64,000 nt of DNA, taken from NCBI GenBank assembly GCA_017619335.1, contig JAFZSP010000067.1:1-64000 (forward strand), in the 5' to 3' direction. Origin of the DNA: Bacteroidaceae bacterium. Its GTDB lineage: Bacteria > Bacteroidota > Bacteroidia > Bacteroidales > Bacteroidaceae. Positions within the stretch are counted from its first letter, which is position 1. Each line of letters opens with the position of its first letter. Positions 1 to 64,000 of the stretch are shown in pieces. A program made the position numbers and the translations under genes. Under the pieces are notes generated by a model. That model ran no database searches and was not told the DNA's origin. It was given only the letters and a program-made list of their open reading frames with translations.

Positions 1-271
1 CCCTTGCTCGGATGCAAAGAAAGCCGTATCTTGACGCGGGTGCCCGCGTGTCTTAATAATGTATAAGCTATTGTAGGTGAGTACCTGAGAGAGAGAGAGA
101 GAGAGTAATCAAATCTTTGGAATGACCAAGGATTTGCGCTACTTTTTGCCCTGCGTTAACAATATTTATCTCTCGCTCAGGCATAGCCTCCCCTCTGCTG
201 CCGCCGTTGGCGTCAGTCCTCCTAAAAGCGGATATGTAGGTGAGCGGAGGCATAAATAGTATTGTTGGGGA
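1..271. other. Gene-poor stretch, probably a dispersed repeat remnant
   Basis: I see no convincing gene here. A minus-strand reading frame (68-253) is open but low in complexity: it runs through the GA tract and ends in a serine-leucine stutter. A plus-strand frame open from the window edge to about 54 is too short to judge. The stretch has the look of repeat-like intergenic DNA found scattered in Prevotella-type genomes, but that is an impression from memory and not a search result. It begins directly after the stop codon of the small truncated-looking gene at 272-463, so it may be an insertion that cut that gene short. Confidence 0.35.
87..105. repeat. GA dinucleotide tract (about 9.5 units)
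   Basis: Nineteen consecutive bases alternate G and A. Tracts of this kind mutate in length by slippage. No convincing gene crosses it in this window, so a role in phase variation is not supported here. It is the only clean dinucleotide microsatellite I noticed in the window. Confidence 0.9.
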
Positions 272-463
272 TTATTCCGGTTTATTGGTCAGTATGCTGA
301 TGGTGAACTGGTAGGCTCCCGTCGGCCAGATGGAATAGTCGTCCATGAAACCGATGTCGAAGATTTGTCCCCGGCTGGTTTCCACATAGTAGTCACGTCC
401 GTCCTCCGTCCAAACCTTATAGGGTGCGAGGCGGCAAATACGAGTCAGGTCGAGTGGATTCAT
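272..463 (-). CDS. Small protein, apparently truncated (DUF6169-like N-terminus)
   Basis: This 63-residue reading frame starts with ATG three bases after the stop of the upstream small gene (467-613), so the two are probably co-transcribed. The middle, with YYVETSRGQIFDIGFMDD and then GAYQF, resembles the N-terminal part of a small Bacteroidales family that I tentatively associate with DUF6169, whose members are roughly twice as long. The protein stops right after ILTNKPE, and the DNA beyond it is repeat-like, which suggests truncation. No enzymatic motif is visible. It could also be a genuine short protein. Confidence 0.5.
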   Translation of the reverse strand: MNPLDLTRICRLAPYKVWTEDGRDYYVETSRGQIFDIGFMDDYSIWPTGAYQFTISILTNKPE

Positions 464-466
464 CGG

Positions 467-613
467 TTAGATGCTAAGTTGGAGACGTTCCTGACGAATC
501 TTTTTAATCTCTTCTTCGGCCCGCTGCTGCCACTCCTGCTTCTTGCGGATGGACTCGCGGAAGGCGGCGATAATCTCGTCGCGTGTGCGGTTCTTGTATG
601 CTACTGATACCAT
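467..613 (-). CDS. Small charged helical protein of unknown function
   Basis: The 48-residue product is almost entirely predicted helix, rich in Lys, Arg, Glu and Gln (for example KKQEWQQRAEEEIKKIRQER), with no signal peptide or membrane segment. I chose the ATG at 613 because a TACCTTTG box on the minus strand (645-652) places transcription initiation near 638, which excludes the upstream start at 667; the ATG at 625 is an alternative. It lies three bases upstream of the truncated DUF6169-like gene, an arrangement of two tiny genes that suggests a pair. Coiled-coil or nucleic-acid binding is possible, but nothing specific supports it. Confidence 0.55.
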   Translation of the reverse strand: MVSVAYKNRTRDEIIAAFRESIRKKQEWQQRAEEEIKKIRQERLQLSI

Positions 614-644
614 AATTATGCGCATTAAAGTGTTAATTTGTCTG

Positions 645-652
645 CAAAGGTA
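645..652 (-). promoter_or_regulatory. -7 box for the small gene pair
   Basis: On the minus strand this reads TACCTTTG, a perfect Bacteroidetes -7 element. No good TTTG -33 element sits at the usual distance. Initiation would fall about 25 bases before the ATG at 613. Confidence 0.6.
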
Positions 653-689
653 AGCTATTTTTTTCAATTATCGCGCGTTTCGGCGTTAA

Positions 690-730
690 AAGTGCGAAAA
701 GGTGGGTGCAAGCACATCATTTTCGCACTT
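690..730 (-). terminator. Probable terminator of the metallopeptidase lipoprotein gene
   Basis: An 11-base perfect inverted repeat, AAGTGCGAAAA (690-700) and TTTTCGCACTT (720-730), surrounds a 19-base loop that itself contains the small hairpin GTGC-AA-GCAC. Read on the minus strand it lies about 70 bases after the stop codon at 798 and is followed by a short T run. The loop is long for a classical intrinsic terminator, so another regulatory role remains possible. Confidence 0.5.
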
Positions 731-797
731 ATCACCTTCATTCTTCTTTCTTTCAGGGCCGTTTTCCTGCTCACAGGCACCCCTACCGACCGCAATT

Positions 798-2864
798 TCA
801 AGGCTCTATGCCACTACTTATTCGTTTCATCATCTCTTCGGCGGCATCGAGCAACGGTTGGGGCGAAACTTCGCTGCCCACAGCGTGGCGCATCCAGAGT
901 TGCGGAGTCAGACGGCCTACGGGATAGATGCGCTCGATCTCTGCGGCCACCGACTTGCCCATCAGCTGCTGTTCCAGCTGGAAGTGGATGATGTGGCCGT
1001 AGGGGTAGTTGGCCAGATATAGCGGGGCATCAATCATGTGGCTGTAGATGGCCAGGATGGGCGAATCTTCCTCGCCGAGGTGCTGGGCGTAGTATTTGTT
1101 CCAGACGTCCTGCGCGATGCTGATAATCTTCTCCTTGAGCTGCGCCGCCGTAGCGTTGGGGTGTTCGTAGAGCCAGTGCCAGGTGTACATATCAACGAGG
1201 GCCACACCCATGATTTCGTAGCAACCCCAGAAGATGTCGAGCGTCTGCATCGCTTCGCGGGTGGCGTCGTCGCTCTGATAGCCCAGGAAATCGAGGTCGC
1301 GTACCTGGAACACGAAGGCGAGCGCCTCGGTAAAAGCGGTGTTGGGCACGCCTTTCATGATGTAGTGATCCACATCGTGGAGGGTTATGGTCTGCTCTAC
1401 GTTGTGTCCGAACTCATGCACAGCGATGTTATAACCTTTATAGTCCATACCGTTCTCACCGATGCGGGTGCGCAGATGGGCGTTGTCGGAACGCATCTCA
1501 GACGGCCATGCATGACCTGCTCCGCGTGAGGGATCGACGGTGACGTGGGAGCAGATGAAATCGCTCTTCTCCTGACTGAAGCCCAGATGGTCCAGGATGG
1601 AGGGCATACCTTTCGTGGCGAATGCCTCACGGTTGGGATAGAGCTGGCAGGTCTGTGCCGAAAGGTCATCTTCATTCAGCGTGCTGCGACTCTTGAATCC
1701 GTCGTACCAGATGTCGAAGGGCTCAAGCTTGCGGCCCAGTCGCTGCTCGATGAGTTTCGCCACTTCGCCCACCTGCGGCGAACTGCAAAAAGCATCGAAC
1801 AGACGCTCTATCTCGTCGAAGCTCACCTCCATATCGCTGTCGAAAGCACGGGCTATAGCAGTGGGATAGCGCGGACTAAAGCGGTCAACCTGCTGCATGG
1901 CGTGGAAATTGTCGAGGAAGAACTGGTAGCGTGTATCTGGCTCGGGGTCGGCGCTCACCTGTTTGCCGTCCTTGGTGACAGTGTTGGCGAATGGTTTCCA
2001 GTCGTATTCGGGGTTGTCGATGACGCACTGGGGGATGCTCTGGTCGATGATACGGCGCATCACCTGATAAATCATGCGCTGCTTGGCAAGGCCGGTGTCA
2101 CCCTCGCTATAGTGGGTCTTCAGTTCGTCGCGGAGACCCCAGTGGGTGATGAGTGACATATCGGGGAAGAGACGCTCGCCCTTGTCGCTGAGCAGATGCC
2201 CCATCTGGATGTTGTAGTTCGCAATATAGTTGTCTGATGCCGAGATCTGTGCCGACAACGCCTGCTGGACATCAGCGGGCACGTGGGCAATGAAGATGTC
2301 ACCCAGTCGGGCATAGGCCCACTCTTGGCGACTCCAGTCCTTGCCCAGCGTGTTCTTCTCCTCCAGCGTGTAGAAGGGGAAGTTCAGCACCACGATGAAG
2401 GCTATCTTCTGCTGGAACATATCGTCGGTGAAGTGGGCAGAAGGGCTGTAGGCACCGAACAGTTCGTCAAGGTGTGTCGGGTCGGGACCTTCCAGATGGA
2501 GGGGCATATTCAGGTCGAGGTTCATTTTGTTGAAGCAGCCCCACAGACTCTCGAAGTTCCGTTCCAACTGGGCGGCCATACGGGCCCGCTCGTTGGGGTC
2601 GGCCACAAAGTTCTCCAAGCAGAAAGTCTCGAACTCGGCAGGTGTACCGTCCGACTCTGTCCAGAAGGCGGCAGCCTGCTCCACACCTCGCGCCAGGCGG
2701 CCTCCGATGCCCTCAATGTCGGCATATTTATCGCTGAGCGACTTAACGGTGCGCTCCACGCATTCCTTGTCAATATTACTCATTGCGGTCTCATTGTTTT
2801 TCTTGCAACTGGCAACCAGAAGCACCACTCCTGCTGCCAACAATACAGTCCAAAATCCTTTCAT
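798..2864 (-). CDS. Zinc-metallopeptidase-like lipoprotein
   Basis: The 688-residue protein opens with a lipoprotein signal (hydrophobic LLAAGVVLLVASC, lipidated Cys about residue 20), so it should be anchored to a membrane facing the periplasm or the surface. A gluzincin-type zinc motif HEFGH lies at residues 483-487, and a candidate third ligand Glu in FTEAL follows about 26 residues later. The helical character and late motif recall M3-type oligopeptidases, though I cannot assign a family firmly. Substrates are unknown; degradation of periplasmic peptides is a reasonable inference. It has its own promoter (2902-2932) and a hairpin downstream, so it looks monocistronic. Confidence 0.8.
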   Translation of the reverse strand: MKGFWTVLLAAGVVLLVASCKKNNETAMSNIDKECVERTVKSLSDKYADIEGIGGRLARGVEQAAAFWTESDGTPAEFETFCLENFVADPNERARMAAQLERNFESLWGCFNKMNLDLNMPLHLEGPDPTHLDELFGAYSPSAHFTDDMFQQKIAFIVVLNFPFYTLEEKNTLGKDWSRQEWAYARLGDIFIAHVPADVQQALSAQISASDNYIANYNIQMGHLLSDKGERLFPDMSLITHWGLRDELKTHYSEGDTGLAKQRMIYQVMRRIIDQSIPQCVIDNPEYDWKPFANTVTKDGKQVSADPEPDTRYQFFLDNFHAMQQVDRFSPRYPTAIARAFDSDMEVSFDEIERLFDAFCSSPQVGEVAKLIEQRLGRKLEPFDIWYDGFKSRSTLNEDDLSAQTCQLYPNREAFATKGMPSILDHLGFSQEKSDFICSHVTVDPSRGAGHAWPSEMRSDNAHLRTRIGENGMDYKGYNIAVHEFGHNVEQTITLHDVDHYIMKGVPNTAFTEALAFVFQVRDLDFLGYQSDDATREAMQTLDIFWGCYEIMGVALVDMYTWHWLYEHPNATAAQLKEKIISIAQDVWNKYYAQHLGEEDSPILAIYSHMIDAPLYLANYPYGHIIHFQLEQQLMGKSVAAEIERIYPVGRLTPQLWMRHAVGSEVSPQPLLDAAEEMMKRISSGIEP

Positions 2865-2901
2865 TTGTATATTGATTTAATTCTATTCAACAATTCTGCG
2901 G

Positions 2902-2932
2902 CAAAAGTACAAAGAATTCCTGAATAGGCAAA
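2902..2932 (-). promoter_or_regulatory. Promoter of the metallopeptidase lipoprotein gene
   Basis: Minus-strand TTTG (2932-2929), a 19-base spacer and TACTTTTG (2909-2902) match the Bacteroidetes consensus in sequence and spacing. Initiation would be about 30 bases upstream of the ATG at 2864. Confidence 0.8.
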
Positions 2933-3198
2933 GGAAAAGGGCGAAAAAGTGAGGAAAAGGGACACCGGATTCGGGCATTTAATGAATCCGACTCAGCCAT
3001 TATACAAATCTTGATATGCCTTTATACGAATTGGCCTTTGGGGATACAAGACGAGGCGTGAACGTATATTGTCTATTGCATTAGGGGCCAGTCCCTCGTC
3101 TTATCTATGACTAAACACAGAAAAGACAGGCGAATTGTTTAGATTTGTTGCGTTATGTCAAGAAAATGGGTGACAATATAACAAAATGCACAAAATAT
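2933..3198. other. Intergenic region between lipoprotein gene and glnN
   Basis: Divergent genes flank this non-coding stretch. It holds a 9-base perfect inverted repeat, AAGACGAGG (3048-3056) and CCTCGTCTT (3094-3102), about 100 bases upstream of the glnN -33 element, and two similar AT-rich words, TTATACAAA and TTTATACGAA, near 3000-3030. No gene or tRNA is visible. Confidence 0.6.
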
Positions 3199-3230
3199 TT
3201 TGAATAATATGACACTTTGCACTATCTTTG
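3199..3230 (+). promoter_or_regulatory. glnN promoter
   Basis: TTTG at 3199-3202, a 20-base spacer and TATCTTTG at 3223-3230 give a textbook Bacteroidetes promoter. Initiation near 3237 leaves a leader of about 85 bases before the glnN ATG. Confidence 0.85.
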
Positions 3231-3322
3231 CAGCGAATTTCTGACAGTAAGTAAGCTTTAGACACAAAAAGAAGTAACTTTTGGCACAGAAAAGACACCT
3301 ATTTATTTATATCAAAACCAGC

Positions 3323-5548
3323 ATGATTATGGCAAACGAATTGAGATTCCAGGTTGTAGGAGAGGCGTTCAAGAAGAAGCCGCTCGAAGTGGAAGCACCA
3401 GCAGAAAGACCTTGCGAGTATTTCGGCAAGCATGTCTTCAATCGCGAAAAGATGTACAAGTACCTGCCCAAGGACGTGTATGAGAAGATGATCGACGTCA
3501 TCGACAAAGGTGCACAGCTCGACCGCAAGGTGGCCGACGCTGTGGCAGCAGGCATGATGCAGTGGGCCAAGGAAAATGGCGTGACGCACTACACGCACTG
3601 GTTCCAGCCCCTGACGGAAGGCACCGCCGAGAAACACGACTCGTTCATAGAGCACGACGGTAAAGGCGGTATGATTGAGGAGTTCAGCGGCAAGTTGCTC
3701 GTGCAGCAGGAGCCGGACGCCAGCTCATTCCCCTCTGGCGGCATCCGTTCGACCTTCGAAGCTCGCGGCTACTCAGCTTGGGACCCCACGAGCCCTGTGT
3801 TCATCATCGATGATACATTGATTATCCCCACCGTGTTCATTTCTTACAGCGGTGAAGCGCTTGACTACAAGGCTCCGCTACTGCGTGCACTGAAGGCTGT
3901 GAATGTGGCCGCCACAGAGGTCTGCCACTATTTCGACCCAGCCGTGAAGAAGGTTACCAGCAACCTGGGTTGGGAGCAGGAGTATTTCCTCGTAGATGAA
4001 GGACTCTACGCTGCCCGTCCCGACTTGCTGCTAACGGGTCGCACGCTGATGGGACACGACTCTGCCAAGAACCAGCAGATGGACGACCACTACTTCGGCA
4101 GTATCCCAGAGCGTGTGGCAGCCTTCATGCGCGACCTGGAGATTCAGGCCTTAGAGCTCGGCATTCCCTGCAAGACTCGCCACAACGAGGTGGCTCCCAA
4201 CCAGTTCGAGGTGGCTCCCATCTTTGAGGACACAAACCTGGCTGTAGATCACAACATGCTGCTGATGTCGCTGATGAAGCGCGTTGCCCGCAAGCATGGC
4301 TTCCGCGCCCTCTTACACGAGAAACCATTCGCAGGAATCAATGGTTCTGGTAAGCACAACAACTGGAGCCTCTCAACTGATACGGGCGTGTTGCTTCACG
4401 CTCCCGGCAAGACACCCGAGCAGAACCTGCGCTTCGCCGTGTTCATCGTGGAAACGCTGATGGGTGTATATAAGCACAACGGTCTGCTCAAGGCCTCCAT
4501 CATGAGCGCCACCAATGCTCATCGTCTGGGTGCCAACGAGGCTCCCCCAGCCATCATTTCCAGCTTCCTTGGCAAACAGCTCAGCGAGTTGCTGGACCAT
4601 ATCGAAAAGGCCGACAAGGACGATCTTTTCCGCCTTGACGGTAAGCAAGGAATGAAGATGGACATTCCAGAAATCCCAGAATTACTCATCGACAACACTG
4701 ACCGCAACCGCACCAGCCCCTTCGCCTTCACCGGCAACCGTTTCGAATTCCGTGCTGTGGGTAGCGAGGCCAACTGTGCCAGTGCCATGCTCACGCTGAA
4801 TACCGCTGTGGCAGAGGCCCTAACGAGCTTCAAGAAGCGTGTAGATGCCCGCATCTCCGCTATCTCCAAGGACTTCGAAGGCTCTGAGCATAACGCTACC
4901 TTCCACGCCATCATCGACATCCTGCGCGAGGACATCAAGACCTGCAAGCCCATCCGTTTCGACGGCAACGGCTACAGCGATGAATGGAAGGCAGAAGCTG
5001 CCAAGCGCGGTCTGGATGTGGAGACCAGCTGCCCCGTCATCTTCGAACGCTACCTGGATCCAGATAGCATCGCTATGTTCGAGAGCATGGGCGTGATGAC
5101 CAAGAAGGAGCTGGAGGCTCGTAACGAGGTGAAGTGGGATACCTACACCAAGAAGATTCAGATTGAGGCCCGCGTGCTGGGCGACCTCTCCATGAACCAC
5201 ATCATCCCCGTCGCCACGCGCTACCAGAGTCAGCTGCTGAGCAATGTGGAGGATATGCGCGCCGTGTTCCCCACAGAGAAAGCCGACACGCTCAGCGCCC
5301 GCAACCTCAAGCTCATCGAGGAAATCGCCACCCGCACCGCAGCTATCGAGACAGGCGTGGAGGAACTCGTCGCAGCCCGCAAGGTTGCCAACAAGATTGA
5401 GGACGAGCACGCGAAGGCCATCGCCTACCACGACACCATCGCTCCGATGTTCGACACCATACGCCGGCAGATAGACAAACTGGAGCTCATCGTTGATGAT
5501 GCCCTATGGCCCCTGCCGAAGTACCGCGAACTATTGTTTATCAGATAA
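3323..5548 (+). CDS. glnN: Glutamine synthetase type III
   Basis: GSIII makes glutamine from glutamate, ammonia and ATP in the cytoplasm and is the typical large glutamine synthetase of Bacteroides and Prevotella. The 741-residue product shows family signatures in order: FQPLTEGTAEKHD, GKLLVQQEPDASSFPSGG, GWEQEYFLVD, KTRHNEVAPNQFE, GSGKHNNWSL, DRNRTSPFAFTGNRFEFR and the C-terminal WPLPKYRELLF. I chose the ATG at 3323 (MIMANELRF); the ATG at 3329 is equally plausible, while an upstream TTG at 3281 would add an uncharacteristic N-terminus. Its convergent neighbour is a proline-catabolism gene that would supply glutamate. A strong terminator follows. Confidence 0.97.
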   Translation: MIMANELRFQVVGEAFKKKPLEVEAPAERPCEYFGKHVFNREKMYKYLPKDVYEKMIDVIDKGAQLDRKVADAVAAGMMQWAKENGVTHYTHWFQPLTEGTAEKHDSFIEHDGKGGMIEEFSGKLLVQQEPDASSFPSGGIRSTFEARGYSAWDPTSPVFIIDDTLIIPTVFISYSGEALDYKAPLLRALKAVNVAATEVCHYFDPAVKKVTSNLGWEQEYFLVDEGLYAARPDLLLTGRTLMGHDSAKNQQMDDHYFGSIPERVAAFMRDLEIQALELGIPCKTRHNEVAPNQFEVAPIFEDTNLAVDHNMLLMSLMKRVARKHGFRALLHEKPFAGINGSGKHNNWSLSTDTGVLLHAPGKTPEQNLRFAVFIVETLMGVYKHNGLLKASIMSATNAHRLGANEAPPAIISSFLGKQLSELLDHIEKADKDDLFRLDGKQGMKMDIPEIPELLIDNTDRNRTSPFAFTGNRFEFRAVGSEANCASAMLTLNTAVAEALTSFKKRVDARISAISKDFEGSEHNATFHAIIDILREDIKTCKPIRFDGNGYSDEWKAEAAKRGLDVETSCPVIFERYLDPDSIAMFESMGVMTKKELEARNEVKWDTYTKKIQIEARVLGDLSMNHIIPVATRYQSQLLSNVEDMRAVFPTEKADTLSARNLKLIEEIATRTAAIETGVEELVAARKVANKIEDEHAKAIAYHDTIAPMFDTIRRQIDKLELIVDDALWPLPKYRELLFIR

Positions 5549-5565
5549 TAGGACTCCTCATATCT

Positions 5566-5595
5566 ATAAGGGCGGCCTTGACGGGTCGCCCTTAT
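5566..5595 (+). terminator. Terminator between glnN and the putA-like gene
   Basis: ATAAGGGCG (5566-5574) pairs with CGCCCTTAT (5587-5595), and the stem extends by three more pairs to a six-base loop. It sits 18 bases after the glnN stop and 25 bases beyond the end of the convergent putA-like gene, so it may serve both directions. The T tract on the plus side is weak. Confidence 0.75.
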
Positions 5596-5619
5596 TAGTT
5601 ATTATCAAGAAAGGGAGAA

Positions 5620-8600
5620 TTATTCCACAGGCGGCACCTCAATCTGCGAGCCGTAACGATGGTACTCGTTGGAGATGGTCTGCTCATGGAGGTAGCGCAT
5701 GAGTTCTATTCGTCCGTTGCTCACAGGCGGCACGGGGATAACCATCTTTCCTGCTGCATGGGCTGCATCGATGACTTCCTGGGGGACATCATGGGAGAGC
5801 GTGCGGACGCGCTCGAAGTTCTTGATGTTGGCACAGAAGGTGGCCTGTGACTCGAATCGACGTGTGACCCACTTGCAGTTGACGGTCTTGCAACTCATGA
5901 GTTTGGGAACGATGGGATGCGTCTCGTCCAGTGAGATGGTGAGCGGGGTGCGCACGACGCGTGCTGCCTCGATGACCATCCTGACGTGTTCCACAGTCTC
6001 CTCGCCAAAGAAACGGAATACCATTCCGTTGCCTGGGAGAGGCCGATAACGGAAGATGTTCTGCTCGCCACGGATTTCGGGATGGAGGTTGCGGGCGTGC
6101 TGGAACTCTTGTTCATACCATCGTGCGTAGGAATCATGGAAATTGGTCGTCGTGCCAGGCTTGTCGTTGATGATGATGAACTGCATGAGGTAGTTGGGTC
6201 CTCCACTTTTCAAGGCTGGCAGGTCGGGTCTGTCACTCAAAGAACCAAATGGCTGTCGTCCCACCACGGTGCCTGTGATGCCACGATTGATATAGAGGTT
6301 GCCCACTTGGATGTTTTCCTTCCAGTAGCGCTGTTCCTGCTCGTCCAGTGACTGGAGGCCGCTGGTGATGCTGGTGCCGAGGCTGTTGACCAGTGCAACG
6401 GCCTGTTCCAGGGTGTCGAAGGGTGCCACCGCAAGCAGCGGTGCACAGAGCGGTGTGCGGAAGGTGAAGGAACCAGGCTTCACATCCACCTTCACCGTGG
6501 GGCGCAGGATCAGCTGCTCTTGATCCACAAATTCTGGTGCCACCAGCCAGCGCTCTCCCTCATCCAGCTTCAAGGCTCGCTGCAGGCGCTCGTTCTTATT
6601 GGTAATCATGGGGCCGACGATGTTTCCTGCATTCCAGACGGGACCACACTTCAGGGACGAGGCACAGTCTTTCAGCTTCTCCATGAAGTCATGGCTGTTA
6701 TAGACAGAGCGTTCCACCAGCAGCAGTGAGCAGGAAGAGGCTTTCTGCCCTGCCCCTCTGAAGGCCGAGTGGCAGGCATTCATGATGGCATGACAGCGGT
6801 CTCCCTTGGCGGTGAGGATAATGGCGTTCTTGTGGCCCTCTGGTATCTTGATGGCAGAGATGTCGTTCTCGTCAAACTGCAACTGGCGTCCAGTGAACCC
6901 TGCTGCCCTGAAGGCTTGCAGGAAGAGTCGTGCCACAGGTGCTGCAGCCACATCGGCTTTCAGTGTGCAGGTGTTTCCGCTGACCAGTGCTCCAGCCAGG
7001 AATCCAACGGGTGCAGCCAACGGAGCGTTCCAGGTGGCAGTGGTGGTGAGAGCACCCCGAGGCCTCATTTCCAAATCGTCCCACTGCTGGAACTCGCGCA
7101 TGCAGACGGCATAGTAACGGCAGTAGTCCATCGCAGCAGTGACCTCGGCATCGGCTTCCTCTATGGTCTTGCCCACAGCGGCACAGATGCAGCCACAGAG
7201 ATCGGCACGCTTGTTGCCCAAGAGGGTGGCCACATGGAAGAGCTGGTCAATGGGAGAGGTGGAGAAGGAGATCGCGCTGAGTGGATTGGGAGCCATTGGA
7301 CCTTGAACTGTTGCCTGACTCGTCATATTCATGACATTGGCATCCTTGCCCTGCCACTTCTGGAAGATGCTCTCCACCCAACGCTGGTTGCACTCACGGT
7401 CAAAGTCTGTGGCCGGCTCGTTGACAAAGGTGCTGTGGTCTGCTGGCGGCGTGTAGGGACGGTTGCGGTCTTGGGTGCGAGTGGGCGTGTGATTCAGGTG
7501 ATCCTTCATGTTATACGCCTCTGTGAACTGACGCTGCAGCTCGTGCCATTCCTTGGTGTCCGGTTTCAGGGAGAAACTGTGGGTCAGGAAGTTATCAGGG
7601 GCTGTATTCTCATCCATTCGACGGACGAGGTAACTGATGGCATTGAGGAAGTTCTCCTTTTTCACCACGGGGGTATAGAGAATCACGTGGTTGCCCAGTT
7701 TCTTCTGTGCGCGCCAGACGTGGTTGGCCATGCCTTCCAGCATCTCGAAACAGAAGCTGTCCTTGGGCGTCTGATAGAGCTGGGTGAGCAGATAGGCGTA
7801 GGAGATGGTGAAGAGGTTGTGGGAGGCCATTCCGATGTGGAGCACACGGGCGTTCTCAGGTTTCAGGCCGCGCTCGATGATATGCAGGTAGTTGGCATCC
7901 ACCTCTGTCTTGCTCTTGCGCACAGGGTTGGGCCATCCGTTCAAGTCACTGACAATGTTCTCCATATCCAGGTTACACCCCTTGACGATGCGCATCTTGA
8001 TGGGTGAGCCGCCATCTGCCACACGTTGGCGGGCAAACTCCAGCAGTTCAGTCTGGAACCCTTCTGCATCAGGCAGATAGGCCTGAACGACGATGCCCGC
8101 CTCCAAGTTCTTGAACTTCGGCAGCGAGAGCACATCCTTGAAGACCCGCATTGTCAGGTGGGCATCCTTGTATTCTTCCATGTCCAGGTTGATGAACTTG
8201 GGTCTCGTCACACCGTTGGCATCCGTGTAGGGATTGTCGATGGCAGCCTGGTAGAGGGCCGAGATGCGCCTGATGAGTTCAGGGTAGCACTCCTTGTAAT
8301 TCAGTGCGTGGGTCTGCGCATAGATACCAGAGATCTTCACAGAGATATAGTTGATGTCCGGCTCTTTCAGTGCCTCAAAATAGGAATAGTAGCGTTTGTC
8401 TGCCTCCGCATCTCCCAGGACCACTTCTCCCAACAGATTGACATTCTGTCCGATGTCCTCCCTAAAGCGGGTGGCCAGGTGCTGCGTGAGGCTGGGACGT
8501 GCAGCATTGATGATGACGCGGCTGGTATCCCTTCTGAGTCGCCACTTGATGATGGGAACTGCGGCCCAGTTGAACAGGGGCTTGTAGGCAAAGCGCTGGT

Positions 8601-8883
8601 ACATCTGGAACAGGGCGTGGTCTGTACGGTCCAGGAACTTGGGGATGCCATACTGGTCAATGAGTTCCTTCACACGCAGCGCCAGCTTCTGGCGGTCGTG
8701 AATCTGGCTGGTCTCGTCCAGCATGCGGACAATAAACTTCTTGTCCGACGGTGTGGTGACCATCGTACCATACATGTGCTGTTCCTCACGCTCTGTAGCT
8801 GTGAGTCCCGAGTAACTCTCGTCATACAGTTTCCGCATCCAAGCGAAAACTTCATCAATAGTAGGCAAGTTCTGTTCAGACAT
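5620..8883 (-). CDS. putA: PutA-type proline dehydrogenase with degenerate aldehyde dehydrogenase domain
   Basis: The 1087-residue protein has the PutA order: a proline dehydrogenase barrel (about residues 100-470, with KGCNLDMEN, FEMLEGM and DENTAPDNFL) and an aldehyde dehydrogenase fold (about 530-1010, with TWNAPLAAPVG, VGNLYINRG and KSGGPNY). PutA normally oxidises proline to pyrroline-5-carboxylate with FAD and then to glutamate with NAD. The second domain looks damaged: the usual GQxCS nucleophile site reads GQKASSCS (Ala715, with a Cys three later at 718), the ETGG motif reads PEGH (Glu682), the EIFGPVL segment reads RTPLCAPLL, and about 25-35 residues around the FTGS motif are missing. 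No stop or frameshift is present, so it is expressed as one chain. It may keep only proline dehydrogenase activity. Confidence 0.88.
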   Translation of the reverse strand: MSEQNLPTIDEVFAWMRKLYDESYSGLTATEREEQHMYGTMVTTPSDKKFIVRMLDETSQIHDRQKLALRVKELIDQYGIPKFLDRTDHALFQMYQRFAYKPLFNWAAVPIIKWRLRRDTSRVIINAARPSLTQHLATRFREDIGQNVNLLGEVVLGDAEADKRYYSYFEALKEPDINYISVKISGIYAQTHALNYKECYPELIRRISALYQAAIDNPYTDANGVTRPKFINLDMEEYKDAHLTMRVFKDVLSLPKFKNLEAGIVVQAYLPDAEGFQTELLEFARQRVADGGSPIKMRIVKGCNLDMENIVSDLNGWPNPVRKSKTEVDANYLHIIERGLKPENARVLHIGMASHNLFTISYAYLLTQLYQTPKDSFCFEMLEGMANHVWRAQKKLGNHVILYTPVVKKENFLNAISYLVRRMDENTAPDNFLTHSFSLKPDTKEWHELQRQFTEAYNMKDHLNHTPTRTQDRNRPYTPPADHSTFVNEPATDFDRECNQRWVESIFQKWQGKDANVMNMTSQATVQGPMAPNPLSAISFSTSPIDQLFHVATLLGNKRADLCGCICAAVGKTIEEADAEVTAAMDYCRYYAVCMREFQQWDDLEMRPRGALTTTATWNAPLAAPVGFLAGALVSGNTCTLKADVAAAPVARLFLQAFRAAGFTGRQLQFDENDISAIKIPEGHKNAIILTAKGDRCHAIMNACHSAFRGAGQKASSCSLLLVERSVYNSHDFMEKLKDCASSLKCGPVWNAGNIVGPMITNKNERLQRALKLDEGERWLVAPEFVDQEQLILRPTVKVDVKPGSFTFRTPLCAPLLAVAPFDTLEQAVALVNSLGTSITSGLQSLDEQEQRYWKENIQVGNLYINRGITGTVVGRQPFGSLSDRPDLPALKSGGPNYLMQFIIINDKPGTTTNFHDSYARWYEQEFQHARNLHPEIRGEQNIFRYRPLPGNGMVFRFFGEETVEHVRMVIEAARVVRTPLTISLDETHPIVPKLMSCKTVNCKWVTRRFESQATFCANIKNFERVRTLSHDVPQEVIDAAHAAGKMVIPVPPVSNGRIELMRYLHEQTISNEYHRYGSQIEVPPVE

Positions 8884-8916
8884 AACGATTGTTGAGATTT
8901 AGTACTTTTTCGCCTG

Positions 8917-8945
8917 CAAAAGTACGAAAAACTTTAAACTTTCAA
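8917..8945 (-). promoter_or_regulatory. Promoter of the putA-like gene
   Basis: The minus strand carries TACTTTTG (8924-8917) with a weaker TTGA (8945-8942) at -33 spacing. Initiation falls about 25 bases upstream of the ATG at 8883. Confidence 0.7.
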
Positions 8946-9030
8946 CCTTAATTCTTTATTTTTTCCTTTGGAAAGGGGTAATAATGGTCATTTTTTAGGG
9001 TAGAATTGCATTTTTCACTTCACACTAAAC

Positions 9031-9059
9031 CCTAAACTCTAAACTTTTCCCTACCTTTG
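9031..9059 (+). promoter_or_regulatory. Promoter cassette of the glycan-modification cluster
   Basis: This 29-base block of TAAACTCT-like heptads ends in the -7 box TACCTTTG (9052-9059). The same 29 bases occur without a mismatch at 56697-56725 upstream of the radical SAM gene. Initiation near 9066 excludes the in-frame GTG at 9059 as the start of the downstream gene. Confidence 0.8.
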
Positions 9060-9079
9060 TGCCCAAATTCAACAAAAAG

Positions 9080-10141
9080 ATGAGCCGAGAACGACTGCAA
9101 TGGCTGGATGCCCTCCGTGGATTCACGATGATGATGGTGGTGACGAACCATGTTTATGGTTTGTCCTTTGACACCAACACCAAGTATTCCATGTTCATGT
9201 CCTTGTGCCTGCTGTTCCGTATGCCGCTGTTCTTCTTCATCAGCGGTTTCTTGGCCTACAAGGCCTCATTCACGTGGGATGGTCCCAACACAGGAGCGCT
9301 GGTGATGAAGAAGATTCGCGTGCAGATCATTCCCACGCTGGTCTTTATGACAGCCGACATTGCGCTGTGTGGCAAGCCTTTCTGGCAGATGATGGAGACA
9401 GCCTGGACCAACAGCATGAAGACGGGCTTCTGGTTCACCCTCGTCCTGCTCCAGATGTTCCTGATTTATTACACCATCTGCTTTGTGGCGGCAAAATTGA
9501 AATCAGGGAGAGAGTCCTCCATAACCACAGTGCTCCTCATCATCGCCTGGGCGGTGTCCCTCTTTGGCTTTGCCACGCTTTACATGCCTGGCATTTTCCG
9601 CTGGTACAAGGCCGACTGGGCACAGTGGACCAGCTTCACAGAGACAGCCCGTTACATGCAGTTCTTCCTCCTTGGCAACCTCTGCAGCCGTCACTGGGAT
9701 CGTGTGCAGCGCCTGCTGGAAGCTCCCTGGTTTTTCCCGCTGATGATCGCGGTGGCCTTCCTCGGAGCGGGTGATTACCTGCGCTGGCACAATCTGCGAT
9801 TGTACTGGGCCAACCTGCCTCGGACGCTGGCGATGTATGCGCTGGTGATGATTACGGTGGCCTTCTTCAGACATTATAAAGAATGGTTCGCGCGCGAAAC
9901 GCGTGTGGGGGCTGCCCTCCAGTATGTGGGTGTTCGCACGTTGGATGTGTATCTGATACATTTCTTCTTCTTGCCCAAGCTGCCCACCTTTGGCGCCTGG
10001 TTCCAGGCCAATCCCCACAACTTCATGCTGGAGGGCACAGTGGCATTTCTCCTTGCGGTCTTGGTGGTGGCATTCTCACTGCTGACCAGCCACGTGCTGC
10101 GCGTCAGTCCCTTCTTGAAAAAATGGCTCTTCGGACGATGA
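9080..10141 (+). CDS. Membrane acyltransferase (acyltransferase 3 family)
   Basis: The N-terminus WLDALRGFTMMMVVTNH matches the LDxLRGxA...H signature of integral-membrane acyltransferases that add acetyl or other acyl groups to sugars. About ten hydrophobic segments cover the 353 residues. I use the ATG at 9080 because the promoter places initiation near 9066. The stop overlaps the start of the licD-like gene (ATGA), and a second acyltransferase follows, so it belongs to a cluster that probably decorates a surface glycan or lipid. The acyl donor and acceptor cannot be read from the sequence. Confidence 0.85.
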   Translation: MSRERLQWLDALRGFTMMMVVTNHVYGLSFDTNTKYSMFMSLCLLFRMPLFFFISGFLAYKASFTWDGPNTGALVMKKIRVQIIPTLVFMTADIALCGKPFWQMMETAWTNSMKTGFWFTLVLLQMFLIYYTICFVAAKLKSGRESSITTVLLIIAWAVSLFGFATLYMPGIFRWYKADWAQWTSFTETARYMQFFLLGNLCSRHWDRVQRLLEAPWFFPLMIAVAFLGAGDYLRWHNLRLYWANLPRTLAMYALVMITVAFFRHYKEWFARETRVGAALQYVGVRTLDVYLIHFFFLPKLPTFGAWFQANPHNFMLEGTVAFLLAVLVVAFSLLTSHVLRVSPFLKKWLFGR

Positions 10142-10950
10142 TAGATGCTGCTCTTCAACAACAACTGCGGGAGCGTTTCAACCCCGATGGCTCTCCGCTA
10201 CGTCGCCAACAGCTGAGACTGCTGGAGATGCTCGTGTGGTTGGACGATGTCTGCCGTCGCCATCGGATTCCCTACTGGTTGGGCTCTGGCACCCTCATCG
10301 GTGCCATGCGGCACGGAGGCTTCATTCCCTGGGACGATGATGTGGATGTGGAGCTGCTCAGACGGGATTACCTGCGCCTACTGCAAGTGCTGCCCCGTGA
10401 GTGTCAGGGGACAGACTTTGTCCTCCAGACCCACGAAACAGACCCTGGTTACTTCTTCACCTTTGCCAAGCTCAGAGACCGCCGTACCCGCCTCGCCGAG
10501 CCACATGCCTACGACCGCATCTTCACTCATCAGGGCCTCTTCCTGGACCTCTTCTATCTGGAACACATGCCTGCGCCCCTGCACTGGCTATCCAACCGTG
10601 CCGCAGGCCGCTCCTACAAAGTCATGAAGGACCCAGAGTTCAACAACCAGCAGTGCCTGCGCAAGACCAGCTCCATCCACGAGTGGAACGAGCGGGTGAC
10701 GTTCCCCCTGCTGCGCGCCCTCTCTGCTTTTGGTTCCAAGGATGTCCTGCACTATGGCCCAGGCATTCCTTTCGAGAGCACACGCCTGCTCAGTGACCTG
10801 CTGCCCTGCAGTGAAGTCACTTTTGAGGGACATCGTTTCCTGGCACCTCGTAATCCCGATGCCTACCTGCGCCGCATCTATGGAGACTGGACCCGCCTAC
10901 CCGACCTGCGCAAAATCACTGTTCACACCGCAAAACTGGAATGGTTGTAG
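10138..10950 (+). CDS. LicD family phosphotransferase
   Basis: LicD proteins transfer phosphocholine or a related phospho-group onto surface glycans using a nucleotidyltransferase-like fold. This 270-residue protein carries the core motif YWLGSGTLIGAMRHGG followed by FIPWDDDVDVE, whose aspartates (66, 67, 68, 70) should bind metal, and ends with the DxYLRRxYGDW pattern typical of the family. The ATG at 10138 overlaps the upstream stop (ATGA), indicating translational coupling; an ATG five codons earlier is possible. No choline kinase or cytidylyltransferase genes lie nearby, so the transferred group is uncertain. Confidence 0.88.
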   Translation: MIDAALQQQLRERFNPDGSPLRRQQLRLLEMLVWLDDVCRRHRIPYWLGSGTLIGAMRHGGFIPWDDDVDVELLRRDYLRLLQVLPRECQGTDFVLQTHETDPGYFFTFAKLRDRRTRLAEPHAYDRIFTHQGLFLDLFYLEHMPAPLHWLSNRAAGRSYKVMKDPEFNNQQCLRKTSSIHEWNERVTFPLLRALSAFGSKDVLHYGPGIPFESTRLLSDLLPCSEVTFEGHRFLAPRNPDAYLRRIYGDWTRLPDLRKITVHTAKLEWL

Positions 10951-10952
10951 AG

Positions 10953-12059
10953 ATGACAAAACAGAGAATGACTTGGGCCGACGCCGCTCGCGGTGCCGCC
11001 ATCCTGCTCGTGCTCATCGGCCATTCCTGCCCACCGCCCTACACCACCGCCTTCATCTATGCCTTCCACATGCCGCTCTTCTTCATCCTCTCTGGACTAT
11101 TCCTGCAGTTGGACGCTCCCCTGAAGACGCTCTGGTGGAAGAAAGTGCGCACGCTGCTGGTTCCCTTCGTCATCTATAACCTGGTGCTCCTCTGCTCGGA
11201 CTGGTGCATCGTCGCCCTCTCGCCCAATCAGCACACGCCTGTTGATATCCCAGCCCGCCTCTTGGGCACGCTGACAGGCTGGCGCAGCGGCTCGTGGAGC
11301 AGTTCGCTGTGGTTCCTGCCTGCATTGTTCACAGCGCAGTGGCTGGTTATTGGCTGTCACAAGCTTGGACAACGCCTGGGCGAACACAGTTCCACAATCA
11401 CAGTGGCCCTGTGGGTGCTGCTGTCTGTGGTGGGTGTGGCCTATTGCCTCTGGGTGGGCACGGCCCTTCCGATGTGCCTGGATGCAGCCCTCGTGGCCAC
11501 TGGCTTCCTGCTGATGGGCCGTCAATGGCTGCATCGCGGGCTCTCGGGCTATGCTGGCTGGTACTGGGTGGTCACAGCCATCGTCTTTGCGGTCTCTGCC
11601 ATTGACAATTTCCACTCCCTCGGAGGCGGTGACCATCACGTGGATATGTCCACAGACACGCTGGGTCATCCCTTCCAGTTCTACATCGCTGCTGCCGCAG
11701 GCTCCATGCTCCTCATCCGCTGCTGCCAGTTGCTCCAGGAATCCGATGCGCCACTCGGCCCACAAGGACGCTTAATCCGTCAAAAACTCTCACCCCTCAA
11801 CTTTCCACTCTCCACGCTCAACGCTTTCCTCCAGTGGGCTGGCCGAAACTCCCTGGCCATCTACTGCCTGCATCGCATCCCCATGAACTTGGGCATCGCT
11901 TTCACCAACCTCGTTCCCTGGCTCAATGAACCCACGGCCGCCTCCCAAGCCACCCGTTCGCTCCTCCTCGTTCTCTTTACTCTTCTGCTCCTTCTCCCCG
12001 CCGTCCTCATCGTCAACCGCTGGTTCCCCTGGACACTGGGCAGAAAAGCCAGTTCATAA
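10953..12059 (+). CDS. Second membrane acyltransferase (acyltransferase 3 family)
   Basis: The N-terminal TWADAARGAAILLVLIGHS and AFHMPLFFILSGLF match membrane acyltransferases that acetylate surface sugars. The protein has about 368 residues and about ten membrane segments. The ATG at 10953 lies two bases after the licD-like stop; an ATG at 10941 overlapping that gene is an alternative. Near the C-terminus a loop, QKLSPLNFPLSTLNAF (11781-11822), is encoded by a CAACTCT-type low-complexity repeat that elsewhere in the window is intergenic. It shares the cluster with a first acyltransferase of the same family, suggesting two different acylation positions or partners. Confidence 0.85.
   Translation: MTKQRMTWADAARGAAILLVLIGHSCPPPYTTAFIYAFHMPLFFILSGLFLQLDAPLKTLWWKKVRTLLVPFVIYNLVLLCSDWCIVALSPNQHTPVDIPARLLGTLTGWRSGSWSSSLWFLPALFTAQWLVIGCHKLGQRLGEHSSTITVALWVLLSVVGVAYCLWVGTALPMCLDAALVATGFLLMGRQWLHRGLSGYAGWYWVVTAIVFAVSAIDNFHSLGGGDHHVDMSTDTLGHPFQFYIAAAAGSMLLIRCCQLLQESDAPLGPQGRLIRQKLSPLNFPLSTLNAFLQWAGRNSLAIYCLHRIPMNLGIAFTNLVPWLNEPTAASQATRSLLLVLFTLLLLLPAVLIVNRWFPWTLGRKASS
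11781..11822 (+). repeat. CAACTYT-type low-complexity repeat inside coding sequence
   Basis: A pyrimidine-rich run with CTCAAC-like units, similar to runs at 47330 and 53890, is read in frame as a Leu/Pro/Ser/Asn loop of the second acyltransferase. It falls between predicted membrane segments. Confidence 0.5.
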
Positions 12060-12072
12060 TTCATAATCCATC

Positions 12073-13095
12073 ATGCTTCCATCCCTCATCGACGTTCCCG
12101 TCCTCATTCTTTTCTTCAATCGCCCCAAGCAACTCTCCCAAGTCTTTGAGCAAGTGCGCGTGGCGCGTCCATCACGCCTGTTCCTTTATCAGGACGGCCC
12201 CCGTGGCGAGCGCGATATGCCTGGCATCTTAGCATGCCGGAAGGTCGTGGAGGAGATAGACTGGGACTGCCAGGTGGAACGCATGTATCAGGAGCGCAAC
12301 TACGGCTGTGACCCCTCGGAATACATCTCCCAGAAGTGGGCCTTCTCGCGGGTGGAGAAGTGTATCGTGCTGGAGGACGACGACGTTCCAGACCCCACCT
12401 TCTTCCGCTTCTGCAAGGAACTGCTGGACCGCTATGAGTACGACACACGCGTGACCATGATCTCTGGTTTCAACCACGAGGAGCACACCCCTGATGTGGG
12501 GGACGCCAGCTACTTCTTCACTTCCAATCACAGCATCTGGGGCTGGGCCAGCTGGCGACGCGTCATCGACCAATGGGACGAGCACTATGCCTTCCTCGAC
12601 GACCCCGTGCAGCTCCAGCAGATGGAGAACCTCATCCGCCAGCGGGGCTTCCGTGACGACTTCCTGCTCACCTGCCGACGCCATCGTGAGCTGGGGAAGG
12701 CCTTCTATGAGACCATCTCGGAATCCTGCATGCGCCTGAACAACGGCCTGGCCATCGTACCCCGTGACAACCTCATCAACAACCTGGGCGTCACCACAGA
12801 CAGCACCCACTTCGCAGGCACCACCGCCACGCTGCCTCGTGGCTACCGCCGCATCTTCACCATGGGCCGTCATCCCATGCAGTTTCCCCTCCAACACCCG
12901 CCGCACGTGATGGAACACGTGGCCTTCAAGGAGCGCGTCTATCGCATCATGGCCTGGAACCACCCGGGCATCAAAATCGCCCGTTCCATCGAGGAACTTT
13001 GGCTGAATCTGCGTCACGGAGAGTTCTCCACCATCTTCTCGGCCATCCGCCGTCGCCTGCATAAATGGATCCATCCAGCACAGACCATTCACTGA
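12073..13095 (+). CDS. Glycosyltransferase (GT-A fold, family 2-like)
   Basis: The 340-residue protein begins VPVLILFFNRPKQLSQVFEQV, typical of GT-A glycosyltransferases that read a nucleotide sugar, and carries CIVLEDDDVPDPTFF around residue 100, where the acidic cluster is the probable metal-binding DxD equivalent. The central IWGWASWRRV is characteristic of a subgroup often annotated as hemolysin-related glycosyltransferase. It follows the acyltransferase by 13 bases across a short ATTCATAATTCATAAT-type spacer and is probably in the same operon. It would add a sugar that the neighbouring enzymes then modify; donor and acceptor are unknown. Confidence 0.8.
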   Translation: MLPSLIDVPVLILFFNRPKQLSQVFEQVRVARPSRLFLYQDGPRGERDMPGILACRKVVEEIDWDCQVERMYQERNYGCDPSEYISQKWAFSRVEKCIVLEDDDVPDPTFFRFCKELLDRYEYDTRVTMISGFNHEEHTPDVGDASYFFTSNHSIWGWASWRRVIDQWDEHYAFLDDPVQLQQMENLIRQRGFRDDFLLTCRRHRELGKAFYETISESCMRLNNGLAIVPRDNLINNLGVTTDSTHFAGTTATLPRGYRRIFTMGRHPMQFPLQHPPHVMEHVAFKERVYRIMAWNHPGIKIARSIEELWLNLRHGEFSTIFSAIRRRLHKWIHPAQTIH

Positions 13096-13134
13096 GAAAA
13101 ATCAAGGACACCAGACCATCAGAACTCATCACAC

Positions 13135-14373
13135 ATGAACAGCGTTAAGAAACAACCATTCCCGTCCATTGTCTTGGCACTCTGCGTCTTCTCCAGCCTG
13201 CTGTGTCCCATGAATGTGGCAGGACAGGAGCAGGATTCCAGTCTGGGCACCACCATCATGAAGCATCTGCAACAGGTGCAGCAGTACCTGGATTCTTCTG
13301 CCCAGCGGGCAGTGGATCCCCTTTACATTGAGGTGCCCGTGAAGCCCTGGAGGGTGATTGCCCGTTACAAGGAGAACGTTGTGGATGTGGATTACAGCAA
13401 CACATTTGCTGTGCCACAGAACAATGCGAGCGCTGACTGGAGCCTGCGTTTCGATCCGCCAACGGCAGCTTCTATCGGGTTCTGGGTGGGCTACCGCGGC
13501 ACTGGCGTGTCCTTCTCCAAGGCGCTGGCCAAGAATGCCGGACGCTATTTCTCCATCAGCTCCACTGGCGCCAAGTATGGCTTCAACTTCAGGCTGAGGC
13601 GCTTCAGCACAAGTGCAGTGAATCTGACTGCCACCAACTACAAAAACGGCGAGGTGGTGCAGGAATCACAAATCGATGGCGATATGCCATCGCCCGTGTG
13701 GATCCGCTCTACCTATCTCAACGGATATTACGTCTTCAACGGGCGCCGTTACTCACAGGCAGCGGCCTACAGCCAGTCTGTCATCCAGCGCCGCTCAGCA
13801 GGATCATTCCTCGTCGGTGCCACCTGGTTCCAGTCGTCATTTGACTACTCGGATATCGACAACACCATCTTCATGCTGCTGGGAAACAACGTGGGACGCA
13901 TCAAGGTCAGACAGGGCAACCTCGGCCTCGGCTACGGCTACAACTGGGTGCCATTCAGAGGCTTCGTCCTCAACGTCATGGCGATGCCCACATTCAGCAT
14001 CTACAACCGCGTGAAGGTGTACAAATATGACTTCAACTACGTCATACCAGTGTCCCGTGACACTGAAGACGACTTCGGAGAATGGAACCCGGAGACCAAA
14101 ACCTGGGCCAACGGGAAGACACACAAGCCCCTGCCCATCACAGAGGAAGAGTCTGATTATCCCACAGATATTGACTATTGGGAAGCGGGCTCCGAGACCG
14201 TCTATAGCGCGTTGCAGTTCAACTTGGACCTGCGAATCGGCATCGCCTACAACTGGAGCCGTTATTTCATCGGCTTACAGGCTCAGTACAACAATTTCTC
14301 CTATAAGAAAGACCAGTGCAAGGTCACAATCGCCGATGCATACGCACGCCTCTCATTGGGCATAAGGCTGTAA
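13135..14373 (+). CDS. DUF4421 family outer-membrane barrel-like protein
   Basis: The 412-residue product has a signal peptide ending near NVAGQ and then alternating hydrophobic/aromatic strands (for example YFSISSTGAKYGFNFRLRRF, NLGLGYGYNWV), finishing with LRLSLGIRL-type terminal strands as in outer-membrane beta barrels. The pattern PLYIEVPVKPWRVIARYKEN near residue 65 matches what I recall of DUF4421 proteins of Bacteroidetes. The function of the family is not established. Its place after a glycosyltransferase suggests a role at the outer membrane linked to the glycan made by this cluster. Confidence 0.75.
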   Translation: MNSVKKQPFPSIVLALCVFSSLLCPMNVAGQEQDSSLGTTIMKHLQQVQQYLDSSAQRAVDPLYIEVPVKPWRVIARYKENVVDVDYSNTFAVPQNNASADWSLRFDPPTAASIGFWVGYRGTGVSFSKALAKNAGRYFSISSTGAKYGFNFRLRRFSTSAVNLTATNYKNGEVVQESQIDGDMPSPVWIRSTYLNGYYVFNGRRYSQAAAYSQSVIQRRSAGSFLVGATWFQSSFDYSDIDNTIFMLLGNNVGRIKVRQGNLGLGYGYNWVPFRGFVLNVMAMPTFSIYNRVKVYKYDFNYVIPVSRDTEDDFGEWNPETKTWANGKTHKPLPITEEESDYPTDIDYWEAGSETVYSALQFNLDLRIGIAYNWSRYFIGLQAQYNNFSYKKDQCKVTIADAYARLSLGIRL

Positions 14374-14420
14374 TGGCAGGAAGATAATGAAATCGTAGTT
14401 CTAAAAGAAATTTAACAAGC

Positions 14421-15695
14421 ATGGATAATGTCAACAAACAAGTTAATAGTCCTTGGATGAGTAAGTTAATACTCGGCATTCTGGGTACTTCCATCGGTGT
14501 GGGTCTGACCTTTTTCGTGAACAACAGGGTGGAGAACAGCCATCAGAGATCAGCACAGCACGAGACTGCCATTATGGCAGTGTGCGACATCGATGAGATA
14601 GTGCAAGGTCTCAAGGAAGAGATGCATCTGGAGGACAGTCTGTTCAAGGTGGCCATGTATGTATCCAACCATCAGGAACTCATCGGTTCGCTGTCGAGTG
14701 ACACGCTGGCAATGGCGTTTGAGTATCTGTATGACGATCCCATGGTGGTGAAAGAATGGACAGCAGACACGAAGGAGAACGCATTCAACAGCGGTATCGA
14801 TGCTCGCATGAATCTGGGCAACAACCAGTTCTACGGCAATGTACAGTCGTGCTACTACGTGCGCCGCTCCCTGAAGAAAGTGATGGAGGAAGCACCCATT
14901 TTCTGCCGCCCAGTCAGTACAGAGATGTACGAGAACCTGCTGCATCAATTGAAACCCACCGACATCGACTATGACGGCGTACCTTTCCCAGATTCCCAGC
15001 GATGGGTGATGAAACAGGTGTTCGCACAGAAATCGACAACGCTCTATATCAAGCGTTATTTCCCTCGAAGAACAGCCTATGAGGATGCTATCATTAAATT
15101 GGAACGACTGAACAGTGAGAATAAATTACTGATGGACATTTCTGACGAAGAAATAGAAGCATATATCAAGAAGAATTCGAATCATAGCTCGCCTCAGGCT
15201 ATAGCCGACCTACTATTGGGTACATGGGAATTGAATAACAACGACTGCAAGAACACCTATGTATTTTATGAGAACAACGTCTTTGATAATACTTACGAGA
15301 TGGAGATTGAAATGCAGATTCAAATAGAGGACGAGCAGCAAGAAGTCTTCGTACTTGTCCCAACGACCTACAGTGTGAAAGGACGATGGGAGCTGAGCGG
15401 CGACACGCTGACGATGGACTGGGATTACAGTAGAGCAGAGATACTCTCGTTTGATCTCGACACGAGCAGTTTCCCACAAGCAATCTTGGAACGTGATAAA
15501 GACAGCATAGAGAGCAGGATAAATGAGGCAAAGGAATTCTGCCTGGAACAGTTCAGGCAGGAAACCCTGAAAGAAAATTATGTTGTCTCGTTTGACAAGA
15601 GCGCCAACACGATGGTATGGACCTCAGAAGAAACAACCCCTGCAGGCAACAAACAGACGACCACCATCCATCTATACAGGAAACCGGACATCTGA
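14421..15695 (+). CDS. Membrane-anchored protein of unknown function
   Basis: I do not recognise this 424-residue protein. A single N-terminal membrane segment (LILGILGTSIGVGLTFFV, about residues 14-31) is followed by a large soluble domain with a helical first half and, from about residue 260, a strand-rich domain beginning LLLGTWELNNNDCKNTYVFYEN. That second part resembles lipocalin-like ligand or lipid sensing domains that start with GxW, but this is weak. It is the last gene of the plus-strand cluster, 47 bases after the DUF4421 gene. Codon use looks slightly more AT-rich in its second half than in its neighbours. Confidence 0.7.
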   Translation: MDNVNKQVNSPWMSKLILGILGTSIGVGLTFFVNNRVENSHQRSAQHETAIMAVCDIDEIVQGLKEEMHLEDSLFKVAMYVSNHQELIGSLSSDTLAMAFEYLYDDPMVVKEWTADTKENAFNSGIDARMNLGNNQFYGNVQSCYYVRRSLKKVMEEAPIFCRPVSTEMYENLLHQLKPTDIDYDGVPFPDSQRWVMKQVFAQKSTTLYIKRYFPRRTAYEDAIIKLERLNSENKLLMDISDEEIEAYIKKNSNHSSPQAIADLLLGTWELNNNDCKNTYVFYENNVFDNTYEMEIEMQIQIEDEQQEVFVLVPTTYSVKGRWELSGDTLTMDWDYSRAEILSFDLDTSSFPQAILERDKDSIESRINEAKEFCLEQFRQETLKENYVVSFDKSANTMVWTSEETTPAGNKQTTTIHLYRKPDI

Positions 15696-15740
15696 CATTA
15701 CCGACTTTTCACTTTCTGCATTTCACCAAATGTCAGATGT
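15688..15740 (+). terminator. Inverted repeat overlapping the stop codon, possible terminator
   Basis: ACATCTGACATT (15688-15699) and AATGTCAGATGT (15729-15740) form a 12-base perfect inverted repeat with a 29-base loop. The left arm contains the TGA stop of the preceding gene. No T tract follows, so intrinsic termination is uncertain. Confidence 0.45.
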
Positions 15741-15870
15741 CAGAACGTCGAACGGGCTCTTTCTTATGGACGAAAACGGCGCAGCGTCCAGTCGAAAAGC
15801 ACTTTGCGGCCAGACGAAGTGGCCAATTCGTCCAGACGCAAAGCCCCCAGCAACGGTTTCAAACACAAAT

Positions 15871-18800
15871 CTAACAATCAGTACTCATCCTCGTTGAATG
15901 GAGCAGCGAGCGCAGGGCTGCGGGAACAGGGTGGTTGCAGTCCTGACTCTCCACTTCTTGCAGGAACTTCATTCCTCGCTCTGAGTGCTTGTTGGCATCC
16001 GGGCCTCCCGCCTGTGCCAACCCCAGGTGCCCCAGAGCCATCATCAGCTGGCAGTGAATGGTGTTCTTCTGCTGGAGATCGCCGTCCCAGATGAGGAGGT
16101 CGGGCAGGGAGACAGCGAAATAGTCCATGCGGACCTGGTCAAAGATGTGCTTCTCGCCATAGTTCAGAAGCTTGTAACAGAGGCTGTTGGCAGATGCATC
16201 CTCGCCCAGCTTCCGATAGGCCAGCGCGGCATAGAAGATCTTGTCGGGTTTGGCATCGTTGTAATACATGGCGGCAGCAGGCTCTGTGGGGCCGATGGTG
16301 GCGCGCTCATAGCAGGCTCGGGCCTCTGCTGCGTCTCCTTTCCGCTCATGAGCCAGGCCGAGGAGGAAGTAGAAGTCATTCTCCTGGGCACCGTAGAGCT
16401 TGCCCTCGCCCAAGTGGTGGGGATACTCTAAACACTGATTCAGGAGGCGAATGGCCTCGTCTATGGAAGCTGTTCTTTCTGGATTATCTAAACTATATAG
16501 ATTATCTATACTTCCCAGGATTTTCTTTGCCAGCTCCACACGGCAGATTTGGTACTGTGCAGGCACTTTGCCCTCGCCGCCTTCCCAGGGATGGAACTGG
16601 TGGGCATCCAACTTTTGCATAGCTTCCTCATAACGCCCCACCTGGTTCAGCAACGTGATTTCCTCCAGCACGAGGTCATCACGCAGTGCAATCAGTTGCG
16701 GGTATTTCTGCAGAAAGGCGAGACGTTCTGCATGAGGACGTTGCGTGACCTTGTAGAGCTGGTCCAGCTCCATGAGGATGCGGGCATCGGTCTCGTCCAA
16801 GTGGAAGGCGCGCTCCATCAGCTGCACGGCTTTCTCCTTCAACCCCTGTTTGTTGTAGGCTGCCAGTGCCAGACAGCGCCAGACGGTGGGGAACTGCGGG
16901 TCACGCTCGGCAGAACATTCCCAATTTTGGATGGCCAGATCATACTGGCGTTTATCATAGTACAGGCAGCCGAGATAGAACGGGGCTCGTGCATCCCGTT
17001 CGTTGAACGTTAAGGCAGATTGCAGTATGCAGATGTCTTCCAGGCGATTGGGGAAGCAGCAGGTGGGGTCGGCCTGGGCAGCCTTCTGCAACCACTCCCC
17101 GGCCTGACTGGCTGGCAAAGTACTGGCAAGAAAATAATAGGTAAGTGGCGATGCTTCCACCCCAGGCTTGAGGGCCAGCATTAGAACCTGTCGGGCCTCT
17201 TCACGCAATCCTGCCTGCAGATAGTCCAGTGCCGTCTCGTGGTAGTTCCTCACGGAACCGTTCATGAGGGTGGTCAAGTGTTCTAACGGCTTCTGACTGC
17301 CTGTGAGCAGGTGCTCCTCCACCAAGCAGACGTAATTGAAGGGGTCTATCCTGTAACTCTCCTGAATCCACGCCAGCGCCTCTTCCTTGCGCGCCAATTT
17401 GCGCAGCACGGTGGCTTTCATGGCTCGTGCCTTGTGGTTGTGGGTGTTGCTGATGAGGCAGCGTTCCAGTTCGTCCAGTGCATCCTCATATCGCTCTTCT
17501 GCGATGCTGATGCAAGCAGCCTCGAAGTAACCGGCATCGGCCCACGCCTTGTTCCAGGTGGCTTTCCAGAAAAGCTCATACGCTTCGCGGATTCTATTCT
17601 GGTATTTCAGCGCCAGCGCCAGGTGGAAGATGGGTTCGCCGTCGTAGGGATTGGGATTGCGTTTCTGCCAGACTCGCACAGCACGGCGCAGGTAGTGCTC
17701 GGCCTTGTTAAAGCGTCCGCGACGCAGGAACCACAGCCCCATCTGGTTCAGACAGCGTACATCGTTGGGGTCACGGCGCAAGGCTTCCTCATAATAGTCC
17801 AGGGCCGACCAGGTGGCATGACGGTATTGTTCCAGATGCAGTCCCGTAAGGTACAGCTGGTCCAACGTTTTACACTCCACGGGCGGCAGGGCAGCCTCGG
17901 CACTGTCGGGAATCGGGCGCACCTCATCGGGTTCCGCGTGCCACTGGAGGACGCTGCGTTCGCCATAGGAGAAGGTTTGGAGGATGTTGAAGGTGAGTTT
18001 CTCAAGCGATGCCTTCGGACAGGCCACCGTCTCGGTGAGCACCTCCTCGGGCGACAATGTCAGCACCTTGTCATAATAAACTGTACCTTCATCACTTTTC
18101 AGAATCATACGCACCTCCTGCTTGGAAGTAGCCAAGACCTTAAAGCGAATGCTCTCTTCCACTGCCTCAATATTGAAGATGAAATCCTTGGAGGCCTGCT
18201 TGACGATGCCCAACTCACGATAGGGCATGAAATACTGCGTGAACTGCTTCTCCTCGTAGGGCATCAGCCACGTGAAGTCCGGCTGGTTCTCTGTATAGAT
18301 GCCTGCCATCAGTTCTATGTAGGGTCGGAAACCTGAGGGGGCTTCATCTGTAAGATTCCTGTCCCACGCCCTGCCGAAGTCGCCGTTGCCCCACGTCCAC
18401 TGCTTCTTGCCGGGCGAGAAGTGGTGACTGGCCACGTGAAGCATACCGCCCTGTGTGTCATTCTCATAGCCGCCTTCGAAGTCGTATTTGGAGTTCACGG
18501 CCATGTAACTGGTGGGCACCTTGATATTCTTGTAGTTTGAGATATCCACACCTGCGCTGTAGTCCATCTTGTAGTACGTTCCTGTGGCGATGGGGAAGGA
18601 GGAGACGGCACGCTTCCCGTGGTCAAAGACGGCATTCACATCGGGTGGGAACACACTCTGGTAGGCATCGTTCACCTCCACGGCGGGGTTGGCCCACCAG
18701 AGGAAGGTCTGCGGAAGGGGCGTGCGGTTGCTCAGTCGCCCGCGGATTTCCAGGTAGGCACAGCCGGGACGCAGGGTGAAGCCCACGAGACCCTTCTGAT

Positions 18801-19260
18801 GGAACATCAGTTCCATCTCGTTGCACCACACGGTAACGCTTCCGTCCTCCCCTTCTTCGATGGTGTGATCCACGGGCAGGAAGGTGCTGGGACGATGGTG
18901 CTGGGGCCAGTTGAACTCGATGCCACCGCTGATCCAGGGACCTGCCAGCCCCACCAGCGCAGGCTTGACGACATGATTGTAATAGACGAAATGACGCTGC
19001 TTCACCTTGTCGTAGGCCATCTGCACACGACCGCCCAACTCGGGCAGGATCATCACTTTGAGGTATTCATTCTCCAGGAAGACAGCGTGATAGGTGTGGT
19101 CTGTCTTCTGGTCTGAAATGCTTTCAATGACAGGATAGGGATACACGACACCGCTGGAACCCTGATACACCCTATTCTCCAGGAATATGGGATTCTTCTC
19201 TTCGTGTCCCACCTCATAGGTGGGAATCACCACGTCTTCTCTCCATGCTTTTGGGGACAT
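15871..19260 (-). CDS. DUF5107 domain protein with C-terminal TPR repeats
   Basis: This 1129-residue protein lacks a signal peptide. Residues about 35-350 (LEVMILPELGGRV-like VMILPELGGRVQMAYDK, GGIEFNWPQHHRPSTFLPVD, YLEIRGRLSNRTPLPQTFLWWANPAV) match DUF5107, which resembles aldose-epimerase-like beta-sandwich domains. From about residue 470 onward lie many tetratricopeptide helices (for example DPNDVRCLNQMGLWFLRRGRFNKAEHYLRRAVRVW). The gene starts 21 bases after a sugar transporter gene ends, so the pair likely handles one carbohydrate in the cytoplasm. A catalytic activity cannot be shown from sequence alone. Confidence 0.85.
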   Translation of the reverse strand: MSPKAWREDVVIPTYEVGHEEKNPIFLENRVYQGSSGVVYPYPVIESISDQKTDHTYHAVFLENEYLKVMILPELGGRVQMAYDKVKQRHFVYYNHVVKPALVGLAGPWISGGIEFNWPQHHRPSTFLPVDHTIEEGEDGSVTVWCNEMELMFHQKGLVGFTLRPGCAYLEIRGRLSNRTPLPQTFLWWANPAVEVNDAYQSVFPPDVNAVFDHGKRAVSSFPIATGTYYKMDYSAGVDISNYKNIKVPTSYMAVNSKYDFEGGYENDTQGGMLHVASHHFSPGKKQWTWGNGDFGRAWDRNLTDEAPSGFRPYIELMAGIYTENQPDFTWLMPYEEKQFTQYFMPYRELGIVKQASKDFIFNIEAVEESIRFKVLATSKQEVRMILKSDEGTVYYDKVLTLSPEEVLTETVACPKASLEKLTFNILQTFSYGERSVLQWHAEPDEVRPIPDSAEAALPPVECKTLDQLYLTGLHLEQYRHATWSALDYYEEALRRDPNDVRCLNQMGLWFLRRGRFNKAEHYLRRAVRVWQKRNPNPYDGEPIFHLALALKYQNRIREAYELFWKATWNKAWADAGYFEAACISIAEERYEDALDELERCLISNTHNHKARAMKATVLRKLARKEEALAWIQESYRIDPFNYVCLVEEHLLTGSQKPLEHLTTLMNGSVRNYHETALDYLQAGLREEARQVLMLALKPGVEASPLTYYFLASTLPASQAGEWLQKAAQADPTCCFPNRLEDICILQSALTFNERDARAPFYLGCLYYDKRQYDLAIQNWECSAERDPQFPTVWRCLALAAYNKQGLKEKAVQLMERAFHLDETDARILMELDQLYKVTQRPHAERLAFLQKYPQLIALRDDLVLEEITLLNQVGRYEEAMQKLDAHQFHPWEGGEGKVPAQYQICRVELAKKILGSIDNLYSLDNPERTASIDEAIRLLNQCLEYPHHLGEGKLYGAQENDFYFLLGLAHERKGDAAEARACYERATIGPTEPAAAMYYNDAKPDKIFYAALAYRKLGEDASANSLCYKLLNYGEKHIFDQVRMDYFAVSLPDLLIWDGDLQQKNTIHCQLMMALGHLGLAQAGGPDANKHSERGMKFLQEVESQDCNHPVPAALRSLLHSTRMSTDC

Positions 19261-19281
19261 ATCGTTTTTAGTTTAATGTGA

Positions 19282-20565
19282 TTACTTGACCAATTCTTGC
19301 TCCAGTTGCTCCAACGTCTTGCCCTTCGTCTCTGGGCAGGTCTTCCACAAATAGAGAAAGGCGCAGGCACAGATGGTAGCGTAGATCCAGAACGTGCCGC
19401 TGCTGCCCAGGGCTGCGTTCATCGAGGGGAAGGAGAACGTCAGCGTGCAGCAGCCCACCCAGAGGGCAAAGGTACAGGTGGCCATCGCCACGCCTCGGAT
19501 GCGGTGGGGGAAAATCTCTGCCAACAGCGTCCATGTGACGGGCCCCAGCGTCATCGCATAGACAGAGATAGCTGTCACCACCAGTGCCACCATCATCACA
19601 CCCTTCACCTCGAAGAAGTAGCAGGTGCCCAGCGTCAAATAGATGAGTCCCAGCCCACCGGCACCGATGAGCATCAGTGTGCGGCGACCCCAACGCTCGA
19701 TGGTGTAAAGTGCCACAAAAGTGAACAGCACATTGGCCACACCTGTGATGACGATGTTGATGAACATCCCATCTACATCAAAGCCTGCTCCAACGAAGAT
19801 TTCCTGTGCGTAATTGAAAATCACGTTCGTGCCGCACCACTGCTGGAAGACTGCGATGACCAAGCCCAACAAAAGAATGCGGCTATACTTACTTTGGAAC
19901 AACTCCTTCAGGCCTGCCTCCTCATTCTTTATTTTTAGTTTTTCATTTTTGATTTTCAGAAATACGGGGCTTTCTGGAATGAAGAAGCTCAGCAGCATGA
20001 ACAGCGCTGCCGGCACCGTCTCTGCCCAGAACATCCAACGCCAGCCCCATGCCACATTCCACACCTGAGACGCTGCCACACTCGTGTCCCGGGCCAACAG
20101 CAGATTCACCACCTGTGCTGCCAGGATTCCCAACACAATCGTCATCTGATTCAGGCTCACCAAGCGTCCGCGAATTGAGGCAGGGCTGACCTCGGCGATG
20201 TACATAGGCGACAGCGCTGAGGCCACCCCAATACCCACGCCTCCCACGAAGCGTGCTATATTAAATAAGGTGAAGTCGTCAAACAGCCCAGTCCCGATGG
20301 CGGAAACGGTGAACAGCACAGCCGCCGTCGTCAGCAGCGGCTTGCGACCATAGCGGTCGGCCAGCGCACCTGCAATCATGGCGCCCGCAAGGCAGCCCAC
20401 CAACGCTGTGGTCATCGCAATGCCCTGCATCAACGGCGAGTCCGCGATGCCGAAGAACAGTTCATAAAAAGGCTTGGCGCCGCCTATCACCACCCAATCG
20501 TAACCAAAGAGCAGACCGCCCATGGCAGAGACAGAGCAGATGAAGAAAAGAAAGCTTTTTTTCAT
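19282..20565 (-). CDS. Sugar porter of the major facilitator superfamily
   Basis: The 427-residue protein carries sugar-porter signatures: GGLLFGYDWVVIGGA in the first helix, DRYGRKP between helices 2 and 3, RFVGGVGIG, PMYIAEVSPASIRGR, ERWGRRT, and PETKGKTLEQLE at the C-terminus. This places it with XylE/GLUT-type proton-coupled symporters of the inner membrane; the sugar is unknown. The central loop contains FLKIKNEKLKIKNEE, encoded by an AT-rich direct repeat. It is the first gene of a two-gene operon with the DUF5107/TPR gene and has its own promoter at 20594-20627. Confidence 0.92.
   Translation of the reverse strand: MKKSFLFFICSVSAMGGLLFGYDWVVIGGAKPFYELFFGIADSPLMQGIAMTTALVGCLAGAMIAGALADRYGRKPLLTTAAVLFTVSAIGTGLFDDFTLFNIARFVGGVGIGVASALSPMYIAEVSPASIRGRLVSLNQMTIVLGILAAQVVNLLLARDTSVAASQVWNVAWGWRWMFWAETVPAALFMLLSFFIPESPVFLKIKNEKLKIKNEEAGLKELFQSKYSRILLLGLVIAVFQQWCGTNVIFNYAQEIFVGAGFDVDGMFINIVITGVANVLFTFVALYTIERWGRRTLMLIGAGGLGLIYLTLGTCYFFEVKGVMMVALVVTAISVYAMTLGPVTWTLLAEIFPHRIRGVAMATCTFALWVGCCTLTFSFPSMNAALGSSGTFWIYATICACAFLYLWKTCPETKGKTLEQLEQELVK
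19926..19963 (-). repeat. AT-rich direct repeat inside the sugar porter gene
   Basis: Two near-copies of an A-rich unit (AAAATCAAAAATGAAAAACT type) encode the LKIKNEKLKIKNEE stretch in the cytoplasmic loop between the two halves of the transporter. Base composition is sharply different from the GC-rich flanks. Confidence 0.6.
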
Positions 20566-20593
20566 TTTGTCTTCATTTATGATGATTTGGGCA

Positions 20594-20627
20594 CAAAGTT
20601 ACTGCTTTTTTCCGAGATAGCTGCAAA
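20594..20627 (-). promoter_or_regulatory. Promoter of the sugar porter / DUF5107 operon
   Basis: Minus-strand TTTG (20627-20624), a 22-base spacer and TAACTTTG (20601-20594). Initiation lies about 20 bases before the ATG at 20565. Confidence 0.65.
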
Positions 20628-20749
20628 AGGACGTGAAGAAATAGTCCTGAACTGGCTGTTTTTCTTTGTTTGAACAAGGAAATGCAGAAAAAAGCGTGCC
20701 GAGAAAGAAAAAGTTGAGTGTTTGAAGGTTAATGTTGAGAGTTTTTTAC

Positions 20750-20757
20750 TACTTTTG
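20750..20757 (+). promoter_or_regulatory. mutS -7 box
   Basis: TACTTTTG, preceded by a TTTG at 20721-20724 with a spacer of 25 bases, longer than usual. Initiation near 20764 gives a leader of about 65 bases that contains the TAAACTCT-type repeat. Confidence 0.65.
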
Positions 20758-20788
20758 CAGGTCAAAAGGTTCAAAACCCACTGCCCAC

Positions 20789-20826
20789 ACTAAACTCTAA
20801 ACACTAAACTCTAAACTTTAAACTCT
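20789..20826 (+). repeat. TAAACTCT-type heptad repeat in the mutS leader
   Basis: Five units of the ACTAAACTCTAAAC type run up to four bases before the mutS ATG. Similar units precede -7 boxes at 9031, 42556 and 56697. Here the repeat lies downstream of the apparent -7 box. Confidence 0.7.
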
Positions 20827-20829
20827 TCC

Positions 20830-23445
20830 ATGCCCGACGTCACTCCAATGATGAAACAGTTCTTCGACCTGAAGGCAAAGCATCCCGATGCAGTACTGCT
20901 CTTCAGGTGCGGGGATTTCTATGAAACATACGCCGATGATGCTATTGTGGCTGCAGACATTTTGGGCATCACCCTCACCAAGCGCAACAATGGCGGCAGC
21001 AGCAATGAGCCAATAGCGATGGCAGGGTTCCCCTATCACGCCCTGGACACCTATCTGCCCAAATTGGTGCGAGCGGGTCGGCGAGTGGCCATCTGTGATC
21101 AATTGGAAGACCCCAAACTGGCAAAGAAGTTGGTGAAACGGGGCATCACGGAACTGGTGACGCCAGGACTGGCAATGGCCGACACGGTGCTGAACTACCG
21201 CGAGAACAACTTCCTGGCAGCCGTGCATTTCATGAAGGAAGACCTGGTGGGTGTGAGTTTCCTGGACATCAGCACGGGCGAGTGGCTGGTGGCGGAGGGA
21301 CCGGCAGAGTATGTGGATAAACTCATGGGGAGCTTTGCTCCCAAGGAGGTGCTCTATGAGCGTGGTCGCAAGGGACTGTTTGAAGGATGCTTTGGCACCA
21401 AATTCGTCACCTTCGAGCTGGACGACTGGGTGTTCACCGCACAGACGGCCACCGACAAGCTGACGCGCCATTTCGAGGTCAAGAACCTCAAGGGATTCGG
21501 AATCGACGGGTTGCGGGCTGGCATCATCGCTGCGGGAGCCATACTGCAATATCTGGAGTTGACGCAACACACACAGATTCATCACATTACTACCATCAGT
21601 CGCATCGAAGAAGAACGCTACGTGCGTCTGGACAAATTCACTGTGCGCAACTTGGAACTGCTGCAGCCCATGAATGACGGAGGACGGTCGCTGCTGGACG
21701 TGTTGGATCGCACCACCACTCCGATGGGTGCCCGCCTGCTGCATCGTTGGCTGCTGTTCCCGCTGCGGGACGTTACACAGATTACGCATCGATTGGATGT
21801 CGTGGAACATTACTTCCGTCATCCCGAGTTCCGTGAATTGGTGGCAGAACAGCTGCATCTCATCGGCGATCTGGAACGCATAACGTCCAAAGTGGCTGTG
21901 GGGCGCGTCTCACCAAGGGATATCGTCCAGTTGCGGGTGGCGCTGCAAGCCATTGAACCCATCAAGGCTGCGTGCCTCGCCTCCGAGGAACCGTCATTAC
22001 AGCGCATTGGAGAGCAGTTGAACCTCTGCATCAGTATCCGTGACCGCATCGCAAGGGAGATACAGCCCGACCCGCCACTCCTGGTACAGAAAGGGGGCGT
22101 CATCGCCAATGGTGTGTCACAGGAGCTGGACGAACTGCGGCAGATTGCCTATCACGGCAAGGACTACCTTCTGAAGATTCAACAGCGCGAGATAGAAGCT
22201 ACGGGCATCCAAAGCCTGAAGGTCAGCTACAACAACGTCTTCGGCTACTACTTGGAAGTCCGAAATACTTATAAGGACAAGGTGCCTGCCGACTGGATTC
22301 GCAAGCAGACACTGGTCAATGCCGAACGCTATATCACGCAGGAACTTAAAGAGTATGAGGAGAAAATCCTGGGGGCTGAAGAGAAGATTCTCGTGCTGGA
22401 AGGACAGCTCTTCGCACAGCTCGTGGCCACGGTGGCAGAATATACGGCTGCCATTCAGCAGAACGCCATCCTCATTGCGAACTTGGACTGTCTGCTGAGC
22501 TTTGCCTTGGCGGCAGCCGAGCACAACTACATCAGGCCCATCGTGGACGATAGTGAGGAAATCGACATCCATCAGGGCCGTCACCCTGTCATCGAGTGCC
22601 AACTGCCTGTGGGAGAGCGTTATGTGGCCAATGATGTGCGACTAGACACCCAGAACCAGCAGATTCTCATCATCACGGGACCCAATATGGCAGGTAAGAG
22701 TGCCCTGCTCAGGCAGACGGCACTCATCACGCTGATGGCGCAGTGCGGCAGCTTCGTGCCAGCAGAAAGCGCACGCATCGGTTGGACAGACAAAATCTTC
22801 ACCCGCGTGGGGGCAAGTGACAATATTTCAATCGGAGAAAGCACCTTCATGGTGGAGATGAGTGAGGCCGCTAATATTCTGAACAGCATCAGCCAGCGAA
22901 GCCTCATCCTCTTTGACGAGTTGGGTCGTGGCACCAGCACCTATGACGGCATCAGTATCGCTTGGGCCATTGTGGAGTTCATCCATGAGAATCAGCGAGG
23001 TCACGCCCGCACGCTCTTTGCCACCCACTATCATGAACTGAACGAGATGGAGAAGCACTTCACGCGCATCAAAAACTTCAATGTCAGTGTGCGCGAGGTG
23101 CGTGGCAAGGTCATCTTCGTGCGCAAGCTGGAAGCGGGTGGCTCGGAACACAGCTTTGGCATCCATGTGGCGCGTTTGGCGGGTATGCCAAAGGATATTG
23201 TCCGACGTGCCGAAACGATACTTAAACAACTGGAATCCAGCGCTGACCGTGATGGGTTGGGTAGTGGCGCCAAGATTGGGAACCTGCCTTCAGGCGACCA
23301 GATGCAACTCTCCTTCTTCCAACTGGACGATCCCGTCCTCTGTCAGGTTCGTGATGAAATCTTAGGCTTGGACATCAACAGTCTCACGCCCATCCAAGCC
23401 CTCAACAAGCTGGACAGCATACGCCGCATTATCAGCGGGAAATAA
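20830..23445 (+). CDS. mutS: DNA mismatch repair protein MutS
   Basis: MutS recognises mispaired bases and starts mismatch repair. The 871-residue product has the usual length and domains: the N-terminal mismatch-binding domain with GDFYETY (Phe-x-Glu contact), connector, lever and clamp, and a C-terminal ATPase with Walker A GPNMAGKS (Lys623), the [14 protein letters not shown] Walker B/signature region and FATHYHEL. Near the C-terminus QMQLSFF resembles a beta-clamp-binding motif. The gene converges on porZ with an eight-base gap. mutL is not in this window. Confidence 0.97.
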
Positions 23446-23453
23446 GAAAAGAA

Positions 23454-25769
23454 TCAACGGATAACGGTGATACGGGTGACGGCGGCTTTCTGCCCGTCGG
23501 CAGTGGAGGCAATAATGTGATAAACACCAGAACCCACGCGCTGTCCACGCTGATTACAACCATTCCAAGTTAAGAGGCCGCCTGTGGAGTGCCCGCTCCA
23601 GACCAGTTGTCCCGTGGTGGATACAATCTTTACTTCACAGTCACGTGTAAGGCCCCGAACGGCTATCGGCCCATTGTAGTCTGGCTGCACAGGATTGGGA
23701 TAGACCAAGAGCTCATCCTGCTGCAAGTCTTCCACGGGGTCCGTGGCCTCTGTGGCGAAGCTGGCCAGTCCTCCTCCGCAAGCGAAATAGACGAGTCCCG
23801 TCCGGCCGTCAATGGCGATGTCAAAGACGTCATTGGAAGGTAGTGGGGAGTTCTCAGCCGTGAAATGATAGATTTCCCCCTGGCAATCGGCACTCATCAG
23901 ATAAACGCCATTTCCCTGTGTACCAAACCATTTACGGTTGCCACCATCGATGGCGATGGAGAGAATCGGAAGCCCAGAAAGCAGATAGTCTGCCAATCCG
24001 CTGCCATCCTGCCTGGCCACCTTGATCTGTTCAAAGGTGAAACTGTTGGAGGTGAAGTTCTGAGGGTCTGTGATGACAAAAGGTCCTGCTAAGGTGCCAC
24101 ACCAAATATTGCCGTCCTGATCTTCGGTGATGCAATAGAACTCATCGGGCGAGTAAGAGGTACCGTCCTGATTGGTGATGCTGGCGCGCAGGAAACGACG
24201 GTCGTCACTGCGGGGAGTGATGGTGCCGTTATAGTCCAGGAGAAAAATGCCTCGCTGCTGCATTCTGCGGCTATTGATCCAGGCCCAGCCGCGACTGTCA
24301 AAGAAAATGTTGTCAAGCGTGGAAGCGCTCTGAACCTCTGGGCAGGGAATGCCTGTCCAGGTGCCGTCTTTGCGAAGAATGCGAATGGTGGTGTCGGCTC
24401 GTCCTTCTGTACAGTTGAGCATCCAGAGGTTCCCATCGGGGTCATAACGGAGGCCGTCTGCAACAGTGAACCATTGCGGGTTGGCATTATTCGGAAGAAT
24501 AGACTGCAGGGGACTGTTTTCCAGTCCGATGTGCCCCACGCACTTGCCCTCTTTAAACTCAAAGACGCCACTGCGGGTGGTGCCGACATAGTGGTGCTCT
24601 GGATCGTCAGGGTCTTGAGCGATGTTGGTCACATCCAGATAACGTTCGTTGGGGCATGTTTCGAAAACGGCTTTGGCACTGAAATTGCGCCAAGTGCCAT
24701 CGGGTTCCAGTATCATAGCAGTTCCCTCTCGGGAAGCAGAGGTATAGTGTCGGTTTCCGCCCGAAATGAGTAGGCGTTCTCCTACGCGTTGCAGATGGAA
24801 GGCATAATCGTGCAGGGGGCTGTTGGGATGCAGACTACTGGTTTTCAGCTGGAAAGTGTTGTCGGCGGAGAGGGAGTAGGCTTGCAGGCCGTCCTCACCG
24901 TCACTGGCCCAATAGGTGTCACCCTTCTTGGTGAGACAGCTCCAGGTGAAAGACCCGTTGATGGTTTGGCTCTGATTCCACGAACTGTACAGGTACAGCT
25001 GTGAGGCATTGCCAATGATGAGCTGCCCGTCTGAGACTGCCGAGTAGGTGGGTATGAAGGAAGTGATGGCCGCCTGGAAGGTGCTATCGGTGACGGATAC
25101 GAAGGTGGCATTACCTGCTATGGCCCAGATGTGATTGTCAAAAGTTATCATGCGGGTGGGCCTCAAATTGGCGTTAATCAGTTTCCATTTGGACGGATCC
25201 TGAAGGTTTTCGGTCTGGAGACCGCGCCAAATGCCGCTGCTGGTGCCTAAATAGATAAAGGTGTTATCCACAGCACAAGATGTGGCGCTAAGTCCTAATT
25301 GATAACTCTTGGCAATGATACCTTCCTGCATATCAATCACCACCAATCCGAAACCCGTGCAAACGTATGCCATGTGCCCGGCAACTGTCACATTGCTGAT
25401 GTCTTTACCTTGCAGCGTACTGTTCTTGAGCTGTGCCAGATTGATAACATCCGAGTCGTCCTCGGTGTTGAGCAGGTCAATGTTTCCGTTGTCATAAATG
25501 ATGATAACGCGATGAGCCTCAGCACTGTAGCCGATAGTAGTGATGCTGACGTCATTCAACTGCCTCATCCAGTCAAATGTGCGCAGGCTCTCGTCCTCGG
25601 TATCGTAGGCCATCAACTTGCTCTCCATGAGTGCATAGACCTGATTGCCGGCAGGAATATTCTGCGTGCAAACAGTGTAGGCAGGGTATATCTGCCAACT
25701 GCCGAGCTTCTGAGCCTGGCAGATGAAAGAACTGAGGATGACAATTAATGTGATGGCTATACGTTTCAT
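23454..25769 (-). CDS. porZ: PorZ-like type IX secretion component
   Basis: The 771-residue protein has a signal peptide (MKRIAITLIVILSSFICQAQ), two beta-propeller-like regions (repeated GNIWCGT, YLGTSSGIW, KWFGTQGNGVYLM segments) and a C-terminal domain of the type IX secretion kind (LLVYPNPVQPDYNGPIAV, then GSGVYHIIAS). PorZ sits on the cell surface and, in Porphyromonas, helps deliver anionic lipopolysaccharide to cargo proteins. Length and layout fit. It is the last gene of the leuS-yitT-rdgB-porZ operon, starting three bases after rdgB ends. Its presence implies that this organism has a type IX secretion system encoded elsewhere. Confidence 0.85.
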   Translation of the reverse strand: MKRIAITLIVILSSFICQAQKLGSWQIYPAYTVCTQNIPAGNQVYALMESKLMAYDTEDESLRTFDWMRQLNDVSITTIGYSAEAHRVIIIYDNGNIDLLNTEDDSDVINLAQLKNSTLQGKDISNVTVAGHMAYVCTGFGLVVIDMQEGIIAKSYQLGLSATSCAVDNTFIYLGTSSGIWRGLQTENLQDPSKWKLINANLRPTRMITFDNHIWAIAGNATFVSVTDSTFQAAITSFIPTYSAVSDGQLIIGNASQLYLYSSWNQSQTINGSFTWSCLTKKGDTYWASDGEDGLQAYSLSADNTFQLKTSSLHPNSPLHDYAFHLQRVGERLLISGGNRHYTSASREGTAMILEPDGTWRNFSAKAVFETCPNERYLDVTNIAQDPDDPEHHYVGTTRSGVFEFKEGKCVGHIGLENSPLQSILPNNANPQWFTVADGLRYDPDGNLWMLNCTEGRADTTIRILRKDGTWTGIPCPEVQSASTLDNIFFDSRGWAWINSRRMQQRGIFLLDYNGTITPRSDDRRFLRASITNQDGTSYSPDEFYCITEDQDGNIWCGTLAGPFVITDPQNFTSNSFTFEQIKVARQDGSGLADYLLSGLPILSIAIDGGNRKWFGTQGNGVYLMSADCQGEIYHFTAENSPLPSNDVFDIAIDGRTGLVYFACGGGLASFATEATDPVEDLQQDELLVYPNPVQPDYNGPIAVRGLTRDCEVKIVSTTGQLVWSGHSTGGLLTWNGCNQRGQRVGSGVYHIIASTADGQKAAVTRITVIR

Positions 25770-25772
25770 AAT

Positions 25773-26363
25773 CTATCCTTTAAGGAGGAATTGAGCGAGT
25801 TTCTGTGTGGCTCGTCCACGATGGCTGATGGCGTTCTTGTCTGCTGCAGGCATTTCTGCAAAGGTGACATCATAGCCCTGGGGCTGAAAGACTGGGTCGT
25901 AACCAAAACCTTCGGTGCCGTGACGCTCTGGCAGGATCTGGCCTTCCACGATTCCCTCGAAGAGTTGTTCCTCTCCTTTATATATTAACGCGATAACGGT
26001 GCGAAATCTTGCGCTGCGATCAAATTTTTTTTCAAGTTTCTGTAGCAAAAGACGCATATTGGCATTGCTGTCGTGGGTGTCGCCCTCGCCAAAGAGCTCT
26101 GCAAAGCGAGCTGTGTGAACGCCAGGAGCACCGTCTAAGGCTTTGACTTCCAGACCCGTGTCGTCGGCGAAGCAGTCAAGACCGTAGTGTTCTTTCACAT
26201 AACGAGCCTTCTGCAAAGCATTCCCCTCCAGTGTCTCGGCCGTCTCTGGAATGTCCTCGTGGCAACCGATATCTGACAGGCCCACGAGCTCGAAGCACTC
26301 GCCCAAAATCTGCCGCACCTCCTGCAGTTTGTGGGCATTATTGGTGGCAAAAACCAATTTCAT
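25773..26363 (-). CDS. rdgB: Non-canonical purine NTP pyrophosphatase (RdgB/HAM1)
   Basis: RdgB hydrolyses dITP, dXTP and similar deaminated nucleotides to monophosphates, keeping them out of DNA and RNA. The 196-residue protein is of normal size, with the N-terminal signature [18 protein letters not shown], the catalytic region [32 protein letters not shown] and the C-terminal SHRGRA(T)QK. It lies between yitT and porZ in a minus-strand operon. Confidence 0.96.
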
Positions 26364-26396
26364 TATGAATTGATAATAATGAATTGTGAATTGAAC

Positions 26397-27284
26397 TCAG
26401 GTCTTGATGTGGTCAAAACCTTCGCCATAGACACCTACGACTTTTGTCATAGTCACAAAGGCACGGTTATCTATGTGCTTGATGAGACGGAATATCTGCT
26501 GGCTCTCCCTACGGCGTGCCATAACGATGAGGACGCGGCGCTCCTGCTTGCTGTACCAACCTTGACCTGCTAACTCCGTGACGCCGCGTTCCACCTCCTT
26601 GTTGATGGCCTCGGCTATCTCGTCGTGTTTTTCGGAAATGATGGTAAACTGCACGCTCTGTGTGGCAGAGGTCATCGTGTAGTCTATCAGAATCATGGAA
26701 ATGAGCAAGATAACGTAACCTGTCACCACCTTGTTCCAATCGTGGAAGACCAGGAAACTGGTGCTGACGATGACGAAGTCCAGCCACATGAGCACACGGC
26801 CCATGGAGAAATTCCTGTACTTGTTCACGATGGCGGCTATGATGTCTGTACCGCCCGTGGAGCCGTTATTGAGAAATACCAATCCCAATGCAGCACCCTC
26901 GATACACGCTCCCAGCACAGCAGCCATGAAAGGTTGGTCGCCAACGACTTGTGGCAGCGTGCCATCAGCCTGACGGATGAGCTCTTGGAAGAGTCCCAGG
27001 AAGAACGTGATGCAGGCGGTGGCGTAGATGGTCTTGGTGAAGAACTTGAGGCCAAGGATTTTTAATCCAATGGCCAAGAGGATGGCATTGATGATAAAAT
27101 AGCTGTACTGCGTGGGGAAGCCTGTAGCGTAGAAGATAATGGCAGAGACACCCGTCATACCGCCTGGAGTGAACTCGTAGGGCAGCATGAACAGGCAGAA
27201 CCCAAAGCAGTAAATGGCACAGCCTAATGCAATGAAGAAATAGTCTCGGATTTCGTCGAGAATCCGACTGGTATTAACATTCAT
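26397..27284 (-). CDS. YitT family membrane protein
   Basis: The 295-residue protein has an N-terminal set of about five or six membrane helices (FIALGCAIYCFGFCLFMLPYEFTPGGMTG; GLVFLNNGSTGGTDIIA) and a C-terminal soluble DUF2179 domain (FTIISEKHDEIAEAINKEVERGVT). Transport or sensing is suspected for the family, but not proven. I chose the ATG at 27284, two bases after the leuS stop, over an upstream TTG at 27299 that would overlap leuS. It is the second gene of the leuS operon. Confidence 0.9.
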   Translation of the reverse strand: MNVNTSRILDEIRDYFFIALGCAIYCFGFCLFMLPYEFTPGGMTGVSAIIFYATGFPTQYSYFIINAILLAIGLKILGLKFFTKTIYATACITFFLGLFQELIRQADGTLPQVVGDQPFMAAVLGACIEGAALGLVFLNNGSTGGTDIIAAIVNKYRNFSMGRVLMWLDFVIVSTSFLVFHDWNKVVTGYVILLISMILIDYTMTSATQSVQFTIISEKHDEIAEAINKEVERGVTELAGQGWYSKQERRVLIVMARRRESQQIFRLIKHIDNRAFVTMTKVVGVYGEGFDHIKT

Positions 27285-27285
27285 G

Positions 27286-30144
27286 TTATTTGCAGACAAT
27301 ATTTATCATGCGTTTAGGCACGATGATGACTTTCATTATTTGCTTTCCTTCCAGATACTTGGGTGTGAGCTCGTGACCACGTGCAGCGGCCTCGATGGTG
27401 GCATTGTCGGCGTCGGCTGGGAAGTCAATGCCGAAGCGGGTCTTGCCGTTGAAGGCGACCATCATCTTCACGGTGTCTTCCACCAGATACTTCTCTTCAA
27501 ACTCGGGCCATTGTGCATCGCATACACTGGTGGTGTGCCCCAACTGTTCCCACAACTCCTCGGCGAAGTGTGGAGCGAAGGGCGCGATGAGGATCACCAT
27601 CGGTTCGAGGATGGCACGATTGGTGCAATTGAGCTGTGAGAGCTCGTTGGTGGCAATCATGAAAGCCGGGATGGCGGTGTTGTAACTGAAGTTTTCGATG
27701 TCCTCTGTCACTTTCTTGATGAGCTTGTGGAGGGATTTGAGTTCAGCGGCAGTCGGAGCATCCTCATTGCTCTGAGCGAGAATGGTTTGTGCCAGGTTCC
27801 AGAACTTCTTCAAGAAGCGATGGCTGCCGTCAATACCATTGGTGTCCCAGGGCTTGGCCTGTTCCACGGGGCCCAAAAACATCTCATAAAGACGAAGCGT
27901 GTCGGCACCGAACTTCTCCACAATCATATCGGGATTCACCACGTTGAACATTGATTTAGACATCTTTTCCACTGCCCAACCACAGATGTATTTGCCGTCT
28001 TCGAGGATGAATTCTGCAGTGGCGTATTCAGGACGCCAAGCCTTGAAGGCTTCGATATCCAGCACGTCGGCACTGACGATGTTCACGTCAACGTGCAGCG
28101 GCGTCACATCATACTGGTCCTTCAGTCCGAGGCTGACGAACGTGTTTGTGTCCTTGATGCGATACACAAAGTTGGAGCGTCCCTGAATCATTCCTTGGTT
28201 GACGAGTTTCTGGAAGGGTTCTTCCCGACAGCTCACGCCCAAGTCGAAGAGGAACTTGTTCCAGAAGCGACTATAGATAAGGTGACCCGTAGCGTGCTCA
28301 CTGCCACCCACATAGAGGTCCACTGCCTGCCAGTATTCATCGGCTTCTGGGCTGACGAGTGCCTGGTCGTTGTGGGGATCCATGTAACGGAGATAGTAGG
28401 CCGAACTGCCGGCAAAACCGGGCATAGTATTCAGTTCCAGGGGGAAGACGGTGACATTGTCGATAGCAGAACAATCCACCACGCTGTTGCTCTTGGTGTC
28501 CCAAGCCCACTTCTTCGCGTTGCCCAATGGCGGTTCGCCCGTCTCGGTGGGAAGGAACTTATCCACTTCGGGCAATTCCAGCGGCAGGCACTCCTCGGGA
28601 ATCATCTGGGGCATACCTTCTTTATAATAAACAGGGAAGGGTTCGCCCCAGTAGCGCTGGCGAGAGAAGATGGCATCACGCAAACGATAGTTCACCTTCA
28701 CACGACCCAGCCCCTTCTCTTTCACGTACTTCTTCGTGGCAGCAATGGCTTCCTTGACGGTCAATCCGTTGAGGGAGAAGTCCTTTCCTTGACTGTTGCA
28801 GACGATTCCTTCTTTGGCGTCGAAGCTCTCCTCACTGACGTCACAGCCCTCGATGAGCGGGATTATCGGAAGGTTGAAATGCTTGGCAAAAGCGTAGTCG
28901 CGGCTGTCGTGAGCCGGCACAGCCATGATGGCACCTGTTCCGTAACCTGCCAATACATATTCTGATATCCAGATGGGGTTGGCATCGCCCGTGAAGGGGT
29001 TGATGGCGTAGGAGCCGGAGAATACACCCGTCACCTTGCGGTCACTGATGCGGTCGCGCTCCGTGCGTTTTTTCACATAGGTGAGGTATTCATCCACAGC
29101 TGCTTTCTGTTCGGGTGTCGTCAGCTCCTGCACCAAATCACTCTCGGGCGCCAGCACCATGAAGGTGACTCCAAACATGGTATCTGCGCGGGTAGTGAAG
29201 ATGGTGAAGCTCTTGTCGGAATCCTTCACTTTGAACTCCACTTCTGCACCCTCGGAGCGTCCAATCCAGTTGCGCTGTGTCTCCTTCAGGGACTCTGTCC
29301 AGTCGATGGTCTCCAGTCCGTCCAACAGACGCTGGGCGTAGGCCGAGACGCGCAAGCACCACTGCTTCATCCGTTTCTGCACCACGGGGAAGCCGCCGCG
29401 AGCCGAGACTCCGTCAATAACCTCGTCATTGGCCAGCACTGTGCCCAACTCTGGGCACCAGTTCACCATTGTCTCGCCTAAGTAAGCGATGCGGTAGTTC
29501 ATCAATACCTGCTGTTTCTCCACCTCGCTCTTGGCGTTCCATTCTTCAGCGGTGAAGCTGAGTTCCTCACTCTGAGCCACACCGTACTCTTCCAGACCTC
29601 TTGTTCCATTCTGTTCAAAAAACGAAATCAGCTCTTCTATTGGACGGGCCTTGCCGGAGGTCTCCCCCTCGCCCTTTGGAGAAGGGGTTAGGGGGGTGAG
29701 GCTGTAGAAGCTGCCGAACATCTTCTGAAACGCCCACTGTGTCCAATGATAGTAACCTGGCTCACAGGTGCGTACTTCTCGGCTCCAGTCAAAGCAGAAA
29801 CCAATCTTGTCCAGCTGTTCACGGTAACGTTTGATATTGGCTTCTGTGGTGATAGCAGGGTGCTGTCCTGTCTGGATGGCATATTGCTCGGCAGGCAGGC
29901 CGTAGGCATCGTAGCCCATGGGATTCAGCACGTTGAAGCCTTGCAGGCGCTTGTAGCGAGCATAGATGTCACTGGCGATGTATCCCAGTGGGTGTCCCAC
30001 ATGTAATCCCGCTCCACTGGGATAGGGAAACATGTTCAACACGTAGAATTTCTGGCGGTTGGGGTCTTCTGTGACCTTATAGGTTTGCTGCGTCACCCAA
30101 CGCTGACGCCACTTCTTTTCGATGTCTCTGAAGTTGTATTCCAT
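27286..30144 (-). CDS. leuS: Leucyl-tRNA synthetase
   Basis: LeuRS charges tRNA-Leu and edits mischarged products. The 952-residue product carries the HIGH-like motif HVGH (in [15 protein letters not shown]), the editing-domain region [19 protein letters not shown] and KMSKS ([10 protein letters not shown], about residue 727). I place the start at the ATG at 30144, supported by a -7 box at 30179-30186; an upstream in-frame extension to 30291 would precede transcription initiation. Unusual is an insertion, [14 protein letters not shown] (about residues 148-162), encoded by a GC-rich palindrome. A tRNA-Leu(CAA) gene lies 3.6 kb away. Confidence 0.96.
29663..29699. repeat. Palindromic element read in frame within leuS
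   Basis: CCCCCT and AGGGGG, then CCCTTT-like and AAGGG arms, pair around a GGAG loop. On the minus strand it encodes [13 protein letters not shown], which interrupts the expected LeuRS sequence between [16 protein letters not shown] and [11 protein letters not shown]. The element looks like a transposable short palindrome that preserves the reading frame. Confidence 0.7.
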
Positions 30145-30178
30145 TGCTTTTTCTTGTTGTTTTGTCTGAATTTGGCCG

Positions 30179-30186
30179 CAAAGGTA
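30179..30186 (-). promoter_or_regulatory. leuS -7 box
   Basis: Minus-strand TACCTTTG. Initiation falls about 28 bases before the ATG at 30144, which fixes the leuS start. No clear TTTG element is seen at -33. Confidence 0.7.
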
Positions 30187-30573
30187 CAACTTTTTCCAAA
30201 AATATAGCCACTTTCCGAAAGGAAAAATGGGGGAAAGGCCTTGATTTAACCTCTTTTTCCTGTTTTTGTCATGAAAGATGTGATAACTCAAGAGGTTGGA
30301 GACTGCTCAAAAATCAGTCTTTCTTGGTTCTTTATGTTGTTTTTCCTGATTCAGAAAGATGAAGAATGTGTGCCGAAACCTTAAAAAATGCAAAAAAACC
30401 TGTTTTGCCTTCTCTAAACTTTCAACTCTGAACTCTCAACTCAAAAAAACTCCGTACCTTTGCGGCCGCAAAACCCGAAACTCGGGTGCATTCGAGGGTG
30501 GGTGCACGACGATTGATGACGACGGCTCTCCACCTGAAGGATGTAATTTCTTTCATTTCATTCATCAAACAAA
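30187..30573. other. leuS-rpsO divergent intergenic region and rpsO leader
   Basis: AT-rich non-coding DNA with a small hairpin TTTCC-GAAA-GGAAA near 30212, a CAACTCT-type repeat at about 30415-30445 just upstream of the rpsO -7 box, and a leader of about 105 bases (30469-30573) before rpsO. The leader contains CCCGA-AAC-TCGGG (30474-30486) followed by GC-rich sequence with TGCA at both ends of a possible second hairpin. S15 mRNAs often fold to bind S15 itself, so autoregulation is plausible but unproven. Confidence 0.55.
30455..30462 (+). promoter_or_regulatory. rpsO -7 box
   Basis: TACCTTTG follows a CAACTCT-type repeat. Initiation near 30469 gives the roughly 105-base leader. Confidence 0.75.
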
Positions 30574-30843
30574 ATGTATTTAGATTCCGCTAAGAAAGCC
30601 GAACTTTTTGAGAAGTTCGGAAATGGCACAGCCGACACCGGTAGTGCCGAGAGCCAGATTGCACTCTTCAGCTTCCGCATTGCTCACCTCACCGAGCACA
30701 TGAAGCAAAACCGCAAGGACCACAGCACCGAGCGTGCCCTCACGGGTCTCGTCGGTAAGCGTCGTTCACTGCTCAACTACCTGAAGAAGCGCGACATCAA
30801 CCGCTATCGTGCCATCGTCAAGGCTCTGGGTCTGCGTAAGTAA
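30574..30843 (+). CDS. rpsO: 30S ribosomal protein S15
   Basis: S15 binds 16S rRNA early in assembly of the small ribosomal subunit. The 89-residue product has the usual length and sequence, including TGSAESQIALFSFRIAHLTEHMK, KDHSTERALTGLVGKRRSLLNYLK and the C-terminal YRAIVKALGLRK. It is transcribed alone from its own promoter, with a long leader and a strong terminator, which fits an autoregulated single-gene unit. Confidence 0.98.
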   Translation: MYLDSAKKAELFEKFGNGTADTGSAESQIALFSFRIAHLTEHMKQNRKDHSTERALTGLVGKRRSLLNYLKKRDINRYRAIVKALGLRK

Positions 30844-30869
30844 AGCGCACCCTCTTCGCGACAACAGGC

Positions 30870-30906
30870 GCTGCGCTTCCCCAACAGGAGGCGCAGCTTT
30901 CTTTTT
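30870..30906 (+). terminator. rpsO terminator
   Basis: GCTGCGCTTCC (30870-30880) pairs with GGAGGCGCAGC (30887-30897) with one wobble pair and a six-base loop, followed by TTTCTTTTT. It starts 26 bases after the rpsO stop. Confidence 0.9.
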
Positions 30907-30947
30907 ACAAAACTATTTTGGATCTAACAGAATATAGGAATGAGACT

Positions 30948-33491
30948 ATGAAACGTCTGAAAAATCTCTTGCCTGACCTCCTGGCCATCCTTTTCTTCCT
31001 GGCCCTCTCCTTCGCCTACTTCATCCATCCCGTCACTGAAGGGCTGGTACTGACCGGTCACGACCACAGCGGTGGTGCCGGTGCTGCCAGCGAAATGCAG
31101 GACTATCGCAACCGCCACAATGACGAGCGCACCCGATGGACCAACACCCTCTTCTCCGGTATGCCCACCTACCAGATGGCACCTTCCTATCCTTCCACTG
31201 AGAAGCTGAATCGTGTGGAACGCATCTACAAACTCTACCTGCCCGACTATGTAGTGCTGGTGTTCGTGATGCTCCTGGGGTTCTACATCCTCCTGCGTGC
31301 CTTCGATTTCAAGGTCTGGATGGCTGCACTTGGAGCCGTGCTCTGGGCCTTCTCCTCCTATTACTTTATAATAATAGGTGCAGGTCACATCTGGAAATTC
31401 TACACCCTGGCCTATATTCCGCCAACCATTGCAGGTATGGTGCTCTGCTATCGCGGCAGTTACCTCTGGGGACTACTCGTGACAGCCTTCTTCATGGCGC
31501 TGCAGATTGTCTCCAACCACGTGCAGATGAGTTATTACTTTGCCTTCGTCATCGTACTGATGGCGCTGGCCTTCTTCCGGCGGGAGACTTGGCGCCAGTG
31601 GATCAAAGCCAGCCTCACCTTCGCCCTCGGCTGTCTGATCGGTGTGGCCATCAACATTTCCAATCTCTACCACACATGGGAGTACAGCAAGGAAAGCATG
31701 CGCGGCAAGAGCGAACTCACCCAGAAGACCAAGGATCCTGCCAACCAGACCAGCAGCGGACTGGAACGTGACTACATCACCGCCTGGAGCTACGGCATTA
31801 GCGAGACTTGGACACTCCTCATTCCCAATACCAAGGGCGGTGCCAGCAACCGCGGCGACCATTTCTGTGCCTTGTCGGAGAGCAAGACCGCTATGGAGAA
31901 GGCCAACTCCATGTATGTTCCCGTCTATAATAGTCTCTGTCAGTACTGGGGTGAGCAGCCCGGAACCAGCGGCCCCGTCTATGTGGGAGCCTTCGTCCTT
32001 TTCCTCTTCGTCTTGGGACTGTTCATCGTAAAAGGCCCGATGAAATGGACTCTTTTCATCGCCACACTCCTCAGCATTACCCTCGCGTGGGGTAAGAATT
32101 TCATGCCTTGGACCGATTTCTTCCTGGACTATGTCCCCATGTACGATAAGTTCCGTACGGTGGCTTCCATCCTTGTCATTGCGGAGTTCACCATTCCCCT
32201 GCTGGCGATGCTTGCGTTGAAGGAAATAGTCAGTCAGGGAAAACTCCCTTGGCGCGAGAGTGCTGTGTCTCTTGCCCTCACTGCCGGTCCCTGCCTCCTC
32301 TTCTGGCTGATGCCCGATGTATTCTTTGGCAACTACGTCAGCAGTTCAGAGATGAGTATGCTTCAGAATGCTGTGTCCCAGGGTTACATCCCGCAAGATA
32401 TGTTTGCCCCTCTGCTGGCCAATCTCCAGGAGATGCGCAGTGCCGTCTTTGCTGCCGATGCTGGCCGTTCGCTGCTGATTATCCTCGTGGGCTGCGCCGT
32501 GTTGCTCGCCTACTACTATAAGAAGATACAGACCATTCCGATGGTGGCCTGCCTCATCGTCCTCTGCACTGCCGATCTCTGGGACGTGAACAAGCGCTAC
32601 CTCTGTGACGACATGTTCTCCAAGCCCCAGCCTCCTGCCGAATTCTTCCAGAAGACGCCCACCGACGAGGCGATCCTGCAGGACACAGACCTCTATTACC
32701 GTGTGGCCAACCTGGCTGTCTCCACCTTCAACGACAACAGCACCAGCTACTGGCACAAGTCCATCGGCGGTTATCACGCTGCCAAGCTGCGTCGTTATCA
32801 GGAACTCATTGAAGCCCACCTCCATAGCGAACTCTTCGCCTTACATCAGGCAGCAGCCGAGAGCGGTGGACACCTGGACAGCATCGCTGGTGACAGCCTC
32901 TTCCCCGTGCTGAATATGCTGAATATGAAGTACGCCATCCTCCCCCTCCAGGGCGGACAGACACTCCCCGTGCAGAACCCCTGGGCAATGGGCAATGCCT
33001 GGTTCGTCAATAACGTGAAGCTGGTGGACAACGCCGATGAGGAGCTGGCAGCCCTCTCTGCCGTCAATCTCCGCACCACCGCCGTTATCGACGTCAGCCG
33101 CTTCCCCGCCGCTCAGACACTCTCCGGCACCTCCGCAGACAGTCCCGTTAGTAGCGACTCGATCGGAACCAGCCCCCGTCTCACTGCCTACGAGGCCAAT
33201 GCCCTCACCTTCGAGAGCAACTCTCCAGAGCCCCGACTCGCGGTCTTCTCCGACATCTATTATCCAGGCTGGCGTTGCACCATCGATGGTCAACCTGCCG
33301 ACATCCTGCGTGCCGACTACGTCCTTCGTGCCGTCTTCATTCCTGCCGGCAAGCACCAGATAGACTTCGTCTTTGACCCGCAGAGCCTGCACACCACCGA
33401 GGCCATTGCCAACACGGCCCTCGTGGCACTTGTACTGTTGCTCGTCGGACTCATCATCTGGGAAGTTCGGCGTCGGAAAAACAGCGATTGA
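30948..33491 (+). CDS. YfhO family membrane protein
   Basis: The 847-residue protein is an integral-membrane protein with about a dozen helices, starting LLPDLLAILFFLALSFAYF, and a large extracytoplasmic C-terminal region ending with one more helix (TALVALVLLLVGLIIWEV). The features GHDHSGGAGAASEMQDYR and VFSDIYYPGWRCTIDG are typical of YfhO proteins, a GT-C-like group implicated in glycosylation of lipids or teichoic acids in Firmicutes. The substrate here is unknown. The ATG at 30948 is preferred over an upstream TTG at 30918. It may depend on readthrough of the rpsO terminator, because no promoter is evident. Confidence 0.9.
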   Translation: MKRLKNLLPDLLAILFFLALSFAYFIHPVTEGLVLTGHDHSGGAGAASEMQDYRNRHNDERTRWTNTLFSGMPTYQMAPSYPSTEKLNRVERIYKLYLPDYVVLVFVMLLGFYILLRAFDFKVWMAALGAVLWAFSSYYFIIIGAGHIWKFYTLAYIPPTIAGMVLCYRGSYLWGLLVTAFFMALQIVSNHVQMSYYFAFVIVLMALAFFRRETWRQWIKASLTFALGCLIGVAINISNLYHTWEYSKESMRGKSELTQKTKDPANQTSSGLERDYITAWSYGISETWTLLIPNTKGGASNRGDHFCALSESKTAMEKANSMYVPVYNSLCQYWGEQPGTSGPVYVGAFVLFLFVLGLFIVKGPMKWTLFIATLLSITLAWGKNFMPWTDFFLDYVPMYDKFRTVASILVIAEFTIPLLAMLALKEIVSQGKLPWRESAVSLALTAGPCLLFWLMPDVFFGNYVSSSEMSMLQNAVSQGYIPQDMFAPLLANLQEMRSAVFAADAGRSLLIILVGCAVLLAYYYKKIQTIPMVACLIVLCTADLWDVNKRYLCDDMFSKPQPPAEFFQKTPTDEAILQDTDLYYRVANLAVSTFNDNSTSYWHKSIGGYHAAKLRRYQELIEAHLHSELFALHQAAAESGGHLDSIAGDSLFPVLNMLNMKYAILPLQGGQTLPVQNPWAMGNAWFVNNVKLVDNADEELAALSAVNLRTTAVIDVSRFPAAQTLSGTSADSPVSSDSIGTSPRLTAYEANALTFESNSPEPRLAVFSDIYYPGWRCTIDGQPADILRADYVLRAVFIPAGKHQIDFVFDPQSLHTTEAIANTALVALVLLLVGLIIWEVRRRKNSD

Positions 33492-33531
33492 ACCATGAAA
33501 TATTGGTTTTTCAGAAAATAATCCCCAAAAA

Positions 33532-33563
33532 TTTGGCCGCCTCGCACTTTTGCACTATCTTTG
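33532..33563 (+). promoter_or_regulatory. tRNA-Arg promoter
   Basis: TTTG (33532-33535), a 20-base spacer and TATCTTTG (33556-33563): a consensus Bacteroidetes promoter 16 bases before the mature tRNA. Confidence 0.85.
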
Positions 33564-33579
33564 CGGCCAAATTCTTGGA

Positions 33580-33654
33580 GGCCCTGTAGTTCAACGGATA
33601 GAATAGAGGTTTCCTAAACCTTAGATAGGGGTTCGATTCCCCTCGGGGCTACCA
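33580..33654 (+). tRNA. tRNA-Arg (anticodon CCT)
   Basis: A 75-base cloverleaf: acceptor GGCCCTG pairs with CGGGGCT (two wobble pairs), the anticodon stem GAGGT/ACCTT holds the loop TTCCTAA with anticodon CCT, the T arm is AGGGG-TTCGATT-CCCCT, and CCA is encoded at 33652-33654. It reads AGG codons, which are rare in the genes around it. Confidence 0.95.
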
Positions 33655-33673
33655 TCAAGAAAAGAACGCAGAC

Positions 33674-33725
33674 ACGCTGTAAAACCTCTGCAAGAGGTAC
33701 CTTTCAGGCGGAAAAACAGCGTTTC
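33674..33725 (+). terminator. Probable terminator after tRNA-Arg
   Basis: Outer arms ACGCTGT (33674-33680) and ACAGCGT (33716-33722) enclose a second hairpin ACCTCT-GCA-AGAGGT (33684-33698). A short TTT follows. Processing or termination is likely, but the T tract is short. Confidence 0.45.
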
Positions 33726-33756
33726 CTGAGTCAAAAATGAAAAAAAGTGGGCGAAA

Positions 33757-33789
33757 ATTGTGTCATTTGAAGAAAACGACGTATCTTTG
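33757..33789 (+). promoter_or_regulatory. tRNA-Leu promoter
   Basis: TATCTTTG at 33782-33789 with a weaker ATTG at 33757-33760, 21 bases upstream. The tRNA begins 14 bases after the -7 box. Confidence 0.7.
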
Positions 33790-33803
33790 CACCCGCTTTT
33801 GAG

Positions 33804-33885
33804 GCCCTGATGGCGGAATCGGTAGACGCGCTGGTCTCAAACACCAGTGGGGCAACCCGTGCCGGTTCGACCCCGGCTCAGGGTA
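33804..33885 (+). tRNA. tRNA-Leu (anticodon CAA)
   Basis: An 82-base class II tRNA: acceptor GCCCTGA pairs with TCAGGGT, the anticodon stem CTGGT/ACCAG holds loop CTCAAAC (anticodon CAA, reads TTG), a variable arm (TGGGGCAACCCG region) is present, and the T arm is GCCGG-TTCGACC-CCGGC. CCA is not encoded, unlike the neighbouring tRNA-Arg. Confidence 0.95.
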
Positions 33886-33889
33886 CAGG

Positions 33890-33930
33890 GTAGGAGAGAT
33901 CTTCGGATCTCTCCTACCTTTTTTGTTTTT
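33890..33930 (+). terminator. tRNA-Leu terminator
   Basis: GTAGGAGAGATC (33890-33901), a TTCG tetraloop and GATCTCTCCTAC (33906-33917) form a 12-base perfect stem followed by CTTTTTTGTTTTT. The T tract overlaps the stop codon of the convergent helicase gene. Confidence 0.95.
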
Positions 33931-35437
33931 ACAGGCTCTTTGCTTGCAGACTATCTTCGTCCAATTGGGAGAGCGGCCAATTGACGAGATAGAGGGTTTC
34001 TGTGGCGCGTGTCAGGGCTGTGTAGAGCCATCGGAAGTAGTCGGGGGAGAGCATATCCTCTGTGACGTAGCCCTGATCCAGGAACACTCGCTGCCACTGT
34101 CCGCCCTGTGCCTTGTGGCAGGTCACGGCGTAGGCGAACTTGATTTGCAGGGCATTGAAGTAGGGGTCTTCCTTCACAGCTTTCATGCGGTCGCGCTTGT
34201 TCAGCAGTTCGGGGTAGTCGTCCCACACGCGGTGGAAGAGCTGTTCCTGTTGCTCACGTGTCAGGGCTGGTGCGTCACTGTACAGCGCATCCAGCAACAC
34301 CGTGGCATCCACTTCCATATCATCAAAGTCGGGGAAGGAAAGCGTCACATCGGCAAAACGGAACCCGTGCATCTCCCGCTGATGCCGCACACGCCGCACC
34401 ACGGCCACATCGCCGTTGGCAATGAAGTCCATCGAGGGAGTGGCAGGACTGCCCGTTTTTTCCGGAGACTCCGGAGTTCCCTGCTTCTCCGTGACTCCCT
34501 GTGGTCGCACCCAGTGGTAATTGTTTTTCACCACCATCACCAAATCTCCGCCTACCAGTTCCTCTTCATGTCCCAGAATGCGTCCTCTGATACCTTTATT
34601 ATACGCGTTTGCGCGCGCGTTGGAGCGTGTGATGACGATGGTTTCCTCTATGCCGCAGTGATAATAGGCTTGTTCCAGTTCCTCCAGCAGTTCGTTGCCG
34701 GGAAGATAGCGGACCTCTTGGAAGCCGACAGTCCGCAGCTGTGGAAACGCCATCGTTTTCTCCTCTGTCAAGAGACACCGCAGCATCGTGGCGTTCCAGA
34801 GGATGCCGGAATCTGTCTCTTGACGCACCACCTCGGTCAGGGTCTGTGCATGCACAGGCATCCCGTATCCCCCTAAATAGGTGATTGAGAGGGCCGGACT
34901 CTCCTCCTGTCCCACGGGAGGCAACTGCGCTGTGTCGCCCACCAGCATCAGTCGGCAGCCTTCACCGGAATAGACAAACTGTATCAGGTCATCCAGCAGA
35001 CGGCCCGTACCAAATGGCGAGTCCCCATAACCGTCGTTGCTGATCATCGACGCCTCATCCACGATGAACAGCGTGTGCCGCATCAGATTCACCCCTTGCA
35101 TGAAGTCCGCCATCTCACCTGTGAAAGACTTCTGACGATAGATGCGCTTGTGAATGGTGTAGGCAGGATGCGAGGCGTGCAGGGAGAATACTTTTGCCGC
35201 TCTTCCTGTCGGAGCCATGAGCACCGTCTTCTGTTTCAGGGCATCCATAGCCTTGACCAGAGCCCCCACTAAAGAGGTCTTTCCGGTGCCTGCATAGCCT
35301 TTCAAGACGAACATACTTTCACGCTGTTGCTCAAAAATGAACGAAGCCATCTTTTGTGCAGCGTTTTGTTGCTCTTTTGTGGGCCGAAAACCGAAATAAT
35401 CGAGGATTAAACCCCTCATTTCATCAATTATCGTCAT
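33929..35437 (-). CDS. RecD/Dda-like superfamily 1 DNA helicase
   Basis: The 502-residue protein is an ATP-dependent DNA helicase: Walker A LKGYAGTGKTSL (about residues 45-56), APTGRAAKV, Walker B FIVDEASMIS, VGDTAQLPPVG, and the C-terminal motifs YAVTCHKAQGGQW and YTALTRATETLYLV. It lacks the N-terminal domain of true RecD and is closer to short RecD2/Dda-like repair helicases. Between motifs about residue 325-345 lies TEKQGTPESPEKTGSPATPS, a low-complexity insert encoded by a palindrome-rich stretch. A -7 box at 35501-35508 drives it divergently from the neighbouring operon. Confidence 0.9.
   Translation of the reverse strand: MTIIDEMRGLILDYFGFRPTKEQQNAAQKMASFIFEQQRESMFVLKGYAGTGKTSLVGALVKAMDALKQKTVLMAPTGRAAKVFSLHASHPAYTIHKRIYRQKSFTGEMADFMQGVNLMRHTLFIVDEASMISNDGYGDSPFGTGRLLDDLIQFVYSGEGCRLMLVGDTAQLPPVGQEESPALSITYLGGYGMPVHAQTLTEVVRQETDSGILWNATMLRCLLTEEKTMAFPQLRTVGFQEVRYLPGNELLEELEQAYYHCGIEETIVITRSNARANAYNKGIRGRILGHEEELVGGDLVMVVKNNYHWVRPQGVTEKQGTPESPEKTGSPATPSMDFIANGDVAVVRRVRHQREMHGFRFADVTLSFPDFDDMEVDATVLLDALYSDAPALTREQQEQLFHRVWDDYPELLNKRDRMKAVKEDPYFNALQIKFAYAVTCHKAQGGQWQRVFLDQGYVTEDMLSPDYFRWLYTALTRATETLYLVNWPLSQLDEDSLQAKSL
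34438..34505. repeat. Palindrome-rich in-frame insert in the helicase gene
   Basis: The stretch contains GGCAG-GA-CTGCC and the perfect 10-base palindrome ACTCCGGAGT beside CCGGAG. It encodes a Pro/Thr/Ser/Glu-rich loop that is not part of the conserved helicase core, comparable with the palindromic inserts in leuS and polA. Confidence 0.5.
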
Positions 35438-35487
35438 ATAAAGTGAAAAAAATGCTCTTTTATGAGGCGTATTTCAATAATTATTCT

Positions 35488-35508
35488 TACTTTTGCGCGA
35501 CAAAAGTA
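35488..35508. promoter_or_regulatory. Divergent back-to-back -7 boxes
   Basis: TACTTTTG on the plus strand (35488-35495) and its exact mirror CAAAAGTA (35501-35508), which is TACTTTTG on the minus strand, are separated by five bases. The plus box serves the operon starting at 35533; the minus box serves the helicase. Two polymerases could not occupy both at once. Neither has a good -33 TTTG. Confidence 0.7.
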
Positions 35509-35532
35509 CAAAAAAAGTTTCAAATAGACGCA

Positions 35533-36216
35533 ATGAAAAAGATTTTTAACGCGCTTTTAGCGCTTTGTGTGGTCGGTCTGTTGTTTATCTGCTGGCGCAG
35601 TATCCAGGACGACATCGACTTCAAGGCAGAAGTCACAGTTCGTGAAAACGCCGTCAAGGCACGTCTGCTGCAAATCAAGGCAGCACAGGAAGAGTACAAA
35701 CTCCAGCATGAGGGAAACTATTGTGACAGCCTCTGGAAACTCGTGGAGTTCGTGCAGACAGGACGCATCCCCAAGATCGTCAAGGAGGGTGTGCTCTCTG
35801 ACGAGCAGATGGAGAAGGGCCTCACCGAGGTGAAGGCAGCTGCCATCGTCAACAGCGGTGACGTTGCAGCCATCGCCGCCAACGGCCTGCAGAACTTCCG
35901 TCGTGACACCACGTGGGTGATCCTGAAGGACTCCCTCTTCGGCGAGAGCTTCGATGCCGACAGCCTGCGTTACATCCCCTTTGCAGAGGGTGACACCTTC
36001 AACCTCATGACCTCCATCAACGTCACACGTTCTGGCACCCTCCAGTATGTGATGGAGTGCCAGGCTCCCGATGCCAGCTTCCTGAAGAACATGGGACGCA
36101 ACGGTGAACGCCTCATCGTCAACCGCCGTCAGCTGGCCGACGACATGGGCAGCTATGCAGGTCTGAAGATCGGTGACCTCTACAACTGGAACAACAATGC
36201 CGGTAACTGGGAATAA
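35533..36216 (+). CDS. Membrane-anchored protein of unknown function, pilin-like N-terminus
   Basis: This 227-residue protein begins with one membrane helix (MKKIFNALLALCVVGLLFICW) followed by an amphipathic helix and AVKARLLQIKAAQEEYKLQHEGNY, a layout and wording very similar to pseudopilin N-terminal regions, where a residue pattern like AAQEEYKxxHGxY follows the helix. The prepilin peptidase site (G-F-x-x-x-E) is not present. The rest is a soluble domain of unknown fold. It is the first gene of an operon with a DUF3822 gene and rsmD; that neighbourhood is, as I recall, conserved in Bacteroidetes. No function can be assigned. Confidence 0.8.
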   Translation: MKKIFNALLALCVVGLLFICWRSIQDDIDFKAEVTVRENAVKARLLQIKAAQEEYKLQHEGNYCDSLWKLVEFVQTGRIPKIVKEGVLSDEQMEKGLTEVKAAAIVNSGDVAAIAANGLQNFRRDTTWVILKDSLFGESFDADSLRYIPFAEGDTFNLMTSINVTRSGTLQYVMECQAPDASFLKNMGRNGERLIVNRRQLADDMGSYAGLKIGDLYNWNNNAGNWE

Positions 36217-37027
36217 GCCCTACCACCCACTCAGTCTATCCATCCGCCTCCATGCGGATGGATTTTCTTTCTTTGTCTGTGACCTCCAGAACAGCAGCCT
36301 CATCCGCGGGGAGCATTTCCGGCGTGCCGAGGACGTGTCCCTGGCCGACCAGCTGCTGCACGAGCTCAGCCGTCCAGACTATTTCAACCGTCAGATAGAC
36401 CAGTGCTTCGTCCTCCTCTGTGGCCCTTCCACCCACGTGCCTCTGGAAGAGTTCCGCAGGGACGAGGCGGCACAACTTTACCAATTCACCTTCAGTGGTG
36501 AGGACGTGAGCCAGCTGCGCGTGGCCTACACCATCCTGCCGCAGTTAGAGTGTGCCGAGTTGTATGCCGTGCCTCGTGACATCGAGGAGGCCATCCTCCA
36601 GTTCTACCCCACCGCACGCTTCTTCGCCTCCCGTGCTGTGCTGATGGAGCGCCTGCTCCATCACGAGGAAGACACCCATCAGGAGCTGCCCAGTCTGTAT
36701 GTAGTCACCGAAGCCGACGGTTACTTCGTCTGTGCCTTCCAGGGCGGGCACCTGAGCTTTGCCAACACCTTTCCTGTCACAGCGGCACCCAACGCCCTCT
36801 ACTTCATCCTGAATGTCTGGCAGCAGCTGCATCTGGACGCCCTGCAGAACCACCTCGTCCTGCTCACCGACGGCAGTGAACGAGACCAAGAGCTGCAGCG
36901 CAGCCTCGCAGAATACCTCCTGCACGCAGACGTCCTCACACCCGCAGACCTCTTCCCCCGTGTCCCATTGGCACAGGAGAAGCAAGTCCCCGTGGATCTC
37001 ATGGCCCTACTGCTCAATCGGATATGA
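36197..37027 (+). CDS. DUF3822 family protein
   Basis: The 276-residue soluble protein shows the family's opening LSIRLHADGFSFFVCDL and internal VPLEEF and LYVVTEADGYFVCAFQGGHLSFANTF segments. DUF3822 proteins are confined to Bacteroidetes and have no established function; alternating strands and helices suggest an actin/RNase H-like fold, which is my inference. I use the ATG at 36197, overlapping the upstream stop by 20 bases; an earlier ATG exists at 36173. The stop overlaps the rsmD start (ATGA), so translation is probably coupled. Confidence 0.8.
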   Translation: MPVTGNKPYHPLSLSIRLHADGFSFFVCDLQNSSLIRGEHFRRAEDVSLADQLLHELSRPDYFNRQIDQCFVLLCGPSTHVPLEEFRRDEAAQLYQFTFSGEDVSQLRVAYTILPQLECAELYAVPRDIEEAILQFYPTARFFASRAVLMERLLHHEEDTHQELPSLYVVTEADGYFVCAFQGGHLSFANTFPVTAAPNALYFILNVWQQLHLDALQNHLVLLTDGSERDQELQRSLAEYLLHADVLTPADLFPRVPLAQEKQVPVDLMALLLNRI

Positions 37028-37614
37028 GAGTCGTTGCTGGCAAATACAGAGGCCGTCATTTTGACGTCCCCCACACGTTCAAGGCGCGTCCCACCACGGA
37101 CTTTGCCAAGGAGAACCTGTTCAATGTCCTCCGTTCCTACATCGATTTCGAGGAAGACGCACCCACAGCCCTTGACCTCTTTGCCGGCACGGGCAGCATC
37201 ACGCTGGAACTGCTGTCACGAGGCTGCAGTCACGTCACCGCCGTGGAACTGGACCCGCAGCACATCAGCTTCATCCGCCGGTTCCTGAAAACGCTGAACG
37301 CCGAGGAAGATGTCACCCTTCTCAGGGGCGATGCCCTCCGTTTCCTGCAGAAAGCCCCAGCCACCTACGACTTTATCTTTGCCGATCCGCCCTACGCCTT
37401 GCCCGAACTCACCCGGCTGCCCGACCTCGTTTTTCCCACCGCCTCGCCCGCAGGTTCACCAGACGGCTCCTCCACCTTTGGCTCCGCTCCCTTGTTGAGA
37501 GACGGTGGCATCTTTGTCCTGGAGCACGGCAAGGCACAGGACTTCTCCGCCCATCCCCACTTCCTCACCCATCGCGCCTACGGCAGCGTCAACTTCTCCC
37601 TCTTCCGCCCCTGA
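37024..37614 (+). CDS. rsmD: 16S rRNA (guanine-966 N2)-methyltransferase RsmD
   Basis: RsmD methylates G966 of 16S rRNA using S-adenosylmethionine. The 196-residue protein starts MRVVAGKYRGRHF, carries the SAM-binding motif ALDLFAGTGSITLELLSRG (about residues 47-65) and the catalytic DPPY (about residue 120), as in N-methyltransferases acting on bases. It is the last gene of its operon and overlaps the DUF3822 stop codon by ATGA. Confidence 0.95.
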   Translation: MRVVAGKYRGRHFDVPHTFKARPTTDFAKENLFNVLRSYIDFEEDAPTALDLFAGTGSITLELLSRGCSHVTAVELDPQHISFIRRFLKTLNAEEDVTLLRGDALRFLQKAPATYDFIFADPPYALPELTRLPDLVFPTASPAGSPDGSSTFGSAPLLRDGGIFVLEHGKAQDFSAHPHFLTHRAYGSVNFSLFRP

Positions 37615-38138
37615 CGTCCGACAAGATGTATCAGATTCCTTAATGATATTAAGTCAAAGAACGCTTGAAATTTGAGATGACTTCAGGCGAATTCGCGACT
37701 TCGCCCTTACGAAACTCGGTTTGCGCTTAAGGGAATTACCACTTTCGCTTAGGCGCATTGGCCACTGCGCTTGGGCGAGGTTGATTCTTCTCTCATTCAC
37801 GGTGCAAAGATACAACATCAGGATTGCGGTCTACGAATTTTATGGGAACTTTTTTCGTTGTGATTGCCGATTTGATGGTGTGGTCATTTTGGTCATTTGG
37901 TCATTTGTCAAAATCGATTTCAAAGTGTCAAAATCCGCCACTATATAATAAATATTATATTTATATATAGTGAGGAAATGACACAATCCGAAAATGAAAA
38001 TGACCATTTTGACCATGACCATTTTGACCGCATTTTGGGGTAATTTACACAGAAACGCAGACAGAGAGGGGTTCTGCCTGCGTGTGTTTGTATGTCCGGC
38101 ACGAGCATTGCCTGACAAGTGCCAGTCCCGCATGAAGT
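37615..38138. other. Non-coding stretch with repeats and inverted repeats
   Basis: About 520 bases without a gene. Three imperfect units of about 23 bases with the core GCGCTTAGG or TCGCTTAGG occur at 37721-37780. Further on, GGTCATTT-type words repeat at 37882-37905 and their reverse ATGACC/TTTTGACC words at 38000-38029, bracketing a strong AT-rich hairpin (37939-37972). The look recalls remnants upstream of mobile-module genes in Bacteroides/Prevotella, but no gene of such a module is present. Confidence 0.6.
37939..37972. repeat. AT-rich hairpin within the 37.6-38.1 kb non-coding region
   Basis: CACTATATA (37939-37947) pairs with TATATAGTG (37964-37972), and TAAATA (37949-37954) with TATTTA (37958-37963), giving a 15-pair stem with one bulged A and a TTA loop. 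It is symmetrical in sequence and not followed by a T tract. Confidence 0.8.
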
Positions 38139-38942
38139 TTACTTGGGCTGCTTGCCGATGTAGGCGAGGATGCCTCCATCCACATAGAGGATGTGACCGT
38201 TGACGGCGTTGGAGGCTTCGGAGGCCAGGAAGACGGCGGGACCAGTGAGTTCCTGTGGGTCGAGCCAGCGTCCTGCGGGTGTCTTGGCGCAGATGAAGCT
38301 GTCAAAAGGATGACGGCTGCCGTCGGGCTGACGCTCGCGCAGGGGTGCTGTCTGTGGTGTGGCGATGTAGCCGGGGCCGATGCCGTTGCACTGGATGTTG
38401 TACTCGCCGTACTCGGAGCAGATGTTGCGTGTCAGCATCTTCAGTCCTCCCTTGGCAGCAGCGTAGGCGCTGACGGTCTCGCGGCCAAGTTCGCTCATCA
38501 TGGAGCAGATGTTGATGATCTTGCCGTGTCCCTTGGCCATCATGTCGGGCAGGACAGCCTTGGAGACGATGAAGGGGGCGTTGAGGTCGATGTCGATAAC
38601 GCGGCGGAAATCGGCGGCTTCCATCTCGTGCATGGGGATGCGGCGGATGATGCCGGCATTGTTCACCAGGATGTCGATGGAGCCCACTTCTTCCTTGATG
38701 CGCTTCACCAGGGCCTGCACGGCGGGCTCATCGGTCACGTCGCAGACGTAGCCGTGGGCCTTGATGCCTTTTTCCTCGTAGGACTTCAGACCGCGGTCAA
38801 CCAGTTCTTGGTTGATGTCGTTGAAACAAATGGTGGCACCTTGCTCAGCGAAAGCGCTGGCGATGGCGAACCCGATGCCGTAGCTGGCACCCGTGACGAG
38901 GGCAACTTTTCCCTCGAGGGAGAAATTCAGATAGGGATTCAT
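38139..38942 (-). CDS. Short-chain dehydrogenase, gluconate 5-dehydrogenase-like
   Basis: The 267-residue protein is a classical SDR: cofactor motif TGASYGIG (residues 18-25), NNAG, and the active-site Ser plus YAAAKGG (YxxxK). The sequence MNPYLNFSLEGKVALVTGASYGIG and IRRIPMHEM closely matches Bacteroides proteins annotated gluconate 5-dehydrogenase or 2-deoxy-gluconate dehydrogenase, which reduce keto sugar acids. No partner kduI or kinase gene is adjacent, so the actual substrate is open. It lies downstream of dacB on the same strand, about 105 bases away, and no promoter is obvious. Confidence 0.88.
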   Translation of the reverse strand: MNPYLNFSLEGKVALVTGASYGIGFAIASAFAEQGATICFNDINQELVDRGLKSYEEKGIKAHGYVCDVTDEPAVQALVKRIKEEVGSIDILVNNAGIIRRIPMHEMEAADFRRVIDIDLNAPFIVSKAVLPDMMAKGHGKIINICSMMSELGRETVSAYAAAKGGLKMLTRNICSEYGEYNIQCNGIGPGYIATPQTAPLRERQPDGSRHPFDSFICAKTPAGRWLDPQELTGPAVFLASEASNAVNGHILYVDGGILAYIGKQPK

Positions 38943-38980
38943 TTGAGTGAAGTTTAAAGCCCCCTACTAACTGCGTTTCT

Positions 38981-39047
38981 GCTGGGGGACGGTTAATAAT
39001 TTGTTTATTGTTAATATGTTATTTGTTAATTATTTCGCTGGGGGCCG
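38981..39047. repeat. Short direct repeat between dacB and the SDR gene
   Basis: GCTGGGGGAC (38981-38990) and GCTGGGGGCC (39038-39047) are each followed by GTTA-like bases and bracket an AT-only stretch of TTGTTAAT-type units. The first copy can pair with CCCCCT at 38970-38975 as a weak stem. Confidence 0.5.
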
Positions 39048-40292
39048 TTATTCGCTCAGGATGATGCATATTTTGTCCTGCAGGGCCCTTCCCTCGGCCA
39101 TGCGGGGGAGACCGTTGTTGAGGATAGCGAAGGCAATGAGGTGGTCTGTGGAACGTTGTGTGAGGTATCCCACGAGCGTGCTCACGGCCGTGACGCTGCC
39201 TGTCTTGGCGTGTACGTTGGCAGCAGCCGGCGTGTCGGCCATTCTGTTCTTGAGGGTACCATCCACCGCAGCGATGGGCAGTGCTTCCATCAAGGGCGTG
39301 AAGATGCTGTCGGCATTCACGGTGGCGTAGGCCAGGAGTGAGGTGAAAGTGGCGGGTGTCTGGTAGTTGTAAAGCGAGAGCCCGCTGCCGTCGGCAATGG
39401 ATGGCCCGCTGCCCACGAGTTCACTGATGCGCTGTGCGATGTCTTTGCGCGTCTTTCCCATCTGGTAGAACACCGCCTCGGCACAGAGGTTGTCGCTCTC
39501 CTTGAGCATCGGTTTCAGCACCTCTGTCAGCGGGCGTCGGATGGCAGCGATGCATCTGGCGCTGGCAGGTGCTGTACCCTTGTTGATGCCCTTGCCCAGG
39601 GTGATTCCGGCTTTCCTCATGGCAGCACGCAGTTGTGCTGCCAAGCCGGGTTTGCCGCCCACGAGCAGCGGCGAGAGCGTGGGATTGTCATCGTCCCAGC
39701 ACCATCCCCATCCGAATTCGTCGGCATCCTTCATGGAGGCATCGGCCACTAAATGGCCGTTGATGCGTGTGATGCCTGCAGCCTTCAGTTGTGCCACCAG
39801 CGAACGGATGTCGGCATCACGGAACAACGGGTCCATTACACCTTTAATATATATGTCCCCGTTCAGGGTGTGCTTGCTCACAGGTGCTGTGGTCAGCAGT
39901 TGGGTGTCCAGCGTATAGTTGGGGCCCAGCAGGTCCAGTGCAGCAATGGCTGTGACCACCTTCTCTGTGGAAGCCGGGCGCATACGATGGTGGGGATTGC
40001 GCGCATAGAGTTCCTCGCCCGTGGTGAGGTCAATGACGTGAAGGCCGAGCTGTGTGCGCTGCAGGAGCGTGTCGGCGGTGATCAGCAGGGAATCCAGTCG
40101 GCGCGTCAGAGGCGGAAGGACGTTCTGCTGTTGCACTTCGGACACTCTCGCGGGGACGTTGCGTTCTCTGGGTTGTTCTCGGCGCAGAGGTATATTGTAG
40201 GTTTCGTCCTGTCGGCTCTGTGACTTCTGGAAAATACCACAAGCTGTCAACAAAGAGGATGAAACGAGGATAAAAAGCAGTGTTTTCTTCAT
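39048..40292 (-). CDS. dacB: D-alanyl-D-alanine carboxypeptidase / endopeptidase (PBP4 type)
   Basis: The enzyme trims or cleaves peptidoglycan cross-links in the periplasm. The 414-residue product is a lipoprotein (LLTAC, Cys18) with the three penicillin-binding motifs in order: STEK (Ser108, Lys111), SDN in KESDNLCAEAVFY, and KTG in VHAKTGSVTAVS. This places it in peptidase family S13. It is shorter than E. coli PBP4, consistent with Bacteroidetes members, and lipid anchoring replaces a soluble export form. A TATCTTTG box on the minus strand lies at 40314-40321. Confidence 0.93.
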   Translation of the reverse strand: MKKTLLFILVSSSLLTACGIFQKSQSRQDETYNIPLRREQPRERNVPARVSEVQQQNVLPPLTRRLDSLLITADTLLQRTQLGLHVIDLTTGEELYARNPHHRMRPASTEKVVTAIAALDLLGPNYTLDTQLLTTAPVSKHTLNGDIYIKGVMDPLFRDADIRSLVAQLKAAGITRINGHLVADASMKDADEFGWGWCWDDDNPTLSPLLVGGKPGLAAQLRAAMRKAGITLGKGINKGTAPASARCIAAIRRPLTEVLKPMLKESDNLCAEAVFYQMGKTRKDIAQRISELVGSGPSIADGSGLSLYNYQTPATFTSLLAYATVNADSIFTPLMEALPIAAVDGTLKNRMADTPAAANVHAKTGSVTAVSTLVGYLTQRSTDHLIAFAILNNGLPRMAEGRALQDKICIILSE

Positions 40293-40313
40293 CTAATTAC
40301 GTCTTTTTCCGCG

Positions 40314-40321
40314 CAAAGATA
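40314..40321 (-). promoter_or_regulatory. dacB -7 box
   Basis: Minus-strand TATCTTTG about 20 bases upstream of the ATG. No TTTG element at the expected -33 position. Confidence 0.65.
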
Positions 40322-40405
40322 GTGAAAAGAAGGGAGAATGACGCATCTTTTCGCGTTTTTTTACACTTTTCCAGCAAAAAAGAGTGTCAGACGAGATAGT
40401 TTTTG

Positions 40406-40413
40406 TACTTTTG
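40406..40413 (+). promoter_or_regulatory. nadB -7 box
   Basis: TACTTTTG, with initiation near 40420 and a leader of about 55 bases containing a CAACCTCACAACCTCACA repeat just before the nadB start. Confidence 0.65.
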
Positions 40414-40474
40414 CAGCACCAAATCCTAAAACGTCATCACCTTATAACCTTTCAACCTCACAACCTCACATACA

Positions 40475-42064
40475 ATGATTCGCAAATTCGATTTCCTCAT
40501 CATCGGTTCGGGCGTGGCCGGAATGAGTTATGCCCTCAAAGTCGCCCAGAGCGGCAAAGGCAAAGTAGCGCTCATCTGCAAGACCACCATTGACGAAGCC
40601 AACACAGACAAAGCCCAAGGGGGCGTGGCCAGTGTGACCAACCTCAAGGTGGACAACTTTGAGAAACACATCCAGGACACGATGGTGGCCGGTGACTTCA
40701 TCAGCGACCCTGCTGCTGTGGAGCAAGTGGTGCGCAATGCCCCCAAGGGCATCGCCGACCTGGTGAAGTGGGGCGTGAACTTCGACCGCAACGAGGACGG
40801 GGAGTTCGATCTCCATCGCGAGGGCGGACACAGCGAGTTCCGCATCCTGCATCACGCCGACGACACGGGCCACGAGATCCAGCAGGGCCTCATCCGAGCT
40901 GTGCGCCGCGACAAGCGCATCACCGTGCTGGAGAACCACTTCGCTGTGGAAATCATCACCCAGCACCACCTGGGACGCGAAGTGAACCGCCACATGAATG
41001 ACATTGAGTGTTACGGCGCCTACGTTCTGGACCCCGACACCCAGAAAATCGACACCTTCCTCTCCCGCGTCACCCTCATGGCCACAGGTGGAACAGGCGC
41101 TGTCTATGCCACCACCACCAACCCCAACATCGCCACAGGCGACGGCATCGCTATGGTCTATCGCGCCAAGGGCATCGTCAAGGATATGGAATTCGTGCAG
41201 TTCCACCCCACCGCCCTCTACAATCCCGCCGAGACACATCCCGCCTACCTCATCACGGAAGCCATGCGCGGCTACGGCGGCATCCTACGTCTGCCCAATG
41301 GCGAGGAGTTCATGCAAAAATATGACAAGCGCCTCTCCTTGGCTCCACGCGACATCGTGGCCCGCGCCATCGACAAGGAGATGAAGATTCACGGCATCGA
41401 CCACGTCTGCTTGGATGTCACCCACAAAGACCCCGAGGAGACGAAACATCACTTCCCCAACATCTACGCCAAGTGCCTCTCCATCGGTATTGACATCACG
41501 CGGCAATATATCCCCGTGGTGCCCTGCGCACACTATATGTGCGGCGGCATCAAGGTGGATCTGAACGGGCAATCCACCATCAACCGCCTCTACGCCGTCG
41601 GAGAATGTTCCTGCACAGGACTGCACGGAGGCAACCGACTGGCCAGCAATTCACTGATTGAAGCTGTGGTCTATGCCGACAAAGCTGCGGAACACAGCAT
41701 AGCACACATCGACGACTACACCTTCAACGACCAAGTGCCCGAGTGGAACGATGAAGGAACGATGACCAACGAGGAAAAGGTGCTCATCGCACAGGACATG
41801 AAGGAAGTGGGACAGATTATGTCCAACTATGTGGGCATCGTGCGCTCCGACCTGCGCCTGCATCGCGCCTGGACACGTCTGGACATCATCTATGAGGAGA
41901 CAGAGGAACTCTTCAAGCGCGTCAAGGCCTCCAAGGATATCTGCGAACTGCGCAATATGGTCAATGTGGGCTATCTCATCACACGACAGGCCATCGAGCG
42001 CAAAGAGAGCCGAGGATTGCACTACACGGTGGATTATCCCAAGCACGCTTACGACCAAAAATGA
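40475..42064 (+). CDS. nadB: L-aspartate oxidase
   Basis: NadB oxidises aspartate to iminoaspartate, the first step of de novo NAD synthesis, using FAD in the cytoplasm. The 529-residue protein has the N-terminal dinucleotide motif FLIIGSGVAGMSYAL, the DKAQGGVA active-site strand, HREGGHSEFRILHHADDTGHEI, and HGGNRLASNSLIEA near the FAD ribityl site. The partner genes nadA and nadC are not in this window. It is a single gene with its own promoter. Confidence 0.95.
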   Translation: MIRKFDFLIIGSGVAGMSYALKVAQSGKGKVALICKTTIDEANTDKAQGGVASVTNLKVDNFEKHIQDTMVAGDFISDPAAVEQVVRNAPKGIADLVKWGVNFDRNEDGEFDLHREGGHSEFRILHHADDTGHEIQQGLIRAVRRDKRITVLENHFAVEIITQHHLGREVNRHMNDIECYGAYVLDPDTQKIDTFLSRVTLMATGGTGAVYATTTNPNIATGDGIAMVYRAKGIVKDMEFVQFHPTALYNPAETHPAYLITEAMRGYGGILRLPNGEEFMQKYDKRLSLAPRDIVARAIDKEMKIHGIDHVCLDVTHKDPEETKHHFPNIYAKCLSIGIDITRQYIPVVPCAHYMCGGIKVDLNGQSTINRLYAVGECSCTGLHGGNRLASNSLIEAVVYADKAAEHSIAHIDDYTFNDQVPEWNDEGTMTNEEKVLIAQDMKEVGQIMSNYVGIVRSDLRLHRAWTRLDIIYEETEELFKRVKASKDICELRNMVNVGYLITRQAIERKESRGLHYTVDYPKHAYDQK

Positions 42065-42169
42065 CGTTTTTGCAAGGGAAGCGAATGTTCCAATTTGATT
42101 TATATCAAGAAAATACACGAATTTTGAAAAAAGTAGGTGCAAAAGTGTACAGGTTACACGAAAAGTCCG

Positions 42170-42177
42170 TACCTTTG
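42170..42177 (+). promoter_or_regulatory. -7 box of the non-coding RNA
   Basis: TACCTTTG about 105 bases after the nadB stop, with initiation near 42184. The terminator at 42426 bounds the RNA on the other side. Confidence 0.75.
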
Positions 42178-42183
42178 CACCGT

Positions 42184-42458
42184 CGAAAAGACAAAAGATC
42201 TCGTGAGAGATAGAAGATATACGGTTTTTCATGGTATTAGGTTAGTTTTAAAGGTTTTCATCCCCAGAATAGCTTCGGCTATTCACTTTAGGTAAGTTAG
42301 TTAAGGTAAATTGATTGCCAGAATAGCAGGTCGTAGGGTCGCAGTGATGCGGCAGGAAAACCAGAGACACTGCAAGGTTTATCTAATGTTATTCTGGAAG
42401 ATTCAACAAGATTTGTTCATAGCTTAAAGCAGTTCATCGTGAGATGAGCTGCTTTTTG
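42184..42458 (+). ncRNA. Structured non-coding RNA of about 275 nt
   Basis: A region without a plausible reading frame is bounded by a -7 box (42170-42177) and an intrinsic terminator (42426-42458). It contains local hairpins ATCTC-GTGA-GAGAT (near 42200) and GAATAGC-TTCG-GCTATTC (42267-42284), and a long-range pair between CCAGAATA (42318-42325) and TATTCTGG (42390-42397). A second CCAGAATAGC copy at 42264-42273 could compete for the same partner. The arrangement recalls structured RNAs reported in Bacteroidales (for example the Bacteroidales-1 motif) or a 6S-like regulator, but I cannot assign it. RNase P and tmRNA hallmarks are absent. Confidence 0.7.
42426..42458 (+). terminator. Terminator of the non-coding RNA
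   Basis: AAAGCAGTTCATC (42426-42438), a GTGA loop and GATGAGCTGCTTT (42443-42455) make a 13-pair stem with one wobble, followed by TT then G and more T. Confidence 0.9.
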
Positions 42459-42593
42459 TTTATGGGGGTAGAACCGCGTTTCCGCTGGCGTTTATGAAGC
42501 TATTTGTGCGGAAAAAGTACTAAAAAGGCAGAAAAAACAGCAAGAAGAAGCAAAAACTTGAAACTTTAAACTCAAATCTTTAATCTTTTTTAC

Positions 42594-42601
42594 TACCTTT
42601 G
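42594..42601 (+). promoter_or_regulatory. polA -7 box
   Basis: TACCTTTG following a TTTAAACTC-type repeat. Initiation near 42608 gives a 40-base leader that holds the hairpin at 42624-42638. Confidence 0.75.
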
Positions 42602-42623
42602 CACCACTTTATTAATAAATAGT

Positions 42624-42638
42624 GCAGGCTTTGCCTGC
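42624..42638 (+). promoter_or_regulatory. Hairpin in the polA leader
   Basis: GCAGGC-TTT-GCCTGC, six perfect pairs, ends 10 bases before the polA ATG at 42649, so it covers the position where a ribosome would bind. Confidence 0.6.
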
Positions 42639-42648
42639 GAGATTAACA

Positions 42649-45504
42649 ATGAAGCTCTTTCTGCTGGACGCCTACGCCCTCATCTATCGTGCCTACTACG
42701 GCCTCATCAAGAACCCGCGCATCAACAGCCGCGGGGAGAACGTCTCTGCCGTTTTTGGCTTCGTGAACACCCTGGAAGAGTTGCTCGCCAAGGAGCAGCC
42801 CACACACATTGGCGTGGCCTTTGACCCCCACGGCGGCACGTTCCGTCACGAGCGTTTTCCAGCGTACAAAGCCCAGCGGGAGGAGACTCCGGAGGCCATT
42901 CGTTTTGGCGTGCCGATTATCAAAGAGATCCTGAAGGCCTACCACATTCCCATCCTGGAGGTGGCCGGTTTCGAGGCAGACGATGTAATTGGCACGCTGG
43001 CGGCTCAGGCCGAGCAACAAGGAGTCACCACCTTCATGATGACACCCGACAAAGACTACGGCCAGTTGGTATCGGAACACGTGAGTATGTTCAAGCCGCG
43101 CACGATGGGTCCGGGTAATGACATTCTGGGGCCTGCAGAGGTCTGTGCCAAGTGGGGCATCGAACGCCCGCAGCAGGTGGTGGACATTTTGGGGCTGATG
43201 GGCGATGCGTCGGACAACATTCCTGGTTGCCCGGGTGTGGGTGAGAAGACAGCAGCCTCGCTCATCCAGCAGTTCGGAAGTATCGGGAATCTGCTGGCGA
43301 ACACCGACCAGCTGAAAGGGAAACTGAAGGAACGCGTGGAGGGCAGTCGCGAGCAAATCGAGCTCTCACGATGGCTGGCACAGATTGTCACGGACGTGCC
43401 GATTCAGCTGGACCTGGAGGCTTTGGAAAGGAAAGAGCCTGATAGCCAAGCGTTAATAACCAAGTTCGAAGAACTGGAGATGAGGAGCTTGGTGAACAGG
43501 GTGAAAGAACGGACCCTACAGACTCACCCACAGCCTCTCTCTGTCAGAGAGGGGAGTGGGCACCATTTGACTGATGGGGGACAAATGGATTTGTTTGGTA
43601 ATCAAGAGGGGCAACTGGACTTGTTCGGCAATGCCGATGGAAACGACGAGAATACAGCTACCCGGATTCAGACTGCTCCTTCCCCGTATGAGACGTCGGA
43701 GAGGGGGGCTGCTCATTACGAGTTGGTCTCAACCTCACATGCACGCGCGAACCTTATAAATACATTGCTCTCTGCCGATGAGGTTTGCCTCGATACAGAG
43801 ACTACTTCGACCGAGGCTATTGATGCAGAATTGGTGGGCATGAGCTTTGCAGTCAAGGAAGGTGAGGCCTACTATGTTCCTGTTCCAGAAGATCGCGCAG
43901 AGGCTCAGGCCATTGTGGAGGAGTTCCGACCTGTCTTCGAACACACTGCCATCCTGAAAATCGGTCAAAACCTGAAATATGACCTGCAGGTGCTGCGCAA
44001 CTATGGCATCACGCTGGCAGCGCCGATGTTTGACACCATGATTGCCCACTACTTACTGCAACCCGAATCGCGGCACGGAATGGACTATCTGGCTGAGGTC
44101 TATCTGCATTACAAGACCATTCACATCGACGAACTTATTGGCAAAAAGGAACGCGGCAAGCCCCAGAAGACCATGCGCGACGTGCCGGTGGAAGAAGTAT
44201 GCCCCTACGCTGCCGAGGACGCCGATATTACGCTGCGACTGAAACATGTCTTCGAGCCGATGCTGAAAGCCGAAGGTGCGCTGTCTCTGTTCTGGGACAT
44301 CGAAATGCCACTGATGCCCGTGTTGGCAGAGATGGAACGGACAGGCGTGCGGATAGACACAGAGGCCATTCGTGGCGCCAATGAAGTGCTCAGCAGCCGT
44401 CTTCGCGAGACGGAACAGGAAATCTACCAATTGGCCGGCACAGAATTTAACATCAATTCTCCCAAGCAGGTGGGAGAGGTGCTCTTTGATCGTCTGAAGC
44501 TGCTGCCCAACGCCAAGAAGACCAAGGCCGGCGCCTATTCCACCAACGAGGAGGTGCTGCAACGCGTGCGGGCCAAGCATCCCATCGTGGACAAGATTCT
44601 GGACTATCGCGGCAAGCAGAAGCTCATCAGCACCTATCTCAACGCCCTGCCGCAGCTCATCAATCCTCGCACGGGCCACATTCACACCAGCTTCAACCAG
44701 TGCGTGGCCGCCACAGGAAGACTGTCCAGCAGCGAACCCAACCTTCAAAATATCCCAGTGCGAACCGAGGATGGCAAGGAAATCCGCAAGGCTTTCATCC
44801 CGGAGGAAGGTCAGCTGTTCTTCTCGGCCGACTACTCGCAAGTGGAGTTGCGCATCATGGCACACCTGAGCGGAGATGAGGGGCTCATCGAGGACTTCCG
44901 CCTCGGGCACGACATCCACGCCGCCACTGCTGCCAAGATCTTCCACAAAGCCATTGAGGACGTGACACGCGAGGAACGCAGTCGCGCCAAGACGGCCAAC
45001 TTCGGTATCATCTACGGCATCACTGCCTTTGGCCTCACGGAACGTTTAGGCATCAGCCGTACCGAGGCCAAAGAACTCATTGACAACTATTTTGACACCT
45101 ATCCGCGCGTCCACGCCTTCATGCAAGAGAGTATCGACCGTGCGCGCCGATTGGGTTATACAGAAACCATCTGCCATCGTCGCTGCTACCTGCGCGACAT
45201 CAATTCTGCCAACGCCACTGTCCGCGGTTTTGCAGAGCGCAACGCCATCAATTCACCCATACAAGGGTCGGCGGCAGACATCATCAAAATAGCAATGATC
45301 AGTATCCACCGCCGCTTCCAGGAGGAGGGCCTGCGCTCACGCATGATTCTACAGGTGCATGACGAACTGAACTTCACCGTCTTGCCCGAGGAACGCGATC
45401 GCGTGGAACAGATTGTCATCACAGAAATGCAGAATGCCGCCCAGATGCAAGTGCCGCTCTTGGCCGATGCAGGCTGGGGAAACAATTGGCTGGAGGCACA
45501 TTAA
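42649..45504 (+). CDS. polA: DNA polymerase I
   Basis: Pol I fills gaps and removes primers during replication and repair. The 951-residue product has an N-terminal 5' nuclease (MKLFLLDAYALIYRAYY; FEADDVIGTLA), an intact-looking 3'-5' exonuclease (CLDTETTS, IGQNLKYDL, YAAEDADI) and the polymerase domain (FFSADYSQVELRIMAHLS, RSRAKTANFGIIYG, LQVHDELNF). I start at 42649, since the ORF upstream is repeat-like. The linker between the nuclease and exonuclease domains holds a palindrome-encoded insert (THPQPLSVREGSG) and two tandem clamp-binding-like motifs, QMDLFG (residues 312-317) and QLDLFG (322-327). Confidence 0.96.
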   Translation: MKLFLLDAYALIYRAYYGLIKNPRINSRGENVSAVFGFVNTLEELLAKEQPTHIGVAFDPHGGTFRHERFPAYKAQREETPEAIRFGVPIIKEILKAYHIPILEVAGFEADDVIGTLAAQAEQQGVTTFMMTPDKDYGQLVSEHVSMFKPRTMGPGNDILGPAEVCAKWGIERPQQVVDILGLMGDASDNIPGCPGVGEKTAASLIQQFGSIGNLLANTDQLKGKLKERVEGSREQIELSRWLAQIVTDVPIQLDLEALERKEPDSQALITKFEELEMRSLVNRVKERTLQTHPQPLSVREGSGHHLTDGGQMDLFGNQEGQLDLFGNADGNDENTATRIQTAPSPYETSERGAAHYELVSTSHARANLINTLLSADEVCLDTETTSTEAIDAELVGMSFAVKEGEAYYVPVPEDRAEAQAIVEEFRPVFEHTAILKIGQNLKYDLQVLRNYGITLAAPMFDTMIAHYLLQPESRHGMDYLAEVYLHYKTIHIDELIGKKERGKPQKTMRDVPVEEVCPYAAEDADITLRLKHVFEPMLKAEGALSLFWDIEMPLMPVLAEMERTGVRIDTEAIRGANEVLSSRLRETEQEIYQLAGTEFNINSPKQVGEVLFDRLKLLPNAKKTKAGAYSTNEEVLQRVRAKHPIVDKILDYRGKQKLISTYLNALPQLINPRTGHIHTSFNQCVAATGRLSSSEPNLQNIPVRTEDGKEIRKAFIPEEGQLFFSADYSQVELRIMAHLSGDEGLIEDFRLGHDIHAATAAKIFHKAIEDVTREERSRAKTANFGIIYGITAFGLTERLGISRTEAKELIDNYFDTYPRVHAFMQESIDRARRLGYTETICHRRCYLRDINSANATVRGFAERNAINSPIQGSAADIIKIAMISIHRRFQEEGLRSRMILQVHDELNFTVLPEERDRVEQIVITEMQNAAQMQVPLLADAGWGNNWLEAH
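43527..43560. repeat. Palindromic element read in frame within polA
   Basis: CCCAC (43527-43531) pairs with GTGGG (43556-43560) and CCTCTCT (43534-43540) with AGAGAGG (43546-43552). The element encodes THPQPLSVREGSG in the interdomain linker, where extra residues would be tolerated. Confidence 0.7.
43582..43641 (+). repeat. Tandem 30-base duplication encoding QxDLFG twice
   Basis: Two adjacent 30-base units encode QMDLFGNQEG and QLDLFGNADG. The protein repeat is clearer than the DNA repeat, which has diverged at third codon positions, suggesting the duplication is old and the residues are kept by selection. Confidence 0.8.
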
Positions 45505-45549
45505 AGGGATTCATAATTCACAATTTAAGCGAAATATTCACAAACACCT

Positions 45550-46449
45550 ATGAAAAAAATTAGAGCCGCCGTCGTTGGTTACGGCAACATTGGAAAGTAC
45601 ACACTGGAAGCCCTCCTGGAGGCTCCCGATTTCGAGATTGCAGGCATCGTCCGCCGCAAGGGCGCTGAGGATTGTCCGCGAGAGTTAGCTGATTATCCCG
45701 TTGTGAAGGATATTCGCGAGCTCCAAGACGTTGATGTCGCCATCCTCGCCACTCCCACTCGCAGCGTGGAAGCCTACGCCAAAGACATCCTCGCACTGGG
45801 TATCAACACAGTGGATTCCTTCGATATTCACACACAGATTGTGCCGCTGCGCCGCACGCTGGACGAAGCCGCCAAGGCAGGCGGAGCCGTCAGCATCATC
45901 AGTGCCGGATGGGACCCAGGTTCGGACAGCGTCGTGCGCACACTCATGGAGAGTCTGGCTCCAAAAGGTATCACCTACACCAACTTCGGCCCCGGACGTT
46001 CCATGGGCCACAGCGTGGCTGTGCGCTCCATTGCTGGTGTGAAAGACGCACTCAGCATCACCATTCCTCTCGGCACAGGCATTCATCGTCGGATGGTCTA
46101 TGTGGAGCTGGAGGAAGGAGTCAGCTTCGAGACCGTGAAGCAAGCCATACTCACAGACCCCTACTTCGTCAATGACGAGACTCACGTGACGCAGGTGCCC
46201 TGCGTGAAGGATCTCAACGACGTTGGTCACGGCGTGAACCTCGTGCGCAAAGGTGTCTCCGGTCAGACCCACAACCAGCTGCTGGAGTTCAACATGAAGA
46301 TCAACAATCCCGCCCTCACGGCTCAGGTGCTGGTCAACGTGGCCCGTGCCTCCATTCGCCAGCAGCCCGGCTGCTACACGATGATTGAAATCCCCGTCAT
46401 CGACCTGTTGCCTGGCGATCGCGAAGAGATTGTGGGACACCTGGTTTAA
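45550..46449 (+). CDS. ddh: meso-Diaminopimelate dehydrogenase
   Basis: Ddh makes meso-diaminopimelate in one NADPH-dependent step for lysine and peptidoglycan, and many Bacteroidetes use it instead of the longer route. The 299-residue protein has the Rossmann motif GYGNIG (residues 10-15), ILATPTRSVE, SAGWDPGSDSVVR and NFGPGRSMGHSVAVR, all typical of the family. Its stop overlaps the ribF start (TAATG). A short ATTCATAATTCACAATT spacer separates it from polA, with no clear promoter. Confidence 0.95.
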   Translation: MKKIRAAVVGYGNIGKYTLEALLEAPDFEIAGIVRRKGAEDCPRELADYPVVKDIRELQDVDVAILATPTRSVEAYAKDILALGINTVDSFDIHTQIVPLRRTLDEAAKAGGAVSIISAGWDPGSDSVVRTLMESLAPKGITYTNFGPGRSMGHSVAVRSIAGVKDALSITIPLGTGIHRRMVYVELEEGVSFETVKQAILTDPYFVNDETHVTQVPCVKDLNDVGHGVNLVRKGVSGQTHNQLLEFNMKINNPALTAQVLVNVARASIRQQPGCYTMIEIPVIDLLPGDREEIVGHLV

Positions 46450-48176
46450 TGAATTACGTTTGTACCATAGGTTTCTTCGATGGCGTACATCGCGGTCATC
46501 AGTGTCTTATCCAGCAAGTGCGGGAGGAGGCCCGACGACGCGATGCACGCTCTCTTCTGATTACCTTCGACCGTCACCCGCGTGCCGTCTTTGCGCCATC
46601 GAGCGTTCCTGCGCTGCTGACCACAGCGGAGGTAAAGATGCATCTGCTGAGGCAGACAGGGGTGGATGACATCTATGTCCTGCCTTTTGACCGTGTGATG
46701 GCATCCTTGACTGCCCGTGAGTTCATGCAGCAGGTGCTGAAAGAGCAATTAGGAGTCGGTACCCTTGTCATCGGTTATGACCATCACTTTGGCCGCCCCA
46801 TGGGAGATGGTTTTCAGGACTATTGCGCCTATGGTCGTGAGATGGGCATTGATGTGGTGCTGGCCCGCGAATTGGAAGAAGAGCACGTCAGCAGTTCTGC
46901 CATCCGTCGTGCACTTGAAGCTGGAGATGTGGGGCTGGCAGCGCACCTCTTGGGGCGGCCTTACACTTGGACGGGGCGTGTGGTACATGGCCATGCTGTA
47001 GGTCGCCAGTTGGGCTTCCCCACAGCCAACCTCCAAACCACAGAGCCAGCCAAGCTCCTGCCCGCACGTGGAGCGTATGCAGTTTATATTGATGACTCAG
47101 AATTGATGACTCATCAATCTGCAATGCTCAATATCGGACACCGTCCCACACTGGACAATGGCTCAGACACCAGTGTGGAGGCTCACATTTTTGACTACGA
47201 AGGCGATCTTTATGGTCAAACCCTCACCATATCATTTATTGCACGCCTGCGTGAAGAACAAACCTTCAGCAACGAGGAAGCCCTTGCCCATCAATTACAG
47301 ATTGACAAACAAGCCGCACTGCGTGCCCTCAACACTCAACCCTCAACTCTAAACTCTCAACCCTCAACTCTCCCCCCTATGTCCTCTTCTCGTCGTGAAT
47401 CCTGGTGGATTTATATCCTCATTTTTTTCACCACTCAGGTAACTGGCGCTCTCCTGATGATTATGTTGAAGATCACAAAACTGGATTTCTTCCAGCAGAC
47501 AGCCCATTTACTTGCCTTCTCGTTGTTAATGGCCAATCTGTTGGCCATCCTGCTGTTCTTTGTGTTCCGCCCGAAGCGCATCACGTGGACCAGAACAATG
47601 GCTGGCCTGCATGGACGCAAGGGACGGCGTTCACTGTTGGCATTCGCGCTGGCAGTGCCTCTGACCATCCTTGTGAACCTGATTCAGGAGGTGTTTTTTC
47701 CTGATCTCCCCAATTTCGTGGGCGATGAAACCTTCAAGAACCTGATGTTCCATCCGCTGGGTTTGCTGACGGTGAGCGTCATTGGCCCAGTGGCAGAGGA
47801 ACTGCTTTTCCGCGGTGGCGTGCAGACAGACCTCTCACGGCGGTACTCCTTCCAGGGATGGTTTGTGCCCATCGGGTTGAGTGCCGCGTTCTTTGCCCTC
47901 GCCCACATGAATCCGGCTCAGATGCCCATTGCACTGCTGTTGGGTGTACTGTTGGGATTTGCCTACTGGTGGACAGACTCACTCGTGGCCCCCATCTGCA
48001 TCCACATCTACAACAACTCCTTTGCCAGCGCCATGACATTACTCTTCCCAGAAGAGGACAAAATTGTACCCCTGCTCGGAGGAAAGGAGCCAGCAGGTAT
48101 TCTGGCCATTGTTTGTCTGTTTTTGGTCGTTTTAATAGTCCGTTCCATACAAAAAGAAGGGTTAGAAAGGGCATAA
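46449..48176 (+). CDS. ribF: Bifunctional riboflavin kinase/FAD synthetase fused to a CPBP membrane protease
   Basis: Residues 1-293 are a complete RibF, which makes FMN and FAD from riboflavin: IGFFDGVHRGHQ (8-18), VIGYDHHFGR, and the kinase signature GRQLGFPTANL. After ALRA the frame continues through a CAACTCT-type repeat (LNTQPSTLNSQPSTLPP, residues 294-310) into a complete CPBP intramembrane protease beginning at Met311 (MSSSRRESWWIYIL) with EELLFR (Glu450, Glu451, Arg455), FFALAH and CIHIYNN. These families are normally separate. The absence of a stop between them is directly visible; translation could also start separately at the ATG at 47379. Confidence 0.85.
   Translation: MNYVCTIGFFDGVHRGHQCLIQQVREEARRRDARSLLITFDRHPRAVFAPSSVPALLTTAEVKMHLLRQTGVDDIYVLPFDRVMASLTAREFMQQVLKEQLGVGTLVIGYDHHFGRPMGDGFQDYCAYGREMGIDVVLARELEEEHVSSSAIRRALEAGDVGLAAHLLGRPYTWTGRVVHGHAVGRQLGFPTANLQTTEPAKLLPARGAYAVYIDDSELMTHQSAMLNIGHRPTLDNGSDTSVEAHIFDYEGDLYGQTLTISFIARLREEQTFSNEEALAHQLQIDKQAALRALNTQPSTLNSQPSTLPPMSSSRRESWWIYILIFFTTQVTGALLMIMLKITKLDFFQQTAHLLAFSLLMANLLAILLFFVFRPKRITWTRTMAGLHGRKGRRSLLAFALAVPLTILVNLIQEVFFPDLPNFVGDETFKNLMFHPLGLLTVSVIGPVAEELLFRGGVQTDLSRRYSFQGWFVPIGLSAAFFALAHMNPAQMPIALLLGVLLGFAYWWTDSLVAPICIHIYNNSFASAMTLLFPEEDKIVPLLGGKEPAGILAIVCLFLVVLIVRSIQKEGLERA
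47330..47370 (+). repeat. CAACTCT-type repeat forming the RibF-CPBP junction
   Basis: About six units of the AACTCTCAACCCTC kind, of a type seen in intergenic DNA at 30415 and 53885, are read in frame here as an NTQPSTLNSQPSTL linker. Confidence 0.75.
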
Positions 48177-48233
48177 TTCACCGAAATAACATTTTTTTTC
48201 TTATATAATAAGGTGTAGTTCGTAAATTTTGTG

Positions 48234-48241
48234 TAGTTTTG
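48234..48241 (+). promoter_or_regulatory. topA -7 box
   Basis: TAGTTTTG, a variant of the consensus, about 28 bases upstream of the ATG at 48270 and downstream of a T-rich tract. Confidence 0.55.
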
Positions 48242-48269
48242 CGCCCGAATTTCCACAAAACGCAAGACT

Positions 48270-50639
48270 ATGTCAAAAAATCTCGTTATCGTAGAGTCTC
48301 CTGCCAAGGCAAAAACCATAGAGAAATTCCTTGGCAAAGATTACAAAGTGATGTCGTCCTATGGTCACATCCGTGACCTGAAGAAACACAACTTCAGCAT
48401 CGACACCGATACCTTCAAACCCCAATATGAAGTACCCGCGGACAAGGCACACATCGTCACCCAACTGAAACAAAATGCCAAGAAAGCCGATATGGTCTGG
48501 CTGGCTTCCGATGAAGACCGCGAGGGAGAAGCCATCTCATGGCATCTGCAAGAGGTACTGAAGCTGAGTCCCCAGACCACCCGGCGCATTGTTTTCCACG
48601 AAATCACCAAGCCCGCCATTCTCGCTGCCATCGAGCATCCGAGGACTGTGGATATGGGCCTGGTCAATGCACAGCAGGCTCGTCGCGTGCTGGACCGCAT
48701 CGTGGGTTTCAAACTGTCACCCGTGTTGTGGCGCAAGGTGAAGCCCAACCTCAGCGCTGGCCGCGTGCAGAGCGTGGCTGTACGTCTGATCGTGGAGCGG
48801 GAACGTGAGGTGCAGGCCTTCGAGAGCGAAGCCTACTATCGCGTCACAGCCGTCTTCTCTGTGCCTGATGGCAGCCAGGTCAAGGCCGAACTGAACCGTC
48901 GCTTCACCACTCAACAGGAGGCCGAGGCTTTCCTCACAGAAGCGTCCAAGGCCACCTTCACCATCGAGGACATCCAGACACGTCCCGTTCACCGCTCGCC
49001 CGCTCCTCCGTTCACCACCAGCACCCTCCAGCAAGAGGCTGCCCACCGTCTGGGACTGCCCGTGGCGCAGACCATGCTCATCGCACAGCGCCTGTATGAA
49101 AGCGGACTCATCACCTATATGCGTACAGACAGCGTGAACCTCTCCTCATTGGCACTCGGCACCAGCCGCAGCGTCATCACGGAGCTCATGGGAGAACAAT
49201 ATGTCAAGACACGCCAGTTCCACACCTCCAGCAAGGGGGCACAGGAAGCCCACGAGGCCATCCGCCCCACCTACATGGACCGCACAGAACTCACGGATGC
49301 CAACCCGCAGGAACGCCGCCTCTACGACCTCATCTGGAAGCGCACCATTGCCAGCCAGATGGCAGACGCAGAGATGGAGAAGACCACTGCCACCATCAAT
49401 ATCAGCGGACGTGATGAGCAGTTCGTGGCCACGGGCGAAGTGCTGAAGTTTGATGGCTTCCTCAAGATATATCGAGAGAATATTGATAATGTAGATGCTG
49501 AGAACGCCGAAAACGCCGAGAACACAGAAAACTCCACCCTGCTGCCGCCTCTCAACGTGGGTGATCAGTTACAGCGCGTGGAACTACAGGCCACAGAACG
49601 TTTCTCCCAACGTCCCACCCGCTACAATGAAGCCAGTCTGGTTCGCAAGTTAGAAGAGTTGGGCATTGGTCGTCCCTCCACATACGCTCCCACCATCTCC
49701 ACCATCCAACAGCGCGAATATGTCATGAAGGCAGACAAGCCCGGCGACGAACGCTCCTTCAATGTCTTGACCATCGGCGCTGATGGCTGCTTGACTCACG
49801 AGGTTCGCACGGCCGTCTTCGGTGCTGAGCGCGGACGCCTTCTGCCCACCGACACAGGTATCGTGGTCAACGATTTCCTGATGCAGTACTTCCCTGTTAT
49901 CATGGACTATAATTTCACGGCAGACGTGGAGAAGGAGTTCGATGCCATTGCCGAAGGCAAGGAAGAGTGGACTGGCATGATTTTCAACTTCTATCAGCAG
50001 TTTGAGCCGCAAGTGGAAGAGACCATGAATGCCAAGAGCGAACTGCGTGCCGGCGAGCGCTTGTTGGGTAACGACCCCAAGACAGGAAAGCCTGTCAGCG
50101 TGAAAATCGGACGTTTTGGGCCCGTGGTGCAGATTGGCTCTGCAGAGGACTCCTCCAAGCCCCGCTTCGCACAACTCAGGAGCAATCAGAGTATCGAAAA
50201 CGTGACTTTGGAAGAGGCGCTGGAGCTCTTCCGCCTTCCTCGCACGTTAGGAACCTATGAGGGAGACACCGTCACCGTGGGAACTGGTCGTTATGGCGAC
50301 TACGTCCTCCACCAGAAGAAGTTCACCAGTCTTCCTGAAGGAACAGACCCACTGGCCATCACCCTGGAAGATGCCATTCAAATCATCAATGAGAAGCGCC
50401 AAAGCGAGGCCGAGCGCCACCTGAAAAGTTTCGAAGAAGAACCAGACCTGGAATTGATAAACGGTCGTTTCGGACCCTATATGATCTATAAAGGTGAGAA
50501 CTACCGCCTCAACAAGGCGCAGCAGGAAAAAGCCAAAGAACTGACACTGGAAGAGTGCTTGGCTATTGTCAAGGAACAAGACGAGAAGCCCAAGACAACA
50601 GGCCCAGCAAAACGGCGTTACACCAAGAAGAAATCATAA
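48270..50639 (+). CDS. topA: DNA topoisomerase I (type IA)
   Basis: TopA relaxes negative supercoils by transient single-strand cleavage. The 789-residue product has the Toprim opening LVIVESPAKAKTIEKFLGKDY, DEDREGEAISWHL, and the active-site region GLITYMRTDSVNLS with Tyr283. The C-terminus consists of Toprim-associated repeats (GPVVQIGSAEDS; GRYGDYVLHQKKF; GRFGPYMIYKGENY) and a basic tail rather than Cys4 zinc ribbons, as in other Bacteroidetes enzymes. An insert with NAENAENTENS (around residue 412) is low-complexity. It leads an operon with aroK, speA and argB. Confidence 0.96.
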   Translation: MSKNLVIVESPAKAKTIEKFLGKDYKVMSSYGHIRDLKKHNFSIDTDTFKPQYEVPADKAHIVTQLKQNAKKADMVWLASDEDREGEAISWHLQEVLKLSPQTTRRIVFHEITKPAILAAIEHPRTVDMGLVNAQQARRVLDRIVGFKLSPVLWRKVKPNLSAGRVQSVAVRLIVEREREVQAFESEAYYRVTAVFSVPDGSQVKAELNRRFTTQQEAEAFLTEASKATFTIEDIQTRPVHRSPAPPFTTSTLQQEAAHRLGLPVAQTMLIAQRLYESGLITYMRTDSVNLSSLALGTSRSVITELMGEQYVKTRQFHTSSKGAQEAHEAIRPTYMDRTELTDANPQERRLYDLIWKRTIASQMADAEMEKTTATINISGRDEQFVATGEVLKFDGFLKIYRENIDNVDAENAENAENTENSTLLPPLNVGDQLQRVELQATERFSQRPTRYNEASLVRKLEELGIGRPSTYAPTISTIQQREYVMKADKPGDERSFNVLTIGADGCLTHEVRTAVFGAERGRLLPTDTGIVVNDFLMQYFPVIMDYNFTADVEKEFDAIAEGKEEWTGMIFNFYQQFEPQVEETMNAKSELRAGERLLGNDPKTGKPVSVKIGRFGPVVQIGSAEDSSKPRFAQLRSNQSIENVTLEEALELFRLPRTLGTYEGDTVTVGTGRYGDYVLHQKKFTSLPEGTDPLAITLEDAIQIINEKRQSEAERHLKSFEEEPDLELINGRFGPYMIYKGENYRLNKAQQEKAKELTLEECLAIVKEQDEKPKTTGPAKRRYTKKKS

Positions 50640-50664
50640 AATATCATCTAAATCGCATATTACT

Positions 50665-51192
50665 TTGATACGCATCATCCTCATCGGGTACATGGGTGCC
50701 GGCAAAACCACTGTGGGAAAGGCACTGGCCGCAGAATTGGGCGTGACGTTCTATGACTTAGACTGGTTCATAACCACTCGCTATCGCCGTTCTGTCCCTG
50801 AGATCTTTGCAGAAAGCGGTGAAGAAGGCTTCCGGGAGTTGGAACGCCGGATGCTGCATGAAGTGGCTGAGTTCGAAGACATTGTCCTCAGCTGCGGGGG
50901 CGGCACACCCTGTTTCTTTGATAATATGGAGTACATGAACTCTCTGGCAGACACCGTCTATCTGAAGGCTTCGCCCGAGGTGCTGGCCATGCACTTGAGA
51001 ATGGGAAAAGGCAAGCGCCCCCTGCTGGAAGGCAAGTCCCCGGAAGACCTGGAAAACTATGTTGCAGAGATGTTGGTCACCCGAGAATCGTTCTACTCCA
51101 AAGCCAAATACACGCTGGACGTGTCATTATTAGACAATTTTGCTAAAATACAAGAGAGCGTTCAACTCATACGGGAATTATTAAAGGTATAA
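50665..51192 (+). CDS. aroK: Shikimate kinase
   Basis: AroK phosphorylates shikimate in aromatic amino-acid synthesis. The 175-residue product has the P-loop GYMGAGKTTVG (residues 7-17), DLDWFI and the CGGGTPCF loop. No ATG lies at the expected position, so I use the TTG at 50665, 25 bases after topA, which gives the usual family length. A longer in-frame extension overlapping topA exists but looks unlike protein. It is followed by speA after one base. Confidence 0.93.
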   Translation: MIRIILIGYMGAGKTTVGKALAAELGVTFYDLDWFITTRYRRSVPEIFAESGEEGFRELERRMLHEVAEFEDIVLSCGGGTPCFFDNMEYMNSLADTVYLKASPEVLAMHLRMGKGKRPLLEGKSPEDLENYVAEMLVTRESFYSKAKYTLDVSLLDNFAKIQESVQLIRELLKV

Positions 51193-51193
51193 T

Positions 51194-53086
51194 ATGAAAA
51201 AATGGCGCATTGAAGACTCCGAGGAGCTCTACAACATCAAAGGCTGGGGCGTCAACTACTTCGGCATCAATGAGAAAGGACACGTGTATGTCACGCCCAA
51301 GAAGAATGGCGTGCAGGTGGATCTGAAGGACGTGATCGATGAACTGGCTACACGCCACGTAACAGCCCCTGTGCTGCTGCGCTTCCCAGACATCCTGGAC
51401 AACCGCATCGAGAAGACAGACGAGTGCTTCCGCAAGGCCGCTAAGGAGTATAGCTACCAGGCCGAGCACTTTATCATCTTCCCCGTGAAAGTCAACCAGA
51501 TGAGACCCGTCGTGGAAGAAATCATCAGTCACGGCAAGCGCTATAACTTGGGACTGGAGGCTGGCTCCAAGCCCGAACTCCACGCTGTGCTGGCCACCAA
51601 TATGGACAGTGACAGCCTCATTATCTGCAACGGCCACAAGGACCAGAATTTCATTGAGTTGGCACTGTTGGCTCAGAAGATGGGCAAGCGCGTATTCCTC
51701 GTCATCGAGAAGCTGCCCGAGCTGAAAATCATCGCGGAGACCGCCCAGCGCTTAGGCGTCAGACCCAATCTGGGTATCCGCATCAAGTTGGCAGCCAACG
51801 GCTCTGGCAAGTGGAGCGAGAGCGGAGGTGATGCCTCCAAGTTCGGACTGAACTCATCGGAACTGCTGATGGCGCTTCACATGCTGGACGAGATGGGACT
51901 GCGGGACTGCCTGAAACTCCTGCACTTCCACATCGGCAGCCAAATTACCAAGATCCGTCGCATCTCCACAGCCCTGCGTGAGGCTGCACAGTTCTATGTC
52001 CAGCTGCACGCCATGGGATTCGGCATCGAATTCATCGACTGCGGCGGCGGACTGGGCGTGGATTATGACGGCACACGCTCCAGCAACAGTGAGAGCTCTG
52101 TCAACTACAGCATTCAAGAGTATGTCAACGACTGCGTCTATACCCTCGTGGAAGCTGCCAATGCCAACAATATCCCTCATCCCAATATCATCACAGAGGG
52201 CGGTCGCTCACTGACGGCTCACCACAGCGTCCTCATCGTGGATGTTCTGGAGAGCGTCTGTGCCCCGCAAATGCCCGAGGACTTCCAGCCCGGAGAGGGT
52301 GATCACAAGCTTGTCCACGACTTGACAGAGATCTGGGACAAGCTCTCCAACCGCTCTCTGCTGGAGGACTGGCATGATGCCGAAGACATCCGTGAAGAAG
52401 CCCTCGACCTCTTCCGGCATGGCATCATCGACCTGAAGACGCGCGCACAGATAGAGTCCATCTATTGGGCCATCAGTCACGAAGTGGCAGAGTTGGCACA
52501 CCATCAGAAGCACGTGCCCGATGAGTTGCGTGCCTTGGATAAGCAGATGGCAGACAAGTACTTCTGCAACTTCTCTCTCTTCCAGTCCATGCCCGACTCC
52601 TGGGCACTGGACCAGCTATTCCCCATTATGCCTATCGCCCGTCTTGGCGAGCAGCCCACACGCAGCGCCACGCTCCAAGATATCACTTGTGATTCCGACG
52701 GCAAAATCACCACCTACGTCAACGGTGGTCACCAGACCAACTACATCCCCCTGCATCCAGTACGCGCAGAAGAACATTATTACATTGGTGTCTTCCTCGT
52801 GGGAGCCTATCAGGAGATTCTCGGAAACATGCACAACCTCTTCGGCGACACCAATGCCGTGCACATCACTGTCAACCGCGATGACTATGATATTGAGCAG
52901 ATTATCGATGGCGAGACGGTGGCAGACGTGCTGGAGTACGTGCAGTACGACCCCAAGAAATTGGTCCGTCGCCTGGAAATCTGGGTCAGCCGAGCCATCA
53001 AGGATGGCAAGATTACAGAGGCAGAGGGCAAGGAGTTCATCAGCAATTACAGGGCAGGACTCTATGGATACACGTATTTGGAGTAA
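51194..53086 (+). CDS. speA: Biosynthetic arginine decarboxylase
   Basis: SpeA converts arginine to agmatine, the start of polyamine synthesis, with pyridoxal phosphate. The 630-residue size and the opening WRIEDSEELYNIKGWGVNYFGIN, together with FPVKVNQ (the PLP lysine is in this motif), LEAGSKPEL, HFHIGSQ and the C-terminal YDIEQIIDGETVADVLEYVQYD, are characteristic. It starts one base after aroK and precedes argB by three bases, linking arginine synthesis and use in one operon. Confidence 0.96.
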   Translation: MKKWRIEDSEELYNIKGWGVNYFGINEKGHVYVTPKKNGVQVDLKDVIDELATRHVTAPVLLRFPDILDNRIEKTDECFRKAAKEYSYQAEHFIIFPVKVNQMRPVVEEIISHGKRYNLGLEAGSKPELHAVLATNMDSDSLIICNGHKDQNFIELALLAQKMGKRVFLVIEKLPELKIIAETAQRLGVRPNLGIRIKLAANGSGKWSESGGDASKFGLNSSELLMALHMLDEMGLRDCLKLLHFHIGSQITKIRRISTALREAAQFYVQLHAMGFGIEFIDCGGGLGVDYDGTRSSNSESSVNYSIQEYVNDCVYTLVEAANANNIPHPNIITEGGRSLTAHHSVLIVDVLESVCAPQMPEDFQPGEGDHKLVHDLTEIWDKLSNRSLLEDWHDAEDIREEALDLFRHGIIDLKTRAQIESIYWAISHEVAELAHHQKHVPDELRALDKQMADKYFCNFSLFQSMPDSWALDQLFPIMPIARLGEQPTRSATLQDITCDSDGKITTYVNGGHQTNYIPLHPVRAEEHYYIGVFLVGAYQEILGNMHNLFGDTNAVHITVNRDDYDIEQIIDGETVADVLEYVQYDPKKLVRRLEIWVSRAIKDGKITEAEGKEFISNYRAGLYGYTYLE

Positions 53087-53089
53087 TTC

Positions 53090-53878
53090 ATGATGGACAA
53101 TTCAAAATTCACAATTACGGTTATCAAGGTAGGCGGTGCCGTCGTCGAGGACCCTGCACAGCTGTCCATTCTGTTGGACTCCTTCGTGAAGGTGGAAGGT
53201 CCCAAGGTGCTGGTGCATGGAGGTGGACGCTCTGCCACAAAACTGGCTGCACAGCTGGGCATAGAGAGCCGCATGGTGGGTGGCCGGCGCATCACGGATG
53301 CAGAGACGCTGAAGGTCGTCACCATGGTTTATGCCGGTCTTGTCAACAAGAATATCGTGGCACAACTGCAGGCTCGCGGCGTCAACGCCCTGGGTCTCAC
53401 GGGAGCCGACCTCAACCTCTTCCGAGCCCATCGCCGTCCTGTCACCCAGGAGGGCATTGACTTCGGATTTGTGGGGGACGTGGATAGTGCCGACGGCCCG
53501 CGCCTGCTCCAGCTTCTGCACAGCGGTGTCACACCCGTCATCGCTCCCCTGACCCACGACGGACAAGGAAACCTCCTCAACACCAATGCCGACACGATGG
53601 CACAGACCGTCGCCACCGCCCTTAGTACAGTGACCGCCCTCCCCACTTTGACCTTCTGCTTTGAACTCCCTGGCGTCCTGCGAGATCCCGCAGACCCCTC
53701 TACCCTCATTCCTCGCATGACAGAGGCCGACTTCCAAGCCTTCGTGGCAGACGGCACCATCGCTGGCGGTATGATTCCCAAACTGGAAAACGCCTTCACG
53801 GCCCTTCGTGCAGGAGTCTCTGCTGTGCGCATCACCTCCATCCACCATCTCCAAGGAGGCACGCTCATCACCCTCTAA
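53090..53878 (+). CDS. argB: Acetylglutamate kinase (or succinylglutamate kinase)
   Basis: ArgB phosphorylates N-acetylglutamate in arginine synthesis. In some Bacteroidetes the pathway is reported to use N-succinyl intermediates, so the acyl group is uncertain. The 262-residue protein has IKVGGAV near residue 12, LVHGGGRSATKLA, and GGMIPKLENAFTALRAG. The first codons lie in an ATTCAAAATTCACAATT-type repeat, so MMDNSKFTI may be a repeat-derived N-terminus; the conserved domain begins at about residue 9. Confidence 0.94.
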   Translation: MMDNSKFTITVIKVGGAVVEDPAQLSILLDSFVKVEGPKVLVHGGGRSATKLAAQLGIESRMVGGRRITDAETLKVVTMVYAGLVNKNIVAQLQARGVNALGLTGADLNLFRAHRRPVTQEGIDFGFVGDVDSADGPRLLQLLHSGVTPVIAPLTHDGQGNLLNTNADTMAQTVATALSTVTALPTLTFCFELPGVLRDPADPSTLIPRMTEADFQAFVADGTIAGGMIPKLENAFTALRAGVSAVRITSIHHLQGGTLITL

Positions 53879-53922
53879 CCCCCTCCGCGCTCTCAACCCC
53901 GAACCTTCAACCCTTAACCCCA

Positions 53923-54441
53923 TTGACCCTCCGTTCCGATATCCTTCCTCATCGTGATCGCCTATACCGTCTGGCTCTGGGAATCACCCTTCACACGGCA
54001 GAGGCAGAGGATGTTGTGCAGGAGACCATGATTAGGGCCTGGGAGCATCGTGAGGAGTGGCCCACCATCCAAAACATTGAATCGTGGCTCACACAGATCT
54101 GTCGTAACCTGGCGCTGGATCGCAAGAAAAAGATGCGAACAAGTCTGCTGCCCACTATGCCCGAAGCAGGAGAAACCGTCCCCGAGAATCTCGTCACACA
54201 CCCTTCACCAGAGATGGGCGAGAATCTCTTTTACATCGTGGGGCAACTCATCACCGAACTGCCTCCACCACAGGATGATATTTTCCGACTCCGCGACATT
54301 GAAGGACTCTCCTACCGTGATATAGCCACCCAACTGAACCTTTCCGAGGACCAAGTTCGCGTCTATCTACATCGTGCTCGCCAGCGTCTCCGTGAGAAAT
54401 ATAATCAGCTCCAGAACTTCGGCCTGAAACAATCAAGATGA
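53923..54441 (+). CDS. Sigma-70 family (ECF-type) RNA polymerase sigma factor
   Basis: The 172-residue protein has the two conserved parts of small sigma factors: region 2 (RDRLYRLALGITLHTAEAEDVVQETMIRAWEH, NIESWLTQICRNLALD) and region 4 (FRLRDIEGLSYRDIATQLNLSEDQVRVYLHRARQRLREKY). I place the start at TTG 53923, 44 bases after argB across a CAACCC-type repeat. No anti-sigma factor or outer-membrane receptor gene is adjacent; the next gene is convergent and unrelated. Its targets are unknown. Confidence 0.9.
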   Translation: MTLRSDILPHRDRLYRLALGITLHTAEAEDVVQETMIRAWEHREEWPTIQNIESWLTQICRNLALDRKKKMRTSLLPTMPEAGETVPENLVTHPSPEMGENLFYIVGQLITELPPPQDDIFRLRDIEGLSYRDIATQLNLSEDQVRVYLHRARQRLREKYNQLQNFGLKQSR

Positions 54442-54453
54442 TAGAAATAACGT

Positions 54454-55161
54454 TCACAAGTCATCATTGAAACTGGCAGGAAGTTTACGGATGAGGGTGA
54501 GACCGTCGCGGAGTGGAAGGATGACGCGCTCCACAGCGGGGTCAGCAGCTACAAGGTCGTTAAAAGCGAGAATACCACGGGTTTGGGAGTCTTTAGCGTT
54601 CAAAGGAGTGGTATCGTCAGCACCTTTTTGTTTCTCAATGATTTTTGCCTCATCATCCACCACATGCTCGTCCCAAAGGGTGTTATCAGCGATGATGAAT
54701 CCGCCTGGACGTACACGAGGGAGGACTGCACGGTAATAGTCACAGTAATGACGCTTGTCGGCATCAATGAAGGCAAGGTCAAAGTCCCCCTCCAATCCCT
54801 CTTTCAGCAATTCCAGGGCGTCACCGATGTAAAAACGAATGCGGTCGGCCCAAGGGGAGTTCTCGAGCCAGGGACGGGTGAAATCTTCCTGTTCATCGTT
54901 GATTTCTATGGTATGAAGCATGGTTCCCAGCTCCAGGGCGCTGGCCATGCAGAGGGCACTGTAGCCCGTGAAAGTGCCTATTTCCAATACGTTGCGCGGA
55001 CGAATCATGTGAACAAGCATCCTCAACAGCCGCCCTTGCAGGTGTCCGCTGGCCATGCGGGGATAGTTCAGGTGCAGGTTCGTGGCTCGCCAGAGTCGAT
55101 GCAGATATTCGGGTTCCGGATCGATGTGGGCTAGTATATATTCCTCTAATTCACAATGCAT
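54454..55161 (-). CDS. O-methyltransferase (class I, catechol-type)
   Basis: The 235-residue protein belongs to the SAM-dependent O-methyltransferase family 3 that includes caffeoyl-CoA and tRNA 5-hydroxyuridine methyltransferases: VLEIGTFTGYSALCMASAL, HTIEINDEQ, FDLAFIDADKRHY, ADNTLWDEHV. A role in tRNA wobble-uridine modification (TrmR-like) is one possibility, small-molecule methylation another. It starts three bases after aroQ and is the last gene in the ispB-aroQ operon. Confidence 0.9.
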   Translation of the reverse strand: MHCELEEYILAHIDPEPEYLHRLWRATNLHLNYPRMASGHLQGRLLRMLVHMIRPRNVLEIGTFTGYSALCMASALELGTMLHTIEINDEQEDFTRPWLENSPWADRIRFYIGDALELLKEGLEGDFDLAFIDADKRHYCDYYRAVLPRVRPGGFIIADNTLWDEHVVDDEAKIIEKQKGADDTTPLNAKDSQTRGILAFNDLVAADPAVERVILPLRDGLTLIRKLPASFNDDL

Positions 55162-55164
55162 GAT

Positions 55165-55581
55165 TCACAACAGTGCTTCCACTGCCAGACGATAGCTGTC
55201 CAGCCCAAAGCCGGCGATGACGCCTCGGCAGGCAGGACTGATGAAGCTGTGGTGGCGGAATTCCTCGCGCGCGTGTACATTAGATATATGTACTTCCACG
55301 GCAGGAGCCTTCACAGCGCGCAGGGCATCGTGCAGGGCGAGGCTGGTGTGGGTGTAGGCACCGGCATTGAGGACTATGCCGTCCACTTCAAACCCGCAGG
55401 CGTGGATGCAGTCGATGAGGTCGCCCTCGTGGTTGCTCTGGAAGTAGTCTATCTGTACATCAGGGAACAGGCTGCGGAGCTCGGTGAGGTAGTCTTCGAA
55501 GGAGCGTGCGCCATAGACGTCTGGTTCACGACGGCCGAGGAGATTGAGGTTGGGGCCATTGATGATTTGGATTCTTTTCAT
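55165..55581 (-). CDS. aroQ: 3-Dehydroquinate dehydratase, type II
   Basis: AroQ removes water from 3-dehydroquinate in the shikimate pathway. The 138-residue protein is a typical type II enzyme: IINGPNLNLLGRREPDVYG (catalytic Arg and Tyr), FQSNHEGDLIDCIH, VLNAGAYTHTSLALHDAL, VEVHISNVHAREEFRHHS (His). It lies 20 bases after the prenyl synthase gene and shares the pathway with aroK at 50.7 kb. Confidence 0.96.
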   Translation of the reverse strand: MKRIQIINGPNLNLLGRREPDVYGARSFEDYLTELRSLFPDVQIDYFQSNHEGDLIDCIHACGFEVDGIVLNAGAYTHTSLALHDALRAVKAPAVEVHISNVHAREEFRHHSFISPACRGVIAGFGLDSYRLAVEALL

Positions 55582-55601
55582 GTGAAGAGGAGATGATGGG
55601 G

Positions 55602-56570
55602 TTATACGGTTCTCTGAACCACGTAGTCCAGGTAATGTGTGAGTGCGTGGGTAACTTCGGCGTTCTGGAGACCGGAGAGGAGGTCCAGTGCTTCGGCACT
55701 CAGGCGCTGCATCTGCTGCTCTGCATACTCCACTCCGCCGTGACTGATGGTGAAATCCACCAGTTCCTGAATCTCCAGGCGCGTGGCTTCGCCAGCCCGC
55801 ACGCGGAGGGCGATGTGGTGGAAGTGGGCATCAGTGCAGGTGTTGAGGGCGAAGAGCACGGGCAGGGTGAGCTTGCCTTCCTGCATATCGTTGCCCTTGG
55901 GTTTGCCCACGTTGAGACTCTCATCGAAGTCAAAGATGTCATCACGCATCTGGAAACAGAGTCCCACGAGGTGTCCGAATCGCTCTAACCGATAGACAGT
56001 AGCTTCGTCGGCGCCACCCAGGCGTGCTCCGAGGCGTGCACAAGTGGCAAAGAGGGCAGCAGTCTTCTTGGCGATGACCTCGTAATAGGCATCCTCGGCA
56101 AAGGTGGTGAGGTGGGTGTTGTTCAGTTGCAGCAGTTCGCCATCGGCAAGCTGCTGTCCCAACCATGCTGTGCGCTGCACGGCTTCGAGGGTACCTGTGA
56201 GGGTGATCTGCTGAAGGGCGGTGGAGGTGAGGTAGTCTCCCACAAGTACTGCAGCCTTGTTGTCAAAAAGGGCATTCACGCTGCGTTGTCCGCGACGCAG
56301 GAGACTCTCGTCCACTACATCGTCATGCACAAGGCTGGCTGTGTGCAGGAGTTCCAGCCCTGCAGCAGCATGCAGCACGGCATCCGTGACGGCACCGCCC
56401 TCCTTGGCACAGAGCAGCACCAGGGTGGGGCGCATCATTTTGCCCAGTTTGTGAGCCAGATGTGCCAGGGCGGCAGACAACAGAGGGTTGTCTGCCTGGA
56501 GCGTAGCACGGAAGACGTCTTCATAACGTCTGAGTTCCGACTGGATGGGTTTGCGGATATCATCTATCAT
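55602..56570 (-). CDS. Trans-isoprenyl diphosphate synthase
   Basis: This family condenses isopentenyl diphosphate into long allylic chains, commonly for menaquinone side chains. The 322-residue protein has the first Asp-rich motif DDVVDES (Asp83, 84, 87), the second motif RDDIFDFD (about residue 210) and GKPKGNDMQEGKLTLPV. The moderate length suggests octaprenyl-type chain length, which the sequence does not prove. A -7 box ends 12 bases before the ATG, implying a near-leaderless mRNA. Confidence 0.93.
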   Translation of the reverse strand: MIDDIRKPIQSELRRYEDVFRATLQADNPLLSAALAHLAHKLGKMMRPTLVLLCAKEGGAVTDAVLHAAAGLELLHTASLVHDDVVDESLLRRGQRSVNALFDNKAAVLVGDYLTSTALQQITLTGTLEAVQRTAWLGQQLADGELLQLNNTHLTTFAEDAYYEVIAKKTAALFATCARLGARLGGADEATVYRLERFGHLVGLCFQMRDDIFDFDESLNVGKPKGNDMQEGKLTLPVLFALNTCTDAHFHHIALRVRAGEATRLEIQELVDFTISHGGVEYAEQQMQRLSAEALDLLSGLQNAEVTHALTHYLDYVVQRTV

Positions 56571-56581
56571 CTTTTCGGGCG

Positions 56582-56589
56582 CAAAGGTA
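56582..56589 (-). promoter_or_regulatory. -7 box of the prenyl synthase-aroQ operon
   Basis: Minus-strand TACCTTTG, 12 bases from the ATG at 56570, so the transcript leader would be only a few bases. Confidence 0.7.
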
Positions 56590-56696
56590 CGAAAAAGTTT
56601 AGAGTTTGGAGTTTATAGTTTAGAGAAAAAAGGCCTCTAAACTCAAAAAAACACCCATTTTTCCCTTCAAGAAGGAAATATCACTCCACTCTCCGA

Positions 56697-56725
56697 CCTA
56701 AACTCTAAACTTTTCCCTACCTTTG
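56697..56725 (+). promoter_or_regulatory. Radical SAM gene promoter cassette
   Basis: The 29 bases ending in TACCTTTG (56718-56725) are identical to those at 9031-9059. The ATG at 56734 lies eight bases further, implying a near-leaderless transcript. Confidence 0.8.
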
Positions 56726-56733
56726 CACCCGAA

Positions 56734-57513
56734 ATGGCAACAGTTATTTATCCTTCGCCCATCTTTGGGCCCATTCATAGTCGCCGTTTAGGAGTATCGC
56801 TGGGTATCAACCTGCTTCCTGCAGACGGCAAGATTTGTTCCTTCGACTGCATCTACTGCGAATGTGGTCTGAACGCCTGGCACCGTCCCCATCTGAAGAT
56901 GCCCAGCCGCGAACAAGTGCGAACCGCTTTGGAAGCCCGTCTGCAACTGATGAGCGCGGAAGGGCCACAGCCCGATGTGCTGACCTTTGCCGGCAATGGA
57001 GAGCCCACCCTGCATCCTCATTTTCCAGAGATTATCGATGACACAATTCGTCTGCGTGACCAGTATTTCCCTGCAGCACGCATCAGCGTCCTCAGCAATG
57101 CCACACAGATTCTGCGACCGGCTGTGCATGCAGCCTTGCTGAGTGTGGACAACAATATCCTGAAGTTGGACACCGTGAACGCCAGCTTCATCCAACAGGT
57201 GGATTGTCCGGGCGGCAGTTATGATGTCACCGCTATCGTGGAAGGTCTGAAGGCTTTTCACGGTCACGTCATCATCCAGACTATGTTCCTCTGCGGCACA
57301 GATGAGGCTGGCAACGACGTGAACAACACGGGTGACAGCTTCGTGGAACCCTGGCTCAGCACGCTCCTAACGATAGTGCCCGAGAAGGTGATGATTTACA
57401 CCATCGACCGCGAGACACCTGTCCGTACCCTCCAGAAAGCCAGCCCCGAGATACTGGACGGCATTGCCGAACGGGTCAGGGCTTTAGGCCTGGAGTGTTC
57501 TGTGGCTTATTAA
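56734..57513 (+). CDS. Radical SAM protein of unknown reaction
   Basis: The 259-residue protein carries the cluster motif CSFDCIYC (Cys35, 39, 42), followed by GNGEPTLHPHF, a typical SAM-binding strand pattern, and starts GPIHSRRLGVSLGINL. The sequence is close to a Bacteroidetes group annotated simply as radical SAM protein, related to tRNA-modifying and wybutosine-type enzymes. The substrate is not evident. It is monocistronic and convergent with trkH. Confidence 0.88.
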   Translation: MATVIYPSPIFGPIHSRRLGVSLGINLLPADGKICSFDCIYCECGLNAWHRPHLKMPSREQVRTALEARLQLMSAEGPQPDVLTFAGNGEPTLHPHFPEIIDDTIRLRDQYFPAARISVLSNATQILRPAVHAALLSVDNNILKLDTVNASFIQQVDCPGGSYDVTAIVEGLKAFHGHVIIQTMFLCGTDEAGNDVNNTGDSFVEPWLSTLLTIVPEKVMIYTIDRETPVRTLQKASPEILDGIAERVRALGLECSVAY

Positions 57514-57542
57514 GATGAACGGGGTGCGCTGCGCTTTTCCGA

Positions 57543-59000
57543 TTATCTGTCTGACCAGAAAGAACGTGTGAAGAGGGCCACCACGCTCATGATTTCCAGA
57601 CGACCCATGAGCATCAATAGTGACAGCAGCCATTTGATGTCATCTGGAAGAATGTTCCAAGACATCGTGGGACCAATCTCCAAGCCCAGTGTGGGACCCA
57701 CATTACTGGCACAGCTCAGGGCGATGGTGATGGAATTGGTGCTGTCGATACCCTGCAGTATCATCACAAAATAGGTGAAGAAACACAGCATCACATACAT
57801 CCCCAAGAATGCCAATAGCGTGATCTGTGAAGTATAGGGAACGTTGTTTCCGTTGACACGCACGGGCAGCACAGCGTTGGGATGCAGCAGGCGCTTGATC
57901 TCATTCCGCATCACCTGGAAGAGCATCACTCCTCGCACACATTTGATGCCACCAGCTGTGGAACCCGAACAGCCACCAAGAATCATACACAGGCTCAACA
58001 CCACCCACGTGATGTGGGGCCATTGGCCCGCATCGTCATTGAACACACCTGTCGTGGTGATAAAGGAGACTACCTGGAACAGACTGCTGCGGATGGCGTC
58101 TTCCAGCCGATAATGATTGCCTCGCATGAGGAAAAAGCAGATGAAAAGCGTGGCAATCAAGATGATCAGCGTGTAAAGACGGAACTCGGAATTGCGGAAG
58201 AAATTGCGGATTTTGCCCTTGAAGATGGCCAGATAAAGCAGCGTGAAGCTGGTGCCGCACAGGAACATGAAGAGGATGGCGGTGTAGTCAATGGCAGGAT
58301 TGTGGAAGAAGCCCGTACTGGAATTGTGCGTGGCAAAGCCGCCAGTGGCTGTCACCGTCATAGCATAGTTCACACAGTCAAAACCACTCATGCCTTCCAG
58401 GAAGAAACAGATGGCACAGATGACAGTGAGCGTGAAGTAAATACCCCAAATCCAGCGCCCCTGCGTGCTGAGACGAGGATGCATTTTCATGCGCATGGGA
58501 CCCGTGGCTTCGGCAGAAAACACTTTCACTGTTCCTCCCACAAGTGATGGAATCACTGCAATGGTGAAGAAGACAATTCCCAATCCACCAATCCATTGCG
58601 TCAGACTGCGCCAGAAGAGCAGGGCATGTGGCAATCGTTCCACATCATCGATGAGACTGGCACCCGTCGTGGAGAAACCGCTCATGGTCTCGAAGAAAGC
58701 GTCAGCAGGATTGGTCAGATAACCGCTCAGCAGAAAAGGCAAGGACCCGAAAATACTGAAGATGACCCAGACGAGCGACACCACCAGGAACGAGTCCCGA
58801 CGCGTCATGGAATTGGTGGAGCGGTGACCGATGATAGCCAAAAGGTTGGCACCGACAATGGTGACTATTATGGAGATGATGAACGCCAGTCCTGCATCTT
58901 CATCATAATAGTAATTGATGCTGAAACACAGAACCATCAGGGCTGCTTCCAAGAAGAGCAGCTGTCCAATGATTTTTGCTATGATTCTCCAGTTGATCAA
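57543..59000 (-). CDS. trkH: Potassium uptake protein TrkH
   Basis: TrkH is the membrane channel subunit of a potassium uptake system. The 485-residue protein has four pore-loop-like segments (FFETMSGFSTTGAS, NYAMTVTATGGFATHN, FQVVSFITTTGVFN, ALSCASNVGPTLG) with the Gly residues of the selectivity filter. The regulatory partner trkA, which often precedes it, is not in this window. It follows fur by 14 bases on the same strand. Confidence 0.94.
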   Translation of the reverse strand: MINWRIIAKIIGQLLFLEAALMVLCFSINYYYDEDAGLAFIISIIVTIVGANLLAIIGHRSTNSMTRRDSFLVVSLVWVIFSIFGSLPFLLSGYLTNPADAFFETMSGFSTTGASLIDDVERLPHALLFWRSLTQWIGGLGIVFFTIAVIPSLVGGTVKVFSAEATGPMRMKMHPRLSTQGRWIWGIYFTLTVICAICFFLEGMSGFDCVNYAMTVTATGGFATHNSSTGFFHNPAIDYTAILFMFLCGTSFTLLYLAIFKGKIRNFFRNSEFRLYTLIILIATLFICFFLMRGNHYRLEDAIRSSLFQVVSFITTTGVFNDDAGQWPHITWVVLSLCMILGGCSGSTAGGIKCVRGVMLFQVMRNEIKRLLHPNAVLPVRVNGNNVPYTSQITLLAFLGMYVMLCFFTYFVMILQGIDSTNSITIALSCASNVGPTLGLEIGPTMSWNILPDDIKWLLSLLMLMGRLEIMSVVALFTRSFWSDR

Positions 59001-59014
59001 TGGGCGTAGAGTGT

Positions 59015-59437
59015 TTAGAGTTTGAGAGCACAGTCTGGACAGAGACCTTTCACCAAGTAATTGACGCCCTGCATCTGAAAGCCATCGGGCAGTTCAATGG
59101 GAGGGATATGAATGGTGTGGAAGCAGAAAGTGCGCTGACAATGTATGCAGAAGAAATGCGTGTGCTGGTCGTCTAACGAACAATCATCATGCCCCTCACA
59201 AGCCTCGTATTTGGCCACTCCCGTGCCGTCTTCGATGGCGTGAATCAGGTGATTGGCCAGCAGCAAGGTGAGGGTGCGGAAGATGGTGGAACGGTCCACG
59301 GTGTCCAGTTCGTCGTCCAGCTCGCGCAGTGACAGTGCATGATGGTGCTCTGCCAAGGCTCTGAAGACCAACAGCCGCGTGGATGTGGGTTTCACACCTC
59401 GGCTCTCGAGTCGTTCTGCATAGCTCTCTGCTTTCAT
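59015..59437 (-). CDS. Fur/PerR family metal-dependent repressor
   Basis: The 140-residue protein has a winged-helix DNA-binding domain (SRGVKPTSTRLLVFRAL, SLRELDDELDTVDRSTIFRTLTLLLANHLI) and a dimer domain with two CxxC zinc pairs (Cys97/100 and Cys133/136) and a histidine-rich HTHFFC region. It could sense iron, peroxide or zinc; the sequence does not decide. It lies three bases after the nucleoside kinase gene and before trkH. Confidence 0.93.
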   Translation of the reverse strand: MKAESYAERLESRGVKPTSTRLLVFRALAEHHHALSLRELDDELDTVDRSTIFRTLTLLLANHLIHAIEDGTGVAKYEACEGHDDCSLDDQHTHFFCIHCQRTFCFHTIHIPPIELPDGFQMQGVNYLVKGLCPDCALKL

Positions 59438-59440
59438 GCC

Positions 59441-60430
59441 TCAATAACGGAAGCTGCTGCCGCCCAGGAATTCGCGCAAGAGTGAAGTTGGCGGAATCTG
59501 TTTGCTGGAAATAGGCTCGAAGAAACCAATGAACTGCCGCAGACGGAACGCCTCTGAATATTCTGGTGCTGTGGTGGGCACTTCTTCCAAAATCGGCAAC
59601 ACATGCACGCGAAGCACGGAAAGCTCATAGAGCAGTGCCGTGTTAATCATCATATCGCAGTTATCCTCAAAGGGGAAAATCCATTTCTCCTCGCCGGCAC
59701 GCACACTGGGCCAGCGGTGAATGGTCTCCTCTGCCGAGTAGTTGCGGAAGTTCTTGTCACGCAGCATGCGACGCAGCAGACGTGCATCGGAAGTGGAGAT
59801 CTTGCGCTTCTCATCCAACTGAATGGTTGTCAAGGCGGTGACATAAACCTGGAACTTGTCTTCACGGGGAATCTGGGGCGTCAGGTCGGGGTTCAGGGCA
59901 TGAATACCTTCGATGATGAGGACGTTGTTTTCATCCAGCTTCAGTTCCCGTCCGCTGGGAACTCGTTCACCTTTGACGAAGTCGTAACGCGGCAGTTCCA
60001 CTGTCTCCCCATCAAGGAGTTGCGTCAGTTGTTTGTTGAAGTACGGCACATCCAGCGCTCCCAAGCACTCATAGTCATACTCACCGTTCTCGTCCAAAGG
60101 CGTGTTCACACGGTTCACAAAATAATCGTCCATTGAAATCATCATAGGACGCATTCCACAGGCTGCCAATTGAATAGCCAAACGTTTGCTGGTCGTGGTC
60201 TTGCCACTACTGCTGGGACCTGCCAGGAGCACCAGCCGGCGACCCAGGTTGCAAATCTCGTCGGCCACACGCGCTATCTTGCGTTCCTGCAATGCCTCAC
60301 TGACATTGATGATTTCTGTGGCATGGCCGCCACGAATGGCACTGTTCAATTCGGCCACCGTGCGCATACCCACGATTTCCTGCCATTTCTTCTGTTCGGC
60401 CACCAGGGCCTCAAGTTTAGGACTTTTCAT
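59441..60430 (-). CDS. Uridine/cytidine kinase-like nucleoside kinase, short form
   Basis: The 329-residue protein has a phosphoribulokinase/uridine-kinase domain: P-loop LLAGPSSSGKTTTSKR (71-79 core), MDDYFVNRVNTP, DALDVPYF-like ALDVPYFNKQL, LPRYDFVKGER, and VLIIEGIHALNP. Proteins of this kind in Bacteroidetes, as I recall, usually carry about 220 extra N-terminal residues related to the TGS and threonyl-tRNA synthetase editing region. Those are missing, and the DNA upstream holds 9-base repeats and the end of a sirtuin gene instead. It is therefore a shortened form, either naturally or by deletion. Confidence 0.88.
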   Translation of the reverse strand: MKSPKLEALVAEQKKWQEIVGMRTVAELNSAIRGGHATEIINVSEALQERKIARVADEICNLGRRLVLLAGPSSSGKTTTSKRLAIQLAACGMRPMMISMDDYFVNRVNTPLDENGEYDYECLGALDVPYFNKQLTQLLDGETVELPRYDFVKGERVPSGRELKLDENNVLIIEGIHALNPDLTPQIPREDKFQVYVTALTTIQLDEKRKISTSDARLLRRMLRDKNFRNYSAEETIHRWPSVRAGEEKWIFPFEDNCDMMINTALLYELSVLRVHVLPILEEVPTTAPEYSEAFRLRQFIGFFEPISSKQIPPTSLLREFLGGSSFRY

Positions 60431-60431
60431 G

Positions 60432-60503
60432 ATTATTCGGATTATTCAGATTATTCGGATTATTCAGATTATTCGGATGACTCAGATCACTCAGATTACT
60501 CAG
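60432..60503. repeat. Tandem 9-base repeat, eight copies
   Basis: Consensus ATTATTCRG for the first five copies (60432-60476), then ATGACTCAG, ATCACTCAG and ATTACTCAG. The last copy overlaps the sirtuin stop codon (60500-60502), so the repeat bridges the gap between the two minus-strand genes. Confidence 0.9.
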
Positions 60504-61204
60504 AGATCTTTTGTTAATAACTCCAGCAGCTCTTCCATTCCTGCTGATGCCCCTTTCTTGATGTGAGTGTAACGGTGTCCACTGGTCCATGGAACATCCT
60601 TCGGGTCAATCAGATAGACGGGTGTCTCTGGTGCCACATACTGCAGCAGGCCTGCTGCGGGATAGACGTTGAGGCTGGTGCCGATAACGATATAGATGTC
60701 TGCCTTCATCGACTCCTCTGCTGCCTCCTCAATTTTTGGCACAGCCTCGCCGAACCACACGATGAAGGGGCGCAGCTGACTGCCGTCGGCTGCCTTGTCA
60801 CCGATATGAATATCCATGTGCTCTTGCGTCAGCGTCTGAATCTGTGTGGGATTGTTGGGCGAGCGCGTGGAGGTGGCTTTCATCAGTTCACCATGCAGGT
60901 GAATCACCTTGGTGCTGCCGGCTCGCTCGTGCAAGTCGTCAACGTTCTGCGTGACGACTGTCACATCATAATACTGTTCCAGGGCTGCCACCAATTCGTG
61001 ACCACGACAGGGTTTCACCAAGGGCAACTGCCGACGACGCTCGTTGTAGAAGTCCAAAACAAGTTTCGGATTACGGATGTAGCCCTCTATCGTGGCCACA
61101 TCCTCCACTCTGTGCTGTTCCCAGAGCCCTCCCGAATCACGGAAGGTACTGATACCGCTTTCGGCTGACATTCCAGCCCCTGTTAAGACGACAATTTTCT
61201 TCAT
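60500..61204 (-). CDS. cobB: Sirtuin-type NAD-dependent protein deacylase
   Basis: The 234-residue protein removes acyl groups from lysines using NAD. It shows TGAGMSAESGISTFRDSGGLW, TQNVDDLHE, HLHGEL with the catalytic His, and VIGTSLNVYPAAGLL. The FYNERRR segment holds Tyr-x-x-Arg residues seen in desuccinylases. The region after the catalytic His (MKATSTRSPNNPTQI) has no zinc-binding cysteines, unlike most sirtuins, but as I recall other Bacteroidetes members. It leads the sirtuin-kinase-fur-trkH unit. Confidence 0.93.
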   Translation of the reverse strand: MKKIVVLTGAGMSAESGISTFRDSGGLWEQHRVEDVATIEGYIRNPKLVLDFYNERRRQLPLVKPCRGHELVAALEQYYDVTVVTQNVDDLHERAGSTKVIHLHGELMKATSTRSPNNPTQIQTLTQEHMDIHIGDKAADGSQLRPFIVWFGEAVPKIEEAAEESMKADIYIVIGTSLNVYPAAGLLQYVAPETPVYLIDPKDVPWTSGHRYTHIKKGASAGMEELLELLTKDL

Positions 61205-61233
61205 AAAACACCTTTTTTATTCGAAAATCTGAG

Positions 61234-61241
61234 CAAAAGTA
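61234..61241 (-). promoter_or_regulatory. Sirtuin operon -7 box
   Basis: Minus-strand TACTTTTG; initiation about 23 bases upstream of the ATG. Confidence 0.7.
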
Positions 61242-61326
61242 GGTAAAAAAAGTGGAAGTTGCACTATCATTGCGCTAAAAAAGATAAAAAAGTGCGCGAA
61301 AAAGGCAAAAGATAAAAGAAAAGCAG

Positions 61327-61334
61327 TACCTTTG
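61327..61334 (+). promoter_or_regulatory. -7 box of the FKBP cluster
   Basis: TACCTTTG; initiation near 61341 and a leader of about 36 bases. A near-match, TATCATTG, sits at 61265-61272. Confidence 0.75.
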
Positions 61335-61376
61335 CGCCCGATTTCAAAGATTTAAGCATCCAAAACGACAAAAAGT

Positions 61377-61961
61377 ATGAATAAAATCAGTTACGCCTTG
61401 GGTTTGGGCATAGGCCAACAGCTCAAGAACATGGGAATCGAAGATTTCAGCGTCGAAGATTTCACAAAAAGCATCTGTGACGTCCTCACCGACAGCGAAC
61501 CCGCCATCTCCCACCGCGAGGCTCAGGCCCTGCTCAACGAGTACTTCGACAAGCAGGCTCGCCAGCAGGCACAGGGTGCCATCGCTGAGGGAAAAGCTTT
61601 CCTGGAGCAGAATGCCAAGAAAGAAGGTGTCGTCACCACCAAGAGCGGACTCCAATATCAGGTTCTCACAGAGGGAACAGGGCGCAGCCCCAAAGCTACA
61701 GACAAGGTGCGTTGCCACTATGAGGGAACCCTCATCAACGGTACCGTCTTTGACAGCAGTTATAATCGCGGTGAACCTGCCGATTTCCCCTTGAACGGCG
61801 TTATTCCCGGATGGACAGAAGGCGTGCAACTCATGAAGGAAGGTGCCAAGTATCGCTTCTTCATCCCCTACCTGCTGGCCTACGGAGAACGCGGTGCAGG
61901 TAGCAGCATTCCACCCTACTCCACCCTCATCTTTGACGTGGAACTCATCAAAGTCCTCTGA
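61377..61961 (+). CDS. FKBP-type peptidyl-prolyl isomerase, cytoplasmic
   Basis: The enzyme speeds proline isomerisation and acts as a folding helper. The 194-residue product has an N-terminal helical dimerisation region (MNKISYALGLGIGQQLKNMG) and a C-terminal FKBP domain (KVRCHYEGTLINGTVFDSSY, PADFPLNGVIPGWTEGVQLM, YGERGAGSSIPPYSTLIFDVEL). No signal peptide is present, unlike the next two paralogs. It is the first of three FKBP genes in a row. Confidence 0.94.
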   Translation: MNKISYALGLGIGQQLKNMGIEDFSVEDFTKSICDVLTDSEPAISHREAQALLNEYFDKQARQQAQGAIAEGKAFLEQNAKKEGVVTTKSGLQYQVLTEGTGRSPKATDKVRCHYEGTLINGTVFDSSYNRGEPADFPLNGVIPGWTEGVQLMKEGAKYRFFIPYLLAYGERGAGSSIPPYSTLIFDVELIKVL

Positions 61962-62040
61962 GCCCCACAAAACCCATTAACTCCATCAGTCACATAACAT
62001 TAAAACCAAATTTAACCCCTAATAAAATTTAAAAGCAAAA

Positions 62041-62907
62041 ATGAAAAAGATTTCTTTATTCCTCGCAGTGGCCATCGCAGCTATCATGACCTCCTGCACA
62101 CAATCCGCTCCCAATGCAAGTCTGAAGACAGACATTGACACTCTCAGCTATGCCATCGGTATGAGTCAGACCCAGGGTCTGAAGGAATACCTCGTCATGC
62201 GCATGGGTGTCGATACCACCTATATTGAGGACTTCCTCAAGGGTTTCTATGAGAGCGCTCAGTCTGGTGACAACAAGAAGAAGGCTGCCTACTATGCAGG
62301 CCTCCAGATCGGTCAGCAGGTCAGCCAAGGTATGATCAAGAACATCAACCAGATGATCTTTGGTGAAGACAGCACCCAAACCGTCAACGAGAAGAACATC
62401 TATGCCGGTTTCATGGCTGCCGTCGCTGGCAAGTATGACATCATGGACCTTGACTCTGCCAACAGCTATGTGCAGACCCACATGGATGCCATCCAGAAGG
62501 CCGCCAAGGAAAAGCAGTTCGGCGAGAACAAGGAGAAGGGCGAGAAGTTCATGGCAGAAATTGCCAAGAAAGACGGCGTGAAGGAACTGGGCAACGGCGT
62601 GTACTATGAAGTGCTGACAGAAGGTAAGGGCGAAGTCGCTGCCGACACCTGCCGCGTGAAGGTTCACTATGAGGGCAAACTCATTGACGGCACTGTCTTC
62701 GACAGCAACCTGGAACGTGACCCGACCGTCTTCGGTGCCAGCCAGGTGATCCCCGGCTTCAAGGCCGCTCTGACCACCATGCCCGTCGGCTCCAAGTGGA
62801 TTGTCTATATTCCTCAGGACCAGGCCTACGGCGCACAGGACATGGGTAACATCAAGCCCTTCAGCGCTCTGATCTTCACCATCGACCTCATCAGCATCGA
62901 GAAATAA
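62041..62907 (+). CDS. FKBP-type peptidyl-prolyl isomerase, lipoprotein
   Basis: The 288-residue protein has a lipoprotein signal (LFLAVAIAAIMTSC, Cys about 19), an N-terminal FkpA-like helical region (LSYAIGMSQTQGLKEYL; GFYESAQSGDNKKKAAYYAGLQIGQQ) and a C-terminal FKBP domain (CRVKVHYEGKLIDGTVFDS; QVIPGFKAALTTMPVGSKW). It should fold proteins in the periplasm or at the outer membrane. It is ten bases upstream of the third paralog. Confidence 0.94.
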   Translation: MKKISLFLAVAIAAIMTSCTQSAPNASLKTDIDTLSYAIGMSQTQGLKEYLVMRMGVDTTYIEDFLKGFYESAQSGDNKKKAAYYAGLQIGQQVSQGMIKNINQMIFGEDSTQTVNEKNIYAGFMAAVAGKYDIMDLDSANSYVQTHMDAIQKAAKEKQFGENKEKGEKFMAEIAKKDGVKELGNGVYYEVLTEGKGEVAADTCRVKVHYEGKLIDGTVFDSNLERDPTVFGASQVIPGFKAALTTMPVGSKWIVYIPQDQAYGAQDMGNIKPFSALIFTIDLISIEK

Positions 62908-62916
62908 GCTGCTACG

Positions 62917-63816
62917 ATGAAGACAATGAAATTTGCCACGCTGGTGCTGTGTCTGCTTATAGCAGTCAGCACCAGCGCTGCTAACACCAAGAAGAAGAGC
63001 AAGAAAGCCAAGAAGGAAGAGGTGGTGGAAAAGGTGGATACCGTCTCCATGGCCGATTTCAGTTATGCCTACGGCATCGCCCAGACCAATGGGCTGGTCA
63101 ACTATCTGGCCCAGCGCATGGGTGTGGATACTGCCTACATGAGTGACTTCCTGCAGGGCTTTGAGCAGACAGAGATGACCGATGCCGACAAGAAGGAGAA
63201 AGCCCGCCTGGCAGGCATCGAGATTCGCCAGCAGGTGGAGAACCAGATTGTCAAGCAGGTGAATCGTCAGATCAATGACTCCATAGACCTTCTTCATAAG
63301 GACCTCTTTGTGCAGGGATTCCGTGAGTCGCTCGCTGGCACAGCACGCCTGACCAGTGACAGTGCCCAGGCCATCGCCAATAAGCAAATCGAGTACTACC
63401 AGAAAGTGAAGATGGAGGCCAAGTATGGTCAGAACCGCATTGATGGCGAGAACTTCCTGAAGGCCAACGCCAAGAAGGACAGCGTCCAGACCACCGCCAG
63501 CGGCCTGCAGTACAAAATCCTCACTGTCGGCACAGGAGCCACGCCCACCGCTAACCAGAAGGTGAAGGTCAACTATGAAGGCCGCCTCCTGGACGGTACC
63601 GTCTTTGACAGCAGCTACAAGCGCGGCAAGCCCGCCGAGTTCGCTTGCAGTCAGGTCATCAAGGGATGGACAGAGGCACTGACGATGATGCCTGTGGGTT
63701 CCAAGTGGGAACTTTACATCCCCCAGGAGTTGGGTTATGGCGCTCGTGAGGCAGGCAAGATTCCACCGCTCTCCACGCTCATTTTTACCGTGGAATTGTT
63801 GGAGATAGTCAAATAA
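62917..63816 (+). CDS. FKBP-type peptidyl-prolyl isomerase, periplasmic
   Basis: The 299-residue protein has a signal peptide (KFATLVLCLLIAVSTSAANT) and, after a strongly basic Lys-rich segment (KKKSKKAKKEE), the same FkpA-like layout as its neighbour, including the FSYAYGIAQTNGLVNYLAQRMGVDT repeat of the second paralog. The C-terminal FKBP domain has KVNYEGRLLDGTVFDSSYKR and GYGAREAGKIPPLSTLIFTVEL. The two exported copies arose by duplication. A strong terminator follows. Confidence 0.94.
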   Translation: MKTMKFATLVLCLLIAVSTSAANTKKKSKKAKKEEVVEKVDTVSMADFSYAYGIAQTNGLVNYLAQRMGVDTAYMSDFLQGFEQTEMTDADKKEKARLAGIEIRQQVENQIVKQVNRQINDSIDLLHKDLFVQGFRESLAGTARLTSDSAQAIANKQIEYYQKVKMEAKYGQNRIDGENFLKANAKKDSVQTTASGLQYKILTVGTGATPTANQKVKVNYEGRLLDGTVFDSSYKRGKPAEFACSQVIKGWTEALTMMPVGSKWELYIPQELGYGAREAGKIPPLSTLIFTVELLEIVK

Positions 63817-63839
63817 AATCCTCAAAAAGGCTACAAAAT

Positions 63840-63872
63840 GACACCGAAATACGCTTTCGGTGTCTTTTTTTT
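63840..63872 (+). terminator. Terminator after the FKBP cluster
   Basis: GACACCGAAA (63840-63849) pairs with TTTCGGTGTC (63855-63864) around a TACGC loop, followed by eight T residues. Confidence 0.95.
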
Positions 63873-63905
63873 GTCGGAAATGCTTGCGTTTTGCGAATTA
63901 ATGAC

Positions 63906-63913
63906 TACTTTTG
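63906..63913 (+). promoter_or_regulatory. Lrp-like gene -7 box
   Basis: TACTTTTG with a TTG at 63884-63886, 19 bases upstream. Initiation about 25 bases before the ATG at 63946. Confidence 0.65.
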
Positions 63914-63945
63914 CAAGCATAAAGCGATAAAAGCGTTAAAATCCT

Positions 63946-64000
63946 ATGGAAAAGATAGACAGTCTTGACAAAAAGATTCTGGAAATCATCACGCGCAACG
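63946..64000 (+). CDS. Lrp/AsnC family regulator, N-terminus only (cut by window end)
   Basis: The last 55 bases encode MEKIDSLDKKILEIITRN, the start of a classical Lrp/AsnC helix-turn-helix regulator (D-x-x-D-x-K-I-L-x-x-L/I). The remaining gene lies outside the window, so domain content beyond the first helix cannot be shown. Such regulators often respond to amino acids. Confidence 0.75.
   Translation, partial: MEKIDSLDKKILEIITRN

Follow-up and report, generated by a model that had tools for sequence, protein, structure and literature searches.

The putA-type gene in the window (the 64,000-nucleotide stretch of Bacteroidaceae DNA analysed here) raises the question of what the second half of a fused enzyme does when its aldehyde dehydrogenase (ALDH) active site appears to have been lost. 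PutA is the textbook example of a fusion enzyme that carries out two steps and has a buried tunnel, and a dead second site joined to an untouched first site would be a natural knock-out that tests the purpose of the fusion. The reading frame is intact over 1087 residues, as the first-pass annotation of this DNA had stated; it is single and uninterrupted, with 0 internal stops between 5620 and 8883 on the minus strand. Pfam searches of the protein return a strong proline dehydrogenase (PRODH) match (PF01619, 188 bits), in which the conserved PRODH active-site residues are present, together with an ALDH match in split form. The retained PRODH residues include K183, D234, Q267, Y403, R421, R422 and E425. 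The protein falls below the cut-off of every NCBIfam P5C dehydrogenase (P5CDH) or PutA model listed, the best of them scoring 217 bits where 747 are required. A gene for a type III glutamine synthetase-like protein of 755 aa (window 3281-5548, plus strand) is convergent with putA at a distance of about 70 bases and has no counterpart in the fetched putA neighbourhoods of relatives.

Table 1. Features of the window putA-type gene, in window coordinates.
Feature	Residues	Position	Strand	Observation
putA-type gene: PRODH, degenerate P5CDH and C-terminal domain	1087 aa	5620..8883	minus	
PRODH domain (PF01619)	138-434	7582..8472	minus	every family-invariant position retained
ALDH half, NAD-binding part	546-680	6844..7248	minus	25/90 intact-invariant columns lost in 8/8 species
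PWNFP to TWNAP, Phe to Ala	620	7024..7026	minus	Asn619 retained (alignment)
Junction of 33-residue deletion	near 676/677	6855..6856	minus	relative to closest intact relatives
ALDH half, catalytic/oligomerisation part	681-905	6169..6843	minus	15/139 invariant columns lost
ETGG Glu to Pro	681	6841..6843	minus	alignment with intact relatives
Catalytic Cys to Ala	715	6739..6741	minus	A/T/V/G at that column across the eight dead species
ELFAP Glu to Pro	811	6451..6453	minus	Pro in 8/8 dead species
Anchor loop	880-893	6205..6246	minus	intact GGMKLSAFGPGLKAGG rewritten or shortened
C-terminal domain	906-1087	5623..6168	minus	0/54 invariant columns lost

The extent of the loss is revealed by comparison with reference motifs taken from 80 aligned homologues and from whole-genome matches. 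Where the intact family reads, in order, LTGG, SAETGGKN, AGQKCSACS and RTELFAPLL, the window protein has a 33-residue gap followed by PEGHKN, AGQKASSCS and RTPLCAPLL (PEGH at 681-684, GQKASSCS at 712-719, RTPLCAPLL at 809-817). All three sites fall within 6180-7100, the range given by the first-pass annotation. The nucleophile site was correctly described in the first-pass annotation, since the nucleophile Cys of intact relatives aligns to Ala715. Its placing of the former ETGG motif at PEGH also holds, but Glu682 aligns with the Thr and it is Pro681 that replaces the old Glu. Similarly, the replacement of EIFGPVL by RTPLCAPLL is genuine only with respect to its Glu (now Pro811), because the family itself reads ELFAP at this site. 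This Glu is a nicotinamide-ribose contact in ALDHs, and the LTGG/FTGS segment is likewise an NAD contact. The FTGS region had been estimated as 25-35 residues short; measured against the closest intact relatives, which read LTGG, the shortfall is 33 residues, corresponding to the VILTGG strand with a helix on either side (residues 678-708 in the model of an intact sister). Relative to type B PutA, a linker segment has been deleted in addition to the LTGG segment. In Sinorhizobium meliloti PutA, the semialdehyde is held by the corresponding Asn, Phe and Cys and by the anchor loop, and the Ala620 column, matched by motif rather than by superposition, is that of the aromatic-box Phe708 (PMC12398946). 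Thus the alignment finds neither the catalytic Cys, nor the NAD-binding motifs, nor the GSA-binding elements of a bifunctional PutA in the P5CDH half of the window protein. The joint loss in eight species of the nucleophile, the ETGG Glu, the NAD-contact Glu, the LTGG segment, the aromatic Phe and the anchor loop supports the interpretation of this half as a pseudoenzyme, and judged from sequence it is almost certainly catalytically dead.

A displaced nucleophile had been named beforehand as the finding that would overturn this interpretation: Cys718 would take over the reaction and the enzyme would still be a P5C dehydrogenase. This residue is indeed invariant in 54 of 54 aligned homologues; the intact enzymes, however, conserve it just as strictly, three residues past their real nucleophile, and it is therefore the ordinary second Cys of GQKCSACS. 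The Glu, the NAD segment, the ELFAP Glu, the PWNF Phe and the anchor loop have also been lost, which leaves this alternative scarcely credible, and Cys718 was rejected as a nucleophile.

The same form of PutA occurs across eight species, all from a single genus of rumen Bacteroidaceae, namely that of the window genome and G023, G092, G082, G088, G028, G017 and G059. PRODH was found in 35 of 139 genomes of the genus, always within a PutA frame except for one contig-cut fragment. The eight species come from separate metagenome assemblies and all of the losses are common to them. The window genome is a draft of 103 contigs, which might invite the suspicion of a sequencing or assembly artefact; shared losses in eight independent assemblies exclude chance or sequencing error, and the clean frames and purifying dN/dS values further refute it, so that the probability of an artefact is negligible. 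In the phylogenetic tree the dead species cluster next to three species with intact PutA (G053, G091, G093), the joint node having support of 100/100, while monophyly of the dead clade on its own is supported at 65/89 in one tree and at 99 in another. The PutAs of these intact sisters (L160, L161, L162) have intact motifs and lack about 40-50 residues ahead of the ALDH half relative to other homologues. They possibly represent an intermediate stage, and because part of the pre-ALDH segment is already missing from them, the decay looks stepwise. Among 399 genomes from 30 genera of the family, the one-piece ALDH match typical of the dead form turned up in this genus alone, in a scan scored by the split of the match rather than residue by residue. 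Literature searches, whose coverage excluded subscription papers, found no publication that describes a PutA whose P5CDH half is dead.

The distribution of constraint along the protein distinguishes its two halves. None of 293 intact-invariant PRODH columns has been lost in all eight dead species, compared with 2 of 30 in the linker and the larger fractions listed in Table 1 for the ALDH half, which amount to 40 of 229 columns. Mean identity among dead and intact forms, respectively, is 92 versus 89% for PRODH, 57 versus 89% for the NAD part and 75 versus 88% for the catalytic part. Pairwise dN/dS values (Nei-Gojobori, with synonymous divergence partly near saturation) are 0.03-0.055 in dead and 0.02-0.03 in intact forms for PRODH, 0.16-0.29 versus 0.02-0.06 for the NAD part and 0.06-0.21 versus 0.02-0.05 for the catalytic part. 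The ALDH half thus evolves several-fold faster in the dead forms yet remains well below a ratio of 1, which indicates a maintained pseudoenzyme rather than a decaying gene. It could alternatively be a remnant without a role, in the process of being lost and persisting merely through its open frame; the raised dN/dS, the hypervariability of the linker and NAD part across the dead species and a gene up to about 110 residues shorter than typical homologues would agree with this. However, its dN/dS is still only 0.06-0.29, the frames are intact in 8 of 8 species, 124 of 139 intact-invariant columns of the catalytic part and 54 of 54 of the C-terminal domain have not been lost across the clade, and an ALDH fold is still predicted. 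A mere remnant is therefore improbable.

The AlphaFold2 model of the window protein (mean pLDDT 77) retains the PutA/ALDH fold, including the C-terminal domain. Its best solved relative is the PutA of Corynebacterium freiburgense (PDB 5ux5; TM 0.68/0.76, Z 33.7, residues 4-1079), the two being 32% identical across 844 residues aligned by structure, and the stand-alone P5CDH 3qan aligns over 398 residues with Z 28.1 and an rmsd of 2.6. The second half has the properties of an ALDH pseudoenzyme, i.e. the fold without the catalytic residues, under purifying selection. Confidence falls below pLDDT 50 at residues 711-716 (the old nucleophile loop), 870-875, 880-882 and 884-889 (including the anchor loop) and in the linker. 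These regions bear on a further alternative, that the domain has gained a new function, for instance to bind P5C/GSA, to regulate release or to dock a separate P5CDH. In its favour, a number of substitutions are clade-wide and not random (E583A, V630A, N710G, E811P and N875G in 8 of 8 dead species; P643A and A644D are found in 7 of 8). Against a new function, the old catalytic loop, anchor loop and NAD segment differ among species and are modelled at low confidence, and no conserved new motif stands in place of the lost segments; we consider it unlikely, if slightly less so than a remnant without a role.

The most satisfactory explanation, and a quite probable one, is that the window protein is a working PRODH with a structural pseudo-P5CDH domain. 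The first-pass annotation had raised this as one possibility, and its proposal is well supported by undiminished PRODH constraint and by an ALDH half that is motif-dead, predicted to be still folded and under purifying selection. The FAD-dependent PRODH half would turn proline to P5C, and the ALDH-fold half would be unable to oxidise glutamate semialdehyde. To judge from its constraint, the pseudo-domain may be retained as a folded partner that probably steadies the barrel of the PRODH half, the packing of the domains and the tunnel through which P5C leaves. A stand-alone NAD-dependent P5C dehydrogenase would next oxidise P5C/GSA in most species of the clade, a hand-over that is likely.

The type B bifunctional PutA 5ux5 likewise has a PRODH barrel with all conserved residues, an ALDH-fold half and a C-terminal domain in the same order; unlike it, the window protein has a P5CDH half without any catalytic or NAD-binding features. 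The C-terminal domain of type B and C PutAs is non-catalytic and aids structure and channelling (PMC5293562). There it accompanies a live P5CDH, whereas in the window protein the P5CDH is itself dead and the C-terminal domain is separate and conserved. Human ALDH16A1 is an ALDH pseudoenzyme that still serves biological functions although its ALDH fold lacks the catalytic residues (PMC10650815); the second half of the window protein resembles it in fold and in the loss of these residues, but ALDH16A1 is not fused to PRODH and is of independent origin. Mycobacterium tuberculosis PruB and PruA are a monofunctional pair of PRODH and P5CDH (PMC10537722), and a comparable division of the two steps between separate polypeptides would hold for six of the eight dead-clade species. 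Unlike PruB, the dead-clade PRODH still carries its dead P5CDH, as a fused enzyme that has become split secondarily. If channelling to the second site were the chief gain from the fusion, this clade would be expected to have kept that site. For annotation, a PutA match alone is an unsafe basis for assigning proline-to-glutamate capacity.

A separate P5C dehydrogenase elsewhere had been predicted by the first-pass annotation, and this is true of most of the clade: 6 of 8 dead-clade genomes encode a stand-alone P5CDH of 541-552 aa that exceeds the TIGR01236 cut-off, and the one such sequence inspected has FTGS, ETGGKD, GQKCSA and EIFGP all intact. The window's own genome may be an exception: profile searches, by which all gene absences were judged, found in its 89%-complete assembly no stand-alone P5CDH and no ALDH other than the window putA and ProA. 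All three intact sisters (G053, G091, G093) lack a stand-alone P5CDH, and seven genomes possess both it and an intact PutA. Its frequency is 6 of 8 in genomes with dead PutA and 7 of 26 in those with intact PutA (p = 0.022), a difference that is not independent evidence because the dead species are one clade.

Throughout the genus, the stand-alone P5CDH is associated with HypD (trans-4-hydroxy-L-proline dehydratase), which yields P5C (PMC7077986). HypD, called by NF043068 above cut-off with contig-end fragments scored as present, is found in 20 of 22 genomes with a stand-alone P5CDH and in 16 of 117 others (Fisher p = 2e-12, which ignores relatedness). The two genes share one neighbourhood in G092, G082, G088, G022 and G017, mostly with an Xaa-Pro peptidase. 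On the simplest history, a stand-alone P5CDH kept or acquired with the P5C-yielding HypD pathway made the fused domain redundant, and it died in one lineage; the association suggests redundancy with a hydroxyproline-linked P5C dehydrogenase as a possible cause of the loss. Clusters of HypD and stand-alone P5CDH, often with an Xaa-Pro peptidase, occur in rumen Bacteroidaceae at L146, L147, L150, L158 and G017:C5 and suggest an oxidative hydroxyproline route in these bacteria, unlike the route described for Clostridiales, which uses P5C reductase (PMC7077986). Nine genomes (G006, G010, G022, G029, G034, G035, G072, G077, G138) possess a stand-alone P5CDH without PRODH or PutA; there the enzyme must serve hydroxyproline or another P5C source.

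This pattern does not extend to the window genome or to G023, its closest relative (80% complete). No stand-alone P5CDH was detected in either, which leaves the hand-over of P5C no more than a possibility in these two, and a shared true loss is plausible. G023 has HypD; searches of the 89%-complete window genome found neither HypD nor a copy of two neighbour genes linked to P5CDH and HypD. An nrdD-nrdG-like pair adjoins P5CDH in G092 and lies mid-contig without P5CDH in the window genome. In G059 the pair is also without P5CDH, which lies elsewhere in that genome, and this synteny is therefore not decisive for a true absence from the window genome. At window positions 15871-20565 (minus strand) are adjacent genes for a 1129 aa repeat protein and a 427 aa transporter-like protein, homologues of which flank an Xaa-Pro peptidase and HypD in G059 (L173) and G017 (L145/L174); the window pair has neither beside it. 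The window genome encodes ProC and ProA with a ProB-like gene between them, and ProC is also present in G023. A tentative and rather doubtful scenario for this lineage is that P5CDH is wholly gone and proline oxidation ends at P5C, which would be reduced back by ProC or excreted; PutA would then pass electrons to the quinone pool as a redox valve between proline and P5C, and the pseudo-ALDH would be a scaffold that holds P5C. Ornithine aminotransferase was considered as an outlet for P5C and rejected, as nothing scored above the TIGR01885 cut-off and the matches were ArgD-like. The ArgD-like match of the window genome sits in an argG-argC-argD/proC-proB-proA region (gene names read from the sequences).
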